Shown here: positions 1 through 56,346 of the stretch, in pieces
Layout: the number at the start of each line of letters is the position of its first letter
How positions within the stretch are numbered: the stretch's first letter is position 1
Origin: Candidatus Hydrogenedentes bacterium ADurb.Bin170
GTDB lineage: Bacteria > Hydrogenedentota > Hydrogenedentia > Hydrogenedentales > CAITNO01
Assembly: GCA_002070275.1 (NCBI GenBank)
Contig: MWCY01000018.1
Coordinates: 1 to 56,346, forward strand
Reading direction: 5' to 3'
DNA length: 56,346 nt
Made by a program: the position numbers and the translations under genes
The notes under the pieces: model-generated
What the model was told of the DNA's origin: nothing
Database searches by the model: none
The model's input: only the letters and a program-made list of their open reading frames with translations

Positions 1-176
1 GTTACTGAAATCCTGTTAAGATTTTATATGGCTTGACGTATCTGCTTCCGGTAACATTATAGAGGGCTTGATTCGACCCGTACATTCACTCGAGCACTTC
101 CATGTTACCATACTCCCGGAGCGTCTATTTTTGCAACAATTGGGCGGGTTCGCGACTGCCCTTCTTTTCCGACAGA

Positions 177-182
177 TATAAT
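177..182 (+). promoter_or_regulatory. Candidate -10 box upstream of glycosidase-like gene
   Basis: A perfect TATAAT lies 38 nt before the preferred GTG start at 221. The hexamer 17 nt upstream is a poor -35 match. A second weak candidate, TTGACG at 33-38 with ATTATA about 17 nt downstream, also exists. Inference from sequence only. The rest of 1-220 holds no recognisable gene. Confidence 0.35.
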
Positions 183-220
183 GGCGTCATTTGAACTGTA
201 TCAAAGTACAGGAACTCATT

Positions 221-1633
221 GTGGATACATTCTTTTCAGCGTGTATAGCTCTTCTGTTCACTACCTGCAGCTGCGACCTTGCAAGCCATATCACCACGAG
301 TCCTAGCGGACATTGGGTGGAATATGAAGGCAGAACGCTCATGCTCGTCGGCGATAGCGGGACACAGTGCGTACTGCAGAACGCCAATCTGAATTACCGT
401 GCCTGGATCGATGACTGTGCGGAACGGGGCATTCCTATGATCCATGTGTGGTCTTTTATGGCGCCCCGACAAAAGTCAGATGGAAGCGAACTGGAAGAGC
501 GCTGGAAGTATGTCTACCCGGGACTGACTCCCTGGAGGCGACATTCTGGTGGACAGCCCGCACATGATCAGCTGCCCCGTTGGAATCTTCAACTCTTTGA
601 TGACGGTGCGGACGGCGCACTGGATCATTACTGGCCACGTGCCCGGGATCTTTGCGCCTATGCCCGAAGTAAAAAAATACTGGTCGGTTACACCGTGTTT
701 ACCGGATGGATCAAAGGCAATGCCAACGCCTGGGCCTACCACCCGTTCAATAAAGTCAATGGCGGTCATCTCGATCGCAATTTGCCCGATGGAGTAACCA
801 TCGCGACACCAGGGCAGGAGATCTGGAACAAAGACTGGCAGGAAGACTGGAGCACTGCAGAAAAAACACAGTGGATCTGGGAACGTTTCGCTCTGAAAGC
901 CATTGAGGAACTTAACCCCTTCGGTAATGTCTTTTTTGTTTTTTTCGATGAACACTCTTATACAGAAGGCAATATGGGTGATCACTTCCTTCAGTTTTTT
1001 AAAAAAAGAAATGCGTTATGGATGGACTGGGCGCCACGTCGGCAGCAGGTGGACTTTGTATTGAATGATACAAACGACCGACCCGACAAAAACAGTCTTT
1101 CAGTAGCGGGCTTTTTTGCAAAACCTGCTCGCCCTTATTTCCTTCTGGAAGGAGGTCCCTATAGGGGTGCGGACGTTCGCACAAGTATGTGGACTTTTGC
1201 CATGGGCGGCGGACATTACAGTTATCATGGCGATACAGAACAGGAAACACCGCAAACAGGTATTGTCGGCTACGATCCGCTGGTGCCCGGCGGAGACAAA
1301 GGTATGGAACGACGGGACTGGCTCGGACATATGAGCCGCTTTTTTAATGACAGGATTGTAAATCTCGACCGGATGGCACCGCACAACGAGCTTGTCAGTG
1401 AAGGTGTTTTCTGCATGGCTGCCCCCGGTCAGGAATATGCCCTCTATTTCACATCGGACAGCCCGCGTAATACTTCCCTGAAACTGCCATCCGGCAGCAT
1501 TGAAGCAACGGTCACTTTCTGCAATCCCCGAACAGGAAAAGAATCGGCACCTGTTGCAGTGGCAGTTGAGCAAGAATTACAGCTCTCCGCACCCGATGAA
1601 CAGGACTGGGCTGTCCATGTTCTTTGCCGATGA
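221..1633 (+). CDS. Secreted apiosidase-like (DUF4038-type) glycoside hydrolase
   Basis: Predicted exported glycosidase-like protein of about 470 residues. I chose the GTG at 221 because AGGA precedes it by about 7 nt and it opens directly into a hydrophobic signal segment; a TTG at 191 is the alternative. Residues about 25-370 look like a TIM-barrel of the DUF4038/apiosidase-like group, with an FFDEH motif (Asp243, Glu244) and LLEGGPY (Glu310) as plausible acidic catalytic residues. Residues about 385-470 resemble the beta-sandwich 'putative collagen-binding' domain that often follows such barrels, ending near a CNPRTGK turn. The substrate cannot be read from the sequence, but a plant-polysaccharide side chain would fit the family. 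A Cys-rich stretch at the end of the signal might be a lipid attachment site, though it is not a good lipobox. It converges on mutY with a 19-nt gap. Confidence 0.6.
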   Translation: MDTFFSACIALLFTTCSCDLASHITTSPSGHWVEYEGRTLMLVGDSGTQCVLQNANLNYRAWIDDCAERGIPMIHVWSFMAPRQKSDGSELEERWKYVYPGLTPWRRHSGGQPAHDQLPRWNLQLFDDGADGALDHYWPRARDLCAYARSKKILVGYTVFTGWIKGNANAWAYHPFNKVNGGHLDRNLPDGVTIATPGQEIWNKDWQEDWSTAEKTQWIWERFALKAIEELNPFGNVFFVFFDEHSYTEGNMGDHFLQFFKKRNALWMDWAPRRQQVDFVLNDTNDRPDKNSLSVAGFFAKPARPYFLLEGGPYRGADVRTSMWTFAMGGGHYSYHGDTEQETPQTGIVGYDPLVPGGDKGMERRDWLGHMSRFFNDRIVNLDRMAPHNELVSEGVFCMAAPGQEYALYFTSDSPRNTSLKLPSGSIEATVTFCNPRTGKESAPVAVAVEQELQLSAPDEQDWAVHVLCR

Positions 1634-1652
1634 ATTGAGGCACCGGAGCGGT

Positions 1653-2714
1653 CTACAGCAGCTTCAGAAATTTATGATGTCCTGCCGGAAAAGGATATTG
1701 ATCAAAAGAGTCCGGAGTCACCCATCGGTATTCCGTATGCGCATCTGAACAGATTCGCCGCTTTACCGCCGTACATCGGTACACATGGAGCGTTACCTTA
1801 AAATGGGTGTAGGCATGGCGCACAACAGCGACCAGTCCGCCCGGCACGACCTTTAGACGCAGCATCTCCTCCCCTATTCTGCGCAAAGCATCCTCGCAGC
1901 CTTCAGTCTTCTGAATGCGGTCGCCGGGAAATTCCCAGAGTCCTCCGAGAAAACCCTGAGACGGCCTTTTGCCGATAAGATAAGCGTCCTGATTTGCTAT
2001 GACCGCCACCACCATTTCATGATGCGGTACAACTTTTTTGGGGGTGCGGTGCGGGAGTGTATCCTGAAGGCTGGCGGAAAATGCACGGCAGTGCCGCTGT
2101 ACCGGACAACTGAAACACAAGGGCCCGGCAGGGATGCAGACGCGGGCACCCAATTCCATCATTGCCTGATTGTGATCGCCGGGTCTCTTCACGTTCAAGG
2201 TTGCAGCAGCCAGCTCCCACAGGCGCTTGTCCGTGGCAGGCAGATCAATAGACTCCACAAGAGCATACAAACGGGCGAGAACCCTTTTGATATTACCGTC
2301 AAGAACCGGAACAGGAACACCAAAAGCAATGCTTGCAATGGCGCCGGCGGTATATTTTCCGATGCCCGGCAGCAGCTGCAGCACTTCCGGACTTTCAGGA
2401 AAACGTCCATGATACTGGTCTGTCAGAATTTGTGCTGTCCGGTACAGATTACGGGCACGGCTGTAATAGCCCAACCCTTCCCACTGCTTCAGCACCGCTT
2501 CTTCCGTTGCCTGCGCCAGGGTCTGCAGATCAGGAAAACGCTTGAGAAAGCGTTCATAATACGGAGTCCCCTGATCTATGCGGGTCTGCTGCATCATGAT
2601 TTCTGAAAGCCAGATGCAATAAGGATCCTGCGTGCGGCGCCAGGGAAGATCACGCGCCTCTGCATCGTACCATTGCAGCAGGGCTGCATGAAATTTTGTT
2701 CTTCCGTGTCTCAT
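1653..2714 (-). CDS. mutY: A/G-specific adenine DNA glycosylase MutY
   Basis: Base-excision repair enzyme that removes adenine mispaired with 8-oxoguanine or G. The 353-residue length is normal for the family. The N-terminal HhH-GPD domain contains SEIMMQQTR (catalytic Glu38), the helix-hairpin-helix LPGIGKYTAG (about 115-124) and VLDGNIKRV (catalytic Asp139). A [4Fe-4S] loop follows, with Cys193, Cys200, Cys203 and Cys209 in the canonical Cx6Cx2Cx5C spacing. Residues about 230-350 form the NUDIX-like domain that recognises oxidised guanine. The start lies 17 nt after the stop of the DUF1080 lipoprotein gene on the same strand, so the two may be cotranscribed, though the functions are unrelated. 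Only a weak ribosome-binding site is visible. Confidence 0.95.
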   Translation of the reverse strand: MRHGRTKFHAALLQWYDAEARDLPWRRTQDPYCIWLSEIMMQQTRIDQGTPYYERFLKRFPDLQTLAQATEEAVLKQWEGLGYYSRARNLYRTAQILTDQYHGRFPESPEVLQLLPGIGKYTAGAIASIAFGVPVPVLDGNIKRVLARLYALVESIDLPATDKRLWELAAATLNVKRPGDHNQAMMELGARVCIPAGPLCFSCPVQRHCRAFSASLQDTLPHRTPKKVVPHHEMVVAVIANQDAYLIGKRPSQGFLGGLWEFPGDRIQKTEGCEDALRRIGEEMLRLKVVPGGLVAVVRHAYTHFKVTLHVYRCTAVKRRICSDAHTEYRWVTPDSFDQYPFPAGHHKFLKLL

Positions 2715-2731
2715 AAAACCATCAGGGGGGC

Positions 2732-4045
2732 TCAGGGCATATCGGCATTGAGCACTTTGATGCGGATATTCCGGAATGCCACATAATCATGATGATCCTG
2801 CAGACCGATAAATCCACGGCGCAGCCGGTACTTCAATTCCTCAATATCATCGAAATTCACGTCCTGCACAACAATGCCATTCAATGTAGCTTTATAACGG
2901 GGACCATCCAGGATGATTTCGACACTATTCCACTCCCCTTCTTTTTTTACAGCCAGTGCCTGCGCAGGCAGAACATCGTAAATGGCACCGGTGCTGGTGC
3001 TGTGGGGCTCAGTCAGATCGGAGTCAGCCATCAGCTGAAATTCAAAGCCCAGTTTGGATTGGCGTGCGGCACGGGGAACCCGCAGATGAATACCGCTGTT
3101 AGTGCCCGGTTCACGCTGCATGTATTCAAGACGGAGAATAAAATCAGCATAGCGGTCACGGGTGATCAACCCTCCCGCTCCGCTCTGGTAGCATTCAATC
3201 CAGCCCTCTTCATTTACACGAAAAGAATCCTTGTCGTGCTTGTAATTCCACCAGTTATCCAGATCTTTTCCGTTAAAAAGAGAAATAAAACCCTCAGCCC
3301 GTTCCTCTTCGCTGAGACGGCTGTTGTCGGGCACCCAGGGCCGTTTTTCCACATCGTTGGTATACGCCTCTTCGAGCAAAGCAAAAGTCGCCTCCTCTGC
3401 GGGAAGAAGATAATTCACATTACCCCAGGGATTCTCCGGCAAAGCATTTACAAGAAAAAACAGTCCGCTGTCGCCCGCTTCAGCCGGATCCGCTGTTACT
3501 TTCACATCACCGTTCTCCGATGATGCGACAAGTAATGAAGGCGCATATTTTTTGAATTCCCGGGCAAGAAAAGGCGCATCCGGTCCGTCTATCCAGTATA
3601 AAGCCAGTTGCTCGTCAGCCAGCGCCAGCGCTGCCGTGCGCACCGCATTGCTTCGGAATGCGCTGTCTCCCTCCTGGCCGGGCACACGCACCACCAGCAC
3701 CATACTCTGGTCTTTGGCACGCAGTGCATAGGTGGAAACAGTCTCTACCGCCGAAGGATCCAGAAATTTTCCGTCTTCAGAAAAGCCGAAAAGATCAAAA
3801 GCAACGGCATTGGCGCCGGCTTCCCCTATCCGCGCCATGGCAGGAACCATATGGCAGAGTGCTGTTCCTTTTGCACCCAGCTCAGGCTCATATACGGCAC
3901 GCACTGTAAAACTGGAATCACGCCGATAAATCTGCCCGGACTCCACTTTCAGGCGATCCTTATTCAAATCCGAAGTAAGTGAGGCGCACCCGTTCATCAG
4001 CACAGAAAGAACAGCCAGAGTCAGAAAAAGGTAAACATATCGCAT
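2732..4045 (-). CDS. Lipoprotein with C-terminal DUF1080 (3-keto-disaccharide hydrolase-like) domain
   Basis: A 437-residue predicted lipoprotein. The signal ends in LMNGC, giving lipidated Cys20. The middle part (about 40-240) matches nothing I recognise. Residues about 252-433 match the concanavalin-like DUF1080 fold, with the landmarks FISLFNGKDLDNW, then NSGIHLRVP, then EWNSVEIILDG and a final LQDHHDYVAFRNIRI. This family acts on glycosides or 3-keto-disaccharides and is expanded in Planctomycetes and related groups. A GGAAGGG ribosome-binding site precedes the ATG. Upstream on this strand are a TATAGT-like -10 (4106-4111) and a leader hairpin with 7-bp arms CGCCTTC/GAAGGCG just before the ribosome-binding site. 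The enzymatic role is by family only; the N-terminal two-thirds is unassigned. Confidence 0.8.
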   Translation of the reverse strand: MRYVYLFLTLAVLSVLMNGCASLTSDLNKDRLKVESGQIYRRDSSFTVRAVYEPELGAKGTALCHMVPAMARIGEAGANAVAFDLFGFSEDGKFLDPSAVETVSTYALRAKDQSMVLVVRVPGQEGDSAFRSNAVRTAALALADEQLALYWIDGPDAPFLAREFKKYAPSLLVASSENGDVKVTADPAEAGDSGLFFLVNALPENPWGNVNYLLPAEEATFALLEEAYTNDVEKRPWVPDNSRLSEEERAEGFISLFNGKDLDNWWNYKHDKDSFRVNEEGWIECYQSGAGGLITRDRYADFILRLEYMQREPGTNSGIHLRVPRAARQSKLGFEFQLMADSDLTEPHSTSTGAIYDVLPAQALAVKKEGEWNSVEIILDGPRYKATLNGIVVQDVNFDDIEELKYRLRRGFIGLQDHHDYVAFRNIRIKVLNADMP

Positions 4046-4200
4046 AAAACAAACCCTTCCGCCTTCTCCAGCGAAGGCGTTGCAAAGAACAACCTGTAAA
4101 ATCTAACTATAGCAAAATCCGGCAGCCAATAAAAGGTTTAATTATCAGGAGGCTGCAGGTCGCTTTTCATAAATATCCGGATACAAAAACTCCTGCACGG

Positions 4201-4229
4201 TGGACTTTTTAGAGGAAGAAGATTATTAT
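4201..4229 (+). promoter_or_regulatory. Candidate sigma70-type promoter for acyltransferase-hydrolase gene
   Basis: TGGACT (4201-4206) and TATTAT (4224-4229) are separated by 17 nt, about 90 nt upstream of the gene. It is a moderate match and inferred only. The 261-nt gap 4046-4307 otherwise holds the divergent promoter of the DUF1080 gene and no additional ORF that I would support. Confidence 0.4.
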
Positions 4230-4316
4230 ACTGTTGATAAGATCCCATAGTGGCACATCGACAGACAACAGAACTCCGGACAGTGTAAAAAAAAACAGCA
4301 AGGATTTTTGCTTTTT

Positions 4317-6632
4317 ATGGCTTCCTCTCTGGCATTGCATCTGACCAAATGGATACTGGATCTGTCCAGCAGGCTGATCAAGGCAAAGGTACGGCTGCAC
4401 AATGCTGAAGTCATTGATCCGACTGCGAGCATCATCTTTGTTGCCAACCACTTCACGCGTCTTGAAACGATTCTGCTTCCCTGGCTCATCCATCAGCATA
4501 CCGGGCTGACCCCGGGCTCTCTCGCCGATGCAGCGCTTTTTCAAGGGAGAATCGGCTCTTTTTTGAAGGCAACAGGATCCATTTCAACAGAAAACCCCGA
4601 CCGGGACAGCCTCATCATTCGCGCGCTCCTGCGTGGAGATCACCCGTGGATTATTTTCCCGGAAGGTGCCATGATCAAGGACAAAAAGACGCGGAGCCAG
4701 TCGGGTGAATTTGAAATTTTCGACGGAAACAGAAAACGTCCGCCCCACAGCGGAGCCGCCGCACTGGCACTTCGCGCCGCCTATTACCAGACCAAACTGC
4801 AATGCCTCCACAAGAGGGAGGACGAAAGCGACCTGGCAAAAGCGCTCCGGAAATTCGATATAGAAAACTCATCCGACATTTCCAACCGGAAAATAGTCCT
4901 CATACCAACCAACATCACCTATTACCCCATCCGCGCCCGTGAAAATATTTTTCTGAAAGCAGCGCGGCTGATGGCGCCTGACCTGAGCAGCCGCTCTCTC
5001 AGCGAGTTATCTGTTGAAGGCACCGTTCTTTCCGAGGATACGGACATCGACATTCGCTTTGGCGAACCTATAGAAGTGCTTCGCTATCTGGAAAAACCGG
5101 AGTATGCCTCTTTTATGTCGTGCAGCCTGAATGATCTGGAAAGTCTGGAGTCAAATCCCAAACAGATGCTTCAGGATGTGGCTCTCCAGATTACCAACAG
5201 GTACATGGATGAGATATACAAAAATACTACGATCAACATCGACCATATTCTGGCTGAGATCATACGGCAGCAGCCCGACGACCGGATTTTAAGCGAGCGC
5301 GGCTACAGAGAGCGTGCCTATCTCTGTATACACCGGATCCTCCGATCCGACTGTCAAGTGCATCCCGATCTGAGCGATCAATGTCAGCGCCTCATTTATG
5401 ACGAACCTCACGAGGCATTCACCTCCTTTATGGACATGGCGGTGCAAACCGGTTTTATATCGCCGGTAAAAAGAGGATTTAAACGCTGCCCCCGCTATAT
5501 CATGCTTACGCCCACTTTTCATGAAATGCCCCGCGATGCGACTCCTGAAGTTATCGCCAACGAATTTGAGGCCGTAAGGAGCATTCCCCCTTCGGTTCGC
5601 CGCATTGCTTTCGCACCGGATTTTCTGATAAAAGCCGCATTACGTCGCCATCTTGTCCGCCTGGACCGGGAAGACTTCGAAGAAGACTATGCCCGGTTTT
5701 ACCAACCGGCGGAAAGCAAACCTCCCTGGGTAGGGCGTCCCTTTCTGCTGCGCCCCTGGCGCATCCGGGGCGGAGTGGTGCTTGCGCACGGCTACATGGC
5801 GGCACCGTTGGAAATCCGTGCCCTTGCAGAACATCTGTGCCGCGCCGGTTATGCCGTCTACGGTGTACGCCTCAAAGGGCATGGCACAGCACCCGAGGAT
5901 CTGGAGCAAAGGCAGTGGGAAGAATGGTATGCATCACTGAACCGTGGCTATGCTGTAATGCGAACGATAACCAACCATATCGTGGTAGGCGGATTTTCGA
6001 CGGGCGGTTGTCTGGCACTGCTGGCGGGGGCACAAAAGCTTTCACATATCAAAGCAATATTCACGATTTGTGCACCCCTGCATGTCCGCAGCTACTCCAT
6101 CCGGCTGGTGCCCTCCATCGTCACCGTAAATACACTGCTTAAAAAACTCGGACAGAAGCAGTATGCCAAGGAGTATGTGGACAATAATCCGGAAAACAAA
6201 CATATCAATTACACACGCAACCCCTTGACTGGAGTTAAGGAACTCAAAGCGGTTATGGCGGCTGCCGCCGAAGTCCTGCTGCGCGTGCAGCAACCCACGC
6301 TTGTCATACAGGCTTCCAAGGACACTACCGTTGATCCGTCCAGCGGTCCGGAAATATTTGAGGGTCTGGGTGCAGTCGACAAACAGCTGACACTCTTTGA
6401 ACGGCGCCGTCATGGTATAATAAATGGTGAAGGAAGTCCGGAAGTATTTGTACAGGTGGAACAATTCCTGCACCGTACCCATAAACAGGCGCAGTCTCGG
6501 CAGTACTGGCAATTCGGCAGGCGTCTGGGAAGATTTTTTTATCGCCGGAAACCGGAGTCTGAAAATGAAGTTCAGGAAGTGCAGCCATCCGATGCGGAAG
6601 TAATAATAGAAGAAGAAAAGGAAAACTATTGA
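4317..6632 (+). CDS. PlsC-like acyltransferase fused to an alpha/beta hydrolase
   Basis: A 771-residue two-domain protein. The N-terminal part resembles the lysophospholipid/glycerol-3-phosphate acyltransferase family: NHFTRLE is an H-x4-E variant of the usual H-x4-D motif (about residues 45-50), and FPEG lies at about 114-117. A middle helical linker follows. The C-terminal part (about 480-710) is an alpha/beta hydrolase with VLAHGY (oxyanion region), GFSTGG (nucleophile Ser near 560), SKDTTVD (Asp near 668) and RRRHGI (His near 698), so the full Ser-Asp-His triad is present and it resembles monoacylglycerol lipases. Joining an acyl-transferring and an acyl-removing module suggests lipid remodelling; that role is inferred. 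The C-terminus is charged (Glu-rich). The start is uncertain: the ATG at 4317 has AGGA 12 nt upstream, and a TTG at 4308 is the only in-frame alternative before a stop at 4248. Confidence 0.75.
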   Translation: MASSLALHLTKWILDLSSRLIKAKVRLHNAEVIDPTASIIFVANHFTRLETILLPWLIHQHTGLTPGSLADAALFQGRIGSFLKATGSISTENPDRDSLIIRALLRGDHPWIIFPEGAMIKDKKTRSQSGEFEIFDGNRKRPPHSGAAALALRAAYYQTKLQCLHKREDESDLAKALRKFDIENSSDISNRKIVLIPTNITYYPIRARENIFLKAARLMAPDLSSRSLSELSVEGTVLSEDTDIDIRFGEPIEVLRYLEKPEYASFMSCSLNDLESLESNPKQMLQDVALQITNRYMDEIYKNTTINIDHILAEIIRQQPDDRILSERGYRERAYLCIHRILRSDCQVHPDLSDQCQRLIYDEPHEAFTSFMDMAVQTGFISPVKRGFKRCPRYIMLTPTFHEMPRDATPEVIANEFEAVRSIPPSVRRIAFAPDFLIKAALRRHLVRLDREDFEEDYARFYQPAESKPPWVGRPFLLRPWRIRGGVVLAHGYMAAPLEIRALAEHLCRAGYAVYGVRLKGHGTAPEDLEQRQWEEWYASLNRGYAVMRTITNHIVVGGFSTGGCLALLAGAQKLSHIKAIFTICAPLHVRSYSIRLVPSIVTVNTLLKKLGQKQYAKEYVDNNPENKHINYTRNPLTGVKELKAVMAAAAEVLLRVQQPTLVIQASKDTTVDPSSGPEIFEGLGAVDKQLTLFERRRHGIINGEGSPEVFVQVEQFLHRTHKQAQSRQYWQFGRRLGRFFYRRKPESENEVQEVQPSDAEVIIEEEKENY

Positions 6633-6826
6633 CACTTTACCATGGTTTATGTTAGTTTTTAGGGTAATGGATTATGGCTGTTTAGACTGTCGTGCCTCTT
6701 TGTTGTTAAAATAACGGCCACAACATAGGTACCGCTAACAGTTTTGTAACGGTTTCGAACTCATTTTCGGGACACGCAACCTAAAACAGTATGGGCGCCT
6801 GCAAATGCGCCACAGGAATCAGCGTC

Positions 6827-8482
6827 ATGCGGAAACATATTCTCTTCATTATTGTGCCGGTGTTGGCTATTTCTTGTGTGCTGTGTCCTCCGGATGCACA
6901 GGCCTGGGGACCTAAAGCCATGCGCAGTATTACTGCCATGAGCCTGCAGGTTCTTAAAAACGATTACTCCGATGTCTTCCGTCCGGGCGGTATCGTGGGC
7001 GTAAATTTTGAAAAAGACGTCGCAAGCGGATCAGCCGATGGCTGGCAGATTCTCGCCAAATTTACACCACTGAATTCAGACGCCGAAGTGGTGGAGGCGG
7101 TTGCCAGCGAGATTCAGCTGCTCCGTGAAGCACGCACCTACGGTCCCACGTCCTATTTTGCTTATAGAATGGGAGTACTCAGTTCTCTCACTGCACATAT
7201 TATGATGCCCTACGGATTCGTGTGGACAGCAGAAGATCAGGAGATGCGGCGCAAAGTAGTGACCGATCTGGAACAGCAAGTCGATTCTTTTCATTTCAGA
7301 GTTCCCAAGAAAAACAGAGACTTCATCCGCAATGCAGGGACATTCTTTCAGGAGAAACGCTCTTCATTTGCTGAAGACAAACGACTGATCGCCCATGATT
7401 ACAGGATTGGCAAAAATTATAATGGATATCTGAAACAGGGCGGACAGGCCTATTTTATTCGCGCTGTTGAGACAGTGGCAGATGTGTGGAACACTGTTCT
7501 GCAGCATGAGGATACCGTCCGTGCCTTCGGGTTATCACGTCCTTCTGACAGAAGCCTTGCCTGGTACTTTGTGCAGGAAATGGAATATCTGCTCAACGTC
7601 AAAGACAATATGACTCAGGTTGAAATTGTCTACAAAAACTTTGAAAAAGTGGGCGTGGGTATGACTGATGCCATGGAATATATCGGCGATATGCTCTATG
7701 CCTATCCCCAGAAAAGCGTCAAACTGCGCGGTGTCGCCGAATGGCAGAAAGCCTTTGACATGGGCGGAAAAGACCGTCTGCACCTGGGCTCCAAACTGTC
7801 TGCCCACTACATGCAGGAAGGCAACGATTATCTGGCGCATGCGGCACAGCCCGACGCTGAGGAAACCGATCTGAACAATGCCAAGCGCGCCTTTGAGGAT
7901 GCACTGAATTATGACCGTTCCAATGAAGCGGCCGCCAAACTTATTCAGGAAACGGACGTTGCCATCCGCGAGCGCAATGAACGGCTCGAAGTGGTGCTCA
8001 GCATCATTGCCACGGGGGAACGTATTCACGAAGAAGCCAACCGCTACAGAGAGATGCAGGACTTCGCCAATGCCATCAGCACCTACCGCCAGGCTATCGG
8101 CTTTTTCGACGCTGTAGACGATGAATTCAAAGTACACGCCAATACCGCCCGTGAAAATGTGCGCCGTCTGCGCCGTGAAATTTCAGATCTGATCAACGAA
8201 GTTCTGGACGCGGCAAGTCAGGTTATTGATGAAGGCGACCGGGCGCGGGATAATAATCAGTTCGATGAAGCCTCCAATAAATATCAGTCCGTTTCCCGCA
8301 TCGTCTCGGTGATTCCCGAAGACGAGTCGGCAACAGTGCTGAGAGACAAACAGGAGGTCATCGACCTTGCCGGCAGGAAACTTGAAGAGTCCAACGTACA
8401 GAAGCTGCGCTATGAACAGATGCTTCAGGAGCAGGCTCAGCAGGCACAAGCGGCACAGCAGGCACAGCAGCAGCGCCGCTGA
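6827..8482 (+). CDS. Secreted TPR/coiled-coil protein of unknown function
   Basis: I do not recognise the family. The ATG at 6827 is preferred over 6791 because AGGAA lies 9 nt upstream and it opens a clean signal peptide cleaved near AQA-W (about residue 26). The mature N-terminus begins WGPKAMRSITAM, faintly like the Trp/His start of S1/P1 or phospholipase-C zinc enzymes, but the remaining His/Asp ligands are not evident. Residues about 330-500 are helical with TPR-like spacing, including DLNNAKRAFEDALNYD and DFANAISTYRQAIGFF. The tail is a coiled coil ending in Gln/Ala repeats. A scaffold or a degenerate enzyme are both possible. The gene stands alone between non-coding gaps and is followed by an intrinsic terminator. 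Confidence 0.7.
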   Translation: MRKHILFIIVPVLAISCVLCPPDAQAWGPKAMRSITAMSLQVLKNDYSDVFRPGGIVGVNFEKDVASGSADGWQILAKFTPLNSDAEVVEAVASEIQLLREARTYGPTSYFAYRMGVLSSLTAHIMMPYGFVWTAEDQEMRRKVVTDLEQQVDSFHFRVPKKNRDFIRNAGTFFQEKRSSFAEDKRLIAHDYRIGKNYNGYLKQGGQAYFIRAVETVADVWNTVLQHEDTVRAFGLSRPSDRSLAWYFVQEMEYLLNVKDNMTQVEIVYKNFEKVGVGMTDAMEYIGDMLYAYPQKSVKLRGVAEWQKAFDMGGKDRLHLGSKLSAHYMQEGNDYLAHAAQPDAEETDLNNAKRAFEDALNYDRSNEAAAKLIQETDVAIRERNERLEVVLSIIATGERIHEEANRYREMQDFANAISTYRQAIGFFDAVDDEFKVHANTARENVRRLRREISDLINEVLDAASQVIDEGDRARDNNQFDEASNKYQSVSRIVSVIPEDESATVLRDKQEVIDLAGRKLEESNVQKLRYEQMLQEQAQQAQAAQQAQQQRR

Positions 8483-8508
8483 CCTTTTTCCGGACAGATC
8501 ATTTAAGG

Positions 8509-8542
8509 CGTCACCTCCATACAAGGGGGTGGCGTTTTTTTT
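8509..8542 (+). terminator. Rho-independent terminator after secreted TPR protein
   Basis: Arms 8509-8518 and 8525-8534 form a 10-bp stem, including two G-U pairs, around a 6-nt loop. It is followed at once by eight T residues. Confidence 0.85.
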
Positions 8543-8727
8543 AAAAGAAAACAGTTTCGGATGTGATCTTCAGAAACTGCAACACGTTTTTTTGCGAGGC
8601 ACTTTATTGTCCCTGGCAGAGCATCAGTAGGTGATGCGTAGTCAGAAGTACGGACTGCACGTATTTTTCAAATGCAGTACCTGCCGAATAGCAGTTGACA
8701 TGCCGCGCAATATCATCAGGAGAATCA

Positions 8728-10260
8728 ATGAAAAGTCTTGTTGTAAATGTAAATCCGCTGGAAACCCGCATTGCACTGATGGAAAACAATCGGCTGGCGG
8801 AGTTGATTATTGAACGGGAAGAAGACAGAAGTATTGTCGGAAATATCTATAAAGGGCGTGTGGACGCTATTATCCCCGGCATTCAGGCTGCTTTTATTGA
8901 TATTGGATTCGAGAAAAACGGCTTCCTTTATGTTTCCGACATTGCCGGGGCGGAGGGAACAGGCGACATTGAGCTGGAGCATGGTGTGCCCCGCGCCTCA
9001 TCACGCAAAAAACGGGCGCACCAGCAGGCAATTGAAACCATGATGAAAAAGAACCAATATGTCATGGTGCAGGTGTCAAAAGACAAACTCGGTTCCAAAG
9101 GGCCACGCCTTACCAACTTCATCACCTTTCCCGGCAGATATCTTGTGCTCCTTCCCACTGTCAGCACACTCGGAGTCTCACGGAAAATTGAATCGGACAA
9201 AGAACGGGAACGCCTGCGCAAGGTACTGCGTGAACTTCGACCCAAAGGGATGGGAATCATTTCGCGCACCGCCTGCGAGGGGCGAACCCGGGAAGAGCTG
9301 AAAGAAGATATCGATTATCTCGTACGTGCCTGGGAAAAAACACGCAACGCTTACGAACGCGGCAAAAAAACAGCGCTGCTGAGGGAAGATCTGGGACCGA
9401 TCCTCCGGGCTGTGCGTGATCTCTTTAAAGCGGACTTTGACCGTTTGACCATCGACGATGAAGTTGAGTACGGCAAAATAATGAACTTTCTTGAGCAGTT
9501 CGCGCCCCAGCTCAAAAAGAAAGTCCGGCTTTACAGGGAGAAAAAACCACTGTTTGAAAAGATGGGCCTTGAAGCGGAAATTGAAAAAGCACTGCGCCGG
9601 AAAGTCTATCTGAAAAGCGGCGGCTATATAGCCATCGATCACACGGAGGCGCTTATTGCCATTGACGTAAACACAGGAAAGTTTACCGGCAAAAAACAGC
9701 TGGAAGACACCGTGCTCCAGACAAATCTTGAAGCCGCCGAAGAAATCGCACGTCAGCTGCGGCTCCGCGATATGGGCGGCATCATTGTGGTCGATTTCAT
9801 CGATATGGAGTACCCTCAGAACAGGCGCACTCTCATCAAACAATTCAGAGAAGCGCTGCGCAATGACCGGGCAAGAATTACTCTCTCCGAGGTCAGCGAA
9901 CTGGGGATGATCGAAATGACCCGGAAACGGGTCAAGCACAATCTGATTAAGGCACTGTCACAGCATTGCCCCTACTGTGAAGGCAGCGGCATGGTGCGCT
10001 CCGTCACCACGGTGACCTTTGACACTCTGCGCAAACTGCAGGACCTCTTTTGCCGCACCCGGGAAAAGCATATTATCCTGCAGGCACATCCGGATGTAGC
10101 CCGTCGCCTGCGCGGAGAAAACAGCGACCTGCTGCAGGTCATCATTGAGCGCTTCGGCAGAGAAATATCCATCGAATCTGTTTCAGATTTCCACATCCAC
10201 GAAGTACATTTTCTCCGGGCGCGCAATCGCAGCGAAATTGAAACGGATATGCTCGCCTGA
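8728..10260 (+). CDS. rng: Ribonuclease E/G family endoribonuclease (RNase G)
   Basis: Endoribonuclease for rRNA 5'-end maturation and mRNA decay. At 510 residues it has the catalytic core without the long RNase E scaffold tail, so RNase G fits best. The S1 domain is near the N-terminus, with VGNIYKGRVDAIIPGIQAAF. The DNase-I-like site has AIDVNTGKF (Asp313) and VVDFIDME (Asp356), matching the two magnesium-binding aspartates of E. coli RNase E. The zinc-link CPYC uses Cys414 and Cys417. The ATG at 8728 is favoured by an AGGAGA ribosome-binding site 4 nt upstream; an earlier start at 8695 lacks one. It stands alone on its strand and shares a bidirectional terminator region with the convergent adk. 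Confidence 0.95.
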   Translation: MKSLVVNVNPLETRIALMENNRLAELIIEREEDRSIVGNIYKGRVDAIIPGIQAAFIDIGFEKNGFLYVSDIAGAEGTGDIELEHGVPRASSRKKRAHQQAIETMMKKNQYVMVQVSKDKLGSKGPRLTNFITFPGRYLVLLPTVSTLGVSRKIESDKERERLRKVLRELRPKGMGIISRTACEGRTREELKEDIDYLVRAWEKTRNAYERGKKTALLREDLGPILRAVRDLFKADFDRLTIDDEVEYGKIMNFLEQFAPQLKKKVRLYREKKPLFEKMGLEAEIEKALRRKVYLKSGGYIAIDHTEALIAIDVNTGKFTGKKQLEDTVLQTNLEAAEEIARQLRLRDMGGIIVVDFIDMEYPQNRRTLIKQFREALRNDRARITLSEVSELGMIEMTRKRVKHNLIKALSQHCPYCEGSGMVRSVTTVTFDTLRKLQDLFCRTREKHIILQAHPDVARRLRGENSDLLQVIIERFGREISIESVSDFHIHEVHFLRARNRSEIETDMLA

Positions 10261-10262
10261 CC

Positions 10263-10310
10263 AAAAAAACGCCCTTCTCCGGCAGGATGCGCCTGAGCCG
10301 GAAAAGGGCG
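10263..10310 (-). terminator. Intrinsic terminator between adk and rng
   Basis: A 14-bp stem with one mismatch (arms 10270-10283 and 10297-10310). On the minus strand it is followed by seven T residues, so it ends adk transcripts. On the plus strand the same hairpin lies just after the rng stop but has no T-run, so it is weaker there. Confidence 0.85.
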
Positions 10311-10341
10311 CCAATAAAAGAACTGAATTCTCAGCAAATGC

Positions 10342-10977
10342 TTACCTGAGAACAGCCATTATTCTGTCATAAATTTCATCAGGACTGGCTTTGCTGCCAC
10401 CAACATTCTTCAGCACACCCAGCTTCTCATAAAAACCGATAATGGGCGCCGTGGTTTCGTGGTAGGTTTTCAGCCGCGCCTGCACTGTTTCAGGCTTGTC
10501 ATCTTCCCGCTGAATCAGTTTGTCCGCAATCGCTGCGGGAGGCGGATTAAAAATAAGATTGTACACTGCACCTGTTTCAGGATCGCTCCTGCGGGCACCC
10601 AGACGCCCCACAATTTCCTCATCAGGCACGTCAATATTAATGGCAGCATCAATGGCTTCGCCCCGCTCTTTCAGAAAGCCGGTCAGCATTTCCGCCTGTG
10701 GCACGGAACGCGGGAAACCGTCAAGAATATAGCCATTGGCGCAGTCCGACTCAGTCAGACGATCTGCCACAATATCGCAGGTCAACTGGTCGGGCACCAA
10801 AGCGCCGCTGTCCAGATAGTGCTGCACTTCTTTTCCAAGCGCTGTGCCTTCCCGCAGGTTCTTTCTGAATATATCACCGGTGGAAATGTGAGGAACGCCC
10901 AGTTCCTGCGCCATCCGCACCGCCTGTGTCCCCTTTCCGGCACCTGGGGCACCAAGCATAACAATTTTCAATCCCAT
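10342..10977 (-). CDS. adk: Adenylate kinase
   Basis: Cytoplasmic enzyme that interconverts ATP + AMP and 2 ADP. The protein is 211 residues long. The P-loop is GAPGAGKGT (residues 8-16), followed by the AMP-binding segment with HISTGDIFR, the DGFPRSVPQAE loop, and the lid region beginning RLGARRSDPETG. The lid has no four-Cys zinc site. The ATG at 10977 is chosen because AGGAGA precedes it by about 7 nt and the P-loop follows as usual; the reading frame stays open to 11148 but that extension has no family similarity. A TATACT -10 lies upstream at 11051-11056, and a perfect hairpin sits in the leader. Confidence 0.96.
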   Translation of the reverse strand: MGLKIVMLGAPGAGKGTQAVRMAQELGVPHISTGDIFRKNLREGTALGKEVQHYLDSGALVPDQLTCDIVADRLTESDCANGYILDGFPRSVPQAEMLTGFLKERGEAIDAAINIDVPDEEIVGRLGARRSDPETGAVYNLIFNPPPAAIADKLIQREDDKPETVQARLKTYHETTAPIIGFYEKLGVLKNVGGSKASPDEIYDRIMAVLR

Positions 10978-11024
10978 AATCGCTTCTCCTGTTGTTGTAA
11001 TTTGGTGAGGCTGTTCTCCGCCCG

Positions 11025-11049
11025 TCTGCGGCTGCATTACAGCCGCAGA
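11025..11049 (-). other. Perfect hairpin in the adk leader
   Basis: A 10-bp perfect inverted repeat (TCTGCGGCTG and its complement) around a 5-nt loop. It lies between the candidate adk -10 box (TATACT, 11051-11056) and the ribosome-binding site, so it would form near the mRNA 5' end. There is no T-run, so it is not a terminator. A stabilising or regulatory role is inference. Confidence 0.5.
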
Positions 11050-11159
11050 GAGTATAACACAGCGGAAATGCATAACGAAGTTGATATTGACGTGGCTGCT
11101 TGGGTAAAATGTAGCAACACCAAGCACCCCTGTCTGGTGTACCTCCATGTTTCGCCGGC

Positions 11160-11235
11160 GCTGGAATAGCTCAGTAGGTAGAGCGCGTCACTCGTAATGA
11201 CGAGGTCCGGGGTTCGATTCCCCGTTCCAGCTCCA
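11160..11235 (+). tRNA. tRNA-Thr (anticodon CGT)
   Basis: A complete cloverleaf can be folded. The acceptor stem GCTGGAA pairs with TTCCAGC, the D arm is GCTC/GAGC, and the anticodon stem CGTCA/TGACG holds a CTCGTAA loop whose anticodon CGT reads ACG. The T arm CGGGG/CCCCG carries TTCGATT. The discriminator is T and CCA is encoded (11233-11235). A TTGACG at 11087-11092 might be part of its promoter, with low confidence. Confidence 0.95.
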
Positions 11236-11261
11236 TCCTTTTCTCTCCTTTACGCCCTGGT

Positions 11262-12944
11262 TCACGCCTGTCTGGCTTCGTCCCTGATCGCAAGCAGTTC
11301 CTTCATGACAGGATACAGTGCGTCCTGATGCCCTGCCACGCCGAAGCTGTCGTGCAGTTTCTTATATAAAGCATAAAGCCTGTTATATTGGCGGCTGCTG
11401 TTTTCATCAGGCACATATACTTTATCATCGGCGTGCGACATGGCGGCAGCGGCATCGGCAAAATTAGCATGCCCGCCTGCGGCAGCTCCGGCAACTACGG
11501 CTCCTGCCATGGCAGCGCCGACAGCACAGGTTTGAGTGCTTCGTGACACCTCCAGGGGTCTGCCCATAATATCAGCATAAATCTGCATCAGCAACGCATT
11601 TTTACCGGAAATGCCACCGCAGTTGATAATGCGATCCACGGTCATGCCATACTCCAGAAACCGCTCCATAATCACCCGGGCGCCGAAGGCTGTTGCCTCA
11701 ATGAGCGCACGATAGATCTCTTCGGGGCGCGTGTGCAGCGTCATCCCCAGCAAAGCGCCTGTCAGACGCTGATCTACCAGAACTGTCCGGTTCCCGTTGT
11801 GCCAGTCAAGGGCAAGAAGCCCGCTTTCTCCCGGCTTCAGTTTCAGTGCTTTTTCCGTCAGACTTTCATGCCCTTCCCCTCCGGGGCGGATATTATTTAC
11901 AAACCAGTTAAAAATATCGCCTACCGCTGATTGCCCTGCTTCCAGCCCGTAACAGCCGGGCAGGATTGATTCAGGAACAATACCGCAAAGCCCTGGAATG
12001 TCCGGAAGTTCCTGCTCAAGGGGCGCTACCAGCATGTCACAGCAGGAAGTGCCAAGTATTTTTACCAGGACTCCGGGCTGAATTCCTGAGCCGACAGCGC
12101 CCATATGTGCATCGATAGCGCCCATGGCAACAGGAATACCCGTCGGCAGGCCCAGTTTCAACGCCCATTCTTCAGTCAGACCGCCTGCTTTTTCGGCAAT
12201 GGAATAGGCGCGGTTCGGAAGTGTTTCCCGAATGCGCCCCAGCGCCGGGTCAAGCGAGGTCAGAAATTCCTGATCCGGATAGCCACCCCAGCTCTGATGG
12301 TACATTGCTTTGTGCCCGGCAGCGCAGACACTGCGCTTCAGGCTCTCAGGATGGGCGGTCCCCGTAAGCACAGCTGACATCCAGTCCGCATGTTCTACCC
12401 AGGTGTGGGCGGCATAAAACACATCCGGTGCGGAGCGCTTACAATAAAGAATTTTGCTCCAGAACCATTCGGACGAATAGGCACCTCCGCACTTGGCAAG
12501 ATATTGGGGCCGCATTTTTTCGGCAAGCGCTGTAATCTCCACTGCTTCGGCATGACCCGTGTGGTCTTTCCAGAGCCACGCCATTGCCGCAGGATTTTTG
12601 GAAAAATCATCGAGAAGCGCCAGAGGCGTGCCATTTTTATCCACCGGCAAAGGCGTGGAGCCTGTTGCATCAAGACCGATTCCAATAATATCGTCCACCG
12701 AAAAGCCGTGCACCGATTCAGCCTCTTTCAGTGCGGCAGGAACGATCGCTGCCAGCGCCTGAAGATAATCCCAGGGATGCTGCCGCGCAAGATCAGGATT
12801 CTTTTCATCTAGAATAATCCCTTTCTCGCCGGAAGGGTATTCAAAAACAGCGGTGCCGATTTCCGCTCCTGTCTTTGCACTGACAACGACGGCACGGGCA
12901 GAGTTGGTGCCATAATCAAGACCAAGAACATACTTTTCTTTCAT
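11262..12944 (-). CDS. araB: L-ribulokinase
   Basis: FGGY-family sugar kinase of 560 residues, the usual size for ribulokinase, which phosphorylates L-ribulose to L-ribulose 5-phosphate in arabinose catabolism. The N-terminal phosphate-binding motif is GLDYGTNSARAVVV, with a GLDATGSTPLP segment later in the N-terminal half. The C-terminal ATP-domain signature is INCGGISGKNALLMQIYADI. The Trp-rich ARQHPWDYLQA and SSEWFWSKI segments match AraB rather than xylulokinase. No araA, araD or transporter lies beside it. A TATAAT box (12999-13004, minus strand) and a short palindrome (12976-12986) upstream suggest its own regulated promoter. Confidence 0.9.
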   Translation of the reverse strand: MKEKYVLGLDYGTNSARAVVVSAKTGAEIGTAVFEYPSGEKGIILDEKNPDLARQHPWDYLQALAAIVPAALKEAESVHGFSVDDIIGIGLDATGSTPLPVDKNGTPLALLDDFSKNPAAMAWLWKDHTGHAEAVEITALAEKMRPQYLAKCGGAYSSEWFWSKILYCKRSAPDVFYAAHTWVEHADWMSAVLTGTAHPESLKRSVCAAGHKAMYHQSWGGYPDQEFLTSLDPALGRIRETLPNRAYSIAEKAGGLTEEWALKLGLPTGIPVAMGAIDAHMGAVGSGIQPGVLVKILGTSCCDMLVAPLEQELPDIPGLCGIVPESILPGCYGLEAGQSAVGDIFNWFVNNIRPGGEGHESLTEKALKLKPGESGLLALDWHNGNRTVLVDQRLTGALLGMTLHTRPEEIYRALIEATAFGARVIMERFLEYGMTVDRIINCGGISGKNALLMQIYADIMGRPLEVSRSTQTCAVGAAMAGAVVAGAAAGGHANFADAAAAMSHADDKVYVPDENSSRQYNRLYALYKKLHDSFGVAGHQDALYPVMKELLAIRDEARQA

Positions 12945-12975
12945 GACAGTTCTCTTTCTTAGGGTTGCTGAGACA

Positions 12976-12986
12976 GTCCACTGGAC
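12976..12986. promoter_or_regulatory. Palindrome between the araB -10 box and the gene (possible operator)
   Basis: GTCCACTGGAC is an 11-bp perfect inverted repeat with a one-base centre. It lies about 13 nt downstream of a TATAAT read on the minus strand (12999-13004), where a repressor would block transcription of araB. The regulator is unknown. Confidence 0.35.
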
Positions 12987-12998
12987 AACACTCCCCTG

Positions 12999-13004
12999 AT
13001 TATA
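12999..13004 (-). promoter_or_regulatory. araB: Candidate -10 box for araB
   Basis: Perfect TATAAT on the minus strand, about 55 nt before the araB ATG. The -35 region is weak (TTGCAG at 19-nt spacing or GCAGTT at 17). Confidence 0.4.
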
Positions 13005-13386
13005 GCCCAGTTAAGGGAAGAAACTGCAAACAAACGGGCTTAATCTCGCCGTCCTTAAATGCAAAAGGCACCTGCTGTAAGAAGAGCCCGAAATGCAAAG
13101 CCCTGCAAAGCAATACACTGGACCATTCCTGCAAATCCCTGAAACGTGCTGTCTAATATCCGGCAATAAGGCATAACGGTGCCACGCCTTTTGCCTGCTC
13201 TTCAAGTGCCCGGGTTGCTCTTCAGCATAGCCCTGCCATCACGTATTGAACAAAAAACAAGGGGACAGTTTAAAAGAGTTAAGGAAGGGGATATTTCTAA
13301 CGAGTTACGACAATAAAAAAGGCAGCAATTTGGGATTTGAAGCCTTTCTGGTGTAACCTATTGCCCAAAGTAATCCCGCCTCAAAT
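13005..13386. other. Gene-free stretch between araB and tRNA-Arg
   Basis: No coding sequence that I can support. Short open frames here lack ribosome-binding sites and resemble no protein I know. A GGGGACAGTTTAAAA segment at 13261-13275 looks like a piece of the short palindromic repeats spread by REP-associated transposases, but no transposase is present. Confidence 0.5.
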
Positions 13387-13424
13387 AAAAAAAGCCGCCC
13401 GCATACAATATGTACGCCGGCGGC
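13387..13424 (-). terminator. Probable gyrA terminator
   Basis: Arms 13394-13402 and 13416-13424 form a GC-rich 9-bp stem with one mismatch and further pairing inside. On the minus strand it is followed by seven T residues. A transcript leaving gyrA would run antisense through tRNA-Arg before ending here. Confidence 0.65.
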
Positions 13425-13434
13425 AGTGCGTTGC

Positions 13435-13509
13435 GCCCCGATAGTTCAGTGGATAGAACGAGCGCCTCCTAAGCGCTAAACACAGGTTCGATTCCTGTTC
13501 GGGGCGCCA
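13435..13509 (+). tRNA. tRNA-Arg (anticodon CCT)
   Basis: A complete cloverleaf. The acceptor stem GCCCCGA pairs with TCGGGGC, the D arm is GTTC/GAAC, and the anticodon stem AGCGC/GCGCT holds CTCCTAA with anticodon CCT, reading AGG. The T arm is ACAGG/CCTGT. The discriminator is G and CCA is encoded (13507-13509). It is convergent with gyrA, 2 nt from the gyrA stop. Confidence 0.96.
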
Positions 13510-13511
13510 TT

Positions 13512-16073
13512 TTATTCTTCTGTATCTTCTTCAACGCTGTCTTCCAGATCCTCTTCAAAGTCCATCTGTTCGATGTAGCCGACACCCTCGTCTTCCGGAG
13601 CTTCGGTGGTCTCATCCGATGCGGACTCTGTAGCATCTTCCTCTTTTTTATCGCCAATAGCCCGCGCCACCGCCGTTACCACAGCACCGGGCTGTGGATT
13701 CATAATCTTCACACCGAGTGTGTTGCGGCCAATGGTGCGTATTCCCGAAACACCTGTGCGGATCACTGTCCCGTCTGTGCTGATCAGCACCAGATCGTCA
13801 TCATCATCAACGGTGAGCATGGCGACCACATTGCCGTTTCGCTCCCCGGTCTTGATATCAATAGTCCCCTGTCCGCCCCGATGCTGAAGCCTGTATTCAC
13901 CGACCTTGGTACGCTTTCCATACCCATTTTCAGTGACACTTAACACGGTGCGGTCATCTTTGGCGAGGGACACACCGACCACAAAGTCATCAGGCTGCAG
14001 CTTCATGCCGATAACACCGGCTGCCGTGCGCCCCATAGGCCGCACATCGCTTTCGAGGAAACGAATTGCTTTACCCTGATTGGTCGCAATCAGTATTTTG
14101 TCATCACCCGTGGTGATCAGGGTATCCAGCAGGACATCCCCTTCTTTCAGAGTCAGGGCAATAATTCCGCCGGTTCTCACATTACTGAACTGAACCAACG
14201 GCGTTTTTTTCACAACACCCTGACGGGTCACCATGAAAACATAGTGACCTTCTTCTTTGAGGTTCCGAACGGGCAGATAAGCGGTTACAACTTCGTCTTT
14301 CTCCAGTTGCAGCAGATTGACAATATTCCGTCCTTTTGCCGTTCTGCCGACCTGCGGCAGTTCATGCACTTTTCGCCAGTGGACACGTCCCAGGCTGGTG
14401 AAAAAAAGGATATACTGATGGGCGGAAGCGATAAAAAGATCGCGCACGAAGTCATCTTCCTTGGTTCCCATCCCGGTAATGCCTTTTCCTCCGCGGCGCT
14501 GTTTTCTGTAGGAGGCAACGGGGAGCCGCTTTATATAGCCCTCATTGGAAAAAGTAACGACCATATTTTCATCGGCGATCAGGTCTTCGATCTTAAATTC
14601 TCCCACATCGCCCAGAATCTCTGTCCGGCGGCCATCTCCATATTTTTCCTTTACCTCCAGCACTTCCTTCCGCACTTCTGCCATAATGGTTTTTTCGCTG
14701 GAAAGAATATAGCGGAGCCGCTCAATTTCCTTTAGGAGATCCCGGTATTCCTCTTCCAGCTCCGCCTGTTTCAGTCCGGTGAGATTGCGCAGACGCATGG
14801 CAAGAATGGCGTTTGCCTGGGGTATGCTGAACTCGAACCGATCCATAAGCCGCTGTCGGGCAATTTCATCATCCTGAGACGCGCGGATGATTTTTATCAC
14901 TTCATCGATATGATCGCTTGCCTTCAGAAGTCCTTCAACAATATGGGCGCGTGCCTCCGCCTTTGCGAGTTCAAAGCGTGACCGGCGTGTGATAATTTCA
15001 GCGCGGTGCTCAAGATAAAAAAACAGCATATCCCGGAGATTCAGCACCCGGGGCGCATTATTAACCAGTGCCAGCATAATAATACTGGCTGTAGCCTGAA
15101 GCTGGGTATGCTTATACAGCTGATTCAAAACGACTTCAGGCTCTTCCCCTTTTTTCACTTCTATGACAACACGCATGCCGTCCTTATCCGACTCATCACG
15201 CAGGTCAGAAATGCCTTCGACGATTTTTTTGTGCACCAGCTCCGCAATGCTTTCGATGAGCCGGGTCTTATTCACCTGATAAGGAATTTCCTGAATAATA
15301 ATTTTTGCCTGAGAACCGTCTTTCCGCGCTTCAATAACCGCTTTCGCACGGACAGTAACTTTTCCTCTTCCCGTTGTGTAGGCATCAAAAATACCGCGGC
15401 GGCCACAAATCGTGCCGCCTGTCGGAAAATCAGGGCCCTTCACAAATCGCATGAGATCTTTCGGAGAAGCTTCGGGATTGTCAATGAGGTGAATCAAGGC
15501 ATCACAGACTTCCGTCAGATTGTGGGGCGGACAACTCGTTGCCATGCCAACGGCAATCCCGTAGGAACCGTTAACCAGAAGGTTGGGTATGGCGGAAGGG
15601 AGAACAGTGGGTTCCTGTTCACGTCCGTCATAGTTGCTCATCATATCCACCGTCTGCTTGTCTATGTCTGCAAGCATCAGCGCTGTAATGGCTTCCATGC
15701 GCGATTCTGTATATCGCATGGCGGCGGCACTGTCTCCATCTATGGATCCGAAGTTGCCCTGCCCGTCCACAAGCGGGTAACGCATGCTCCAGTCCTGCGC
15801 CATACGCACCAGCGTGTCGTAGATGGATGAATCGCCATGGGGGTGATATTTTCCCATGGTATCACCCACAATAGCGGCACATTTCCGGAAGGGACGGTTT
15901 TTAGCAAGACCAAGGTTGTGCATGGCAAACAAGATGCGGCGATGTACAGGCTTCAGCCCGTCTCTCACGTCGGGCAGTGCGCGGCTTACAATAACGCTCA
16001 TGGAATAATCCAGAAATGAACTGCGCATCTCCTGCTCTATGGCAATAGGCTTGATTCTGTCGTTTTGATCCAT
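13512..16073 (-). CDS. gyrA: DNA gyrase subunit A
   Basis: Breakage-reunion subunit of gyrase, which introduces negative supercoils. It is full length at 853 residues. The catalytic tyrosine is Tyr121 in AAMRYTES. The quinolone-determining region reads GKYHPHGDSSIYD; Ser82 and Asp86 correspond to E. coli Ser83 and Asp87 and are the wild-type, drug-sensitive residues. The C-terminal DNA-wrapping beta-pinwheel carries the GyrA box QRRGGKG, which separates it from ParC. The protein ends in a long acidic tail after the pinwheel. It lies 57 nt downstream of gyrB on the same strand, so the two form an operon. Confidence 0.97.
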   Translation of the reverse strand: MDQNDRIKPIAIEQEMRSSFLDYSMSVIVSRALPDVRDGLKPVHRRILFAMHNLGLAKNRPFRKCAAIVGDTMGKYHPHGDSSIYDTLVRMAQDWSMRYPLVDGQGNFGSIDGDSAAAMRYTESRMEAITALMLADIDKQTVDMMSNYDGREQEPTVLPSAIPNLLVNGSYGIAVGMATSCPPHNLTEVCDALIHLIDNPEASPKDLMRFVKGPDFPTGGTICGRRGIFDAYTTGRGKVTVRAKAVIEARKDGSQAKIIIQEIPYQVNKTRLIESIAELVHKKIVEGISDLRDESDKDGMRVVIEVKKGEEPEVVLNQLYKHTQLQATASIIMLALVNNAPRVLNLRDMLFFYLEHRAEIITRRSRFELAKAEARAHIVEGLLKASDHIDEVIKIIRASQDDEIARQRLMDRFEFSIPQANAILAMRLRNLTGLKQAELEEEYRDLLKEIERLRYILSSEKTIMAEVRKEVLEVKEKYGDGRRTEILGDVGEFKIEDLIADENMVVTFSNEGYIKRLPVASYRKQRRGGKGITGMGTKEDDFVRDLFIASAHQYILFFTSLGRVHWRKVHELPQVGRTAKGRNIVNLLQLEKDEVVTAYLPVRNLKEEGHYVFMVTRQGVVKKTPLVQFSNVRTGGIIALTLKEGDVLLDTLITTGDDKILIATNQGKAIRFLESDVRPMGRTAAGVIGMKLQPDDFVVGVSLAKDDRTVLSVTENGYGKRTKVGEYRLQHRGGQGTIDIKTGERNGNVVAMLTVDDDDDLVLISTDGTVIRTGVSGIRTIGRNTLGVKIMNPQPGAVVTAVARAIGDKKEEDATESASDETTEAPEDEGVGYIEQMDFEEDLEDSVEEDTEE

Positions 16074-16130
16074 GGAAGAACTATGCTTTCTTTATATCGT
16101 CACAAACAGTTTGCTGTACGGTGATTTACT

Positions 16131-18608
<2,478 letters not shown>

Positions 18609-18634
18609 TCAAACCCCTTGAACGCGTAGCTTAT

Positions 18635-18663
18635 AGTATATCAAAAAATGAGTGAAGGTGCAA
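18635..18663 (-). promoter_or_regulatory. gyrB: Sigma70-type promoter of gyrB-gyrA
   Basis: On the minus strand TTGCAC (18658-18663) and TATACT (18635-18640) are separated by 17 nt, close to consensus and about 54 nt upstream of the gyrB start. The 240-nt divergent gap up to mazG is AT-rich. I see no cluster of DnaA boxes in it. Confidence 0.7.
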
Positions 18664-18824
18664 GGAAACCGCAATATTTTGCCCTTAAAAATCTGCCTTA
18701 TACGCCATCTTGTGCTTTTGTGAAATTATTGGTTTTATTGTATTTATGCTTCAAAAGGCCTATTTGACTCTGATACATAAGCTGTGCTTACAATAGGATT
18801 TCCAAGGGATAAAGAAAAGGCAAA

Positions 18825-19226
18825 ATGGAAACTCCGAAAACGTTACAACAGGGCTGCTTGTCTGCCATTGATTTCGCCTTGAAAATACAGGCGGACGCGG
18901 CGGAGCTGGGCTTTGATTGGTCGGATATTACCGGTGCTCTGGACAAAGTGGTGGAAGAAGTGCAGGAATTAAAGGCGGCGCTGGTGCACAATGAGCGTAA
19001 AGAGGCGCTCAACGAGTTGGGCGACCTGTTTTTTTCATTGCTGAATGTATCCCGTTTTTTGGATGCAGACCCTCTCATGTGCCTGAATGGCACCTCGGAT
19101 CGCTTCCAAAAACGCTTCGCTCTGGTGAAACAACTGGCATATGAAGAGCGCTGCGATCTGAAAAACTGCACGGATGATCAACTGGATTGCTATTGGGAGC
19201 GTGCCAAAAAGCTTGTCGCTCAATAA
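18825..19226 (+). CDS. mazG: MazG-family nucleotide pyrophosphohydrolase
   Basis: A short all-alpha NTP pyrophosphatase of 133 residues, with one MazG domain rather than the two of E. coli MazG. The metal-binding pattern is clear: KVVEEVQELKAAL gives the EExxE part and NELGDLFFSLLNV gives the ExxD part. Such enzymes hydrolyse NTPs or non-canonical nucleotides to the monophosphate and are used in nucleotide-pool cleaning. A short ribosome-binding site (AAGG) lies 5 nt before the ATG. It diverges from gyrB and precedes dnaA on the same strand. Confidence 0.85.
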   Translation: METPKTLQQGCLSAIDFALKIQADAAELGFDWSDITGALDKVVEEVQELKAALVHNERKEALNELGDLFFSLLNVSRFLDADPLMCLNGTSDRFQKRFALVKQLAYEERCDLKNCTDDQLDCYWERAKKLVAQ

Positions 19227-19306
19227 CTTGTACGCTGCCTTGACATAGGGCTTTGGTTTTATGCAAACTTGGAACCGGATCAGACACCGAAGGTCTGGCA
19301 TCATGA

Positions 19307-19483
19307 TCGAAAGCGGGCGATCCGGATGATGCCCATGCGACCGCAGCCACTATCGAATATGCGATCCATCAGGCCTTCTCTGAAGGCTTGACACAACTTG
19401 CGACGGAAGATAAAGAGCCTCTGCTAATGCGAATTTACCGTGAACGGGATCATTCCCTGAAGCGAATAGAAGGGTTGTCATGA
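19307..19483 (+). pseudogene. Unassigned 58-codon open frame overlapping the dnaA start, possibly a decayed gene
   Basis: A reading frame of 58 codons with a protein-like composition ends in a TGA overlapping the dnaA ATG (ATGA, 19480-19483), an arrangement typical of coupled genes. It includes segments such as AATIEYAIHQAFSEGL and LMRIYRERDHSLKRIEGLS. There is no convincing start codon: the frame is closed upstream by TGA at 19304-19306. In the mazG frame immediately upstream, the segment after the mazG stop (about 19245-19310) also reads like protein (YANLEPDQTPKVWHHDRK), so one frameshift near 19310 would join the two. That could be a decayed gene or a sequencing error. I recognise no family. 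Confidence 0.4.
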
Positions 19484-20850
19484 CGGATACTGCACAGAAT
19501 CCCTGGCAAAACATATTGAATGACTTGCAGGTTTCACTGGATGATCATTGCTACAAAAACTGGTTTTCACAAACGAGTTTCGATTCCCTTGAAGACGACA
19601 TCATCCGGGTTCGTGTGCCCAGTGGTTTCTTTGCCGATTGGTTGAAAGAACACTATCAGGACGCGGTCCTGGAGATAACACGGGCACTCTATCCGCAGGT
19701 GAATCATGTCGAATACGTCCCTGAACCGGCAGAGCAGGAGAAACCAGTCCTTCCGGCTCCCATGCCGGCAAGAACGTCGCCTGTCGCACCAGCCGGTAAA
19801 AGCAGGCTGAAAAAACATTTTCCTAAAAACGGTTTTAATCCCAAATATACCTTCGAACGCTTTGTGATTGGCGCCGGAAACCGCTTTGCCCACGCTGCTG
19901 CCCATGCCGTTCTACAGGCGCCGGGCCGTGCCTACAACCCGCTGTTTCTTTACGGAGGCACCGGACTGGGCAAAACCCATCTGATGCAGGCAGTCGGTCA
20001 GGGCGCCCTGAACATTGACCCGAGCCTCCGTGTTGTATTTATTTCCTCTGAAGAATTTACCAACGAAATGATTCAAAGCATTGCCGACAAGGAAACCCAG
20101 CGTTTCCGGGCAAAGTACCGCCGGGTTGACATGCTTCTTATCGACGATATCCATTTCATTTCAGGCAAAGAAGCAACTCAGGAAGAGTTTTTTCATACCT
20201 TTAACACGCTTTTCGATGCTCACAAGCAAATCGTCATTTCCAGCGACCGCCCTCCCAAAGAACTGAAGAAGATGGAAGAGCGCCTGGTATCCCGTTTTGA
20301 ATGGGGGCTGGTCACAGATATTCAGGCGCCCGATCTTGAGACCCGGATTGCCATTCTCCAGAACAAGGCAAAACTGGAAAACCTGAATGTGCCTCCGGAA
20401 ATTTTGCGATACATTGCAACCTATATCACCAACAACATTCGGGAACTGGAAGGCGCCCTGATCACCCTTTTCGGATATTGCAGCCTGACAGGCAGTAAAA
20501 TCTCTCTGGAAATGGCAGAAAACGTGCTCCGGGAGCAGATCGGGCAGGGAAGGATCAATCCCATCACTATGGAACAGGTGCAGCGTGTCGTGGCTGATCA
20601 CTTTGACGTGCGACTGGCAGATCTTCGCGGTCAGAGCAGACAGCGGCAGGTGGTCATCCCCCGGCAGATTGCCATGTACCTTTGCAAAACACAGATTCCC
20701 AGTATTTCTTTGAAAGACATCGGGGAGCAGTTCGGAGGCAAAGACCACACGACTGTTCTGCATGCCTGCGACAAGATTCATCGGGAAATCGACCGGAATC
20801 CGACCATTCGGCAAACCGTTGATCAGCTGACCAAAGCACTGCGTTCCTGA
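19480..20850 (+). CDS. dnaA: Chromosomal replication initiator DnaA
   Basis: AAA+ initiator that binds DnaA boxes and melts the origin. It is 456 residues long. Domain I is at the N-terminus (WQNILNDLQVSLDDHCYKNWF). A short Pro/Ala-rich linker follows. The AAA+ core has Walker A GGTGLGKTH (160-167 region) and Walker B LLIDDIHF (Asp222-Asp223). Domain IV carries the DNA-binding signature FGGKDHTTVLHACDKI (about 418-433). AAGGG lies 6 nt before the ATG. The neighbours are gyrB/gyrA and mazG rather than dnaN/recF, and I see no DnaA-box cluster nearby, so an origin here is not claimed. Confidence 0.97.
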   Translation: MTDTAQNPWQNILNDLQVSLDDHCYKNWFSQTSFDSLEDDIIRVRVPSGFFADWLKEHYQDAVLEITRALYPQVNHVEYVPEPAEQEKPVLPAPMPARTSPVAPAGKSRLKKHFPKNGFNPKYTFERFVIGAGNRFAHAAAHAVLQAPGRAYNPLFLYGGTGLGKTHLMQAVGQGALNIDPSLRVVFISSEEFTNEMIQSIADKETQRFRAKYRRVDMLLIDDIHFISGKEATQEEFFHTFNTLFDAHKQIVISSDRPPKELKKMEERLVSRFEWGLVTDIQAPDLETRIAILQNKAKLENLNVPPEILRYIATYITNNIRELEGALITLFGYCSLTGSKISLEMAENVLREQIGQGRINPITMEQVQRVVADHFDVRLADLRGQSRQRQVVIPRQIAMYLCKTQIPSISLKDIGEQFGGKDHTTVLHACDKIHREIDRNPTIRQTVDQLTKALRS

Positions 20851-20873
20851 TCAGTTTTTTGAAAGGGCATGCT

Positions 20874-21548
20874 GTGAAAGTATTAAGTACACAGGAAATG
20901 CGGGAGGCAGACCGCCGTTGCATAGAAGAACTGGGAATGCCCGGTTGTGTCCTGATGAACAATGCAGGCACCGCCGCTTTCAAATATGTGAAAGACGGTC
21001 CTGTGGTCGTTGTATGCGGCAAAGGAAATAATGGCGGGGACGGTTTTGTAATTGCCCGTCTGGCACTGCTTGCCGGACTTCCTACCCGTGTGCTTCTGCT
21101 GGCTCATCCGGAAGACTTGCGCGGTGATGCCGCTGTTTTTATGGAAGTCTACCGCAAGCTTGGCGGTGCAATAGAATCCCTGACCGAGCCCGATGCGGTC
21201 GCTTCCGCCCTGCAGTCTCTTGAACGGAAGGGAACCATTGTCGATGCCATGCTGGGCACCGGAGCAAAAGGCGGCGCGCAGGGTCTCGTTCTTGCCGCCA
21301 TCCAGCACTGGCCTGAAATGTACACCCTTGCTGTCGATGTCCCTTCCGGTCTGGATGCAGACTCAGGTATACCGGGCGGTATCTGCATACGGGCTGATCT
21401 GACGGTGACTTTTGCCTTTGCGAAACAGGGGTTTCTCAATCCGGCAGCAAAAAATTACCTGGGCAGCCTCGTGGTGGAAGATATCGGATTGCCTGATTGC
21501 TGCGCCGTTCCTGCTGTTCTGGAGCGCCTCTGCATAGAGGAGCACTGA
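20874..21548 (+). CDS. nnrE: NAD(P)H-hydrate epimerase
   Basis: Repairs damaged NAD(P)H by epimerising R- and S-NAD(P)HX. The 224 residues form only the YjeF N-terminal domain; the dehydratase (NnrD) half of the bifunctional enzyme is absent and is not elsewhere in the window. The Rossmann-like core has VVVVCGKGNNGGDG (about 44-57), followed by IVDAMLGTGAKG and VDVPSGLDADSG, all family hallmarks. The GTG at 20874 is chosen because AAAGGG sits 6 nt upstream and the protein then begins MKVLSTQEMREAD. It is 23 nt after dnaA on the same strand, so probably cotranscribed. Confidence 0.92.
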   Translation: MKVLSTQEMREADRRCIEELGMPGCVLMNNAGTAAFKYVKDGPVVVVCGKGNNGGDGFVIARLALLAGLPTRVLLLAHPEDLRGDAAVFMEVYRKLGGAIESLTEPDAVASALQSLERKGTIVDAMLGTGAKGGAQGLVLAAIQHWPEMYTLAVDVPSGLDADSGIPGGICIRADLTVTFAFAKQGFLNPAAKNYLGSLVVEDIGLPDCCAVPAVLERLCIEEH

Positions 21549-21556
21549 GCGCACTT

Positions 21557-23224
21557 CTACATCAGCACGAAACGCTGTCCGTCGACATATCCTGCATTTT
21601 CTATTACAAATGATGTGAATGCGTCTTCCACTTCCTCATCAAATTCAAAGCGAAGCATGGCTCCGAAAGCGGCAAATGGAATTGAAGCACTGCCCGTGGC
21701 CCTGATCAGTTTTTCGCCTGCCTGCGTATCTTCGGTTTCCAATTGCCAGCCCGCCAGCAATCCGTCATCTATGGCGTCCACTAAGGCCACGTCATAGGAG
21801 TGGCTGCTCTGTACACGCAGCTGCAGGGCTGAGATGCCGTATGGCACATAATGCGCCCGCAAAAAGACTTTCGTGTTTTTCCCGGGCGTTTCCGATTGCA
21901 CCAAAATCAGCTCTCCGCGCATACGGTCTCCCAGATGCTGGGAAGGAACAAAAGCCTTTGAGGCTTCATAGGAAGCTGCAGCGCCATTATAGGTCAGCGT
22001 AATGGAAGGAATTATATTGAAGGTATCTTCTCTTCCGCTCGCCCAGCGCACAATATACTGACCGTAAAGGTCTTCCACAATGCGCTGGAATGCTGTCTGC
22101 AGGGTATTCAAAGAATCAGCGGCTACAAAACGCCCGTTGGTTGACCGCGCCAGTGTAATCAGTTTGTCGGCATCCATGGAGTCACCCAGACACGCCACAA
22201 AAATCTGGACTTTCTTCTTCAGCGCCGCTTCTCTGACGATTTCCATGGAGGGCACGCCGGTGGTATCCCTTCCGTTGCAGAAAAGCACAATGTAACGGTC
22301 ATCTTTTTCTGTTCTTTCTTCTTCAGGAAAGCGCTGGATAGCGGCGAGAAGCGCTTCATAAACCCGCGCCCCGGAATTGAATCCGGGCAGATATTTACTG
22401 CGGATCTCCCGAATTTCCTGAGCGGCAAATTCACGGTTAACTGTAAATGGCACAATTTCCTTTGAATTTTCCGTATTTCTGTAAAAGGCTCGAACAGAAA
22501 CCAGCGCATCTTCATTCAGGCTTGGAAGGAGCGCTTCCGTGGCGACTCTTTCCATTTCGTCAATGGCGTTCTCCCCTATCTCCGTCATGTACCGGCTGTA
22601 ATCCATAACCAGTGATAGCCACAACTGACGGGAGGCACCGCGACGCAGCGTCAGACCTTCCGGTGTTCCGACCGGGCGCCTGCTTTCAAAAGCCTGCAGT
22701 CCGAATTGCGCCGGTTCGCCCGTTACGGCACGGTCTTTCTGATCACGCAAAGAGAAGGCAAACTCAATGAGCGACGGCGATTTATAGGTCACTACAGGGT
22801 TATTGATACTCAAAGGCGGCAAAGTGGGGTTGACCGAAGTTTGCACGACGGATACTTTCAGTGTGACCGTTTTTATTCCGGACGCACGCAGTTGAATCTC
22901 GCCGGTATGTTTCCCTGTGGATGTAATGCGGCTTCGGTCTATGCGCACTTCTATGCGCTCCATAACCATTCCTGATTCTGTGGGCGGCTTGCAAGGAATG
23001 GTCTGCGGCGATACTTTGATCCAGTTTTTGTTGCCTGTTATATTGACCGTGAAGGTGCCCATTTCAGCGTTATTGTTTGCCACGTGAAAATACATGGGGC
23101 TTTCGTCCCGGTCAAAATCAATCTGATCACGGCTCACCCAGATGGCTTCGGTCGAGCAGGCAGAAAACAGAGCGGACACGACCAGAGCACAAAAAACAGG
23201 CAGAACGCTTTTTGCGATATTCAT
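21557..23224 (-). CDS. Lipoprotein with BACON-like and von Willebrand A domains
   Basis: A predicted 555-residue lipoprotein. The signal ends in LFSAC, giving lipidated Cys23. Residues about 25-125 form a beta-sandwich resembling BACON-type domains (VSRDQIDFDRDESPMYFHV, then WIKVSPQ). Residues about 200-400 form a von Willebrand A domain. Its metal site reads DYSRY (208-212), keeping Asp and the first Ser of DxSxS but with Tyr in place of the second Ser, so metal binding may be altered. The last 150 residues are beta-rich and unassigned. The ATG at 23224 is preferred over the longer frame because GGGAG lies about 11 nt upstream and the signal peptide starts there. A role in surface adhesion or carbohydrate binding is inference. 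It converges on nnrE with an 8-nt gap. Confidence 0.75.
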   Translation of the reverse strand: MNIAKSVLPVFCALVVSALFSACSTEAIWVSRDQIDFDRDESPMYFHVANNNAEMGTFTVNITGNKNWIKVSPQTIPCKPPTESGMVMERIEVRIDRSRITSTGKHTGEIQLRASGIKTVTLKVSVVQTSVNPTLPPLSINNPVVTYKSPSLIEFAFSLRDQKDRAVTGEPAQFGLQAFESRRPVGTPEGLTLRRGASRQLWLSLVMDYSRYMTEIGENAIDEMERVATEALLPSLNEDALVSVRAFYRNTENSKEIVPFTVNREFAAQEIREIRSKYLPGFNSGARVYEALLAAIQRFPEEERTEKDDRYIVLFCNGRDTTGVPSMEIVREAALKKKVQIFVACLGDSMDADKLITLARSTNGRFVAADSLNTLQTAFQRIVEDLYGQYIVRWASGREDTFNIIPSITLTYNGAAASYEASKAFVPSQHLGDRMRGELILVQSETPGKNTKVFLRAHYVPYGISALQLRVQSSHSYDVALVDAIDDGLLAGWQLETEDTQAGEKLIRATGSASIPFAAFGAMLRFEFDEEVEDAFTSFVIENAGYVDGQRFVLM

Positions 23225-23449
23225 TAAATTCAGTCTCCCATACTGCGGCAGTGAATTTCCTGCCATAACCATGGAATTACGCAGCCAGCAAGCCGGTTGG
23301 CTGTACCCTGCGCACCTTTGTATACTATACCACAAAATTAAAAGGTGTGTTACAGCCCCCCCTGCCTCTGCCTGCAGTGCGCATGATGCCGAAAATACTG
23401 GTTCCTTCATCAACTGTTTATCTTTTCCAAAAGAAAGTGTTTTGTTTTT

Positions 23450-25342
23450 GTGAGTCTCGTTCGCTTTGAAAATGTAAATAAAAGTTTTGGCGGAGAACCG
23501 CTCTTTTCTGATGTCAATCTCCGGGTGGAGGAAGGTGAACGTATCGCTCTTATCGGGCGAAATGGAACAGGCAAAACCTCCCTCTTCCGCTTAATCACCG
23601 GCGAGTCGGAAGCGGACAGCGGCACGATTGAACGCATGCGGCGCAGGCGCATCGTCTATCTTTCCCAAATCCCTGAAGTGGATCCGGCAAGCACGGTGTT
23701 TGATGTGGCGATGGAAGGTTTTCAAGACCTGATTCAGGAAGAAAAAGAGCTGCACCGTCTGGAACAAAGGCTGCATCATGACGAACCCGGCTTACTCGAA
23801 CTTTACGGGGAAAGACAGCATGCCTTTTCACTGGCGGGCGGCTATGAATTTCGCACCCGGGCACGTCAGATTCTCTTTGGACTCGGCTTTCTCCCCGAAG
23901 ACTTTGAAAAGCCTTTTTCAGCCCTCAGCGGCGGATGGCGTGCACGGCTGATGCTATCGCTAGCTCTTTTGCGTGAAGCAGATCTTCTGCTGCTGGATGA
24001 ACCGGAAAACCACCTGGACATGACTGCACGGGAGTGGCTCGAGACCCATCTGGCAGGCAGATCGGAAGCCATGATCCTGATCACGCACGACCGGCGCATG
24101 GTAAATGTACTGGCACATCGAATCCTGGAGATTGAAGGGGGCGCAGTAACCGCATTCACCGGCAACTATGATCGATGGCTGAAAGAAAAAAATCTGCGAC
24201 GGGAACAACAGCAGAAGGCCTTCGCCCGGCAGGAATCTTATATCCAGAAAGAACAGGCGTGGATCGATCGCTTCCGTGCCAAAAACACCAAAGCGAAACA
24301 GGCGCAGGCCAAAATGAAACGCCTTGAAAAACTGGAGCGCGTTGACGCACCGCCGCCGGAACTTGCCACAGCCGTTTTTCATCTGGAAAAAGCGGAGCGA
24401 AGCGGAGATATGGTTCTCGATGCCCGTTCGCTTACCATGGCATACGGAAACCGCTCTCTGTATCAGGATCTTTCTTTTTCGCTCTATCGCGGTGAACGAC
24501 TTGGCATTATCGGCCCCAATGGCTCCGGCAAAACCACCTTGCTTCGTCAAATAGGCGGCAAACATACAGGTCTCGGTGGCGACGTATGGATCGGACACAA
24601 CGTTTCCATCGCATTTTATGACCAGCATCAGGAGGCCATGGCGTCAGATATGGATGTGCTCAGTCTTATGCAGCAATCAAAGCCTGAATGGTCACAGCAG
24701 GAATGCCGCAGCTATCTGGGACGCTTTCTTTTTACAGGCGAAGATGTTTTCAAGCCTGCCTCCATATTAAGCGGCGGTGAAAGAAGCCGCCTTGCGCTGG
24801 CGCAGATGATTGCATCGGAAGCCAATCTTTTATTGCTGGACGAGCCTACCAATCATCTGGATATCGCATCCAGAGAAGCGCTGGAAAACGGACTCGCCAA
24901 TTATACAGGCACACTCGTCGTGGTAAGCCACGACCGCACACTGATCGACCGTCTGGCAACGCGCCTTCTTGTGGTGCAGGATGGCAAGGTGGAATCTTTC
25001 GCCGGAAACTTTTCAGAGTGGCGGCAGCGGCAGCTGGAAAAGAGCAGTGCAGCGGAAACAAAAACAGACAAAAATGAAGACGCGCGGAAAAAGAAAAATC
25101 TGAATGAGCGGGAGCAAAAAAAGGCACAGGAACGAAAGCAGCGGCGCGATCAGCGGGCTCTGCAGAAAATAGAAGAAGAAATTGCCGTGTACGAGTGCAC
25201 CATTGAGTCTTTTCACCAGCGTTTTGCAGCACTGGATCCTGCTGACTTTGAAGAGGCGCAGAAACTGCAGAAAGAATATGATGACCTGAAAGCGACGGTG
25301 GAACGGCTTTACGAAGAATGGGCAGCCATGGCAGAAGAGTAG
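23450..25342 (+). CDS. ABC-F family ATPase (Uup/YheS-like)
   Basis: A cytoplasmic duplicated ATPase of 630 residues without membrane segments, the arrangement of ABC-F translation factors that act on the ribosomal E site. The first ATPase has GRNGTGKT, ALSGGWRARLML and LLLDEPENHLD. The second has GPNGSGKT, ILSGGERSRLALAQM and LLLDEPTNHLD. The linker between them is rich in Lys/Arg/Gln. A charged coiled coil occupies about 535-630. It could be Uup-, YheS- or resistance-type; the sequence does not decide. The start is a GTG in a T-rich context with only a weak ribosome-binding site. Confidence 0.9.
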   Translation: MSLVRFENVNKSFGGEPLFSDVNLRVEEGERIALIGRNGTGKTSLFRLITGESEADSGTIERMRRRRIVYLSQIPEVDPASTVFDVAMEGFQDLIQEEKELHRLEQRLHHDEPGLLELYGERQHAFSLAGGYEFRTRARQILFGLGFLPEDFEKPFSALSGGWRARLMLSLALLREADLLLLDEPENHLDMTAREWLETHLAGRSEAMILITHDRRMVNVLAHRILEIEGGAVTAFTGNYDRWLKEKNLRREQQQKAFARQESYIQKEQAWIDRFRAKNTKAKQAQAKMKRLEKLERVDAPPPELATAVFHLEKAERSGDMVLDARSLTMAYGNRSLYQDLSFSLYRGERLGIIGPNGSGKTTLLRQIGGKHTGLGGDVWIGHNVSIAFYDQHQEAMASDMDVLSLMQQSKPEWSQQECRSYLGRFLFTGEDVFKPASILSGGERSRLALAQMIASEANLLLLDEPTNHLDIASREALENGLANYTGTLVVVSHDRTLIDRLATRLLVVQDGKVESFAGNFSEWRQRQLEKSSAAETKTDKNEDARKKKNLNEREQKKAQERKQRRDQRALQKIEEEIAVYECTIESFHQRFAALDPADFEEAQKLQKEYDDLKATVERLYEEWAAMAEE

Positions 25343-25446
25343 CGCAGCGCTACGCCCGGACTGTCCTTTCTGTTTTTTTTAATGGACTCACCCGGGGCAG
25401 CTATGCTATAGTTATGTGCAAATGAAAGTCGCTGAAGAGAAAACAC

Positions 25447-25475
25447 TTGACAAAATTATTCATTTGTGGTATTAA
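25447..25475 (+). promoter_or_regulatory. Near-consensus promoter of the twin-peptide unit
   Basis: TTGACA (25447-25452) and TATTAA (25470-25475) are separated by exactly 17 nt. This is the best sigma70-type promoter I found in the window. It would start transcription near 25482, about 110 nt before the first small ORF. Nothing else lies downstream except the two peptides and a terminator. Confidence 0.8.
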
Positions 25476-25492
25476 TACGGTATCAGATTTTG

Positions 25493-25565
25493 TTTGGAGT
25501 TAGTGGAAAGGGCGGTCTGTCGTTATAGACAGGCTCCTCAAAAGCGGGTTTGCCAGGGCAGATCC
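25493..25565 (+). ncRNA. Potentially structured mRNA leader of the twin-peptide unit
   Basis: Three pairings can be drawn. TTTGGAG (25493-25499) pairs with CTCCTCAAA (25534-25542) with a bulge. Inside it, 25514-25521 pairs with 25528-25535 around the loop GTTATA. Next, GGGTTTGC (25546-25553) pairs with GCAGATCC (25558-25565) around CAGG. A GAGTACTC palindrome follows just before the AGGAG. The helices are seen by eye; no known riboswitch consensus was recognised. A regulatory role is inference. Confidence 0.4.
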
Positions 25566-25593
25566 ATTACGAGAGTACTCAGGAGCAGCCGAT

Positions 25594-25722
25594 ATGAAAC
25601 ACACCAAACCGGTTACCCGTAAGCCGGAACTCTCACAGATATCCAATTTTCAGGTATTTAAGGATTTCCTGTTGAAGTCTCTGGATCAACTCATAGAATT
25701 TGTTTTTATTCTGACCCGATAA
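25594..25722 (+). CDS. Twin small peptide A (42 aa), unknown
   Basis: I do not recognise a family. The ATG has an ideal AGGAG (25581-25585) 8 nt upstream. The peptide is basic at the N-terminus, then carries PELSQISNFQVFKDF and a hydrophobic tail ending LIEFVFILTR. Its core PExxQISNFQV recurs in the next ORF, followed in both by spaced F and an [LI]-D-x-L pair. The shared residues are encoded with mostly different codons (ATA/ATC, TCC/AGC, AAT/AAC, GTA/GTG), which argues that both are translated and kept by selection. The TAA overlaps by one base an ATG of the next frame. Confidence 0.7.
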   Translation: MKHTKPVTRKPELSQISNFQVFKDFLLKSLDQLIEFVFILTR

Positions 25723-25739
25723 TGCAGGAGTCTCTGGCT

Positions 25740-25955
25740 ATGCGTAAACTTACACACATCAAAGTTTTAACAGAAACACCCGAACAGGCGCAGATCAGCA
25801 ACTTTCAGGTGAAACTGGAGTTCACCTCCTCCGTCATTGACCGCCTGCTTCTTGCCGACCGTCAGGTCGCCTGGAAGATCATCCCCGGTCAAGGCACCGA
25901 TACGGATACGGATATCACCGGGACAGATATTCCCGACAATATCACCCGCCTTTAA
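25740..25955 (+). CDS. Twin small peptide B (71 aa) with Thr/Asp-rich tail, unknown
   Basis: No family recognised. The ATG at 25740 has AGGAG about 9 nt upstream; an in-frame ATG at 25722 overlaps the stop of peptide A. The first half repeats the PExxQISNFQV core of peptide A. The second half diverges and is low in complexity, with GQGTDTDTDITGTDIPDN. Possible roles are a secreted or modified peptide with a shared leader and a variable tail, a metal-binding peptide, or a small regulator; none is shown. No modification enzyme or exporter is adjacent. A strong terminator begins 32 nt after the stop. Confidence 0.7.
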   Translation: MRKLTHIKVLTETPEQAQISNFQVKLEFTSSVIDRLLLADRQVAWKIIPGQGTDTDTDITGTDIPDNITRL

Positions 25956-25987
25956 TCTGAACCATTTTTTCGTTCCTTTTTGTGTTG

Positions 25988-26038
25988 CAGCGCATGTACC
26001 CATACTCTCGGGTGCATGCGCTGGTTTTTTGTTTTTTT
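25988..26038 (+). terminator. Strong intrinsic terminator of the twin-peptide unit
   Basis: A 14-bp stem with one G-U pair (arms 25988-26001 and 26010-26023) around an 8-nt loop. It is followed by G, six T, G and seven T. It isolates the peptide unit from the HAD gene downstream. Confidence 0.92.
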
Positions 26039-26123
26039 CACGGACACAGAAAGTGCCGCGCTTTATGCATGTTGACATGCATGCCTTTTCAAAAAACTCT
26101 ACCGCAGGATATTGGAACACTCT

Positions 26124-26921
26124 ATGAAACCACTCGGAACTGTTGAGGGCTTTCTCTTTGATATGGATGGAACGATTTACATGGGTCCCCATCCGATTCC
26201 GGGCGCAGCAGCGTTTATTGCCTGGCTGCAGGAAAATGAAGTGCCTTTTCTCTTTCTGACCAACAACCCGACAGCAGATAAAAAGCGCTACCGCTCCAAA
26301 CTGGCGGGTATGGACATTCATGTACCCGAAGAACAAATCCTGACATCAGGCGAAGCAACGGCGGTGTATTTAATGACGGAAACACCGTATCGTCGCATCT
26401 TCGCGCTGGGAACCCCTTCTTTCGAAAACGAGCTGGTTCAGGCAGGGCTTCTGCTGGAAGAAAGGGATCCCGATGCTGTCGTCCTTTCCTTTGATAAAAC
26501 ATTGACCTATGCCAAACTGGAACGGGCAGCACTATTGCTTCAAAAAGGCATTCCTTATATTGCCACCAATCCGGATCGTGTCTGCCCGACGGAATACGGT
26601 CCCATTCCGGACTGCGGCGCCATGGCGGCACTTTTGGAATCTGCAACAGGGCGCAGCCCGAAATTTATCGGCAAGCCGGAAGTATCTTTTGCTCGCATGG
26701 CGCAGAAAAAACTGGGAACGCCCATGCATGCCACCGCCATGGTAGGCGATCGACTGTATACCGATCTGGAAATGGCACGTCTGGCGGGTATGGTCGGCAT
26801 TCTGGTGCTGTCTGGAGAAACAACCCATGAAGACCTCCGGGAGGCAGCGCACGCTCCCGATTTCACCTTCGAAAGTGTACGGGAACTCCATGCTGCTTAT
26901 CAGGAGTCCCGGCGTTTATAA
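26124..26921 (+). CDS. HAD-superfamily phosphatase, NagD-like (subclass IIA)
   Basis: A cytoplasmic sugar-phosphate or nucleotide phosphatase by family, 265 residues. Motif I is FLFDMDGTIY (Asp13 nucleophile, Asp15 acid/base). Motif II is FLTNNPT. The cap domain lies between motifs II and III, as in subclass IIA. Motif III is GKPE and motif IV is MVGDRLYTDLEMA. The true substrate cannot be read. The ATG at 26124 is favoured by GGAA 6 nt upstream; a TTG at 26112 is the alternative. The 3' end overlaps the convergent tcdA by 6 nt. Confidence 0.88.
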   Translation: MKPLGTVEGFLFDMDGTIYMGPHPIPGAAAFIAWLQENEVPFLFLTNNPTADKKRYRSKLAGMDIHVPEEQILTSGEATAVYLMTETPYRRIFALGTPSFENELVQAGLLLEERDPDAVVLSFDKTLTYAKLERAALLLQKGIPYIATNPDRVCPTEYGPIPDCGAMAALLESATGRSPKFIGKPEVSFARMAQKKLGTPMHATAMVGDRLYTDLEMARLAGMVGILVLSGETTHEDLREAAHAPDFTFESVRELHAAYQESRRL

Positions 26922-27665
26922 GTGCTGCTTTTGCACAAATCCGATCAGATCCCTGACAGCCTCGCCCGCCAGAATCAGCCCGGCAACTGATGGAACAAAA
27001 GCAATGCTGGCAGGAACGCACCTCTTTTGCAACGCCCTTTCCTCCTGGTTTCCGGCATCCACATCACACACTGCCTGCACAGGCTCTTCAGGCGAGTAAA
27101 CCACCTTTAAGGAGGGAACGCCTCTCTTTTTCAACGCGCGACGCAGTACTTTCGCTACCGGACATTGCCGGGTCTGGAAAATATCCGCCACAGTAAATGC
27201 TGCAGGATCCATTTTGTTGCCGGCACCCATGCAGCTGACCAGGGGAATGCCATTTCTCCAGCAATATTCAGCTGCCGCAATTTTTACGGAAATAGTGTCC
27301 ACAGCGTCAATCACATAATGAGCAGCAGGCGAAAGCAGTTCTTTCAGGTTCTCCGCTGTAATCCGGGTACAGTGAACAGTAACACATATGGAAGGATCAA
27401 TCTCCCGGATGCGGGCTGCCATGGCTTCCACTTTGATCTGCCCTACCGTCGCCGGTGTCGCATGGATCTGACGGTTGATATTGGTAACACTGATTTTATC
27501 CGCATCGACAAGGCACAAATGCCCGATGCCGCATCGAGCCAGTGCCTCAACCGCATAACTTCCCACGCCGCCTATACCAAGAACGGTCACAGCCGCCTGA
27601 CGCAGCTGTTTCAAAGCCTCTTCTCCGATCAGGGCTTCAGTCCTCGACAAGGGATGTTCCATCAT
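26916..27665 (-). CDS. tcdA: tRNA threonylcarbamoyladenosine dehydratase, ThiF/HesA fold
   Basis: E1-like enzyme expected to activate and cyclise t6A at position 37 of ANN-decoding tRNAs, using ATP. It is 249 residues long, the usual size of TcdA (CsdL/YgdL). The nucleotide-binding glycine loop is GIGGVGSYAVEALARCGIG (about 31-49), followed by VDADKISVTNINRQIHA with the conserved Asn-Arg pair. VIDAVDT and SCMGAGNKMDP follow, typical of the TcdA branch rather than MoeB or ThiF. The C-terminal segment GLILAGEAVRDLIG is also family-like. Two adjacent ATGs open the frame (27665 and 27662), with AAAGG about 7 nt upstream. Confidence 0.88.
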   Translation of the reverse strand: MMEHPLSRTEALIGEEALKQLRQAAVTVLGIGGVGSYAVEALARCGIGHLCLVDADKISVTNINRQIHATPATVGQIKVEAMAARIREIDPSICVTVHCTRITAENLKELLSPAAHYVIDAVDTISVKIAAAEYCWRNGIPLVSCMGAGNKMDPAAFTVADIFQTRQCPVAKVLRRALKKRGVPSLKVVYSPEEPVQAVCDVDAGNQEERALQKRCVPASIAFVPSVAGLILAGEAVRDLIGFVQKQHL

Positions 27666-27735
27666 AGCGTGCCTTTCTCCCGTGCATTTTGATTATTCTC
27701 TACTTTATCAGAGAAAGTCTTTTCGGGTGCATTAT

Positions 27736-27764
27736 AATATACGGGAATAGGAAGCATGTCCCAA
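27736..27764 (-). promoter_or_regulatory. tcdA: Candidate promoter of tcdA
   Basis: On the minus strand TTGGGA (27759-27764) and TATATT (27736-27741) are 17 nt apart, about 70 nt before the tcdA start. It is a moderate match and inferred only. Confidence 0.35.
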
Positions 27765-27857
27765 TCAGTTACGTTTAGCAGGGATACAGCACTACCCACC
27801 TTTGAAATGAATACGATTGCACAGGGATAAGATATCCCAATCAGGAGAAAGCATGCC

Positions 27858-28139
27858 ATGGCAGAAAGTTATAACATACAGCAGATTTCCCGACTTGCTG
27901 CCAACTTTGTTGTAAAGCAACGCGGAAACTGGACACATGAGCAATGGGAGCATTTCTGTTCTTCAATCATGGATCTGCAAATTCCATTGAATGAAAATGA
28001 CAGTCGCCATCTTGGTCTCCTCCTTGAAAGCCTGAAAGCGCTTTATCTGTCTGTCCCCAAAAAGATCAAAACAGCAAAGAAAAAAACAGCGGCAAAAGCC
28101 AAAGCAAAACCAAAAACACCTCCGAAAGCCTCTGCCTGA
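27858..28139 (+). CDS. Small basic protein with Lys/Ala/Pro tail, unknown
   Basis: A 93-residue protein of no family I recognise. AGGAG lies 10 nt before the ATG at 27858. Residues 1-65 are a mixed, probably helical domain (QISRLAANFVVKQ, WTHEQWEHFCSSIMDL). The last 25 residues are a repetitive Lys/Ala/Pro tail resembling the histone H1-like tails of several bacterial DNA-binding proteins. A nucleic-acid-binding role is inference from that tail. It stands alone between tcdA (divergent) and cysE (same strand, 171 nt further). Confidence 0.65.
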   Translation: MAESYNIQQISRLAANFVVKQRGNWTHEQWEHFCSSIMDLQIPLNENDSRHLGLLLESLKALYLSVPKKIKTAKKKTAAKAKAKPKTPPKASA

Positions 28140-28310
28140 TCATTTTATAATCCGTCTCTCTTTTATCAGGAAGGCGCAGTGGCTTACAATACGGGGGCGG
28201 GCATACCTGGACAGCGGAAGACGGGACGTCTGTTTTTTAAAAAAAGGCTTTTCACCGGATTCTTATTTCGGCTGCCATAACTGAAGTGCTCCTTAATTAA
28301 AGGGATTTCC

Positions 28311-29117
28311 ATGGAATCAGATAAAAGAGATCGTCTCTGGGATTTAATCCGGGAGGAGACTGCTGAGGGCGCCTGGCGCGAGCCGATGCTGTCCAGTTTT
28401 TTATATTCCAGCATTTTAAACCACAAAAGTTTTGAGGCTGCACTGGGGTTTCAGCTGGCAAGCAAACTGGAGAGTGTCACCTTGCCTGCGCTGACCCTCC
28501 GTGATTTGATTGAAGAGGCTTTTGATGCGGAACCACGCCTGGCGGAGTATGCACGGGCTGATCTTCTGGCAGTGCATGAACGTGATCCTGCTTGCCGGAA
28601 ATACTCTCAACCGCTCCTCTATTTTAAAGGCTACCTCTCCATTCAGGCGCAGCGTGTAGCGAATCATTACTGGCATCAGGACAGGATGCATCTTGCGCTT
28701 TTTCTGCAGAGCCGCATTTCTGATATTTTCGGTGTAGATATCCACCCGGCCGCCAGTCTTGGAAAAGGGTGCTTTATCGACCATGCCACAGGTGTTGTGA
28801 TTGGCGAAACAGCAGTCGTGGAAGAAAACGTGTCCATGCTTCACGGGGTTACCCTGGGCGGCACCGGCAAAGAACGGGGTGACCGACACCCCAAGATCCG
28901 CAAAGGCGTTCTTATTTCAACAGGCGCACGTATTCTCGGAAATATTGAAGTAGGCGAAGGTGCTAAAGTGGCGGCCTGTGCCGTGGTGCTTGAAAATGTT
29001 CCGCCGCACACAACCGTTGCAGGCATTCCGGCACGTCCCGTCGGCGCCACGTCCTACGCCCAGCCTTCGCTGGAGATGGACCACAAATTTAAAGAAGCCG
29101 AAAGCACTGTGCGCTGA
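28311..29117 (+). CDS. cysE: Serine O-acetyltransferase
   Basis: Transfers acetyl from acetyl-CoA to L-serine, the first step of cysteine synthesis. It is 268 residues long. The N-terminal helical SAT domain is about 1-140, with LYSSILNHKSFEAALGFQLA. The left-handed beta-helix of hexapeptide repeats follows, with the hallmark DIHPAASLGKGCFIDHATGV, VIGETAVV, HGVTLGGTGKERGDRHPKI and GAKVAACAVVL. The conserved active-site His residues lie in DHATG and MLHGV. AAAGGG precedes the ATG. It converges on porB with a 25-nt gap. No cysK is adjacent. Confidence 0.93.
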   Translation: MESDKRDRLWDLIREETAEGAWREPMLSSFLYSSILNHKSFEAALGFQLASKLESVTLPALTLRDLIEEAFDAEPRLAEYARADLLAVHERDPACRKYSQPLLYFKGYLSIQAQRVANHYWHQDRMHLALFLQSRISDIFGVDIHPAASLGKGCFIDHATGVVIGETAVVEENVSMLHGVTLGGTGKERGDRHPKIRKGVLISTGARILGNIEVGEGAKVAACAVVLENVPPHTTVAGIPARPVGATSYAQPSLEMDHKFKEAESTVR

Positions 29118-29142
29118 TTTTCTCTTCGGAAGCGCCTTCAGA

Positions 29143-30042
29143 TCAGTCCTGATGCCGGCGAACTGCCTTTTCCCAGCGGCGGTCCACCCATTGCTGCAAT
29201 GCTGCCACATCTTCTTCCGAGGCGCGCCCGAAACGTCCCTGCGGTCGAATAAACTCCTCTATGGGCCTGCGCTTCCCGGTTTGTGCAAGACTCAGGCTTC
29301 GCCCGGTAAGACGGAAAACGCCGTCTTCGATTTCGGACAGAATAAATGCTCCAGTATCAACGGCCATTTTTGCCAGAGTGACCGTGTCTTTTGCATCATA
29401 ATGCCACCCGGCGGGACAGGGTGCATTCAAATGCATATAACGGGTACCCCGGATATTTCTTGCCTTGACTGCCTTGTCGTACAGGTCGGCAGGAAATCCG
29501 GGGCTCGCTGTAGCAATATAAGGAATGCCATGGGCTTCCAGAATGGCAGGCATATCTTTGGGCGGTTGAATCTTTCCAATGGCAGGCGTCGTTGTAGTGC
29601 GTGCACCCAAGGGGGTCATCCCGCTCCTCTGGGTGCCGGTATTCATGTAGGCCTCATTGTCATAGCAGATAAAAAGCATATTGGCGCCTCTTTCGGCAGC
29701 GCCGCTCAGTGCCTGAATTCCAATGTCCGCCGTACCGCCATCACCTGCCATGGCAACCACAGTCAGATCCGTTCTCCCCTGTCTTTCCAGAGATGCGGCA
29801 ATACCGGAAGCACAGGCCGCCGTGCCGGGGAACACGCTGTTTACAATGGGCACTTTTACCGACGAGCTGGGATACATGCCGCAAAACACCGTAAAACAGC
29901 TGGCAGGAACTACAAATACTGCTTTCCCTTCCATCGCTTTGGTTATGAGTCTGAAAAAAATACCGATACTGCATCCTGCACAGGCACGGTTGCCGGAAAG
30001 CATATATTCGGCTTCAGGTAAATTTAAAATATTCGTCGCCAT
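29143..30042 (-). CDS. porB: 2-oxoacid:ferredoxin oxidoreductase beta subunit (PorB)
   Basis: TPP-binding subunit of the pyruvate (or branched 2-oxoacid) ferredoxin oxidoreductase, which makes acetyl-CoA, CO2 and reduced ferredoxin in anaerobes. It is 299 residues long. A CAGC pair near the N-terminus starts the Fe-S ligand set. The TPP/Mg motif is MAGDGGTADIG, completed by YDNEAYMNTGTQRS, both diagnostic for this subunit. The ATG at 30042 is preferred because GGAG lies 7 nt upstream. It is the last gene of porGDAB, 26 nt after porA. Pyruvate is the likely substrate, but VOR-type enzymes share the layout. Confidence 0.92.
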   Translation of the reverse strand: MATNILNLPEAEYMLSGNRACAGCSIGIFFRLITKAMEGKAVFVVPASCFTVFCGMYPSSSVKVPIVNSVFPGTAACASGIAASLERQGRTDLTVVAMAGDGGTADIGIQALSGAAERGANMLFICYDNEAYMNTGTQRSGMTPLGARTTTTPAIGKIQPPKDMPAILEAHGIPYIATASPGFPADLYDKAVKARNIRGTRYMHLNAPCPAGWHYDAKDTVTLAKMAVDTGAFILSEIEDGVFRLTGRSLSLAQTGKRRPIEEFIRPQGRFGRASEEDVAALQQWVDRRWEKAVRRHQD

Positions 30043-30068
30043 GGTTTTCTCCAATCAGGAACCAAAGG

Positions 30069-31283
30069 TTAGAGCTGCAAATTGAGCCATTCCGCCTCTT
30101 TCTGTCCGTTTTCCTGCGCAACCCAATCAAGGCTTCGGCTCACTGCATCGGCAAGCTCCCGGGCTTTAACATCACGACCGCCCAGACCTGCAATATAGCT
30201 GTGCATTTCAGGTCTTTTCCGGGCACTGAACAATGCCGCCTGCGTATCTGTAAAAATCGGGCCGCCGTAGCCGTAGCTCAGGCTTTTATCAAACACGGTT
30301 ACAAGCCGTGCCTCGCTCAACTGCTCTGCCACGCGGGCGGCAGGGAAAGGCCTATAAGAGCGCAGTCCGAGCACACCGGCGCGCACACCCTGTTCCCGGA
30401 GATAGTCGCTGGCAACTGTGGCTTCGTTGGCAAGGCTGCCCGCAGCCAACAGAATCACATCGGCGTCTTCCAGTGCGTGGGACCAGGTAACCCCGCCGGT
30501 TGCCCGACCGAACCGGGACGCAAATTCCTGATCTACCCTGTCTATTGCCGCCAGAGACGCAAGATGCGCCTGCTGCATGAGGGCGCGGAATTCCATATAC
30601 CCATGGCAAATGGTGCCGTCCGCATTGTTCCGGGGATTTGCCAGAGTAACCGGATTGATGTTGCGCGGATCCTCCAGATCAACGATTGTTCTTCCTTGAA
30701 ACGGAGGGAGAAAAGCATCCACTTCTTCCTGAGTCGGAATAGAGACAGGCATAACGGTATGGGACAGAATAAAACCGTCATAACAGACCATCACAGGAAG
30801 TCTTACTTCCTCCGCCAGGCGAAACGCCTGAAGAAATGTATCGAAAATTTCCTGGTTGTCGCGGCAGTAAAGCTGAATCCAGCCCTGATCCCGCTGAGAC
30901 ATGGCATCCTGCTGATCGTTCAACACATTCCAGGGTGCGGACAGCGCACGGTTGGCACAGCCCATGACGATAGGAAGCCGGGAGCCCGCAGCCCAGGAAA
31001 GCTGCTCGCACATATACGCCAGGCCGTTGGCACTGCTGGCAGTAAAAACACGGGAGCCTGCAATAGAAGCCCCGATGCATACACCCATGGCACTATGTTC
31101 GCTTTCCACGGTAATAAATTCAGCATCAAGTTTGCCCGTCTCCACATAGGAAGCGAGGGTCTCAACCACCTGCGACTGAGGTGTTATGGGGTACGCTGCC
31201 ACCACCTGCACTCTGGCAAGCCGTGCGGCTTCGGCTGCAGCTTTATTGCCTGTTATCACTGAAACAGATGCAGCATTAGACAT
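30069..31283 (-). CDS. porA: 2-oxoacid:ferredoxin oxidoreductase alpha subunit (PorA)
   Basis: The substrate-binding subunit, 404 residues. The N-terminal pyrimidine-binding domain has AYPITPQSQVVETLA and EFITVESEHSAMGVCIGAS. Then come FTASSANGLAYMCEQLSWAAG and RDNQEIFDTFLQAFRLAEEV. The C-terminal domain carries GVLGLRSYRPFP. These match PorA. The ATG at 31283 is chosen over the upstream extension because AAGGA is about 11 nt before it, the upstream residues have no family similarity, and it overlaps the porD stop by 8 nt (ATGTCTAA), implying coupling. Confidence 0.93.
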   Translation of the reverse strand: MSNAASVSVITGNKAAAEAARLARVQVVAAYPITPQSQVVETLASYVETGKLDAEFITVESEHSAMGVCIGASIAGSRVFTASSANGLAYMCEQLSWAAGSRLPIVMGCANRALSAPWNVLNDQQDAMSQRDQGWIQLYCRDNQEIFDTFLQAFRLAEEVRLPVMVCYDGFILSHTVMPVSIPTQEEVDAFLPPFQGRTIVDLEDPRNINPVTLANPRNNADGTICHGYMEFRALMQQAHLASLAAIDRVDQEFASRFGRATGGVTWSHALEDADVILLAAGSLANEATVASDYLREQGVRAGVLGLRSYRPFPAARVAEQLSEARLVTVFDKSLSYGYGGPIFTDTQAALFSARKRPEMHSYIAGLGGRDVKARELADAVSRSLDWVAQENGQKEAEWLNLQL

Positions 31284-31608
31284 CGCAACATGTTCCTTCC
31301 ACGGTAAGTGCCGGCTGTTCCACGTTCTCCGGTTCCATGACAATCGCCTTACTGGGGCATACTTCCACGCAAATACCGCACCCTTTGCAATATTCAAGAT
31401 CGATTTGTGGCGGAACTGTACGGGTGATGACATTATCCGGACAGAAGATCCAGCATAACATGCACGCAATACTGCCCTTTTTAACGGCAACGCATAGCGC
31501 CGGATCGAGAACCGGTTTGGCAACCCGCCAGTCTCCTGTACGCCCGCCCTCCCCTACGCAAGGCCAGGACATAGCGGTTTCCTGCTGGCAGTGTCGTGTT
31601 TCAACCAT
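31276..31608 (-). CDS. porD: 2-oxoacid:ferredoxin oxidoreductase delta (ferredoxin) subunit
   Basis: A 110-residue ferredoxin-type subunit that passes electrons from TPP to external ferredoxin. The second cluster motif is complete, CKGCGICVEVCP. The first reads SIACMLCWIFCP, so the position of the first cysteine is Ser, encoded AGT where TGT would give Cys. Another Cys sits nine residues earlier (ALCVAVKKG) and may serve instead; this may be a subfamily feature. GGAG lies 8 nt before the ATG. It is 21 nt after porG and overlaps porA. Confidence 0.9.
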   Translation of the reverse strand: MVETRHCQQETAMSWPCVGEGGRTGDWRVAKPVLDPALCVAVKKGSIACMLCWIFCPDNVITRTVPPQIDLEYCKGCGICVEVCPSKAIVMEPENVEQPALTVEGTCCDV

Positions 31609-31629
31609 TGTCCAAACTCCTTTCAGGGA

Positions 31630-32220
31630 TTATTTCACGCTTTCAACGGCATAAAGGCACACCGTCCGTTCATAGGCCTGATGAGCTGCCTCTACGTTTT
31701 TAGCCAAAGCAGCTTTGGAAAAAACGCCTTCCATTGCCGTTTCTATATGTTCCAGATCGATCAGCCCGGTCGCCCGGGCAATGGCACCCAGCATGGCTGT
31801 ATTGACCATGGGCGCCCCGGAAATAACCAACCCCGCTTCCCGTGCGATCTCATTAGCATCGGTAACGGCTACACGAAAGCCCTTTCCCGAATCGAGAGAG
31901 ACCGGGTCAGCGGCACTGTTAATCAGCAGAAAACCGCCAGACGCAAGTCCCTGGGTTGTTGCCGGTGCGGGAAGAAGGCTGTCGTCAAGAACGATCACCA
32001 TATCCGGACTTTCCACTTGAGAAAAAAAACGGAGCACTTCGCGGGAAAGTCGTGTTGATGCTGTTACCGGAGCACCACGCCGCTCTGCACCAAAGGTCGG
32101 CATGGACATCACCCCTTTAAAACCGGCTCGATAGCCTGCATCAGCAAGCATATTCGCCGAGGTAACAGCACCCTGCCCGCCACGTCCGTGCCATCGGATT
32201 TCATAGATTGTTTCTGTCAT
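31630..32220 (-). CDS. porG: 2-oxoacid:ferredoxin oxidoreductase gamma subunit
   Basis: The 196-residue gamma subunit, expected to contribute to coenzyme A binding. Family hallmarks are WHGRGGQGAVTSANMLADA near the N-terminus and MPTFGAERRGAPVTASTRLS. Then come VSGAPMVNTAMLGA-type residues (written VISGAPMVNTAMLGAIARA here). It is the first gene of porGDAB. A leader of about 170 nt separates it from a weak candidate promoter: TATAGT at 32396-32401 with TGGCAT 18 nt upstream on the minus strand. Confidence 0.92.
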   Translation of the reverse strand: MTETIYEIRWHGRGGQGAVTSANMLADAGYRAGFKGVMSMPTFGAERRGAPVTASTRLSREVLRFFSQVESPDMVIVLDDSLLPAPATTQGLASGGFLLINSAADPVSLDSGKGFRVAVTDANEIAREAGLVISGAPMVNTAMLGAIARATGLIDLEHIETAMEGVFSKAALAKNVEAAHQAYERTVCLYAVESVK

Positions 32221-32596
32221 TTCAGCCTCTCATGATGACGGCGGATGATGCCGTCCCTTAGATCTTTCAATCTCCGATCGCGTGCTACCAGCTCAGAATA
32301 GCAGTGAACACGGGCCTTGAAACGGTCGGGTTCCTCTGCAAAAAGGAGCCGGATTTCTTAAATCAGTCATGCAGAAAGAGCATAAATTCGCCTTTACTAT
32401 ACCATATACGGCAACAGGCATGCCACGCCCGGACGAAAAACGGTGTAAAATCTGCCGTCTTTCCTTCTATCTGTGCTTTTTCTAAGAAATTAAAAGCATA
32501 GACTCCAAGTCGTTTGATAACCGACAGCGCATTTCCATAAAGGCATATTTTTCTTGGTTTCACAACAACAGAAATCGTCTGGCGGGACTAAAGGGG
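32221..32596. other. Gap between porG and the PHP gene
   Basis: About 376 nt with no coding sequence that I can support. It holds the porG leader and a weak minus-strand promoter candidate: -10 TATAGT at 32396-32401 and TGGCAT at 32420-32425. No clear terminator for the upstream riboflavin operon was found. Confidence 0.4.
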
Positions 32597-33433
32597 TCAG
32601 CAGGATGAAAAGGAAGATAAGGCACTGCAGATACGGTGATACTGCTCCAGAGGCGTTTTGATCCTACCCATGGTGGGGTGTTCCCCTTTCACTGCCCCGT
32701 GACAATCGCTGCCGCCGCTGCAAAGCAATTGTTTTTCCTGTGCAATTGCTGAAAACCGCACGCACATGTCCGGTGTGTGGCTTGTATGCCAGACTTCAAT
32801 GCCGTCAAAGGGCAGTTCAAGTATTTTGGTGAGGCGTCCTTTCGTGTTCTTCCCCAACCCCGGATGGGCAAGAAAAGCCAGCCCGTGCGCATCATGAATG
32901 GTACGGATAACATCAGCTGCCTCGGGCAGTTCTTTGGGCACATAGGCGAGGCGCCGCCGGTTTAAATAGTGTTCAAACGCTTTTTGGACGGTTGGTACTA
33001 CCCCCATCCGATGCAGCAGCACCGCCACGTGCATGCGTCCCGTCATATCAAAATCGGTTTTTCTTTCCGCCAATGCATCGCAAACGGGAATTCCGGAAGA
33101 TTCCAGACGACCGAGAATGCGCTCAATCCGTTTCTGCCGCATCTCCCGAAGGTTCTGCAGCATATTCAGAAGCACCGGCGACTGAATATGCACGCCGTAT
33201 GCCAGGATATGCAGTTCACGACCTTCCAAAGAAGCGCTGACCTCAACGGCATCCAGAAAGCCCATGCCCTGTGCTTCTGCGGCTTTGCGGGCAGCCGCCA
33301 CTCCCGCCACAGTATCATGATCCGCAAGAGCAATGGCAGCAATTCCCAATGCCGCCGCACGCTCCACCACCACTTCCGGGGAATCAGCACCGTCGGAGCA
33401 GTTTGAATGCAGGTGAAGGTCAACATAGGTCAT
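32597..33433 (-). CDS. PHP-domain metal-dependent phosphoesterase (RNase AM/YciV-like)
   Basis: A 278-residue PHP-family hydrolase. The metal ligands are visible in order: DLHLHSN (His7, His9), then LADHDTVAG, then a Glu after FLDAVEVS. AHPG and GGSDCHG follow towards the C-terminus. The closest known type is YciV/RNase AM, a 5'-3' exonuclease on short oligonucleotides and 5S rRNA, but AMP phosphatases and other PHP enzymes look alike. It lies 26 nt after nusB, at the end of the riboflavin operon. Confidence 0.85.
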   Translation of the reverse strand: MTYVDLHLHSNCSDGADSPEVVVERAAALGIAAIALADHDTVAGVAAARKAAEAQGMGFLDAVEVSASLEGRELHILAYGVHIQSPVLLNMLQNLREMRQKRIERILGRLESSGIPVCDALAERKTDFDMTGRMHVAVLLHRMGVVPTVQKAFEHYLNRRRLAYVPKELPEAADVIRTIHDAHGLAFLAHPGLGKNTKGRLTKILELPFDGIEVWHTSHTPDMCVRFSAIAQEKQLLCSGGSDCHGAVKGEHPTMGRIKTPLEQYHRICSALSSFSSC

Positions 33434-33459
33434 GGCAAATTCGGAAGAGCCCTGGCAGC

Positions 33460-33939
33460 TCAGGATTCTCCTGTCTCCCGTTTATCGATAATCCGGTTCA
33501 GTATGCCGTTGACAAAACGGGCGGTATTCTCCTCTCCGTAGAGATCGCCCAGGCGCATCGCCTCGGACAGAACAACACGGTGCGGTGTGTCGTGGTCATA
33601 GAGCAGCTCATAGGCAGCCAGCCGGAGAATTGCCCACTCCATACGCCCTACCCGCGCTGGCGCCCAATTGTCCAGCGCATCGACAATAGCGCTGTCCAGC
33701 TCCTTTTTATGCTCCATGACCCCGCATATGAGTTTTTCTGAAAATGCCCTTTCATCGGCTCGGACAGCGGTTACATCAGCGTCCCGCTCTCCCGCAGGAT
33801 AGTCTCTGCCAAGCGCTGCAGGGTCCATCTCCCAAAACTGTGCCAGCGCTGCAGTCCATTCTGAGGGCATGTATTCGATGCCGAAAATAAACTGGAACGC
33901 CAGCTGGCGGCCTTTCTGTTGCGGCTTGAAACGGCTCAC
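33460..33939 (-). CDS. nusB: Transcription antitermination factor NusB
   Basis: An all-helical RNA-binding protein of 159 residues that joins S10 (NusE) on boxA RNA in rRNA antitermination. Visible features are the basic N-terminus KGRQLAFQFIF, the middle FSEKLICGVMEHKKELD, and the C-terminal block MEWAILRLAAYELLY, followed by VVLSEAMRLGDLYGEENTARFVNGIL. That last part is the family signature. Its ATG is one base after the ribH stop, a conserved ribH-nusB arrangement in many bacteria. Confidence 0.93.
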   Translation of the reverse strand: MSRFKPQQKGRQLAFQFIFGIEYMPSEWTAALAQFWEMDPAALGRDYPAGERDADVTAVRADERAFSEKLICGVMEHKKELDSAIVDALDNWAPARVGRMEWAILRLAAYELLYDHDTPHRVVLSEAMRLGDLYGEENTARFVNGILNRIIDKRETGES

Positions 33940-33940
33940 T

Positions 33941-34405
33941 TCAAATCTGCTCCAGCAGGTTGATCATTTCCAGCGCACCCATGGCAGCATCAGCACCTTT
34001 ATTGCCCGCTTTGGTGCCTGCCCGTTCAATCGCCTGCTCAATGTTTTCTGTCGTCAGGATGCCGAAGAGCACCGGCACGCCTGTATCAAGCATGACATGC
34101 CCGATCCCTTTGGCGGCTTCATTGGCAACATAGTCGAAATGAGGCGTAGCGCCGCGGATAATGCAGCCCAGAGCAATCACGGCATCATACTTGCCGGATT
34201 GCGCCATTTTTTTGGTGATCAGGGGCACCTCAAAGGCACCGGGCACCCAGGCGACAGTAATATTTTCATCTGCGACGCCGTGCCGCTGCAGCGCATCCAA
34301 AGCGCCTGCCAGCAGTTTTGATGAAATGAATTCATTAAACCGCGACACAACAATCCCAATTTTTTTGTCGTGACCGAGAAAATCACCTTGCAGCATGGTC
34401 GCCAT
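33941..34405 (-). CDS. ribH: 6,7-dimethyl-8-ribityllumazine synthase
   Basis: Penultimate enzyme of riboflavin synthesis; it condenses the ribityl-aminouracil with 3,4-dihydroxy-2-butanone 4-phosphate. The 154-residue length is normal for the capsid-forming enzyme. Motifs are VVSRFNEFI near the N-terminus, [25 protein letters not shown] and VLTTEN-type sequence ([10 protein letters not shown] here). It sits 18 nt after ribBA and abuts nusB. Confidence 0.95.
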
Positions 34406-34423
34406 AATGCAGACTCCTTTTTT

Positions 34424-35620
34424 TTAGATTTCCAGAAAATGACCCATTTTTTCTTTTTTGGTTTCCAAATAATGCCTGTTTGTGGCACAGGCGGCAACTT
34501 CAAGAGGGACGCGGCCGGAAACAGTCAAGCCGTACCCTTCCAGTCCGGCACGTTTTACCGGATTATTTGTAATGAGGCGCATGCTGGTAACTCCCAGATC
34601 CTGCAGAATCTGGGCACCCAGACCATATTCGCGGGGATCAGCATCAAAACCCAGATGCAGATTCGCCTCCACGGTATCCATGCCCTGCTCCTGCAGTTCA
34701 TAGGCCTTCAATTTATTGATCAGTCCGATACCCCTGCCCTCCTGGCGCATATATACCAGCACGCCACACCCCGCCTCGTTAATCATACGCATCGCTTCAT
34801 GAAGCTGACTTCCGCAATCACAGCGCCGGGAAGCAAAGACATCACCGGTGAAGCATTCGGAATGAACACGAACCAGAACATCCTCTTTGCCCGTCACGTC
34901 CCCTTTTATAAGCGCCAGATGCTGATAGGCATCAATATTGTTTTCATAAGCAATCAATGAAAAGTCGCCGTATTCAGTCGGCATTTGAACCTGTGCAACC
35001 CGGTTCACCAGTTTTTCATTCTGTCGGCGATAGCGAATAATGTCGGCGGTAGAGCAAATCTTCAGGTTGTGTTCCTGCGCAAAAATTTCCAGATCGGGCA
35101 TGCGCGCCATGGTGCCGTCATTTTTCATGATTTCGCAGATAACGGAAGCGCGGCGCAGGCCGGCAAGGCGCATGAGATCAATGGACCCTTCCGTCTGCCC
35201 GGCACGAACAAGCACTCCCCCGGGCCGTGCCCGCAAAGGGAAGACATGCCCGGGCCGCACAAGATCACCGGCAAGCGATTCCGGTCTGGCGGCAACGCGA
35301 ATGGAATGAGCACGGTCATGGGCGCTGATTCCGGTGGTAATCCCGTCGCGCGCCTCAAAAGACACATGGAAAGCTGTGCCCAGTTTCGTGGTGTTTTCCA
35401 TCACCATCGGCGGCAGATCCAGTCTTTTCAGATCTGCATCTTCCATGGGCATGCATATGAGCCCTTTGCCGTGGGTTGCCATAAAGTTAATAATTTCGGG
35501 AGTAATCGATTCTGCCGCGGCAACCAGATCCCCTTCATTCTCCCGATCTTCATCGTCTACGAGAATGATCATCCTGCCCAGACGCAATTCCTCAAGTATT
35601 TCAGGGATAGAGGTAAGCAT
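34424..35620 (-). CDS. ribBA: Bifunctional 3,4-DHBP synthase / GTP cyclohydrolase II
   Basis: A fusion enzyme of 398 residues that supplies both precursors of riboflavin. The N-terminal DHBP synthase domain (about 1-200) has DDEDRENEGDL and RPGHVFPLRA. The C-terminal GTP cyclohydrolase II domain has VRVHSECFTGDVFASRRCDCG, with the zinc-binding cysteines, RQEGRGIGL, and the closing LLTNNP-type RLITNNPVKRAGLEGYGL. Both active sites look intact. It lies 8 nt after ribE. Confidence 0.95.
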   Translation of the reverse strand: MLTSIPEILEELRLGRMIILVDDEDRENEGDLVAAAESITPEIINFMATHGKGLICMPMEDADLKRLDLPPMVMENTTKLGTAFHVSFEARDGITTGISAHDRAHSIRVAARPESLAGDLVRPGHVFPLRARPGGVLVRAGQTEGSIDLMRLAGLRRASVICEIMKNDGTMARMPDLEIFAQEHNLKICSTADIIRYRRQNEKLVNRVAQVQMPTEYGDFSLIAYENNIDAYQHLALIKGDVTGKEDVLVRVHSECFTGDVFASRRCDCGSQLHEAMRMINEAGCGVLVYMRQEGRGIGLINKLKAYELQEQGMDTVEANLHLGFDADPREYGLGAQILQDLGVTSMRLITNNPVKRAGLEGYGLTVSGRVPLEVAACATNRHYLETKKEKMGHFLEI

Positions 35621-35628
35621 AGCAATCC

Positions 35629-36255
35629 TTATAAAAACCCATTGCGCGCCAGCAGTTCGGGGGTAATGCCCTGTCTGGCGTCGTTTTTCATAAAATGCCG
35701 GACATGCTTTCCGATCACGTCCGCTTCCATATTAACGCTGTCACCCGGTCGGCGGAGAGACAGCGTGGTATGTTTAATAGTTACCGGAATCACAGCGACC
35801 CCGAACGTGTCTTTTTCAGGATTGACCACAGTCAGGCTGATCCCGTCAATTGCAACAGATCCTTTGGGAGCGAGGTACTGTGCCACGTCATCGGGTGCCT
35901 GAAAAGTCCAGACGGAGAATTCGCCCTGATTTTTGACGGACAGTACCCGCCCGACGCCGTCAACATGCCCAAGCACAAAATGCCCTCCGAAACGACCGTC
36001 TGCCCGCATGGCACGCTCGAGATTGACTGCATGCCCCGGTTTCAGTGCGCCCAGCGTGGTACGTGCGTAGCTTTCCTGAGACACCTGAACAACAAAACCA
36101 TCGGCAGTAAGAGCAGCCACCGTCAGACAGGCACCGTTTACGGCGACACTGTCACCTTCTTTCAGATCATCCAGTAATTTCTTTGACAGGATGGCAAGAT
36201 CACTGCCGCTGCGCCTGGAAACAACACCTATGTCTTCTATTAATCCAGTAAACAC
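35629..36255 (-). CDS. ribE: Riboflavin synthase alpha chain
   Basis: Dismutates two molecules of dimethylribityllumazine to riboflavin. It is 208 residues of two tandem lumazine-binding repeats. The first begins MFTGLIEDIGVV, with VAVNGACLTV. The second has VAIDGISLTVV, with GHFVLGHVDGVG at the junction. The start is 3 nt after the ribD stop. The usual C-terminal helix is present. Confidence 0.95.
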   Translation of the reverse strand: MFTGLIEDIGVVSRRSGSDLAILSKKLLDDLKEGDSVAVNGACLTVAALTADGFVVQVSQESYARTTLGALKPGHAVNLERAMRADGRFGGHFVLGHVDGVGRVLSVKNQGEFSVWTFQAPDDVAQYLAPKGSVAIDGISLTVVNPEKDTFGVAVIPVTIKHTTLSLRRPGDSVNMEADVIGKHVRHFMKNDARQGITPELLARNGFL

Positions 36256-36258
36256 CGC

Positions 36259-37374
36259 CTATACTCCCGCCGCGTCTTGCCGTCCGGAAGTTTCATGGGT
36301 AACATACGCCTCCAGACAGACATCTTCGCCGTAAGTTTGCGCCGTTAAATCGGTGAAATGGAGTGCCTCGTTCATGTAATCGATTCCCTTGCCTTCCACA
36401 GGGGTAACTGCATCGCGTCCGCCAATAATCTTTGGTGCGACGAAAAAACACAGTTTATCAACAACGCCGGAGAAAAAGGCGGAGGCAAGCGTTTCTCCGC
36501 CGCCTTCTATCAATACAGAAGTGACCCCGCGGGCTCCTAAAGAAGCCATGAGCGCAGGCATATCCATGCCGGAAGCATTTACAGGCAAATCAATCACTTC
36601 ATCAGCAAAGGGATAATCTCCGTTTTTTTTCCCTGCCACCCATACTGGAACATCGGGCGTATCCTGAAAGGCGTCTCTGTTTCCTTCAAGAATACCCTCC
36701 GCATCAAGAATAATGCGTACGGGATTTCTTCCCTCTTTGTACATAAGCCTTGTTGTCAGCCGGGGCCTGTCATAATGCACGGTTCTGCTGCCAACCAGAA
36801 TAGCATCATGCGCATGTCGCAGTTCATGGGTTGCCAGCCGTGCAGTCATCCCGGTAATCCAGCGGGAATGCCCCGTATGGGTCGCAATTTTCCCGTCAAG
36901 ACTCATGGCGCATTTGGCGGTCACCCAGGGCATGCCGGTCTTCGAATATTTAATAAAAATCTCATTGAGCCGGGCTGCTTCTTTTTCAAGCAGTCCGACT
37001 TCGACAGTAATTCCTGCGGATCGGAGAATTTCTATGCCCCCGCCCTTCACATGCGGGTTGGGGTCTTCCATGGCAATCACAATGCGCGACGGACGGTGAG
37101 TGAGAAAAAGATCAGTGCAGGGAGCGGTGCGGCCGTAATGTGCACAGGGCTCCAGGGTGACATATACAACAGAACCCTGCAGTGCTTCCGGCGGGCATTG
37201 CTCACACGCCATGGCTTCTGCATGAGGCATACCCACCCGCTGGTGCCACCCTTCAGCGATGACAACGCCGTCGCGGACAATAACACATCCAACCATCGGG
37301 TTGGGACTGGTCCAACCACGACCACGTTTGGCAATCGTAAGGGCGCGATTCATATATACATGATCTGCAAGCAT
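36259..37374 (-). CDS. ribD: Bifunctional pyrimidine deaminase/reductase RibD
   Basis: Deaminates and then reduces the first pyrimidine intermediate of riboflavin synthesis. It is 371 residues long. The N-terminal deaminase domain has HAEAMAC and the zinc ligands in LEPCAHYGRTAPC. The C-terminal NADPH reductase domain has KCAMSLDGKIAT, SRWITG, HDAILVGSRTV and VLIEGGGETLASAF. The ATG at 37374 comes directly after the T-run of a riboswitch terminator. The only ribosome-binding-like sequence is the GGGG in the 3' arm of that hairpin. The start fits the length of E. coli RibD's N-terminus. Confidence 0.95.
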   Translation of the reverse strand: MLADHVYMNRALTIAKRGRGWTSPNPMVGCVIVRDGVVIAEGWHQRVGMPHAEAMACEQCPPEALQGSVVYVTLEPCAHYGRTAPCTDLFLTHRPSRIVIAMEDPNPHVKGGGIEILRSAGITVEVGLLEKEAARLNEIFIKYSKTGMPWVTAKCAMSLDGKIATHTGHSRWITGMTARLATHELRHAHDAILVGSRTVHYDRPRLTTRLMYKEGRNPVRIILDAEGILEGNRDAFQDTPDVPVWVAGKKNGDYPFADEVIDLPVNASGMDMPALMASLGARGVTSVLIEGGGETLASAFFSGVVDKLCFFVAPKIIGGRDAVTPVEGKGIDYMNEALHFTDLTAQTYGEDVCLEAYVTHETSGRQDAAGV

Positions 37375-37413
37375 AAAAAATACCCCGAAAGGATTTATTT
37401 CATTCCTTCGGGG
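37375..37413 (-). terminator. Riboswitch-controlled terminator at the ribD start
   Basis: Minus strand: arms at 37404-37413 and 37383-37393 form a stem CCCCGAAGGA/TCCTTTCGGGG with one bulge, followed within two bases by six T that abut the ribD ATG. The GGGG of the 3' arm is also the only candidate ribosome-binding site, so folding would block both elongation and initiation. Confidence 0.8.
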
Positions 37414-37490
37414 ATTGCATCCGGTCAGATCCGGATACCGTCCGTATTCCGGATCAGCAGTAATTTCTTTTCCGGTAACGGCGTTCAGCG

Positions 37491-37600
37491 ACTTCTTTCA
37501 TCCGGACTGTACCGTCGGCCCCGGATTTTCACCGGAGTCAGCGTTTTCACGCTCGCGGGCTTTCACCGCCGGTCGGGAATTTCACCCTGCCCCGAAGGCT
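37491..37600 (-). promoter_or_regulatory. FMN riboswitch (RFN element)
   Basis: Minus-strand leader of ribD. It contains the conserved RFN blocks in order: CTTCGGGGCAGGGTGAAATT, then CCGACCGGCGGTGAAAGCC, then CTCCGGTGAAAATCCGG, then GGTACAGTCCGGATGAAAG. These build the multi-helix FMN aptamer. FMN binding is expected to favour the terminator at 37375-37413 and shut off the rib operon. Confidence 0.95.
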
Positions 37601-37616
37601 GACTATTGTTAGATCT

Positions 37617-37646
37617 ATTGTAAAGTGTATGAGCGAATCAAATCAA
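37617..37646 (-). promoter_or_regulatory. Promoter of the riboflavin operon
   Basis: Minus strand: TTGATT (37641-37646) and TACAAT (37617-37622) with 18-nt spacing, placing the transcript start just upstream of the FMN aptamer. It begins only about 15 nt after the stop of the RND permease gene, and I see no terminator between them. Confidence 0.65.
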
Positions 37647-37660
37647 ATAAAGCAAAGAAA

Positions 37661-40600
37661 TTATTTCGCAGCTGCCGGCCTTTCGGGTTCAGTTTCTGCG
37701 TTTAACGGAAGCATTTGAACGCTTGCCATGAAGTTCCGCAGCCAGATACTCAAATCGTCCAGCAGTCCGTAAAATATGGGAACAATGAAGAGTGTGAGCA
37801 CTGTCCCGACGGACAAGCCACCAATCAGTGTCCTGCCGAGGCCTGCAAAGCCTGTTGTGGCGATAGCGACAGGAACCAGACCGAGAATGGTCGTGATCGC
37901 TGTCATCAGCACAGGTTTAAAACGATCTTTACCCGCTTTTACAATGCCGTCATCACGAACAGCGAATTCTTTACAGGTATTGCGCATGTGATCCACGATG
38001 ACAATGCCGTTGTTCACAATCACCCCTGCCATGAGAATACATCCAATCAGCGAGATGGAATCGAAGGAAGTATTGGTCAGATACAGCAGCCAAATGGCAC
38101 CAATCATGGCAAGAGGAACAGTGGTCATAATGGTGAAGGGAAGAATAAAAGATTCGAAGAGAGCGCACATCACCAGATAAACCAGAATGACGGCCATGGT
38201 CATGGAAAGCGAAAAGTTGAGGAGGTTATCCTCAAGTTCATTAAACTCATCCCCAAAAGAATAGGAGTACATGGGTGGCAGATCAATATTATCCAGCATC
38301 GCCTTCAGCTCCGCCTTCACTTCCATCAGGTTGTTGCTGTCTGTCTTTGCCGAAATACTGAGCACATTTTTTCCGTCCAGCCTTCGAATGGAACGGGGCG
38401 ACGGTGCTTTGGAAAAATTGGTCAGCCGGCTCAAAGGGGTCAGCTGCTGGTTCAGCCCCTGCAAAGCGATATTTTCCAAATTGGCCTGGGAGCGGCGGTC
38501 TTCTTCGCGAAACTGCGCCCATACAGGAATTTCTCTGCCGTCCTGTTTTAAAAAGGGCATGCGCACACCACGCAGAGCAGCGTCGACCGTCTGCGCGATG
38601 ATCATCGGCGTCAGACCGGCGGTGCGTGCTCTGGGTGCATCAATGAGTACCTGCATCTCCTGCTGTCCGGAATCGATGTTGACCGAAATATTCCGAAGGG
38701 ACTCGATGGTGGTCATAGTGTCGCCGATTGTCCGTGCATACTGGGCAAGCACCGCGCTGTCGTCTCCACGCAGCAAAATCCGCACACCGCTTTCCGCACT
38801 GGGGTCCTCCAGATTGGCACTGGTAAAATTGATGGTGGCGCCGGGCAGGCGGTGCGGAAGTTTTTCGGACAGAATGTCCAGCACTTCCTGCGTTGTATAC
38901 GGCGGATCCTCTCCTATAGGCCCATCATCTTCCGTATACAAATATACATGAATTGCGCCGCCTGTCGCGCCATGATAGGCGAGGACGTATTTTACTGCAA
39001 GCACTTCCCGCAGCTGGTCAATCTCCGCTTCAAGACTCTTGAATAGTTCCACGGCACGATCCATACCGAAATTGCGTGCGAGCGAGACATCCACCGTCAC
39101 CTCACGCATATCCAGTTTTGGAAGGGTGCGCATTCCAACTGTTTTCATAGGAAACAGTGCTGTAAAAAGAACAGCCAGAAGCACAAGCAGAATTACGACG
39201 AAACGCTGCCGCAGCGAATGGCGCAAGGCAACGCCGTAGGCATCGACGCAGGCATCCACAATTTTTCCGGGCAGCTTGGTCCAGGAACCCCACTGTATTT
39301 TTGCAGTCCTGCGTTTTACCCTGCTTTCCAGAAACTCCACGCCCACCATGAGCAGGGGTATGAGTGTGAGCGCTCCCAACAGGCTGCCGCCCAATGCGGC
39401 AATGAGCGGTTCGCCCAGCTGTTCCATAAAAACGGACATCTGGCCGGTCTTCATGTAAAACATGGGCAGAAACACAACCCAGGTCGTTACTGTGGAGGCA
39501 ATAATTGCCAGGCTCACTTCCTGAGGCCCTTTCACCACCGCTTCACGAATCGACAGACCGAGACTTCGATGACGCAGAATATTTTCCACCACTACAATGG
39601 CATTGTCGACGAGCATGCCCACCGCCACAATCATGGATACCATGGTAATAATATTAAGCGACATGCCTGTAAAAAACATAAAGACCAGAGCAAAAACAAG
39701 AGAGGAAGGAATGGACAGCGCCACCAGCGCCGTCGGCAGAAAACGGTGCATGAAAACAAAGAGCACTCCCACTGCCATGATGCTGCCATAAAGCCCCTGA
39801 AGGAACAGGTTATTCAGCGCTTTGACTATAAATTCCGACTGATCAAAAAGCGGAAGTACTCTGGCACCGGAAAAAGCAGGTGTCAGCAGCAGTTTGTCCA
39901 GTTCCTCACGGACAGACCGGCAGGTATCCACTGTATTGGCCTGAGATTCTTTAGTAATAAAAAGCACCAGCCCGTCCGCACCGTCCATGGTGGCACGCAA
40001 ATCTTTGCTTCGCGAACTGAACCGTACTGTGGCGATATCACGCAGGTGAAGTCCCTGCTTGCCTATGGGCAGATCCGCAATCGCTTCAATAGAACGGTAC
40101 TCCCCTTCGTAGCGAACGATATAGCGCATAGCATCGTCTGTCAATTCGCCTAAGGAAATGGTCATTGTGCCGATCTGTAGGTATTGGATAATCTCAGGCA
40201 TGGACAGATTCAGGCCAGTGAGGGTGTCCTGTTCAAATTCAATCAGCACCTCCCGCGGCTGGGTAGGTGAATGCACCTGAATGCTGGCCACGCCGTCAAG
40301 CCGGCGCAGGCGCGGTTCAACAATTGTTCTGACTTTATGTGTAAATTCCTCGCGATCCCCATGACTGAATAAACCCACCGCCATCACAGGAAATGCGTCG
40401 ACATTAAAACGCTGCAATTGTACTTTTTCAACTTCTTTGGGCAAAACAAGTTTGAGGCGTTCAATACGGTCTCTAATTTCAGCCGACACCTGGTTCAGAT
40501 CTGTTTCAAGGCTGAAATTCATTTCCGCATAACAGGCGCTGTCTGTAGAATTGGTGCGCAGACGGGTCAGACCTGACAGGGTTCTGAACTCACCTTCCAC

Positions 40601-40804
40601 AGGAATGGCAACCTGCTGTTCCACCTGCGACGGAGCGGCACCCGGATAAGGGAAGATACACACCATAAAGGGAGATTCCGCACGCGGCAGGAAATTCAAC
40701 GGCAGCCTGTACCAGGAAATAATCCCCAAACCGACCATGGTGATTGTGAGCATGGTCACCATGATGGGCCGTTTTAATGCCAATGCAGCCAGAGACGACT
40801 TCAT
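37661..40804 (-). CDS. RND efflux permease 2 (HAE1/AcrB-like)
   Basis: A proton-driven inner-membrane efflux subunit of 1047 residues, the standard size. The N-terminal helix is followed by PLNFLPRAESPF and the large periplasmic porter loop. The TM4 proton-relay region reads MLVDNAIVVVENI, with Asp followed by Asn where AcrB has Asp-Asp. The second half repeats the fold, with LIGCILMAGVIVNNGIVIVDHM in TM10 and a closing LFIVPIFYGLLDDL. Substrates are unknown. Its ATG overlaps the stop of the other permease by 4 nt. The pair plus one adaptor recalls MdtBC, where two RND chains make one trimer. Confidence 0.92.
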   Translation of the reverse strand: MKSSLAALALKRPIMVTMLTITMVGLGIISWYRLPLNFLPRAESPFMVCIFPYPGAAPSQVEQQVAIPVEGEFRTLSGLTRLRTNSTDSACYAEMNFSLETDLNQVSAEIRDRIERLKLVLPKEVEKVQLQRFNVDAFPVMAVGLFSHGDREEFTHKVRTIVEPRLRRLDGVASIQVHSPTQPREVLIEFEQDTLTGLNLSMPEIIQYLQIGTMTISLGELTDDAMRYIVRYEGEYRSIEAIADLPIGKQGLHLRDIATVRFSSRSKDLRATMDGADGLVLFITKESQANTVDTCRSVREELDKLLLTPAFSGARVLPLFDQSEFIVKALNNLFLQGLYGSIMAVGVLFVFMHRFLPTALVALSIPSSLVFALVFMFFTGMSLNIITMVSMIVAVGMLVDNAIVVVENILRHRSLGLSIREAVVKGPQEVSLAIIASTVTTWVVFLPMFYMKTGQMSVFMEQLGEPLIAALGGSLLGALTLIPLLMVGVEFLESRVKRRTAKIQWGSWTKLPGKIVDACVDAYGVALRHSLRQRFVVILLVLLAVLFTALFPMKTVGMRTLPKLDMREVTVDVSLARNFGMDRAVELFKSLEAEIDQLREVLAVKYVLAYHGATGGAIHVYLYTEDDGPIGEDPPYTTQEVLDILSEKLPHRLPGATINFTSANLEDPSAESGVRILLRGDDSAVLAQYARTIGDTMTTIESLRNISVNIDSGQQEMQVLIDAPRARTAGLTPMIIAQTVDAALRGVRMPFLKQDGREIPVWAQFREEDRRSQANLENIALQGLNQQLTPLSRLTNFSKAPSPRSIRRLDGKNVLSISAKTDSNNLMEVKAELKAMLDNIDLPPMYSYSFGDEFNELEDNLLNFSLSMTMAVILVYLVMCALFESFILPFTIMTTVPLAMIGAIWLLYLTNTSFDSISLIGCILMAGVIVNNGIVIVDHMRNTCKEFAVRDDGIVKAGKDRFKPVLMTAITTILGLVPVAIATTGFAGLGRTLIGGLSVGTVLTLFIVPIFYGLLDDLSIWLRNFMASVQMLPLNAETEPERPAAAK

Positions 40805-43800
40805 AGGCTTTTTTTCCGACCAAACAGGTAATAGGCCATAGGAATGATGAAGAGGGTAAGCAGTGTGGAAAAAGAAAGACCGGCAATGAGGGTGAGTGCC
40901 ATAGGACGGCGCATCTCCGCCCCTTCTCCGGAAGCAATCAGCATAGGTGTCAGCCCGAGGACGGTAGTAATAGTGGTCATAAAAATGGGACGAATACGCG
41001 CCACACCCGCCTCCACAATCGCATCGGTAATATTCAGACCGCGCGCCTGCAACTGATTGGTATAATCCACCAGAATAATGGCGTTATTCACAACAATACC
41101 AATAAGTACAATGCCGCCAAGAAAGACCATCACATTCAAGTTTGTCCCTGTCAGATACAGTGTATACACCACTCCGATAAAAGCCAAAGGCACGCTGAAC
41201 ATCACAAGGGCAGGCTGAATAATGGATTCAAACTGACACGCCATAACCACATACACAAGAAAGGCGGCGAGAAGAAGGACAAAACGGAGGCTCTTAAATG
41301 CGGCATCCAACTCGCGGCTTTGCCCGCCTTGCAGGAAATACATATTCTGTGGCAGCGCCATCTTCTCCAAGGTGCTATCGATGTCACGCGACACCGCGCC
41401 AAGATCCCGTCCCTCCACATTCGCCGACAAAATCACGGTACGTTTCTGATTGACACGCCTGATTTCACTGGGACCTTCTTCGATACGCAGTTTGGCAACA
41501 TTAATCAGCGGGATGGGTGCCGGACCATCCGTCACGGAAAGAAATCGCAGATCTTCCACACTGCTCAATTTTTTCTGGCTGGCACGGACACGAATATCCA
41601 GTTTGTCCGATCCCCGGCTGAACCGGGTTGCCACTTCGCCCTGAATTTCAGTACGAAGCCGCTGTGCCACCTTGCCGGGAGAGAGTCCCCGGGAGGCAAG
41701 TGCCTGACGATCCATCTCTATAATCAGTTCGGGGTAGCCGGGCTTGATGCTTTGCTCCGCATCTTTTACACCAGCAACAGTGCTAATGAGCGCAACAGCC
41801 TTGTCGCCATATTCGCGAAGATCTTTCAACACATCGCCAAAGAGCTGCGTTTCAATGGCATTACGGAAGCTGAACATGGTCGGCAGCGTAAAAGTGACTG
41901 TTTCAGTGGTTGTTTTCGCAAAAATATTTTCGCGAAGCCGCTCTATCACCTCATCCTGATTGAATTCCATTTCCGAGGCTTCTTTGAGCAGTACGGTAAA
42001 GGTGGCAATGTTGTCGCCTTTATCTGAAGAAGCCGTGTCTCTTTCCGAACCCACTTCCAGTGTCACCGATGCAACTTCCGGAGTGGAACGAAGAATCTCC
42101 TCAAATTGGCGCATCTGCTCTTCGGTCTTTTCAAGCCGTGTACCCGTCTGCACCTCCACACGCAGACCGAATTCACCCTGACGCATAGGCGGCATCAGTT
42201 CTCTGCCCAGTTCCAGAGCAAGGTATCCGGCATGGATGGAAAGCAGAACTACGCCGAGCAGAAAGGCAGGACTGAATCGCAAAAAGGCACGCAGAGTCGC
42301 ACCGTAGGCTTTTCGGAAAGCCTCAAAACCCAGAGCAAAGCTTTTTAATGGAATATAAAAAACAAAGCCGAATATTCCCCGTATTATTCTAAAAATGCCA
42401 TAAAAGAAAACGCAGATCAGATAAAGTCCCGTAACGAGCAGGCTGATCGTTGTTCCGGATAAAAGACGGAGCAGAAAAAGCGCCAGAAGGAAAGGAAGCA
42501 GGACTACATAAAAAACCGCATGGGGCAGGTTTTTCCAGAGCGGCGGTCTCAATGCGGAACCGAACACCTTGAAAGCCACTTCCAGACTTTCACGCCATAC
42601 TGTCCGAATATAGGTTCCGGCATAGCCGATTCCTCTCGGCAGAACCGAAAAAAATGCCCGGGACTTGCTTTCGCCAACAGTGGCGCGCCCTTCCTGATAA
42701 GCACGGACCAGCCAGATAACATAGCGGTCGGCGCGCAGTTCCTGTCCCTGCCGCGACACAATCAGAGGAATCAGATAAAGAGCTGTCAAAAGGGAAGCCA
42801 GCAGAGAATAGGTCACTGTCAGCGACAAATTGCCGAAAAGCTGCCCGGCGATGCCTTCCACAAAAGCGACGGGAAGAAATACGCAGATGGTGGTCAGGGT
42901 GGATGAGGTCACTGCCCCGGCAACTTCTTTCGTTCCTCTTTCCGCCGCATCGACCAGACTGTCTCCTTCTTCTCTGCAGCGAAACACACTCTCAAGCACT
43001 ACAATGGAGTTGTCCACCAGCGTCCCGACCCCCAGCGCCAGTCCGCCCAGGGACATAATATTAAGGGAAATTTTCTGGAAAAACATGGGGACAAAAGCGG
43101 TGATAACCGAAATGGGTATGGAGATCCCGATGATCACCGTGGAACGCATTTCCTGAAGAAACACATAAAGAACCAGCAGTGCCAGCAGACCGCCTATAAG
43201 CGCAGACTGCTGCACTTCCTTAATGGCACCGCGGATGAAACGGGACTGATCGCTGATAATGGCAGGCTTGGCATATTTGGGCAGCCTGTCAAGAAAAGCG
43301 CCTGTCTGAGGTTTGGCAGCAACGGGCGCCGGCACAACAGTTCCGGACGCCGCCAGCTTTTCAGCTTGCCGCCGCATCGCCGCTTCTTTGATTGCAGCCG
43401 ACAGTTTCTCCTGAAAAGAGTATTCTCTTTCAAAACCGAGAAGGTCATGCACTCGGTTGCACACATTAACTGTATTGGCATCCCCTTCTTTATAGATATC
43501 AATGGCTACGGCTTCTCTGCCATTGATATGCACGATCGTCTCTCGCTCTTTGGTTCCCAGAAACACTTCCGCAATTTCAATAAGTTTGAGATGCGCACCG
43601 CCCGGGGTCAGAATAATGCTGTTCGCAACATCCTCAATCGTCATGAATTCATTGAGTGTGCGAACCAGATATTCTGCTTCCCCTTCACGCAGGCGGCCCC
43701 CGGAAAGATTGATATTCTGTTGCGCCAGCGCCGTGATCACATACTCAGGTGACAATCCCAGCGACTTAAGATTTTCAACATCCAGCTGAACCTGGATTTC

Positions 43801-44400
43801 TTCTTTCTGGCCGCCTTTCACTTTCGCCTGGGCAATTCCGTCTTCAGCTTCCAGATCGCTTTTCAGACGGCGCTCCGCCGCCTCACGGATTGTAGTCAGG
43901 GCATCCCGCTCTTCCTGCGAGCCGGGAACATGCTTTTCGTCTACAGAGACTATGGCGACACGCATCACCGGATCCAGCGAAGGATCATAGCGCAAAATAA
44001 CCGGTTTCTGGGTGAGTTCCTGCGGCGGCATGAACAAATCCAGCCGATCACGCACTTCCTGCTGCGCAGAAGCAATATCCGCCGACCAGTCGAATTCCAG
44101 GGTAATCTCGGAAAGTCCGGGAGAAGAAACGCTGCTGATTTCCACCATACTGCTCACGATACTAAGCAGTTCCTCCAGCGGCCGGGTTACAAGCATTTCG
44201 ACATCTTCAGGTGCCGCACCTTCATATTCGGTACGAACTGTCAGGCTGGGATAGGAAATGTCCGGCATCAGATTGACCGGAAGTTGCTGGTAGGAACGCC
44301 ACCCGAAGACAATAAGTGTCAGAAACAGCATGGCTGTTGAAACAGGGCGACGAATGGCGAAACGATAGTGGGGTGTGGAACCTGAAGATGTATCTGCCAT
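40801..44400 (-). CDS. RND efflux permease 1, enlarged
   Basis: An RND permease of 1199 residues, about 150 longer than usual. The N-terminal half has RPVSTAMLFLTL, GAAPEDVEMLVTRPLE and the TM4 region ALGVGTLVDNSIVVLESVF. An extra segment at about residues 548-700, between TM6 and the second porter half, carries at least two added hydrophobic stretches (VFYVVLLPFLLALFLL and ISLLVTGLYLICVFFYGIF). A second, shorter Ala/Pro-rich insertion lies near 330-370. The C-terminal half keeps FLGGIVLIGIVVNNAIILVDY. It sits 185 nt after the adaptor gene. A TATAAT on the minus strand at 44460-44465 may be an internal promoter. Confidence 0.9.
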   Translation of the reverse strand: MADTSSGSTPHYRFAIRRPVSTAMLFLTLIVFGWRSYQQLPVNLMPDISYPSLTVRTEYEGAAPEDVEMLVTRPLEELLSIVSSMVEISSVSSPGLSEITLEFDWSADIASAQQEVRDRLDLFMPPQELTQKPVILRYDPSLDPVMRVAIVSVDEKHVPGSQEERDALTTIREAAERRLKSDLEAEDGIAQAKVKGGQKEEIQVQLDVENLKSLGLSPEYVITALAQQNINLSGGRLREGEAEYLVRTLNEFMTIEDVANSIILTPGGAHLKLIEIAEVFLGTKERETIVHINGREAVAIDIYKEGDANTVNVCNRVHDLLGFEREYSFQEKLSAAIKEAAMRRQAEKLAASGTVVPAPVAAKPQTGAFLDRLPKYAKPAIISDQSRFIRGAIKEVQQSALIGGLLALLVLYVFLQEMRSTVIIGISIPISVITAFVPMFFQKISLNIMSLGGLALGVGTLVDNSIVVLESVFRCREEGDSLVDAAERGTKEVAGAVTSSTLTTICVFLPVAFVEGIAGQLFGNLSLTVTYSLLASLLTALYLIPLIVSRQGQELRADRYVIWLVRAYQEGRATVGESKSRAFFSVLPRGIGYAGTYIRTVWRESLEVAFKVFGSALRPPLWKNLPHAVFYVVLLPFLLALFLLRLLSGTTISLLVTGLYLICVFFYGIFRIIRGIFGFVFYIPLKSFALGFEAFRKAYGATLRAFLRFSPAFLLGVVLLSIHAGYLALELGRELMPPMRQGEFGLRVEVQTGTRLEKTEEQMRQFEEILRSTPEVASVTLEVGSERDTASSDKGDNIATFTVLLKEASEMEFNQDEVIERLRENIFAKTTTETVTFTLPTMFSFRNAIETQLFGDVLKDLREYGDKAVALISTVAGVKDAEQSIKPGYPELIIEMDRQALASRGLSPGKVAQRLRTEIQGEVATRFSRGSDKLDIRVRASQKKLSSVEDLRFLSVTDGPAPIPLINVAKLRIEEGPSEIRRVNQKRTVILSANVEGRDLGAVSRDIDSTLEKMALPQNMYFLQGGQSRELDAAFKSLRFVLLLAAFLVYVVMACQFESIIQPALVMFSVPLAFIGVVYTLYLTGTNLNVMVFLGGIVLIGIVVNNAIILVDYTNQLQARGLNITDAIVEAGVARIRPIFMTTITTVLGLTPMLIASGEGAEMRRPMALTLIAGLSFSTLLTLFIIPMAYYLFGRKKSL

Positions 44401-44459
44401 GAAAACGTGTTTCTATGATTCTGTTCGACTAAAAAACCGCGTACACTGCAACAGCCATT

Positions 44460-44465
44460 ATTATA
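44460..44465 (-). promoter_or_regulatory. Possible internal -10 box before RND permease 1
   Basis: TATAAT on the minus strand, about 60 nt before the permease start, in the 185-nt gap after the adaptor gene. The -35 region is weak. A 6-bp hairpin (ATCTCC/GGAGAT) also lies in this gap. No ORF is present. Confidence 0.3.
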
Positions 44466-44585
44466 TATTTTTTTACTTCGGCAGACACACCATCCCTGTG
44501 CGCCCTGCCCCACTGCCTTTAGGCGGGAAATCTCCGTTGGGAGATGAAAGTGCCTGAGGCTCTTTCCGGGATAAATGAAGCATGC

Positions 44586-45830
44586 TCAGAGAGAGGAAAC
44601 GCTGCTGCGACCGTCCTGCCCGGATCCCACCATAAGATTTTTCGCTTTCTTCGCAGCGAGCAGCGCTTCTTCCAGTGTGAGTGCGGAACGGGCGGCCAGT
44701 TCTTTCTGCATATCAGTCAGAATTACAAAAGCACCGTCTTTTAAGGAGTGATGCCCCATGATCGCCACCATGTTATCGGGATTCAGACCGGTCAGCACCT
44801 CAATATTTTCATTCTGCTCAAGACCCACAGTGATGTCAATGCGTTTTGCAACGTAAAGGGCGTTGCCTCGCAATTCTTCTAGCTGTTCGGGCTTATACTG
44901 ACTTTCATCCTCTTTTTCGAGAGCGAAAACGTATTTCCGCCCTTCCTCTTCCATCACGGCATCCCGGGGAACGAGCAGTACGCCGCCTTTTGTTTCCATC
45001 GCAAGTTTCACACGGGCAAAGGCCGCTTCGCGAAGAAGGGGCTTGTCCTCCGCTAGAAAGCTGAGGAGCATGCGAACGGTACCGCTCAGGGGATTGATAC
45101 TGGGATCAATGCGAACGACGTGGGCGGCAAAAGAGCGATCAGGAAAGGCATCAATGCTGACCTGAGCTTCCTGCCCTTCTTTCAGACGACCCAACTCTTT
45201 TTCCGGCACCTCGATGGGAAGAACAAAAGAATCAGGGTCAACAATTGAGACGACAGGCATTCCGGCCGCAACCACCATGCCTTCCTGCACCATTTTGCGA
45301 GTCACGATACCACTGATAGGCGCACGCAGCGTTTGATTGGAGATTTGCAGATCTATCAGCTCCGCCGCCGCTTTTGCCTGTTCATAACTGAAACGGGCAT
45401 TGTCTCTTTCGGCACTGGCGCCGATCCCTTCATTGAAACTGCGTTCGGCTATCTCGTAAGCGGTTTTTGCCTGCTGAACGCCCACACGGGTCTGCCGTGC
45501 CTGCGCTTCCAGCTCTCGGCGTTCCAATTCAGCAACAACCTGCCCCTGCTGAACACGATCCCCCACATTCACATGCACCTTCTCACACTGGCCTGTACCC
45601 TTGGAAAGCAGATCCACCCGAACCTCCGCCTCAACACGAGACGTAGTCTCAAACCAGGAGGAAACAGTTCCCCGATGCGGGAGCACGGCCTGAACAGGTG
45701 TGGCAGTGATGGGGGGCTCTGCAGCAGCCAGCGTAATATCAACAGTCCCTTCCGCCGGTACAGTGCAACCTGTTCCAAAAAGAAGAGGTACAGCACAGAA
45801 ACAGAGCATGAAGAAAATGTATTTTTTCAT
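44586..45830 (-). CDS. RND efflux periplasmic adaptor (membrane fusion) protein
   Basis: Links the inner-membrane RND pump to an outer-membrane channel. It is 414 residues from the ATG at 45830, preferred to a GTG at 45845 because the lipoprotein-like signal then starts cleanly and a short GAG precedes it. The signal ends FGTGC, a plausible though not canonical lipobox. The order is HlyD-like barrel (VSSWFETTSRVEAEVRVDLLSKGTGQCEKVHVNVGDRV), helical hairpin (about 105-165), lipoyl return (LRAPISGIVTRKMVQEG), and beta-barrel (VSIDAFPDRSFAAHVVRIDP). No TolC-type channel gene is in the window. First gene of the efflux operon. Confidence 0.92.
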   Translation of the reverse strand: MKKYIFFMLCFCAVPLLFGTGCTVPAEGTVDITLAAAEPPITATPVQAVLPHRGTVSSWFETTSRVEAEVRVDLLSKGTGQCEKVHVNVGDRVQQGQVVAELERRELEAQARQTRVGVQQAKTAYEIAERSFNEGIGASAERDNARFSYEQAKAAAELIDLQISNQTLRAPISGIVTRKMVQEGMVVAAGMPVVSIVDPDSFVLPIEVPEKELGRLKEGQEAQVSIDAFPDRSFAAHVVRIDPSINPLSGTVRMLLSFLAEDKPLLREAAFARVKLAMETKGGVLLVPRDAVMEEEGRKYVFALEKEDESQYKPEQLEELRGNALYVAKRIDITVGLEQNENIEVLTGLNPDNMVAIMGHHSLKDGAFVILTDMQKELAARSALTLEEALLAAKKAKNLMVGSGQDGRSSVSSL

Positions 45831-46113
45831 AAAGTACTCATTCACAATTAGTTAACCCAGTTAAATAGCACTCGCCTTCTTACTGATGTATACTACAACT
45901 CAGGTGTACAAAATGTTGCAGAAAAAGATCCCGGATAAATAACCACTTTCATCTTCAAAAGTACTCCTGCATCAACAGGCATACTTGTCTGGCAATATTT
46001 TACCATGCTTTGGCAAATAGAGCCAACTTAAAATGCGAACACTCCGAAGAATCTTTATTATTCGCACTACTTAGACCTTTTTTGCGGCCTTTCGATTACA
46101 CGGATATCAATTT
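45831..46113. other. Gap upstream of the efflux operon
   Basis: About 280 AT-rich nt between the efflux adaptor start and the end of the ABC permease gene, both on the minus strand. It must hold the efflux promoter, but I could not single out a convincing -35/-10 pair. No ORF supported and no clear terminator for the ABC operon found. Confidence 0.35.
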
Positions 46114-49100
46114 TTATTCGCGGCGAAGATCTAACAGGAGCGATTGGGATCGGGTCACTAGCAGCGCAAGAGCAACGCTGAGCGCACCGCCAGCAAGCAT
46201 GGATAAAAAACCTATAAACTGAAGCAGGAGAGGAAGGGTGGTGGAGGAAAGCAGCACAGACGGCAAAAGAGCCGTGAGAGATGCACCCCCGCCCAGAATC
46301 GCGGCAACCAGCAGAATAGCAGCATTTTCAACAACCAGCAAGCGGAGCAAATGCCTCTTTTCGTACCCCAGTACCTGAAGCATTGCCCATTCAGCACGCC
46401 TTTCAATACGGCTCCGGGCTGTGATCACGCCTATCCCCAAAGCGCCCAGTGTCACGCCTAATACACCCAAAACGAGGAAAAGACTGAGATACGAGCGCTC
46501 TACCGCATAAAAATGCTCCAGACGCTGCAGCGTTGTTTCTACCTGCATTCCCGACTTTTCTTCCTGCCGGTGCAGTCGGCGGATGGTTTCTTCCGTATTT
46601 TCGTTCTGAGAATCAAAAAGGAAGGCGCGAAATCCGCTTTCCGATGGAAAAATTCTCGTAAAGTTATCCAGAGATATCAGAATACTCCCCTGAAAAACGG
46701 AAAGACGCATGGGCAGCGCTCCGACAAGGCGTACAGAAATTTCCTTACCTTCGTCATCAGAATAGTACAAAACATCCCCTTTTTCAGGATGTGTTTTAGC
46801 CTTTAATCCCCACATTGCCGTATCCATGTCCCCGACAAGGGCAGGAATGGCGCCATCCGGCGATTCCTGTTCGAGTAATGACCAGACGGATGCACCGTCA
46901 GCGTCTTTGTCAAAGGCTCCTCTTTTTTTCATGACCGCCGGATCAACCCCGTAAATACCGGGAACAGCCGCCCGGGTCAGATTCAGGCAGCCGGCATCAT
47001 CTCCCTGCCGGAGCCGCAGCGCTACAGCATCGATCCCTTCCAGTTTCGGGGCTTCGGTCAGGGCTGCTGTTGTTTCTCCGAACAGCGCAAACCCGCCTGT
47101 GCCGGAACTTCGCTCCGCCGCATGTTTCCCGAGGTCTTCCTGCATGGATATTACGGAAATGGCAATAAAAACACCACACGCGAGGAGTGCTGCCGCACTG
47201 GTATTTCTGCCGGGACGACGGGTCAATTGCTGTAGTGCAAGTTTGTTCAGAGACAGGCTCCCGCCTTCTTTTTCCATCTGGAAAGACCGCAGAAAAAGAT
47301 ACCAGGCGTAAATCCCGAAGCCCAGAAGCCAGGTGCCTGTTGCGAAAAAGAAAGGTGCCGTGGCAGCCGGCCGAATAACAAAAACAGCAGCGACCGCTAT
47401 CAGTCCCGCCAAAAGACCGCCGAAAGCAAGACCGTGCGCCAGCCTGCCCGGACGCCCGGCAGCTGTTAAGGCTTTTTTCTGGGAAAAATCCCGGTGCAGC
47501 AGTTCGCGCACAGGACGCCGGCACTGACGCCACACAGTCCAGCACACCGCCAGTAATGGAATACCGGCTCCTGCAAAGAAGCCGCTGAAAAGCGTTTTCA
47601 GTTTCAGATGAAACAGAATCATTGTTCCTGCGACCGCACCTGCCCAGGCGTGCCTGAGCCCCTGAAGAAGCAGGGCTGCATATCCCGCTCCAGCCAGCAT
47701 TCCTGCTGTTGCCCCTGCCACGGCAAGCAATGCCGCCTCAATACTGAAAATGCCCCAGATCCGGGAAGGCGGAAATCCCAGGGCAAGGAGAGTTCCCATT
47801 TCAGATGCGCGCTGCTGCAGGCTGAACGTAAACAGCAGAACAGACAAAAGAACTGCTGAAAAAATGAGGAAAAAGCTCATTCCCAGAAACAGCTGCCCGA
47901 GATCCAGAGCCTGGTCAACTGAATGAAGCGCCTCTTCCCGAACCGGATTAAAACGAATTCCGAGCATTTCCGGTGAAATCTTATTCAGAAGGGCTTTTTC
48001 CAGCGCAGGAGCATTCCCCCAGCCTGCGGGGAAATGAAGCGCCGTATATTGACCGAAGCGGCTGCCCCACATTTTCTGTCCGGCAGATAAATTCACCCAG
48101 AGCTTCGGCGTTTGGCGCCATTGGTTCCAATAATCCTCGTTATCCTTGTCCTTCAGAGCCGCCTCATCCATGGGCATGCCTATATCCCAGTCCGTGCAGC
48201 TTTCCACATCGATAAGCCCCGGAAACAGAGGAATCGCTTCCCGCGCTTTTTCCAGCGCTTCCATAGACCAGATTTCTTTTATGCGGAACTGCCGCGCCTG
48301 CTCCTGAAACTCATTGGAGGGCGTCACGACAAACCAACGGACTGTAATCGTGTCGCCCATGCTTACATCCAGTTTTTCAGCAGTCCACCGGTTGATGATT
48401 GCTTCTTCGTCATTCAGCTGAGCAAGCGAAGCGTCTGCCACTGCGAATGAATAAGGAGTGGAATGCCTTTCGCCGGAAATGGAATTCACCAGATACGCCA
48501 GACTTCCCTCTGCCTGCGGCAGGGTCAGGGCGGCGTCTGCAATCGTCCTGTCCAGAAAGATTCTCTCAGATTCCAGAAGATAAGACTGATCGGACAGCGC
48601 GCGGATTTGAAATCCTGCATCCCGCAGATGCATCACCTTTTTCAGTTCTGCCTGCAGCTGCCCTTCGCTCCAGGTCTCTCCTGCAAGAAGAAGGTTGGCC
48701 TTCCCCTCCAGATCCACCAGTTCCTGAAGCCAGCGCAAAGGAACAAAGACGTTATAGGGTGTCCTCTGTTCATTATTTAAATTAAAACGCCCGGCGCCGT
48801 TGTCTGACACAATATCTCCGACTTTCACCTGTACACGTATCGCCGCAGCATCGCCGCCCGGCGACAGCGGAGCATCGAAAGCCATCAGACCGGGTTTCAC
48901 CACACGAAGTGCAAAACGATCTCCCCTGCCTGCATGAAGCGCCCGGGCAAGATGCTCATTTACAATCACTTCCTGTGCATTCCATTGTGGGGCGTCAGTG
49001 CCCGATAACTGCCAGAATGCATCGTCGACCCCCAGCACCTGCACCCGATTCACCCGATACAGCGGGTCGGGCGCGCCGGATTGAAGCGCCATGCCCTGAA

Positions 49101-49377
49101 GCCGGAGGAGGGCGGCAGGCACTCCCTGCCCTTCTTCTGCCATCCTGTGTGCCAGTGAGGCCTCGAAATACCGATTAGGCAGCTGGCAGGCATAATGGGC
49201 CCCGGCGAGGCGGGCGACAGCAATATTCCGCAAGGTAAACCGCGTGGAATCTCCAAGAATCAGGGCGCCGGTGATGACTGCTGTTGTAAGCAGGATACCG
49301 GCAAATACACCGCTGTGGATGCGCCAGTGATAGCGCAGATTCCGACCCGCCAACCCGACAAAAGACAGGCGCCTCAT
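46114..49377 (-). CDS. FtsX-like ABC transporter permease, very large
   Basis: A 1087-residue permease with an N-terminal helix (about 22-44) and a large periplasmic region. One FtsX block (about 490-600, with LGQLFLGMSFFLIFSAVLL and MGTLLALGFPPSRIWGIF) is followed by further helices. A second FtsX block lies at the C-terminus (LFLVLGVLGVTLGALGIGVI, ERRAEWAMLQVLGYEKRHLL). Having both blocks in one chain resembles YbbP-type permeases rather than MacB. Such type-VII ABC systems usually drive periplasmic mechanics or lipoprotein/envelope stress functions rather than carrying solutes. The start overlaps the ATPase stop by 4 nt (ATGA). Confidence 0.88.
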   Translation of the reverse strand: MRRLSFVGLAGRNLRYHWRIHSGVFAGILLTTAVITGALILGDSTRFTLRNIAVARLAGAHYACQLPNRYFEASLAHRMAEEGQGVPAALLRLQGMALQSGAPDPLYRVNRVQVLGVDDAFWQLSGTDAPQWNAQEVIVNEHLARALHAGRGDRFALRVVKPGLMAFDAPLSPGGDAAAIRVQVKVGDIVSDNGAGRFNLNNEQRTPYNVFVPLRWLQELVDLEGKANLLLAGETWSEGQLQAELKKVMHLRDAGFQIRALSDQSYLLESERIFLDRTIADAALTLPQAEGSLAYLVNSISGERHSTPYSFAVADASLAQLNDEEAIINRWTAEKLDVSMGDTITVRWFVVTPSNEFQEQARQFRIKEIWSMEALEKAREAIPLFPGLIDVESCTDWDIGMPMDEAALKDKDNEDYWNQWRQTPKLWVNLSAGQKMWGSRFGQYTALHFPAGWGNAPALEKALLNKISPEMLGIRFNPVREEALHSVDQALDLGQLFLGMSFFLIFSAVLLSVLLFTFSLQQRASEMGTLLALGFPPSRIWGIFSIEAALLAVAGATAGMLAGAGYAALLLQGLRHAWAGAVAGTMILFHLKLKTLFSGFFAGAGIPLLAVCWTVWRQCRRPVRELLHRDFSQKKALTAAGRPGRLAHGLAFGGLLAGLIAVAAVFVIRPAATAPFFFATGTWLLGFGIYAWYLFLRSFQMEKEGGSLSLNKLALQQLTRRPGRNTSAAALLACGVFIAISVISMQEDLGKHAAERSSGTGGFALFGETTAALTEAPKLEGIDAVALRLRQGDDAGCLNLTRAAVPGIYGVDPAVMKKRGAFDKDADGASVWSLLEQESPDGAIPALVGDMDTAMWGLKAKTHPEKGDVLYYSDDEGKEISVRLVGALPMRLSVFQGSILISLDNFTRIFPSESGFRAFLFDSQNENTEETIRRLHRQEEKSGMQVETTLQRLEHFYAVERSYLSLFLVLGVLGVTLGALGIGVITARSRIERRAEWAMLQVLGYEKRHLLRLLVVENAAILLVAAILGGGASLTALLPSVLLSSTTLPLLLQFIGFLSMLAGGALSVALALLVTRSQSLLLDLRRE

Positions 49378-50066
49378 GGCAGCATTTCCAATTTCCCGTC
49401 ATGAAGGCGGTAAGTACGTCCCAGACGCTCAGCCAGATCAGGTGAATGGGTCACCATCACCACCGCCATGCCCTGTTCGCGATTCAGCGTCATCAGAAGA
49501 TCGACCAGCGCGACTGCCGACTCTTCATTCAGTGACCCGGTAGGCTCGTCCGCAAGCAGAAGACGGGGGTTATTGATGAGAGCACGCACAACGGCAACAC
49601 GCTGGCATTCTCCGCCGGAGAGTTCCTGAGGCCTGTGGTGGAGGCGGTGCGCCAGTCCCACCTGATGAAGCAACATAAGAGCCCGTTCTCCAGATTCGCG
49701 GGCATGGGGAGCCACGAGCGTAGGGATCAGCACATTTTCCAGCACGGAACACTGCGGCAGGAGGTGATGCTGCTGCAGCACGAACCCGATCTCTCTGTTT
49801 CTGAACCGTGCAAGTTCTTCCGGCGAATATTCGGACAGGTGCGTTCCATCAAACAAAATGGATCCGGAGCCGGGCTTATCGAGCCCGCCCATGCAGTTCA
49901 GAAGCGTGCTTTTCCCGCTCCCGGAAGGGCCGACCACAGCTATACATTCCCCGCTTTTTATGCGCAGGGTCACGCCTTTAAGCACATCGATGGATCCGGA
50001 CAGCCCTGCATAGGCATATGTCACGGCATTCAACTCCATTAGAGCCGGTACCAGTACCTGTGTCAT
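49374..50066 (-). CDS. ABC transporter ATP-binding protein (LolD/MacB/YbbA-like)
   Basis: A 230-residue ATPase partner of the adjacent permease. Walker A is GPSGSGKST, the signature is LSGGECQRVAVVRAL, and Walker B is LLLADEPTGSL. The Q-loop has VLQQHHLLP and the switch His is in VMVTHS. The ATG at 50066 is chosen over a longer frame because AAGGAG-rich sequence precedes it and it overlaps the propeller gene's stop (ATGA). Confidence 0.92.
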   Translation of the reverse strand: MTQVLVPALMELNAVTYAYAGLSGSIDVLKGVTLRIKSGECIAVVGPSGSGKSTLLNCMGGLDKPGSGSILFDGTHLSEYSPEELARFRNREIGFVLQQHHLLPQCSVLENVLIPTLVAPHARESGERALMLLHQVGLAHRLHHRPQELSGGECQRVAVVRALINNPRLLLADEPTGSLNEESAVALVDLLMTLNREQGMAVVMVTHSPDLAERLGRTYRLHDGKLEMLP

Positions 50067-51466
50067 ATGCCCTCTTCTCCTTTCCTGTTCCCTGCAAAAG
50101 CTGTGACGGTTGCATCGCTGCTTCCGACAACAAGCATATTTCCTGCCACGCACGGCGAAGTGATTTCATCACTGAGTGCATAAGACCACGACCGCTCTCC
50201 CGATGCCAGTGTTAAAAGATAGAGACTGCCATCAGCGGATACAGCGACATGGTCACCGACAATCACAGGAGACAAAACAGAGCCGCCGAGAGAGGTTTCC
50301 CATCTTTTTTCACCGGTTGCAAAAGACACTCCGTAAAGACTTCCGTTTTCATCGCCAACAACGACCCATTGGTTTGAAACAGCAGGTGTGGAAAAAATCT
50401 CATGCCTGGACAGCCGTGTATCCCATATCGTTTTTTCTTCTTTTAAGTCGATGAGTACGAGGTTTCCATTTCTGCTTCCGGACAGTCCTTTTCCGTCACT
50501 TATGGCAACCCCGGAAGCCACCTGCGCATCATTGCCCAACGGTAGATCGTAGAGATGCTTCCCTGTGCTGCTGGAAAAAACATGGAGCGCTGAGGCACAG
50601 CTTCCGAAAAGCACATACTCATCATAGACGCCCGGCGAGGCTTCGCAGCGTCCCACACCCGTTTCGGAGATCCATTTTTTTTCTCCTGTGGCACCATCCA
50701 GGCAGTACAGCGCACCCGCGGTCTGATCGATGATATAGATAGAAATCTCGGGGGCCATACCGTTCCGGGAAACCAGTTTATAGTTGGGCGCACCCAGAAC
50801 AGTGATATCCAGAAAGGAGCGCCACAATTCATTGCCTGCAGCAGCATCGAGGGCAATAACCGTTCCGTCCGCATCGCAGGCGTAAACGGTGCCTTCCAGA
50901 TAAAGAAGGGGCACTTCAAAAGAAGCAAACCGGGGCGTGCCATCCGCTTTTTCGCCGGTAATAATCTTTGCCGACCAGAGAAATTCTCCTTCCGGATCCA
51001 CAGCGAAAACAGAGCCTTTCACCGTGGCAAAGAAAACAGCACTTCCGGAATAAACAGGTGTCCCAAGAACTGCCCCTTCCGCATCTGTCTGCCACAGCGG
51101 CACAAGACTTCCGGGCAGGGAAACCGGGGAAGAGCCGGTCAGCGTGGATGAGCCGTGGTAACTGTGCCAGGGCAGATTTTCCGTACCGGACTCCGCTGCG
51201 CCGGTTGGAGATGCTGCATGTGTCTGTGCCATGGATACGGATAATACCGCTGTATTCGTCTGGTCTTCATCCGGCAGATCCGGGCTTTTCTCTCCGGAAC
51301 CTATCGGTTCTTCTTTTTCCGGCACAGCGAGCATTGCTTCAATGGGCGTTACCGGATCAGAGGAAAGCGGAACGGTTTCCATTTCTTTCTTTTTAATAAG
51401 CAGAAAGAGGAGTGTAAGGGATATCAGAAAAAGGACGAAAGAGAAGGATGAAATTACTTTTTTCAT
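50063..51466 (-). CDS. Membrane-anchored PQQ-like beta-propeller protein
   Basis: A predicted single-pass membrane protein of 467 residues. One N-terminal helix (about 5-25, FSFVLFLISLTLLFLLI) is followed by a Pro/Ser/Thr/Glu-rich linker. From about 130 it consists of repeating blades with a shared pattern such as VYACDADGTVIALDAAAGNELW, LYCLDGATGEKKW and LYGVSFATGEKRWE. The blades resemble BamB and quinoprotein propellers. Nothing shows cofactor binding. The ATG at 51466 has GGAG 7 nt upstream; an earlier ATG at 51517 overlaps the GT4 stop but lacks a ribosome-binding site. Confidence 0.85.
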   Translation of the reverse strand: MKKVISSFSFVLFLISLTLLFLLIKKKEMETVPLSSDPVTPIEAMLAVPEKEEPIGSGEKSPDLPDEDQTNTAVLSVSMAQTHAASPTGAAESGTENLPWHSYHGSSTLTGSSPVSLPGSLVPLWQTDAEGAVLGTPVYSGSAVFFATVKGSVFAVDPEGEFLWSAKIITGEKADGTPRFASFEVPLLYLEGTVYACDADGTVIALDAAAGNELWRSFLDITVLGAPNYKLVSRNGMAPEISIYIIDQTAGALYCLDGATGEKKWISETGVGRCEASPGVYDEYVLFGSCASALHVFSSSTGKHLYDLPLGNDAQVASGVAISDGKGLSGSRNGNLVLIDLKEEKTIWDTRLSRHEIFSTPAVSNQWVVVGDENGSLYGVSFATGEKRWETSLGGSVLSPVIVGDHVAVSADGSLYLLTLASGERSWSYALSDEITSPCVAGNMLVVGSSDATVTAFAGNRKGEEGI

Positions 51467-51513
51467 AGACTGCTCCAGAATTTCAGGCTTGCCTTTTCCC
51501 GATAGCCTTCTGT

Positions 51514-52848
51514 TCATTTGCCACAGACAGTTGAGATAACAGCGGGTTCAGTCCCTGTTTTTTCTGTACATTCCTGATAATGGGCAGCAAGCTGATCTGC
51601 CATCACGCGGATATTAAAACGCTTTTCCACAGCCCGGCGCCCTGTCTCTCCCAGCGATGCGGCATAATCCGGACGGGAAAGCAATTCAGCAAGTGCTTCT
51701 TCATAGGCGCCCGGCTGCGCCGGATCGTAAAGAATCCCGCCGCCTGTAAGCGCCACCACTTCAGGAAAGGCGCCTTCCGCCGGCTGCACCACAGGCACGC
51801 CATTTGCATGTGCTTCCAGAATAAAGGCGCCGAAGGCTTCACCGCCCGGTGCGGGCACGGAAAGCAGCGAAATGGAGCGAAGAAACGCTTCTCTTTCCGC
51901 TTTCCCGAAATCCTCCAAAAACTCCACATCATCCAGACAACCTGCAGCCTCCAGCTTCTGCCGCATCGCCTGAATAAAAGGCTGATGGGCGACTGTAATA
52001 CCGCCGGTGGCACGCAGCCGCAGCCGATGGAATTCGCTCTGTTTTTTCAATGCTATAAACGCATCGATCAGGCGGTCCAATCCCTGTCCGGGCGCCAGCC
52101 GTGACAGATATCCGATAACTGGCGGATCAAAAGGAAGGGCATCCGGCTGAAAAATCTCGTTTTCCACGCCAAGATGCACAACTTTAAGCCTTGCTGCAGG
52201 AATCCGCATAGCTTTCTGTATTTTATCCGCGTACCACTGGCTCACGGCGATAAAAAGATCCACCGATTCCCCTGCTTCCCTCATGGCGTTCCAGCAGGCT
52301 TCGGCCTCATCAGGACGCATGGCTTCCATCCAGGTATCTTCATCCTGCAAGGTGCAGAGCACAGGGCAATCCAGTTCCTCTCTCAACTGAGGAGCCAGTC
52401 CGAGAAGAAGCGCATTGGACAGGTGAACCACATCCGGCTTTTCCTGATCTTTAAGCCAGTCAACCAGACGCGCCACCTCTTTTGCCTGATTGCCTGTTTT
52501 GCCCTGAAGCATGGACAGCGTCATCGCTCCCAGGTCACGGGCGCTGGTTGAACTCTCCTGCCGTGCCGCAAGCCGCAGCAGCCACGAGGCATCAAAGAGG
52601 CGATCCAGCCAGGCAGGCGTTTTTCGGAAAAAGGGAAAGCGCTGCTGCAGGTAAACATTGATTCCGCCGAAGAAAACAGGCACCTCTTCCGCCAGCGCGG
52701 CATCGTCCGCAAAAAGCGGAAGATAGAGCGGGGTCAGCATCACGTCGTGCCCCTGCGCCCGCAGAGCACGCACCAGCGCCGTGTCGCGCAAACAATTCTG
52801 GCAGTAAAAAGTACCGCCGCTTCCCGGTACGATATGGACTATTTTCAC
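51514..52848 (-). CDS. GT4-type (GT-B) glycosyltransferase
   Basis: A cytoplasmic retaining glycosyltransferase of 444 residues. The C-terminal half has the GT4 hallmarks: VIGYLSRLAPGQGLDRLIDA and the E-x7-E motif in GGEAFGAFILEAHANGVPVV. The N-terminal half starts VHIVPGSGGTFYCQNC, so the usual glycine loop is followed by a Cys pair (Cys16, Cys19). The GTG at 52848 is preferred over an ATG at 52857 because AGGAGG sits 10 nt upstream and the codon overlaps the upstream stop (GTGA). Donor and acceptor are unknown. Confidence 0.85.
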   Translation of the reverse strand: MKIVHIVPGSGGTFYCQNCLRDTALVRALRAQGHDVMLTPLYLPLFADDAALAEEVPVFFGGINVYLQQRFPFFRKTPAWLDRLFDASWLLRLAARQESSTSARDLGAMTLSMLQGKTGNQAKEVARLVDWLKDQEKPDVVHLSNALLLGLAPQLREELDCPVLCTLQDEDTWMEAMRPDEAEACWNAMREAGESVDLFIAVSQWYADKIQKAMRIPAARLKVVHLGVENEIFQPDALPFDPPVIGYLSRLAPGQGLDRLIDAFIALKKQSEFHRLRLRATGGITVAHQPFIQAMRQKLEAAGCLDDVEFLEDFGKAEREAFLRSISLLSVPAPGGEAFGAFILEAHANGVPVVQPAEGAFPEVVALTGGGILYDPAQPGAYEEALAELLSRPDYAASLGETGRRAVEKRFNIRVMADQLAAHYQECTEKTGTEPAVISTVCGK

Positions 52849-54314
52849 GGAGAACATTCCTCCTGATCATCAAAAACCAGAGCACCTGTCGGGCATACAG
52901 CCACGCACGCTTCAGAAGAACGGGCAAGTGCTTCAAGCAGCGGTGCATCAAAAGGCACCGTAACTATAGTATCAAAGCCCCGACCTGAAAAGGCCATGCC
53001 CGGCAGGTCGCCCTTCTTTTTCGCCATTTCGATGCACAACCCGCATTTTATGCATTTACCTGTATCAAACAAAAGTCTGCCGTCGCGCTTCAGTCCGGGT
53101 ACCAGCGGGCGAGCACTCTGCCGCCAGGCCCGTGGGCGGGCACCGTATCGGGTTGCGTAGAGGCGCAGCTTACAGGATACCGGCGCATGACAATCACAGT
53201 GAAGACAACGCCCGGACTCCTCTTTCGGGCTTTCAGGACAGCGGCTCCGGCTCAGGGATTCCTGCGGAACCCTGTTCTTCATGTAGTCCTGAATTTCCGC
53301 TTCATCCACCCGCCCCAGCTGGGAATCGTACGGGGGCTTTTCAGGACTCGGGGCTCCCTCCAGCTTTACAAGTGCCTGCATCGCGGCTTCTTTGCCCGAG
53401 CGCACCGAACGCACAGGATATTTATCCTCGACAGCACGCTGCACCCCCGCGGCAGCATCACTTTCTATCGTACAGGCGAGCACGACCGCATCATATTCCT
53501 GAAAAAGGCGTGAAAGACTCCCGGCATCAATCAAGGTGCCGCAATGAAATACAATACCTGCACGGGTATAGGCTGCCAGTTCCTGATCCAGAATGCCCGG
53601 CGGCAGTTCTTCTTCCGGATAATGACGCAACATACCGCCCGGCAGGGCGTCGCGTTCAAATACATGCACCGGTACGCCCCGGCTCCGGAGCACCCAGGCG
53701 GCAGCAAGACCGGCGGGTCCGGAACCGACAACAGCCGCTCTTTTGTCTGAATCCGCTTCCGGCGGAGCATAGGCCTTGTCTCCGCCGAGAAACTGACCGG
53801 CAGCATAACGATGCATTTCCCGTATTGCTACGGATTCATCATGACTCTTGCGGCGGCAGCCCGCCTCACAAGGATGATGACATACCCACCCCAAGGTCAA
53901 CGGCAGCGCCAGATCCGCAGCAGCCAGCCGTGCAGCTTTTTCTTCCTCTCCCCGGGCGATATACCGCAGCATAAGCGGGATATTCAGTCCTGCCGGACAC
54001 AGTCGCCTGCAGGGCGCTTCGCAGTCGCCGGCATGCTCGCTCATGAGCAGTTCCAGAATCCGCCGACGCGCCTCGTGCACTGTCTCTGAATCCGTGAGAA
54101 TATCCATCGGCGCAGTTACCCGAAAGGAACATGCCGGAATCAAACGGCCCGAGCTCCGCTCTTCCACCACGCAGACCATACAGGAAGTCTGAGCCGAAAG
54201 TTCGGGCGCATGACAGAGCGTCGGAATCCGGGCGCCCGCCTGCTCCGCCGCCTCCAGCAGGGTTGTACCGGAAAGTACGGTCACCGGCGTTCCATTGATA
54301 TACAGAGTAACCAT
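52845..54314 (-). CDS. 2Fe-2S / GltD-like FAD / 4Fe-4S oxidoreductase
   Basis: A 489-residue electron-transfer protein. Residues 1-75 are a plant/NuoG-type [2Fe-2S] domain with Cys34, 45, 48 and 62. Residues about 95-185 match the Cys-rich N-terminal part of GltD (CEAPCRRLCPAGLNIP, then CHHPCEAGCRR). The FAD fold follows with VVGSGPAGLAAAW (about 193-205) and an Asp/Glu-poor flavin loop. The second, NAD(P)H-binding Rossmann motif expected in GltD is not seen. The C-terminal part adds cysteine groups (CLHCDC, CIKCGLC, ACVAVCP), at least one [4Fe-4S] site. It lies 4 nt after the NuoF-like gene, presumably as its partner in one complex. Confidence 0.8.
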   Translation of the reverse strand: MVTLYINGTPVTVLSGTTLLEAAEQAGARIPTLCHAPELSAQTSCMVCVVEERSSGRLIPACSFRVTAPMDILTDSETVHEARRRILELLMSEHAGDCEAPCRRLCPAGLNIPLMLRYIARGEEEKAARLAAADLALPLTLGWVCHHPCEAGCRRKSHDESVAIREMHRYAAGQFLGGDKAYAPPEADSDKRAAVVGSGPAGLAAAWVLRSRGVPVHVFERDALPGGMLRHYPEEELPPGILDQELAAYTRAGIVFHCGTLIDAGSLSRLFQEYDAVVLACTIESDAAAGVQRAVEDKYPVRSVRSGKEAAMQALVKLEGAPSPEKPPYDSQLGRVDEAEIQDYMKNRVPQESLSRSRCPESPKEESGRCLHCDCHAPVSCKLRLYATRYGARPRAWRQSARPLVPGLKRDGRLLFDTGKCIKCGLCIEMAKKKGDLPGMAFSGRGFDTIVTVPFDAPLLEALARSSEACVAVCPTGALVFDDQEECSP

Positions 54315-54318
54315 GGGA

Positions 54319-56346
54319 TTATTCCACTTTGACTGAGTCTACAGGACAGATTCTAAAGCATTCACCACAGCGCACACACCGCCCGGAGTCAATGGAATGC
54401 ACTTCATAGGGCTTCATTTCAATCGCACCGGAGGGGCAGACCTGAGCACATTTTGTACAGCCGATGCACGCCTCCGTTATAAAATAACGTATGAGTGCTT
54501 TGCATTTTCCCGCCGGGCAATGCTTTTGGATATGGGCTTCGAATTCTTCCCGGAAATAACGCAGCGCTGTCAGCACCGGATTGGGTGCAGTCTTGCCGAG
54601 TCCGCACAGGCTCATCTGTTTCATCACGGAGGCAACTTCTTCCAGCAGTTCGAGATCACCCGCCTTGCCTTCGCCCGCAACCAGACGGTTCAGGATTTCC
54701 AGCATACGTTTCGAACCTACCCGGCAGGGCGTGCATTTGCCGCAGCTTTCCTGCTGTGTGAAAGACAGAAAATACTGTGTCATTTCCACCATGCAATCAC
54801 CGTCATCCAGCACGACAAATCCGCCGGAACCCATCATGGCGCCCGCATCGGTCAATGCCTCATAGTCCACAGGGGTCTGTGCCAGTGATGCAGGAATGCA
54901 CCCGCCCGACGGCCCTCCAATCTGCACGGCTTTCAGCTTTCTGCCGTCCGCCACGCCGCCGCCGATTTCCTCAACAATGGCGCTGATCGACATACCCATG
55001 GGCACTTCGATCAATCCGCCGCGCACCACTTTTCCTGCCAGAGAAAACACTTTGGTTCCAGTGCTTTTTGGGGTGCCGAGTGCTGCAAAAGCAGCCGCAC
55101 CGTTGCGCATAATCCAGGGTACCAGCGCCAGCGTCTCCGTATTGTTGACAAGGGTCGGACAGCCGAAGACACCCCGCTCTGCCGGATAGGGCGGCCGCAG
55201 AGTCGGCGTTCCCCGCCTTCCCTCGACCGAAGCGATCAGCGCTGTTTCTTCCCCGCAGATGAAAGCACCTGCTCCCTGTACAACCCGGATGCGGAAAGAA
55301 AAGGACGTTCCAGCAACCGTTTTGCCGAGAAGACCGGCTTTTTCACACAGCGCAATGGCGCGGTTCACCCGCTCAACTGCAAGAGGGTATTCTGCTCTGA
55401 TGTAGAAAATACCTTCCTGCGCATTGACCGCCAGAGCGGCAATCAGCATGCCCTCGATCACACGAAAAGGATATGATTCCAGCATCATGCGATCCATAAA
55501 TGCACCCGGGTCACCTTCGTCTCCATTGCAGATGACATATTTTGTCGTGTCGCCGGATGCACGGACAGCACGCCATTTCGCCGCAACAGGAAAACCGGCG
55601 CCACCACGCCCGCGCAAACCGCTCGCTTCTATCTCCGCCAGTATCTTTTCGTAAAACGGGACAGCGCCATCTGTTTCCCGGGCATGCATGGACTGAAGAC
55701 ATGTCTGCAAAGCCTGAAATCCGCTCCGGCGTCTGTATTCCTCCAGATCAAGCGGATCGATCTCACCGCAGTACTCCGTAGCCAGGCGGCGCTGCGACTT
55801 GAGGAAAGCAGTCATGGACGCCCCCTCCGCATCCAGAGCATATTCCTGCGGCTTTTTAATGCTGTCCGAGATGTACATCCATTCAAACCAGCGCGCCGCC
55901 TTTCTTTTCCAGGAATGAAAGGCCTTTTGCGCCGGTATATGCCGGACGATAATCGACTCAACGTCCTCTGCCTGCACCTTTGCATACAGTGCAGGCGGTT
56001 TACCGGGAAGAATAATTTCCAATAGAGGTGTCTGATGGCATATGCCGACACAGCTCACATTTTTTACGGGAATTGTGGCGCCCAGTTCATGAAGCGTCTT
56101 CAGCAAAGCGGCACGCACTTTTTCACTGCCACCGGCAACACAGCAGGAACCGAGCCCTATTCTGATTTCCCCTTCTGTTTTTTCAGGTCCGGCCGCCGCT
56201 TCAGGCACTGCGTTTTTCGGCAGGTCAGCATTTTTTAAAAAATCCGCCAGCATGATGTCCACAGCATCCGTCTGCACATGCCCGTAGGTTACCCCGTCGA
56301 TCTGCACTGCCGGCGCCAGCGTACAGCATCCCAGGCACGCCACTTT
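54319..56346 (-). CDS. NuoE/NuoF-type NAD(P)H oxidoreductase with two ferredoxin clusters (5' end cut by window)
   Basis: Partial: the frame runs off the right edge. At least 674 residues are visible. The first about 35 are the tail of a thioredoxin-like [2Fe-2S] domain (CLGCCTLAPAV). A second thioredoxin-like Cys set follows (GLGSCC, then VSCVGICHQTP). The NuoF core has GRGGAGFPVAAKW, NGDEGDPGAFMDR (FMN/NADH site), CGEETALIASVEGRRG and the [4Fe-4S] set ESCGKCTPCRVG plus SLCGLGK. The C-terminus has two ferredoxin motifs, CIGCTKCAQVCP and CVRCGECFRICP, as in HydB of bifurcating hydrogenases. NADH-linked electron transfer is expected; no hydrogenase or formate dehydrogenase subunit is visible. 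Confidence 0.9.
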   Translation of the reverse strand, partial: KVACLGCCTLAPAVQIDGVTYGHVQTDAVDIMLADFLKNADLPKNAVPEAAAGPEKTEGEIRIGLGSCCVAGGSEKVRAALLKTLHELGATIPVKNVSCVGICHQTPLLEIILPGKPPALYAKVQAEDVESIIVRHIPAQKAFHSWKRKAARWFEWMYISDSIKKPQEYALDAEGASMTAFLKSQRRLATEYCGEIDPLDLEEYRRRSGFQALQTCLQSMHARETDGAVPFYEKILAEIEASGLRGRGGAGFPVAAKWRAVRASGDTTKYVICNGDEGDPGAFMDRMMLESYPFRVIEGMLIAALAVNAQEGIFYIRAEYPLAVERVNRAIALCEKAGLLGKTVAGTSFSFRIRVVQGAGAFICGEETALIASVEGRRGTPTLRPPYPAERGVFGCPTLVNNTETLALVPWIMRNGAAAFAALGTPKSTGTKVFSLAGKVVRGGLIEVPMGMSISAIVEEIGGGVADGRKLKAVQIGGPSGGCIPASLAQTPVDYEALTDAGAMMGSGGFVVLDDGDCMVEMTQYFLSFTQQESCGKCTPCRVGSKRMLEILNRLVAGEGKAGDLELLEEVASVMKQMSLCGLGKTAPNPVLTALRYFREEFEAHIQKHCPAGKCKALIRYFITEACIGCTKCAQVCPSGAIEMKPYEVHSIDSGRCVRCGECFRICPVDSVKVE

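Follow-up and report, generated by a model that had tools for sequence, protein, structure and literature searches.

Can one bacterial polypeptide both add acyl groups to lipids and remove them, and would its two sites need each other? The question is raised by a gene of Candidatus Hydrogenedentes bacterium ADurb.Bin170, located in a 56,346-nucleotide stretch of DNA (contig MWCY01000018.1, positions 1 to 56,346) that is referred to here as the window. An earlier note on this DNA had described a single chain in which a PlsC-type motif pair, with the variant H-x4-E in place of H-x4-D, is joined to a Ser-Asp-His lipase-like triad. It had proposed a domain search and a survey of the phylogenetic spread of the fusion, and had pointed to unfused genes in close relatives as the sign of an assembly artefact.

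Two sets of catalytic motifs in one open reading frame

The gene occupies an open frame that encodes 771 amino acids from ATG 4317 and extends upstream, without interruption, to a TTG at 4308. Because an AAGGA sequence at 4300-4304 lies 12 bases ahead of the ATG and only 3 bases ahead of the TTG, the ATG is the likelier start as judged by spacing; alignments with relatives, which mostly start at residue 2-8 of the TTG version, are compatible with either codon. Residue numbers are counted from ATG 4317 throughout. The features of the gene and of its downstream neighbour are as follows:

4317..6632, + strand: fusion gene, 771 amino acids from ATG, one open frame with its stop at 6630-6632; TTG 4308 is the alternative start
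4386..4784, + strand: acyltransferase core PF01553, residues 24-156 (Pfam)
4449..4466, + strand: H-x4-E motif, H45 to E50 in NHFTRLET (alignment of fusions)
4656..4667, + strand: FPEG motif, F114-P115-E116-G117 (alignment of fusions)
5157..5606, + strand: helical middle region, residues 281-430 approximately, with the NxDH motif N307-H310 (structure comparison with GPAT1; weak sequence alignment with GPAT_C and the PlsB chain)
5766..6425, + strand: alpha/beta hydrolase, Hydrolase_4 PF12146, residues 484-703 (Pfam, fold comparison)
5997..5999, + strand: Ser561, predicted nucleophile, in GFSTGG (alignment)
6321..6323, + strand: Asp669, predicted triad acid (alignment)
6411..6413, + strand: His699, predicted triad base (alignment)
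6791..8482, + strand: gene for a TPR-like protein, possibly exported, a recurrent downstream neighbour (weak TPR matches below cut-off; signal peptide judged by eye)

In Pfam, the window protein matched PF01553 at 32.9-34.1 bits against a cut-off of 23 and Hydrolase_4 at 70.9 bits against a cut-off of 27. Both domains are above cut-off in the search that the earlier note had proposed, and with H45, E50, FPEG, S561, D669 and H699 all present in the one 771-residue frame, the description of a single chain carrying both motif sets intact held up. No NCBIfam model scored above its own cut-off for the window protein, and no plasmid record covered 80% of the query. The residues H45, E50, S561, D669 and H699 are unchanged in all 28 rows of one alignment of relatives (A1). 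Because the most hydrophobic 19-residue stretch reaches a mean of only 1.49 (Kyte-Doolittle) and lies inside the hydrolase core, the protein is likely to be cytoplasmic and placed on the membrane surface.

The C-terminal half of the whole-chain model (mean pLDDT 78.8) gave Z 33.4-34.7 and rmsd 1.7-2.1 against bacterial monoacylglycerol lipases and LipS, the top match of this predicted model being a bacterial monoacylglycerol lipase (Z 34.7, rmsd 1.9, 247 residues aligned). The carboxylesterase Est30 ranked lower (Z of about 28), as did human MGLL (Z 27.8). On the alignment, the Hydrolase_4 score and the modelled fold, residues 446-726 are predicted to be a monoacylglycerol-lipase-like serine hydrolase with the triad S561-D669-H699, in agreement with the lipase-like triad described before. 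Elsewhere in the window genome (G000), contig C11 has a tandem pair of hydrolases from this superfamily (46190-47829) that share 25-26% identity with the C half. The hydrolase half also has a paralogue that stands alone, with at least 8 genes in a second group of genomes described below and with a gene for an HlyIII/PAQR-type membrane protein directly upstream in all five loci fetched (L138-L142; assigned by Pfam in one and by cluster in the others). PAQR proteins include ceramidases, and this paralogue and its neighbour may be another lipid pair.

Since the hydrolase half filled the whole-chain fold searches, the N half was modelled separately (AlphaFold, residues 1-444; mean pLDDT 79.1, pTM 0.82). 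Human GPAT1 was the only Foldseek match of this model at E of 0.001 or lower (E 5.6e-8) and also its best match in VIA (8e4y; Z 17.7, rmsd 4.1, 319 residues aligned, model residues 6-426), followed there by Thermotoga PlsC at Z 13.4 over 191 residues. In the predicted model, the VIA alignment with GPAT1 continues from the core through the helical middle region. By sequence, PF01553 was matched by 34 of 35 N-half members (Pfam, E up to 10) and GPAT_C (PF19277) by 22 of the 35 at the same threshold, mostly weakly (best 1.3e-6), the window protein scoring 12.4 bits, under the cut-off of 25. When PDB sequences were searched with a profile, the single hit was weak: a chain of the glycerol-3-phosphate acyltransferase PlsB (9vuq, E 0.27), aligned over the NxDH region. 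Since the top structural match extends across the helical middle, we read residues 1-430 as a divergent GPAT1/PlsB-like acyltransferase that appears closer to GPAT1/PlsB than to PlsC. The motif pair that had been called PlsC-type is thus present, as H-x4-E and FPEG, but the half that carries it resembles GPAT1/PlsB more.

The window genome has four further PF01553 matches besides the fusion. With these, the fusion cannot be the cell's sole PlsC-type enzyme, and it is likely to be an accessory, and not a housekeeping, acyltransferase. A PF01553 match on contig C3 of this genome (52803-53078) lies within a frame of about 1200 codons, of a kind that recurs in relatives, and is possibly part of the known transporter-acyltransferase-synthetase fusion.

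Spread of the fusion and conservation of its motifs

Of 68 genomes assigned by record titles to Hydrogenedentota, the phylum of the window, and counting the window genome itself, 34 carry both halves in a single frame; among these 34, the fusion of G054 is cut at profile position 705 and that of G018 begins at a contig end. The remaining 34 comprise 6 genomes with the gene in two pieces, 7 with the hydrolase only, 4 with a decayed N half and 17 with at most distant hydrolase paralogues. A further apparent hydrolase-only case (L060) was dropped, because it begins at the edge of a contig and the same genome has an N-terminal piece (L066) on another contig. In the second group, reached via records titled Deltaproteobacteria and Syntrophaceae, the fusion was found in at least 41 of 345 sampled genomes, 7 with a dead hydrolase included, a lower bound given that scoring was limited to three candidates per genome and to E up to 1e-35; two draws from this group took nearly identical genomes and do not count as independent. 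Of 14 genomes in a third, small group, entered via a record titled Omnitrophota, 2 have the fusion, with sequences that cluster with those of Hydrogenedentota. Because a Sumerlaeota-titled sequence (L042) and an Omnitrophota-titled one (L047) cluster among the Hydrogenedentota sequences in the tree, the fusion in records with these titles may reflect transfer or mislabelled bins.

The spread of the one-frame fusion therefore covers Hydrogenedentota and a second, Deltaproteobacteria-titled group. A chance joining of two genes, or an assembly artefact of the kind that the earlier note had in mind, is contradicted by same-frame halves in 34/68 and at least 41/345 genomes; we take the fusion to be real and give the artefact next to no probability.

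Catalytic marks were counted in 76 aligned fusions, among them 30 of the 34 Hydrogenedentota fusions in one frame; the four decayed relatives were tallied separately. Fusions cut by a contig end (such as L043, L045, L050 and L051) and the one-piece fusions of G024, G045, G047 and G054 are outside these counts. The H and E of H-x4-E are present in 76 of 76 (76 of 80 when the decayed relatives are counted), PEG in 74 (the exceptions, L010 and L011, have TDH) and Ser at the GxSxG position in 68; 63 fusions show the full set of six catalytic marks. In its weak PDB alignment (E 0.27), the PlsB chain carries Asp in the H-x4-E position. A regular expression for the motif pair says little: of the 12 loci with PF01553 proteins to which it was applied, it picked up 2, both H-x4-D, and missed the other 10. 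Because every aligned fusion keeps H-x4-E, and because the H and E of this motif are catalytic in LpxL/LpxM according to a review (PMC6286764), the alignment identifies H-x4-E as a family trait with precedent and no defect. The variant that had been singled out for notice is there, but it is no oddity within the family.

Separation of the two halves and neighbouring genes

Genes for the hydrolase half only are found in 7 genomes of the window's family (G004, G005, G006, G011, G012, G014 and G016), in frames of 346-448 codons situated away from contig ends. A search of these genomes with an N-half profile (A2, E 0.01) did not find the lost half elsewhere; the same search recovered the N half in G000, G013, G007 and G043, and also missed it in the four decayed genomes. 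In the hydrolase tree, the hydrolase-only proteins nest inside full-length ones, which does not favour the hydrolase alone as the ancestral state, on mixed support (0.92 for the enclosing clade, 0.93 for L059 with the full-length L019). Because inner nodes reach only 0.32 and 0.44, our count of at least two losses of the N half is tentative. In four genomes of another family (L061-L064), an N half that is still long but lacks the motifs stands alongside an intact hydrolase; a profile search of their frames recognised this half in L061 and L062 only, L063 being 44% identical to L062 there and L064 being assigned by position and length. In the second group, a single clade of 7 genomes (support 1.0) retains H-x4-E and PEG and has lost the hydrolase Ser, Asp and His. 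Glu takes the aligned Asp position of the hydrolase in L135 and L145, and L097 is cut. One genome (G158) has tandem copies of the fusion, L125, which is intact, and L102, in which the hydrolase Ser is replaced by Gly and the Asp by Asn.

Because the 7 hydrolase-only, 4 decayed-acyltransferase and 7 dead-hydrolase relatives each lack one site, the alignments indicate that the two sites are separable, and an obligate cycle of adding and removing, or obligate channelling, is unlikely. That one enzyme could both add and remove acyl groups, as first proposed, is possible. The same relatives bear on a tighter arrangement, a coupled transacylase or single-chain Lands-cycle enzyme, in which the acyl group removed by the hydrolase would be passed to an acceptor on the acyltransferase half. 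The 63 of 76 aligned fusions with every catalytic motif intact fit such coupling, but the single-site relatives suggest that neither half needs the other, and a fatty acid, once freed, requires activation before it can be used by an H-x4-D/E enzyme; we consider this arrangement quite unlikely.

Substitution rates were compared between the halves. In the one close pair that has both sites intact and is unsaturated enough to score, pN/pS is 0.097/0.70 for the N half and 0.113/0.69 for the C half, which indicates purifying selection on both halves in that pair. As several pairs approach saturation at synonymous sites, only non-synonymous counts were compared. Relative to 15 control pairs, for which the N/C ratio is 0.61-1.82 (0.86 for the window against L005, 1.27 for the window against L006, and 13 more), the pairs with a broken acyltransferase fall outside the range, at 2.7 (L010/L011), 3.0 (L061/L062) and 2.0 (L063/L062); the controls, L082/L085 included, were hand-picked from the tree and are non-random, and 14 of the 15 have all motifs aligned in both members. 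Three pairs of the dead-hydrolase clade gave 0.63, 0.73 and 0.63; these are low values that still fall within the control range, so that faster change in their C half finds no support, and the rates prove nothing there.

The decayed halves persist as long stretches in two lineages, with pN below pS, as might be expected if one half were the working enzyme and the other a targeting or regulatory module, which here would mean a hydrolase with an acyltransferase-like sensor of membranes or acyl chains. However, the window's genus has both sites intact and both halves similarly constrained, and H-x4-E is kept in 76/76 aligned fusions, so that a single working half seems rather unlikely to us.

A GDPD gene lies directly upstream of the fusion on the same strand, overlapping it or 3 bases off, in 6 of 66 loci (L044, L107-L110 and L119; confirmed by Pfam for L044, L110 and L119, and for the other three by a profile built from the confirmed ones). 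Five of these loci form one clade (support 1.0), with L119, which holds the gene of L095, separate; one more locus (L126) has a GDPD gene downstream, and none lies beside the fusion in the window. The upstream position of GDPD is a hint of glycerolipid turnover. The other neighbours vary by lineage: the TPR-like gene cluster adjoins the fusion downstream in 7 loci, the window among them, PilZ is upstream in 4 Hydrogenedentota-type loci (3 tested in Pfam), CvpA is downstream in 5 (one tested in Pfam), and NADH-dehydrogenase-like subunits occur in others. Neighbours that differ in this way would suit two halves that catalyse unrelated lipid reactions and are merely co-expressed in one chain, but one linear order of the halves is kept in both sampled groups, and we hold unrelated reactions to be distinctly improbable. 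Farther upstream in the window, a 480-residue frame (191-1633, + strand) has no Pfam match at E 0.1; by eye, it looks glycoside-hydrolase-like.

Candidate role and known systems

We favour, at about even confidence, a bifunctional glycerolipid-turnover protein with two separable sites, probably cytoplasmic and on the membrane surface. This reading draws on the domains and motifs, the fold matches to GPAT1 and monoacylglycerol lipase, the GDPD gene upstream in 6 of 66 loci, the separable halves and the N/C rate ratios. Against it are the GPAT_C score below cut-off, the weak PlsB match, the lack of GDPD at the window, the restriction of five of the six upstream GDPD cases to one clade, the four further PF01553 matches in the genome, a hydrolase fold that also fits carboxylesterases such as Est30, and a C half that changes no faster in the dead-hydrolase clade than in the control pairs. 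In such a protein, H45, aided by E50, would take a proton from a hydroxyl group on the acceptor, a glycerol-phosphate or lysolipid, and the acceptor would receive an acyl group from acyl-ACP or acyl-CoA at the N half; the C half would free a fatty acid from monoacylglycerol or a lysolipid via an acyl-serine intermediate. Both sites would then act side by side on one glycerolipid pool (deacylation, salvage and reacylation) without obligate channelling, and GDPD, where present, would supply glycerol-3-phosphate to this route. A more ambitious form, in which the hydrolase strips an acyl group from a membrane glycerolipid and the GPAT-like H-x4-E half rebuilds it, as a fused Lands-type remodelling cycle in one chain, is rather unlikely; if it were true, the halves could be discarded singly once remodelling was no longer needed.

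Among open-licence literature, we found no account of a bacterial acyltransferase-hydrolase fusion, which is no proof of absence, and we rate the protein as two known enzyme folds in a combination for which that literature gave no printed precedent. Any annotation of such proteins as plain alpha/beta hydrolase or PlsC may be due for correction. Compared to GPAT1/PlsB, the fusion aligns with GPAT1 in one stretch over core and helical part (Z 17.7 to 8e4y) and GPAT_C is matched in 22/35 members, but it has H-x4-E where the PlsB chain has H-x4-D, its GPAT_C score in the window is below cut-off, and a hydrolase is attached. The bacterial monoacylglycerol lipases of Bacillus sp. H257 and Geobacillus, and LipS, share the fold (Z 33.4-34.7), GxSxG, Asp and His, whereas here the fold forms the C-terminal half of a two-enzyme chain. 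With LpxL/LpxM the fusion shares H-x4-E, catalytic there according to the review (PMC6286764), but the best fold matches of its N half are GPAT1 and PlsC, and no lipid A acyltransferase family appeared in the Pfam lists of the window protein and 35 N halves.

Hydrolase and LPLAT-type acyltransferase are also united in a single chain in the phytyl ester synthases (PES, ELT family) of plants and algae, according to three papers (PMC12526585, PMC9111173, PMC12048435), and this precedent for joining these two kinds of domain speaks for a coupled transacylase. In PES, however, the hydrolase region precedes the acyl-acceptor pocket, the reverse of the order in the fusion (PMC12526585), and the acyltransferase is given in these sources as a member of the DAGAT PF03982 superfamily, which was absent from the Pfam matches of the window protein (E up to 0.1) and of 35 N halves (E up to 10). 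A comparison by role is with PlaF, a phospholipase A1 of P. aeruginosa, for which one paper proposes the part of the deacylase in a bacterial Lands cycle, calling the acyltransferase for its products unknown (PMC9132575); that this partner is still to be named likewise leaves room for a coupled transacylase. Like the hydrolase half of the fusion, PlaF is a lipid hydrolase proposed to act ahead of an acyltransferase on membrane lipids, but it is a single enzyme, and it is likened here by role. Bacterial phospholipid remodelling is still without a defined deacylase-acyltransferase pair, and the conserved two-site chain, together with relatives that lack either site, offers a ready-made test set with natural single-site controls.

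Follow-up and report, generated by a model that had tools for sequence, protein, structure and literature searches.

A tandem pair of short peptides in Hydrogenedentota as probable precursors of a RiPP-like system

Two related small open reading frames, ORF1 and ORF2, stand by themselves between a promoter and a terminator in a 56,346-nucleotide stretch of DNA from Candidatus Hydrogenedentes bacterium ADurb.Bin170 (contig MWCY01000018.1; hereafter the window), which raises the question of what such a pair is for. A preliminary description had offered a signalling or toxic pair, small regulators, or modified-peptide precursors with a common leader, and the last of these is the option that the evidence favours. 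From the source genome (a 3.5-Mb draft of 164 contigs, Hydrogenedentota) and an order-level sample of 68 genomes, we consider that ORF1 and ORF2 are probably standalone precursor peptides of a RiPP-like system of Hydrogenedentota, whose path would run via an operon located on another contig. The unit had been described as self-contained, and its promoter, two small ORFs, ribosome-binding sites and terminator were all found in place (Table 1).

Table 1. Positions of the pair and of the related loci in the source genome
Feature	Location	Strand	Details
Promoter TTGACA-17-TATTAA	window 25447..25475	+	-35 TTGACA 25447-25452; 17-nt spacer; -10 TATTAA 25470-25475; TG two bases 5' of -10
Transcript 5' leader	window 25476..25593	+	terminates in CAGGAG ribosome-binding site
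ORF1, 42 aa	window 25594..25722	+	ATG 25594, TAA ends 25722; CAGGAG upstream; N-terminal motif MKHTKPVTRKPELSQ and predicted helix SNFQVFKDFLLKSLDQLIEFVFI
ORF2, 71 aa	window 25740..25955	+	ATG 25740, TAA ends 25955; AGGAG immediately upstream; motif MRKLTHIKVLTETPEQAQ, predicted helix SNFQVKLEFTSSVIDRLLLADRQ, AWK and T/G/D low-complexity tail
Intrinsic terminator	window 25988..26038	+	14-bp hairpin (25988-26023), then T-run
Array A, B, C, D, D	contig C12:22280-23334 (locus L134:3281-4338)		leader motif as in the pair; adjoins glycogen phosphorylase-like gene
GNAT1-GNAT2-Rce1-like protease-ABC-ABC permease-RRE/SPASM protein	contig C89 (locus L173:4122-8447)		3' of mnmE-like gene

With ORF2 as query, tblastn detected relatives in 45-46 genomes, every one of them within the 68 of the order, and a profile search found more. 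ORF1 lay just upstream of ORF2 in all 45 genomes that were extracted, with a gap of 11-57 nt. Outside the order no relative of the pair was found, the profile searches of 386 genomes giving weak (E 9e-4 or worse) and partial matches, and the viral contigs, phages and plasmids searched held no relatives either. Nearly all named records with close homologues belong to Candidatus Hydrogenedentota, and a few bear no title beyond 'uncultured bacterium'. One record titled Nitrospiraceae (JAACEL010000547.1, locus L082) carries a pair of the Hydrogenedentota type; it corresponds to a genome of the same order and is probably misnamed. The peptides had been said to belong to no known family, and searches of Pfam, NCBIfam, PHROGs, PADLOC and PDB agreed with this, returning nothing credible. 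We found no paper describing them in the open-licence literature, where the papers joining Hydrogenedentota and RiPPs appear, by title and abstract, to be incidental co-mentions. ORF1 and ORF2 represent a previously unnamed short-peptide family across the uncultured phylum Hydrogenedentota, and the peptide set is vertically inherited and retained throughout the order.

The signals around the pair are conserved as well. Both promoter hexamers and the 17-nt spacing are kept 5' of ORF1 in most of the 45 genomes, and a scan of the whole window with TTGACA-N14-TGNTATNA (at most one mismatch) gave a single match, the pair's own promoter. Unlike the promoter, the 5' leader diverges outside the genus in an alignment of nine family members, and an Rfam search of the unit found no family. 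Equivalent strong hairpin-plus-T terminators stand 3' of ORF2 in most relatives, a terminator scan giving some candidate, a few of them weak, in 35 of 45 genomes. The remaining open frames within 25447-26038 are overlapping and unsupported, and an alternative ORF2 start at ATG 25722 (77 aa) was rejected because the homologues begin at the later ATG. Upstream of the pair, an ABC-F type ATPase gene (window 23450-25342) lies in a neighbourhood that is met again in many relatives and seems to be the ancestral one; the ancestral site of the pair has an ABC-F gene on one side and, on the other, a Ser/Thr kinase-RsfS-GatBAC cluster in convergent orientation. The unit changes place among genomes, and the neighbouring genes therefore do not explain the pair.

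ORF1 and ORF2 had been proposed to be real, related peptides under selection, and this was borne out. They have the core PExxQISNFQV in common, and their profiles match each other with E = 2.3e-12 over 34 columns, which, together with the keeping of the pair in 45 of 45 relatives examined, argues that the resemblance is not due to chance. Codon-level comparison shows purifying selection on both. Against the congener G001, dN/dS was 0.07 (0.042/0.624) for ORF1 and about 0.06 for ORF2, where dS (2.56) is near saturation. Eight other genome pairs gave values of about 0.03-0.2 wherever dS could be estimated, except for ORF1 of G013/G016, where dS is only 0.037. None of the three findings named beforehand as speaking against the pair occurred, since homologous pairs are present in 45 genomes of the order, frame disruption was not seen, and dN/dS is low rather than near 1. 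The C-terminal halves had been said to diverge, and they do so when one twin is compared with the other; across the phylum, however, either half is conserved.

The predicted structure of ORF1 is one helix at residues 18-41 (pLDDT mostly >90), and that of ORF2 is a less certain helix at 19-45 (pLDDT about 78) with a low-confidence T/G/D-rich tail predicted to be disordered; the start of each peptide is of low confidence. The linker between the N-terminal motif and the helix varies in length among homologues, which fits a separate recognition motif. A comparison of the PELSQISNF spacing with the lasso leader pattern PxLxxxGxF was dropped on account of this variable linker. In G017, ORF1 (locus L071:9774-9977) carries a GT/ST low-complexity insert of 20-odd residues between motif and helix, resembling the tails of ORF2. 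In G050 the pair is directly preceded by one more short ORF (locus L018:858-974) that has the leader motif.

The pair belongs to a wider family. Run over the order, the ORF1 profile gave many extra matches, through its first 16-19 positions, to further short frames, which often stand in tandem by twos or threes. The start that the twins share, MKHxRxITRKPxxAQ, also opens other tiny proteins of the same genomes. An N-terminal motif of 15-18 residues, M-K-H-x-[KR]-x-[VIL]-[ST]-[KR]-x-P-x-x-A-Q, was found on six peptide types with different cores, including a hydrophobic helix with a K-E end (type A), a core with two conserved Cys and LQARFCF (type B), one with APEVK... and NKNPQNP (type C), and one with RRADAF..FF..WRAW (type D). 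PExxQISNFQV, the core named in the preliminary description, is common to the twins, but the wider family is defined by the N-terminal MKH...P..AQ. In profile-profile comparison, ORF1 matched type A (E 9e-10, residues 1-16 only), B (1e-10), C (1e-9) and D (1.6e-6), and ORF2 matched type B (2.4e-8). Type profiles gave matches in 59/68 genomes for A, 54/68 for D, 43/68 for C and about 40/68, weak ones included, for B, and in most genomes they form a collinear array A(1-3)-B-C-D(1-2). A pattern for the leader-coding DNA gave three matches in the 3.5-Mb source genome, all family members, and its reversed control none. Of the nine members in the source genome, two are the window pair, five form the array on contig C12, and C8 and C52 hold singletons, so that at least seven lie elsewhere in the genome, beyond what had been described. 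The strong promoter of the pair was not found in front of the array, and a common promoter for the two was rejected.

The likely partner genes were recognized around 37 array loci, where the same strand downstream encodes GNAT1 (28/37), GNAT2 (26/37) and an Rce1-like protease (26/37), followed by an ABC ATPase and an ABC-2 permease, several of the loci without these genes being at contig ends. The Pfam matches are PF13420/PF13302 for the GNATs, PF02517 for the Rce1-like protease, which retains the EExxxR and H residues, and PF00005 for the ABC protein. The last gene encodes a fusion of about 600-680 aa made of an RRE, a SPASM domain and a C-terminal GNAT-like part; it matches the SCIFF, QhpD and PapB maturase models of NCBIfam, and matches CteB (5WGG/5WHY) with E 3.7e-21 in the RRE (3-104) and SPASM (337-433) regions. 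The radical-SAM CxxxCxxC motif was absent from all nine full-length fusion proteins checked, and neither GNAT1 nor GNAT2 conserves the canonical GNAT acyl-CoA P-loop. In the source genus and some relatives the array and operon are apart. On contig C89 of the source genome, most start codons of the operon overlap the preceding stop, and the operon is intact as far as the contig reaches; its end truncates the fusion gene, of which a matching 3' part lies on C66. GNAT2 was found in 57/68 genomes and the fusion protein in 62/68; matches outside the order were at E 7e-17 or weaker, mainly in the SPASM region.

A common leader, distinct cores, an RRE protein, a membrane protease and an exporter make up the architecture of a RiPP-type pathway. 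The precursors have a conserved N-terminal leader distinct from the core, the RRE protein is encoded with the precursors at the array-linked operon and unlinked from the window pair, and genes for a putative protease and exporter are present. The same peptides could instead be small structural or membrane-associated proteins that form an intracellular hetero-oligomer, with the motif as a docking segment and the RRE-SPASM-GNAT protein as a scaffold rather than a maturase. The single helices predicted for ORF1 and ORF2, the conserved helical cores, the vertical inheritance, and the lack of the radical-SAM motif and of a conserved GNAT P-loop would all suit such proteins, but a cytoplasmic scaffold has no need of the Rce1-like protease and ABC-2 exporter encoded directly 3' of the array, and we regard this explanation as unlikely.

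Whether the window pair itself uses the operon is a further question, because the pair adjoins the operon in no genome. Nearly all pair-bearing genomes also have operon genes, and the four genomes more than 80% complete that lack both GNAT2 and the SPASM protein are exactly the four without any peptide type (Fisher p 6e-6). The association of the pair with GNAT2 alone has p = 0.002, a value without phylogenetic correction. All four peptide-less genomes come from one family, so the co-occurrence may reflect one event; its signal comes mainly from that family and must be discounted accordingly. The pair could derive from the same ancestral family and yet no longer depend on the operon, acting for instance as a small regulator or as the partner of an unlinked protein. 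It is always unlinked and is served by a strong, conserved promoter of its own. No pair was detected in several genomes with operon genes, and G050 (60% complete) lacks the operon but has the pair; against this, the motif that ORF1 and ORF2 keep is the one shared with the operon-linked peptides, and the operon genes accompany the pair almost everywhere. We consider independence improbable, the evidence being neutral on the small regulator proposed earlier, and from the shared leader and the co-occurrence we infer that the pair would use the operon despite the lack of linkage.

As precursors of a RiPP-like system, each peptide would consist of a leader of 15-18 residues followed by an amphipathic helical core, to which ORF2 would add its flexible T/G/D tail. 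The RRE of CteB binds its leader peptide (PMC8326336), which is bound as a strand (PMC8326336; PMC6231123), and the CteB-like RRE domain of the RRE-SPASM-GNAT protein would bind the Hydrogenedentota leader. Some RiPPs are acylated by GNATs (PMC13060382), and the GNAT proteins here may acylate or otherwise tailor the core. The Rce1-like membrane protease would then remove the leader, and the ABC-2 transporter would export the peptide. There may also be no chemical modification in the system at all, because the radical-SAM motif is absent and the GNAT P-loop is not conserved.

The system resembles several known ones. As in the SCIFF/ranthipeptide (CteA-CteB) and QhpD-type systems, it has a protein matching CteB in the RRE and SPASM domains, and its small precursors, which carry a conserved leader at the N-terminus, stay within one lineage instead of being traded. 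It differs from them in that the fusion lacks the radical-SAM CxxxCxxC and bears a C-terminal GNAT, the precursors lack six cysteines (there are none in ORF1 or ORF2 of the source genome, and only type B has two conserved), and the operon adds two GNATs, a protease and an exporter. With the selidamides, nostolysamides and lipolanthines it shares GNAT-fold enzymes beside leader-bearing precursors, and a conserved Lys near the helix end in types A, B, C and D and nearly all ORF2 (WK in 43/45) is a further likeness to GNAT-acylated RiPPs. However, no lanthionine synthetase was present among the operon genes read, nor was an NHLP/Nif11 leader with a lipidating GNAT found, the peptides have no family match in Pfam or NCBIfam, the acyl-CoA P-loop is not conserved, and many ORF1, the source genome's included, have no Lys near the end. 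ORF1 of the source genus does not fit a general rule of acylation on a conserved lysine. Epipeptide YydF/EpeX and SKF-type loci bring together a small precursor, a peptide-modifying protein of radical-SAM lineage, a membrane protease and an ABC transporter. The Hydrogenedentota system has the same four gene kinds, but it has many paralogous precursors, three GNAT modules, phylum-wide vertical inheritance and no intact radical-SAM enzyme. As for class IIb bacteriocins, no GG precedes the helix of ORF1 or ORF2 in the source genome, and C39, looked for in the operon ABC protein only, gave no Pfam match. We class the system as RiPP-like, outside the SCIFF and selidamide classes and probably also outside that of the two-peptide bacteriocins.

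A toxin-antitoxin pair, a two-peptide bacteriocin or a cannibalism toxin could likewise be built of tandem short amphipathic helices, and the linked operon does have an exporter and a membrane protease. But the peptides are phylum-wide and vertically inherited, occur on none of the phages, plasmids or viral contigs searched, match nothing in PADLOC, Pfam or NCBIfam, and, as ORF1 and ORF2 of the source genome, lack a double-glycine leader, which makes a toxin very improbable; the toxic or signalling pair confined to the unit that had been suggested found no support. Most RiPP weapons have variable cores and the cores here are conserved, a point against the RiPP-like reading. Because the set is vertically inherited and retained throughout the order, a product that acts in the cell envelope or as an intraspecies signal is more likely for the RiPP-like system than a weapon.

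Most RiPP-like systems have a patchy distribution and the character of weapons. The peptides described here, united by their leader, are by contrast a near-core trait of an entire uncultured phylum, and their maturase-derived partner protein has lost the radical-SAM motif. Peptides of 35-80 residues are easily overlooked by gene callers, and none of the family libraries searched contains these. We tentatively speculate that they form a new class of RiPPs, universal in most of the phylum, in which a catalytically dead radical-SAM maturase became an RRE-SPASM-GNAT leader-binding hub for 8-10 dispersed precursors per genome, and whose conserved helical products come together in the cell envelope instead of acting as antibiotics. 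The pair offers a way into a peptide system that defines a lineage, and a case in which to test whether RiPP machinery can be repurposed for housekeeping export.
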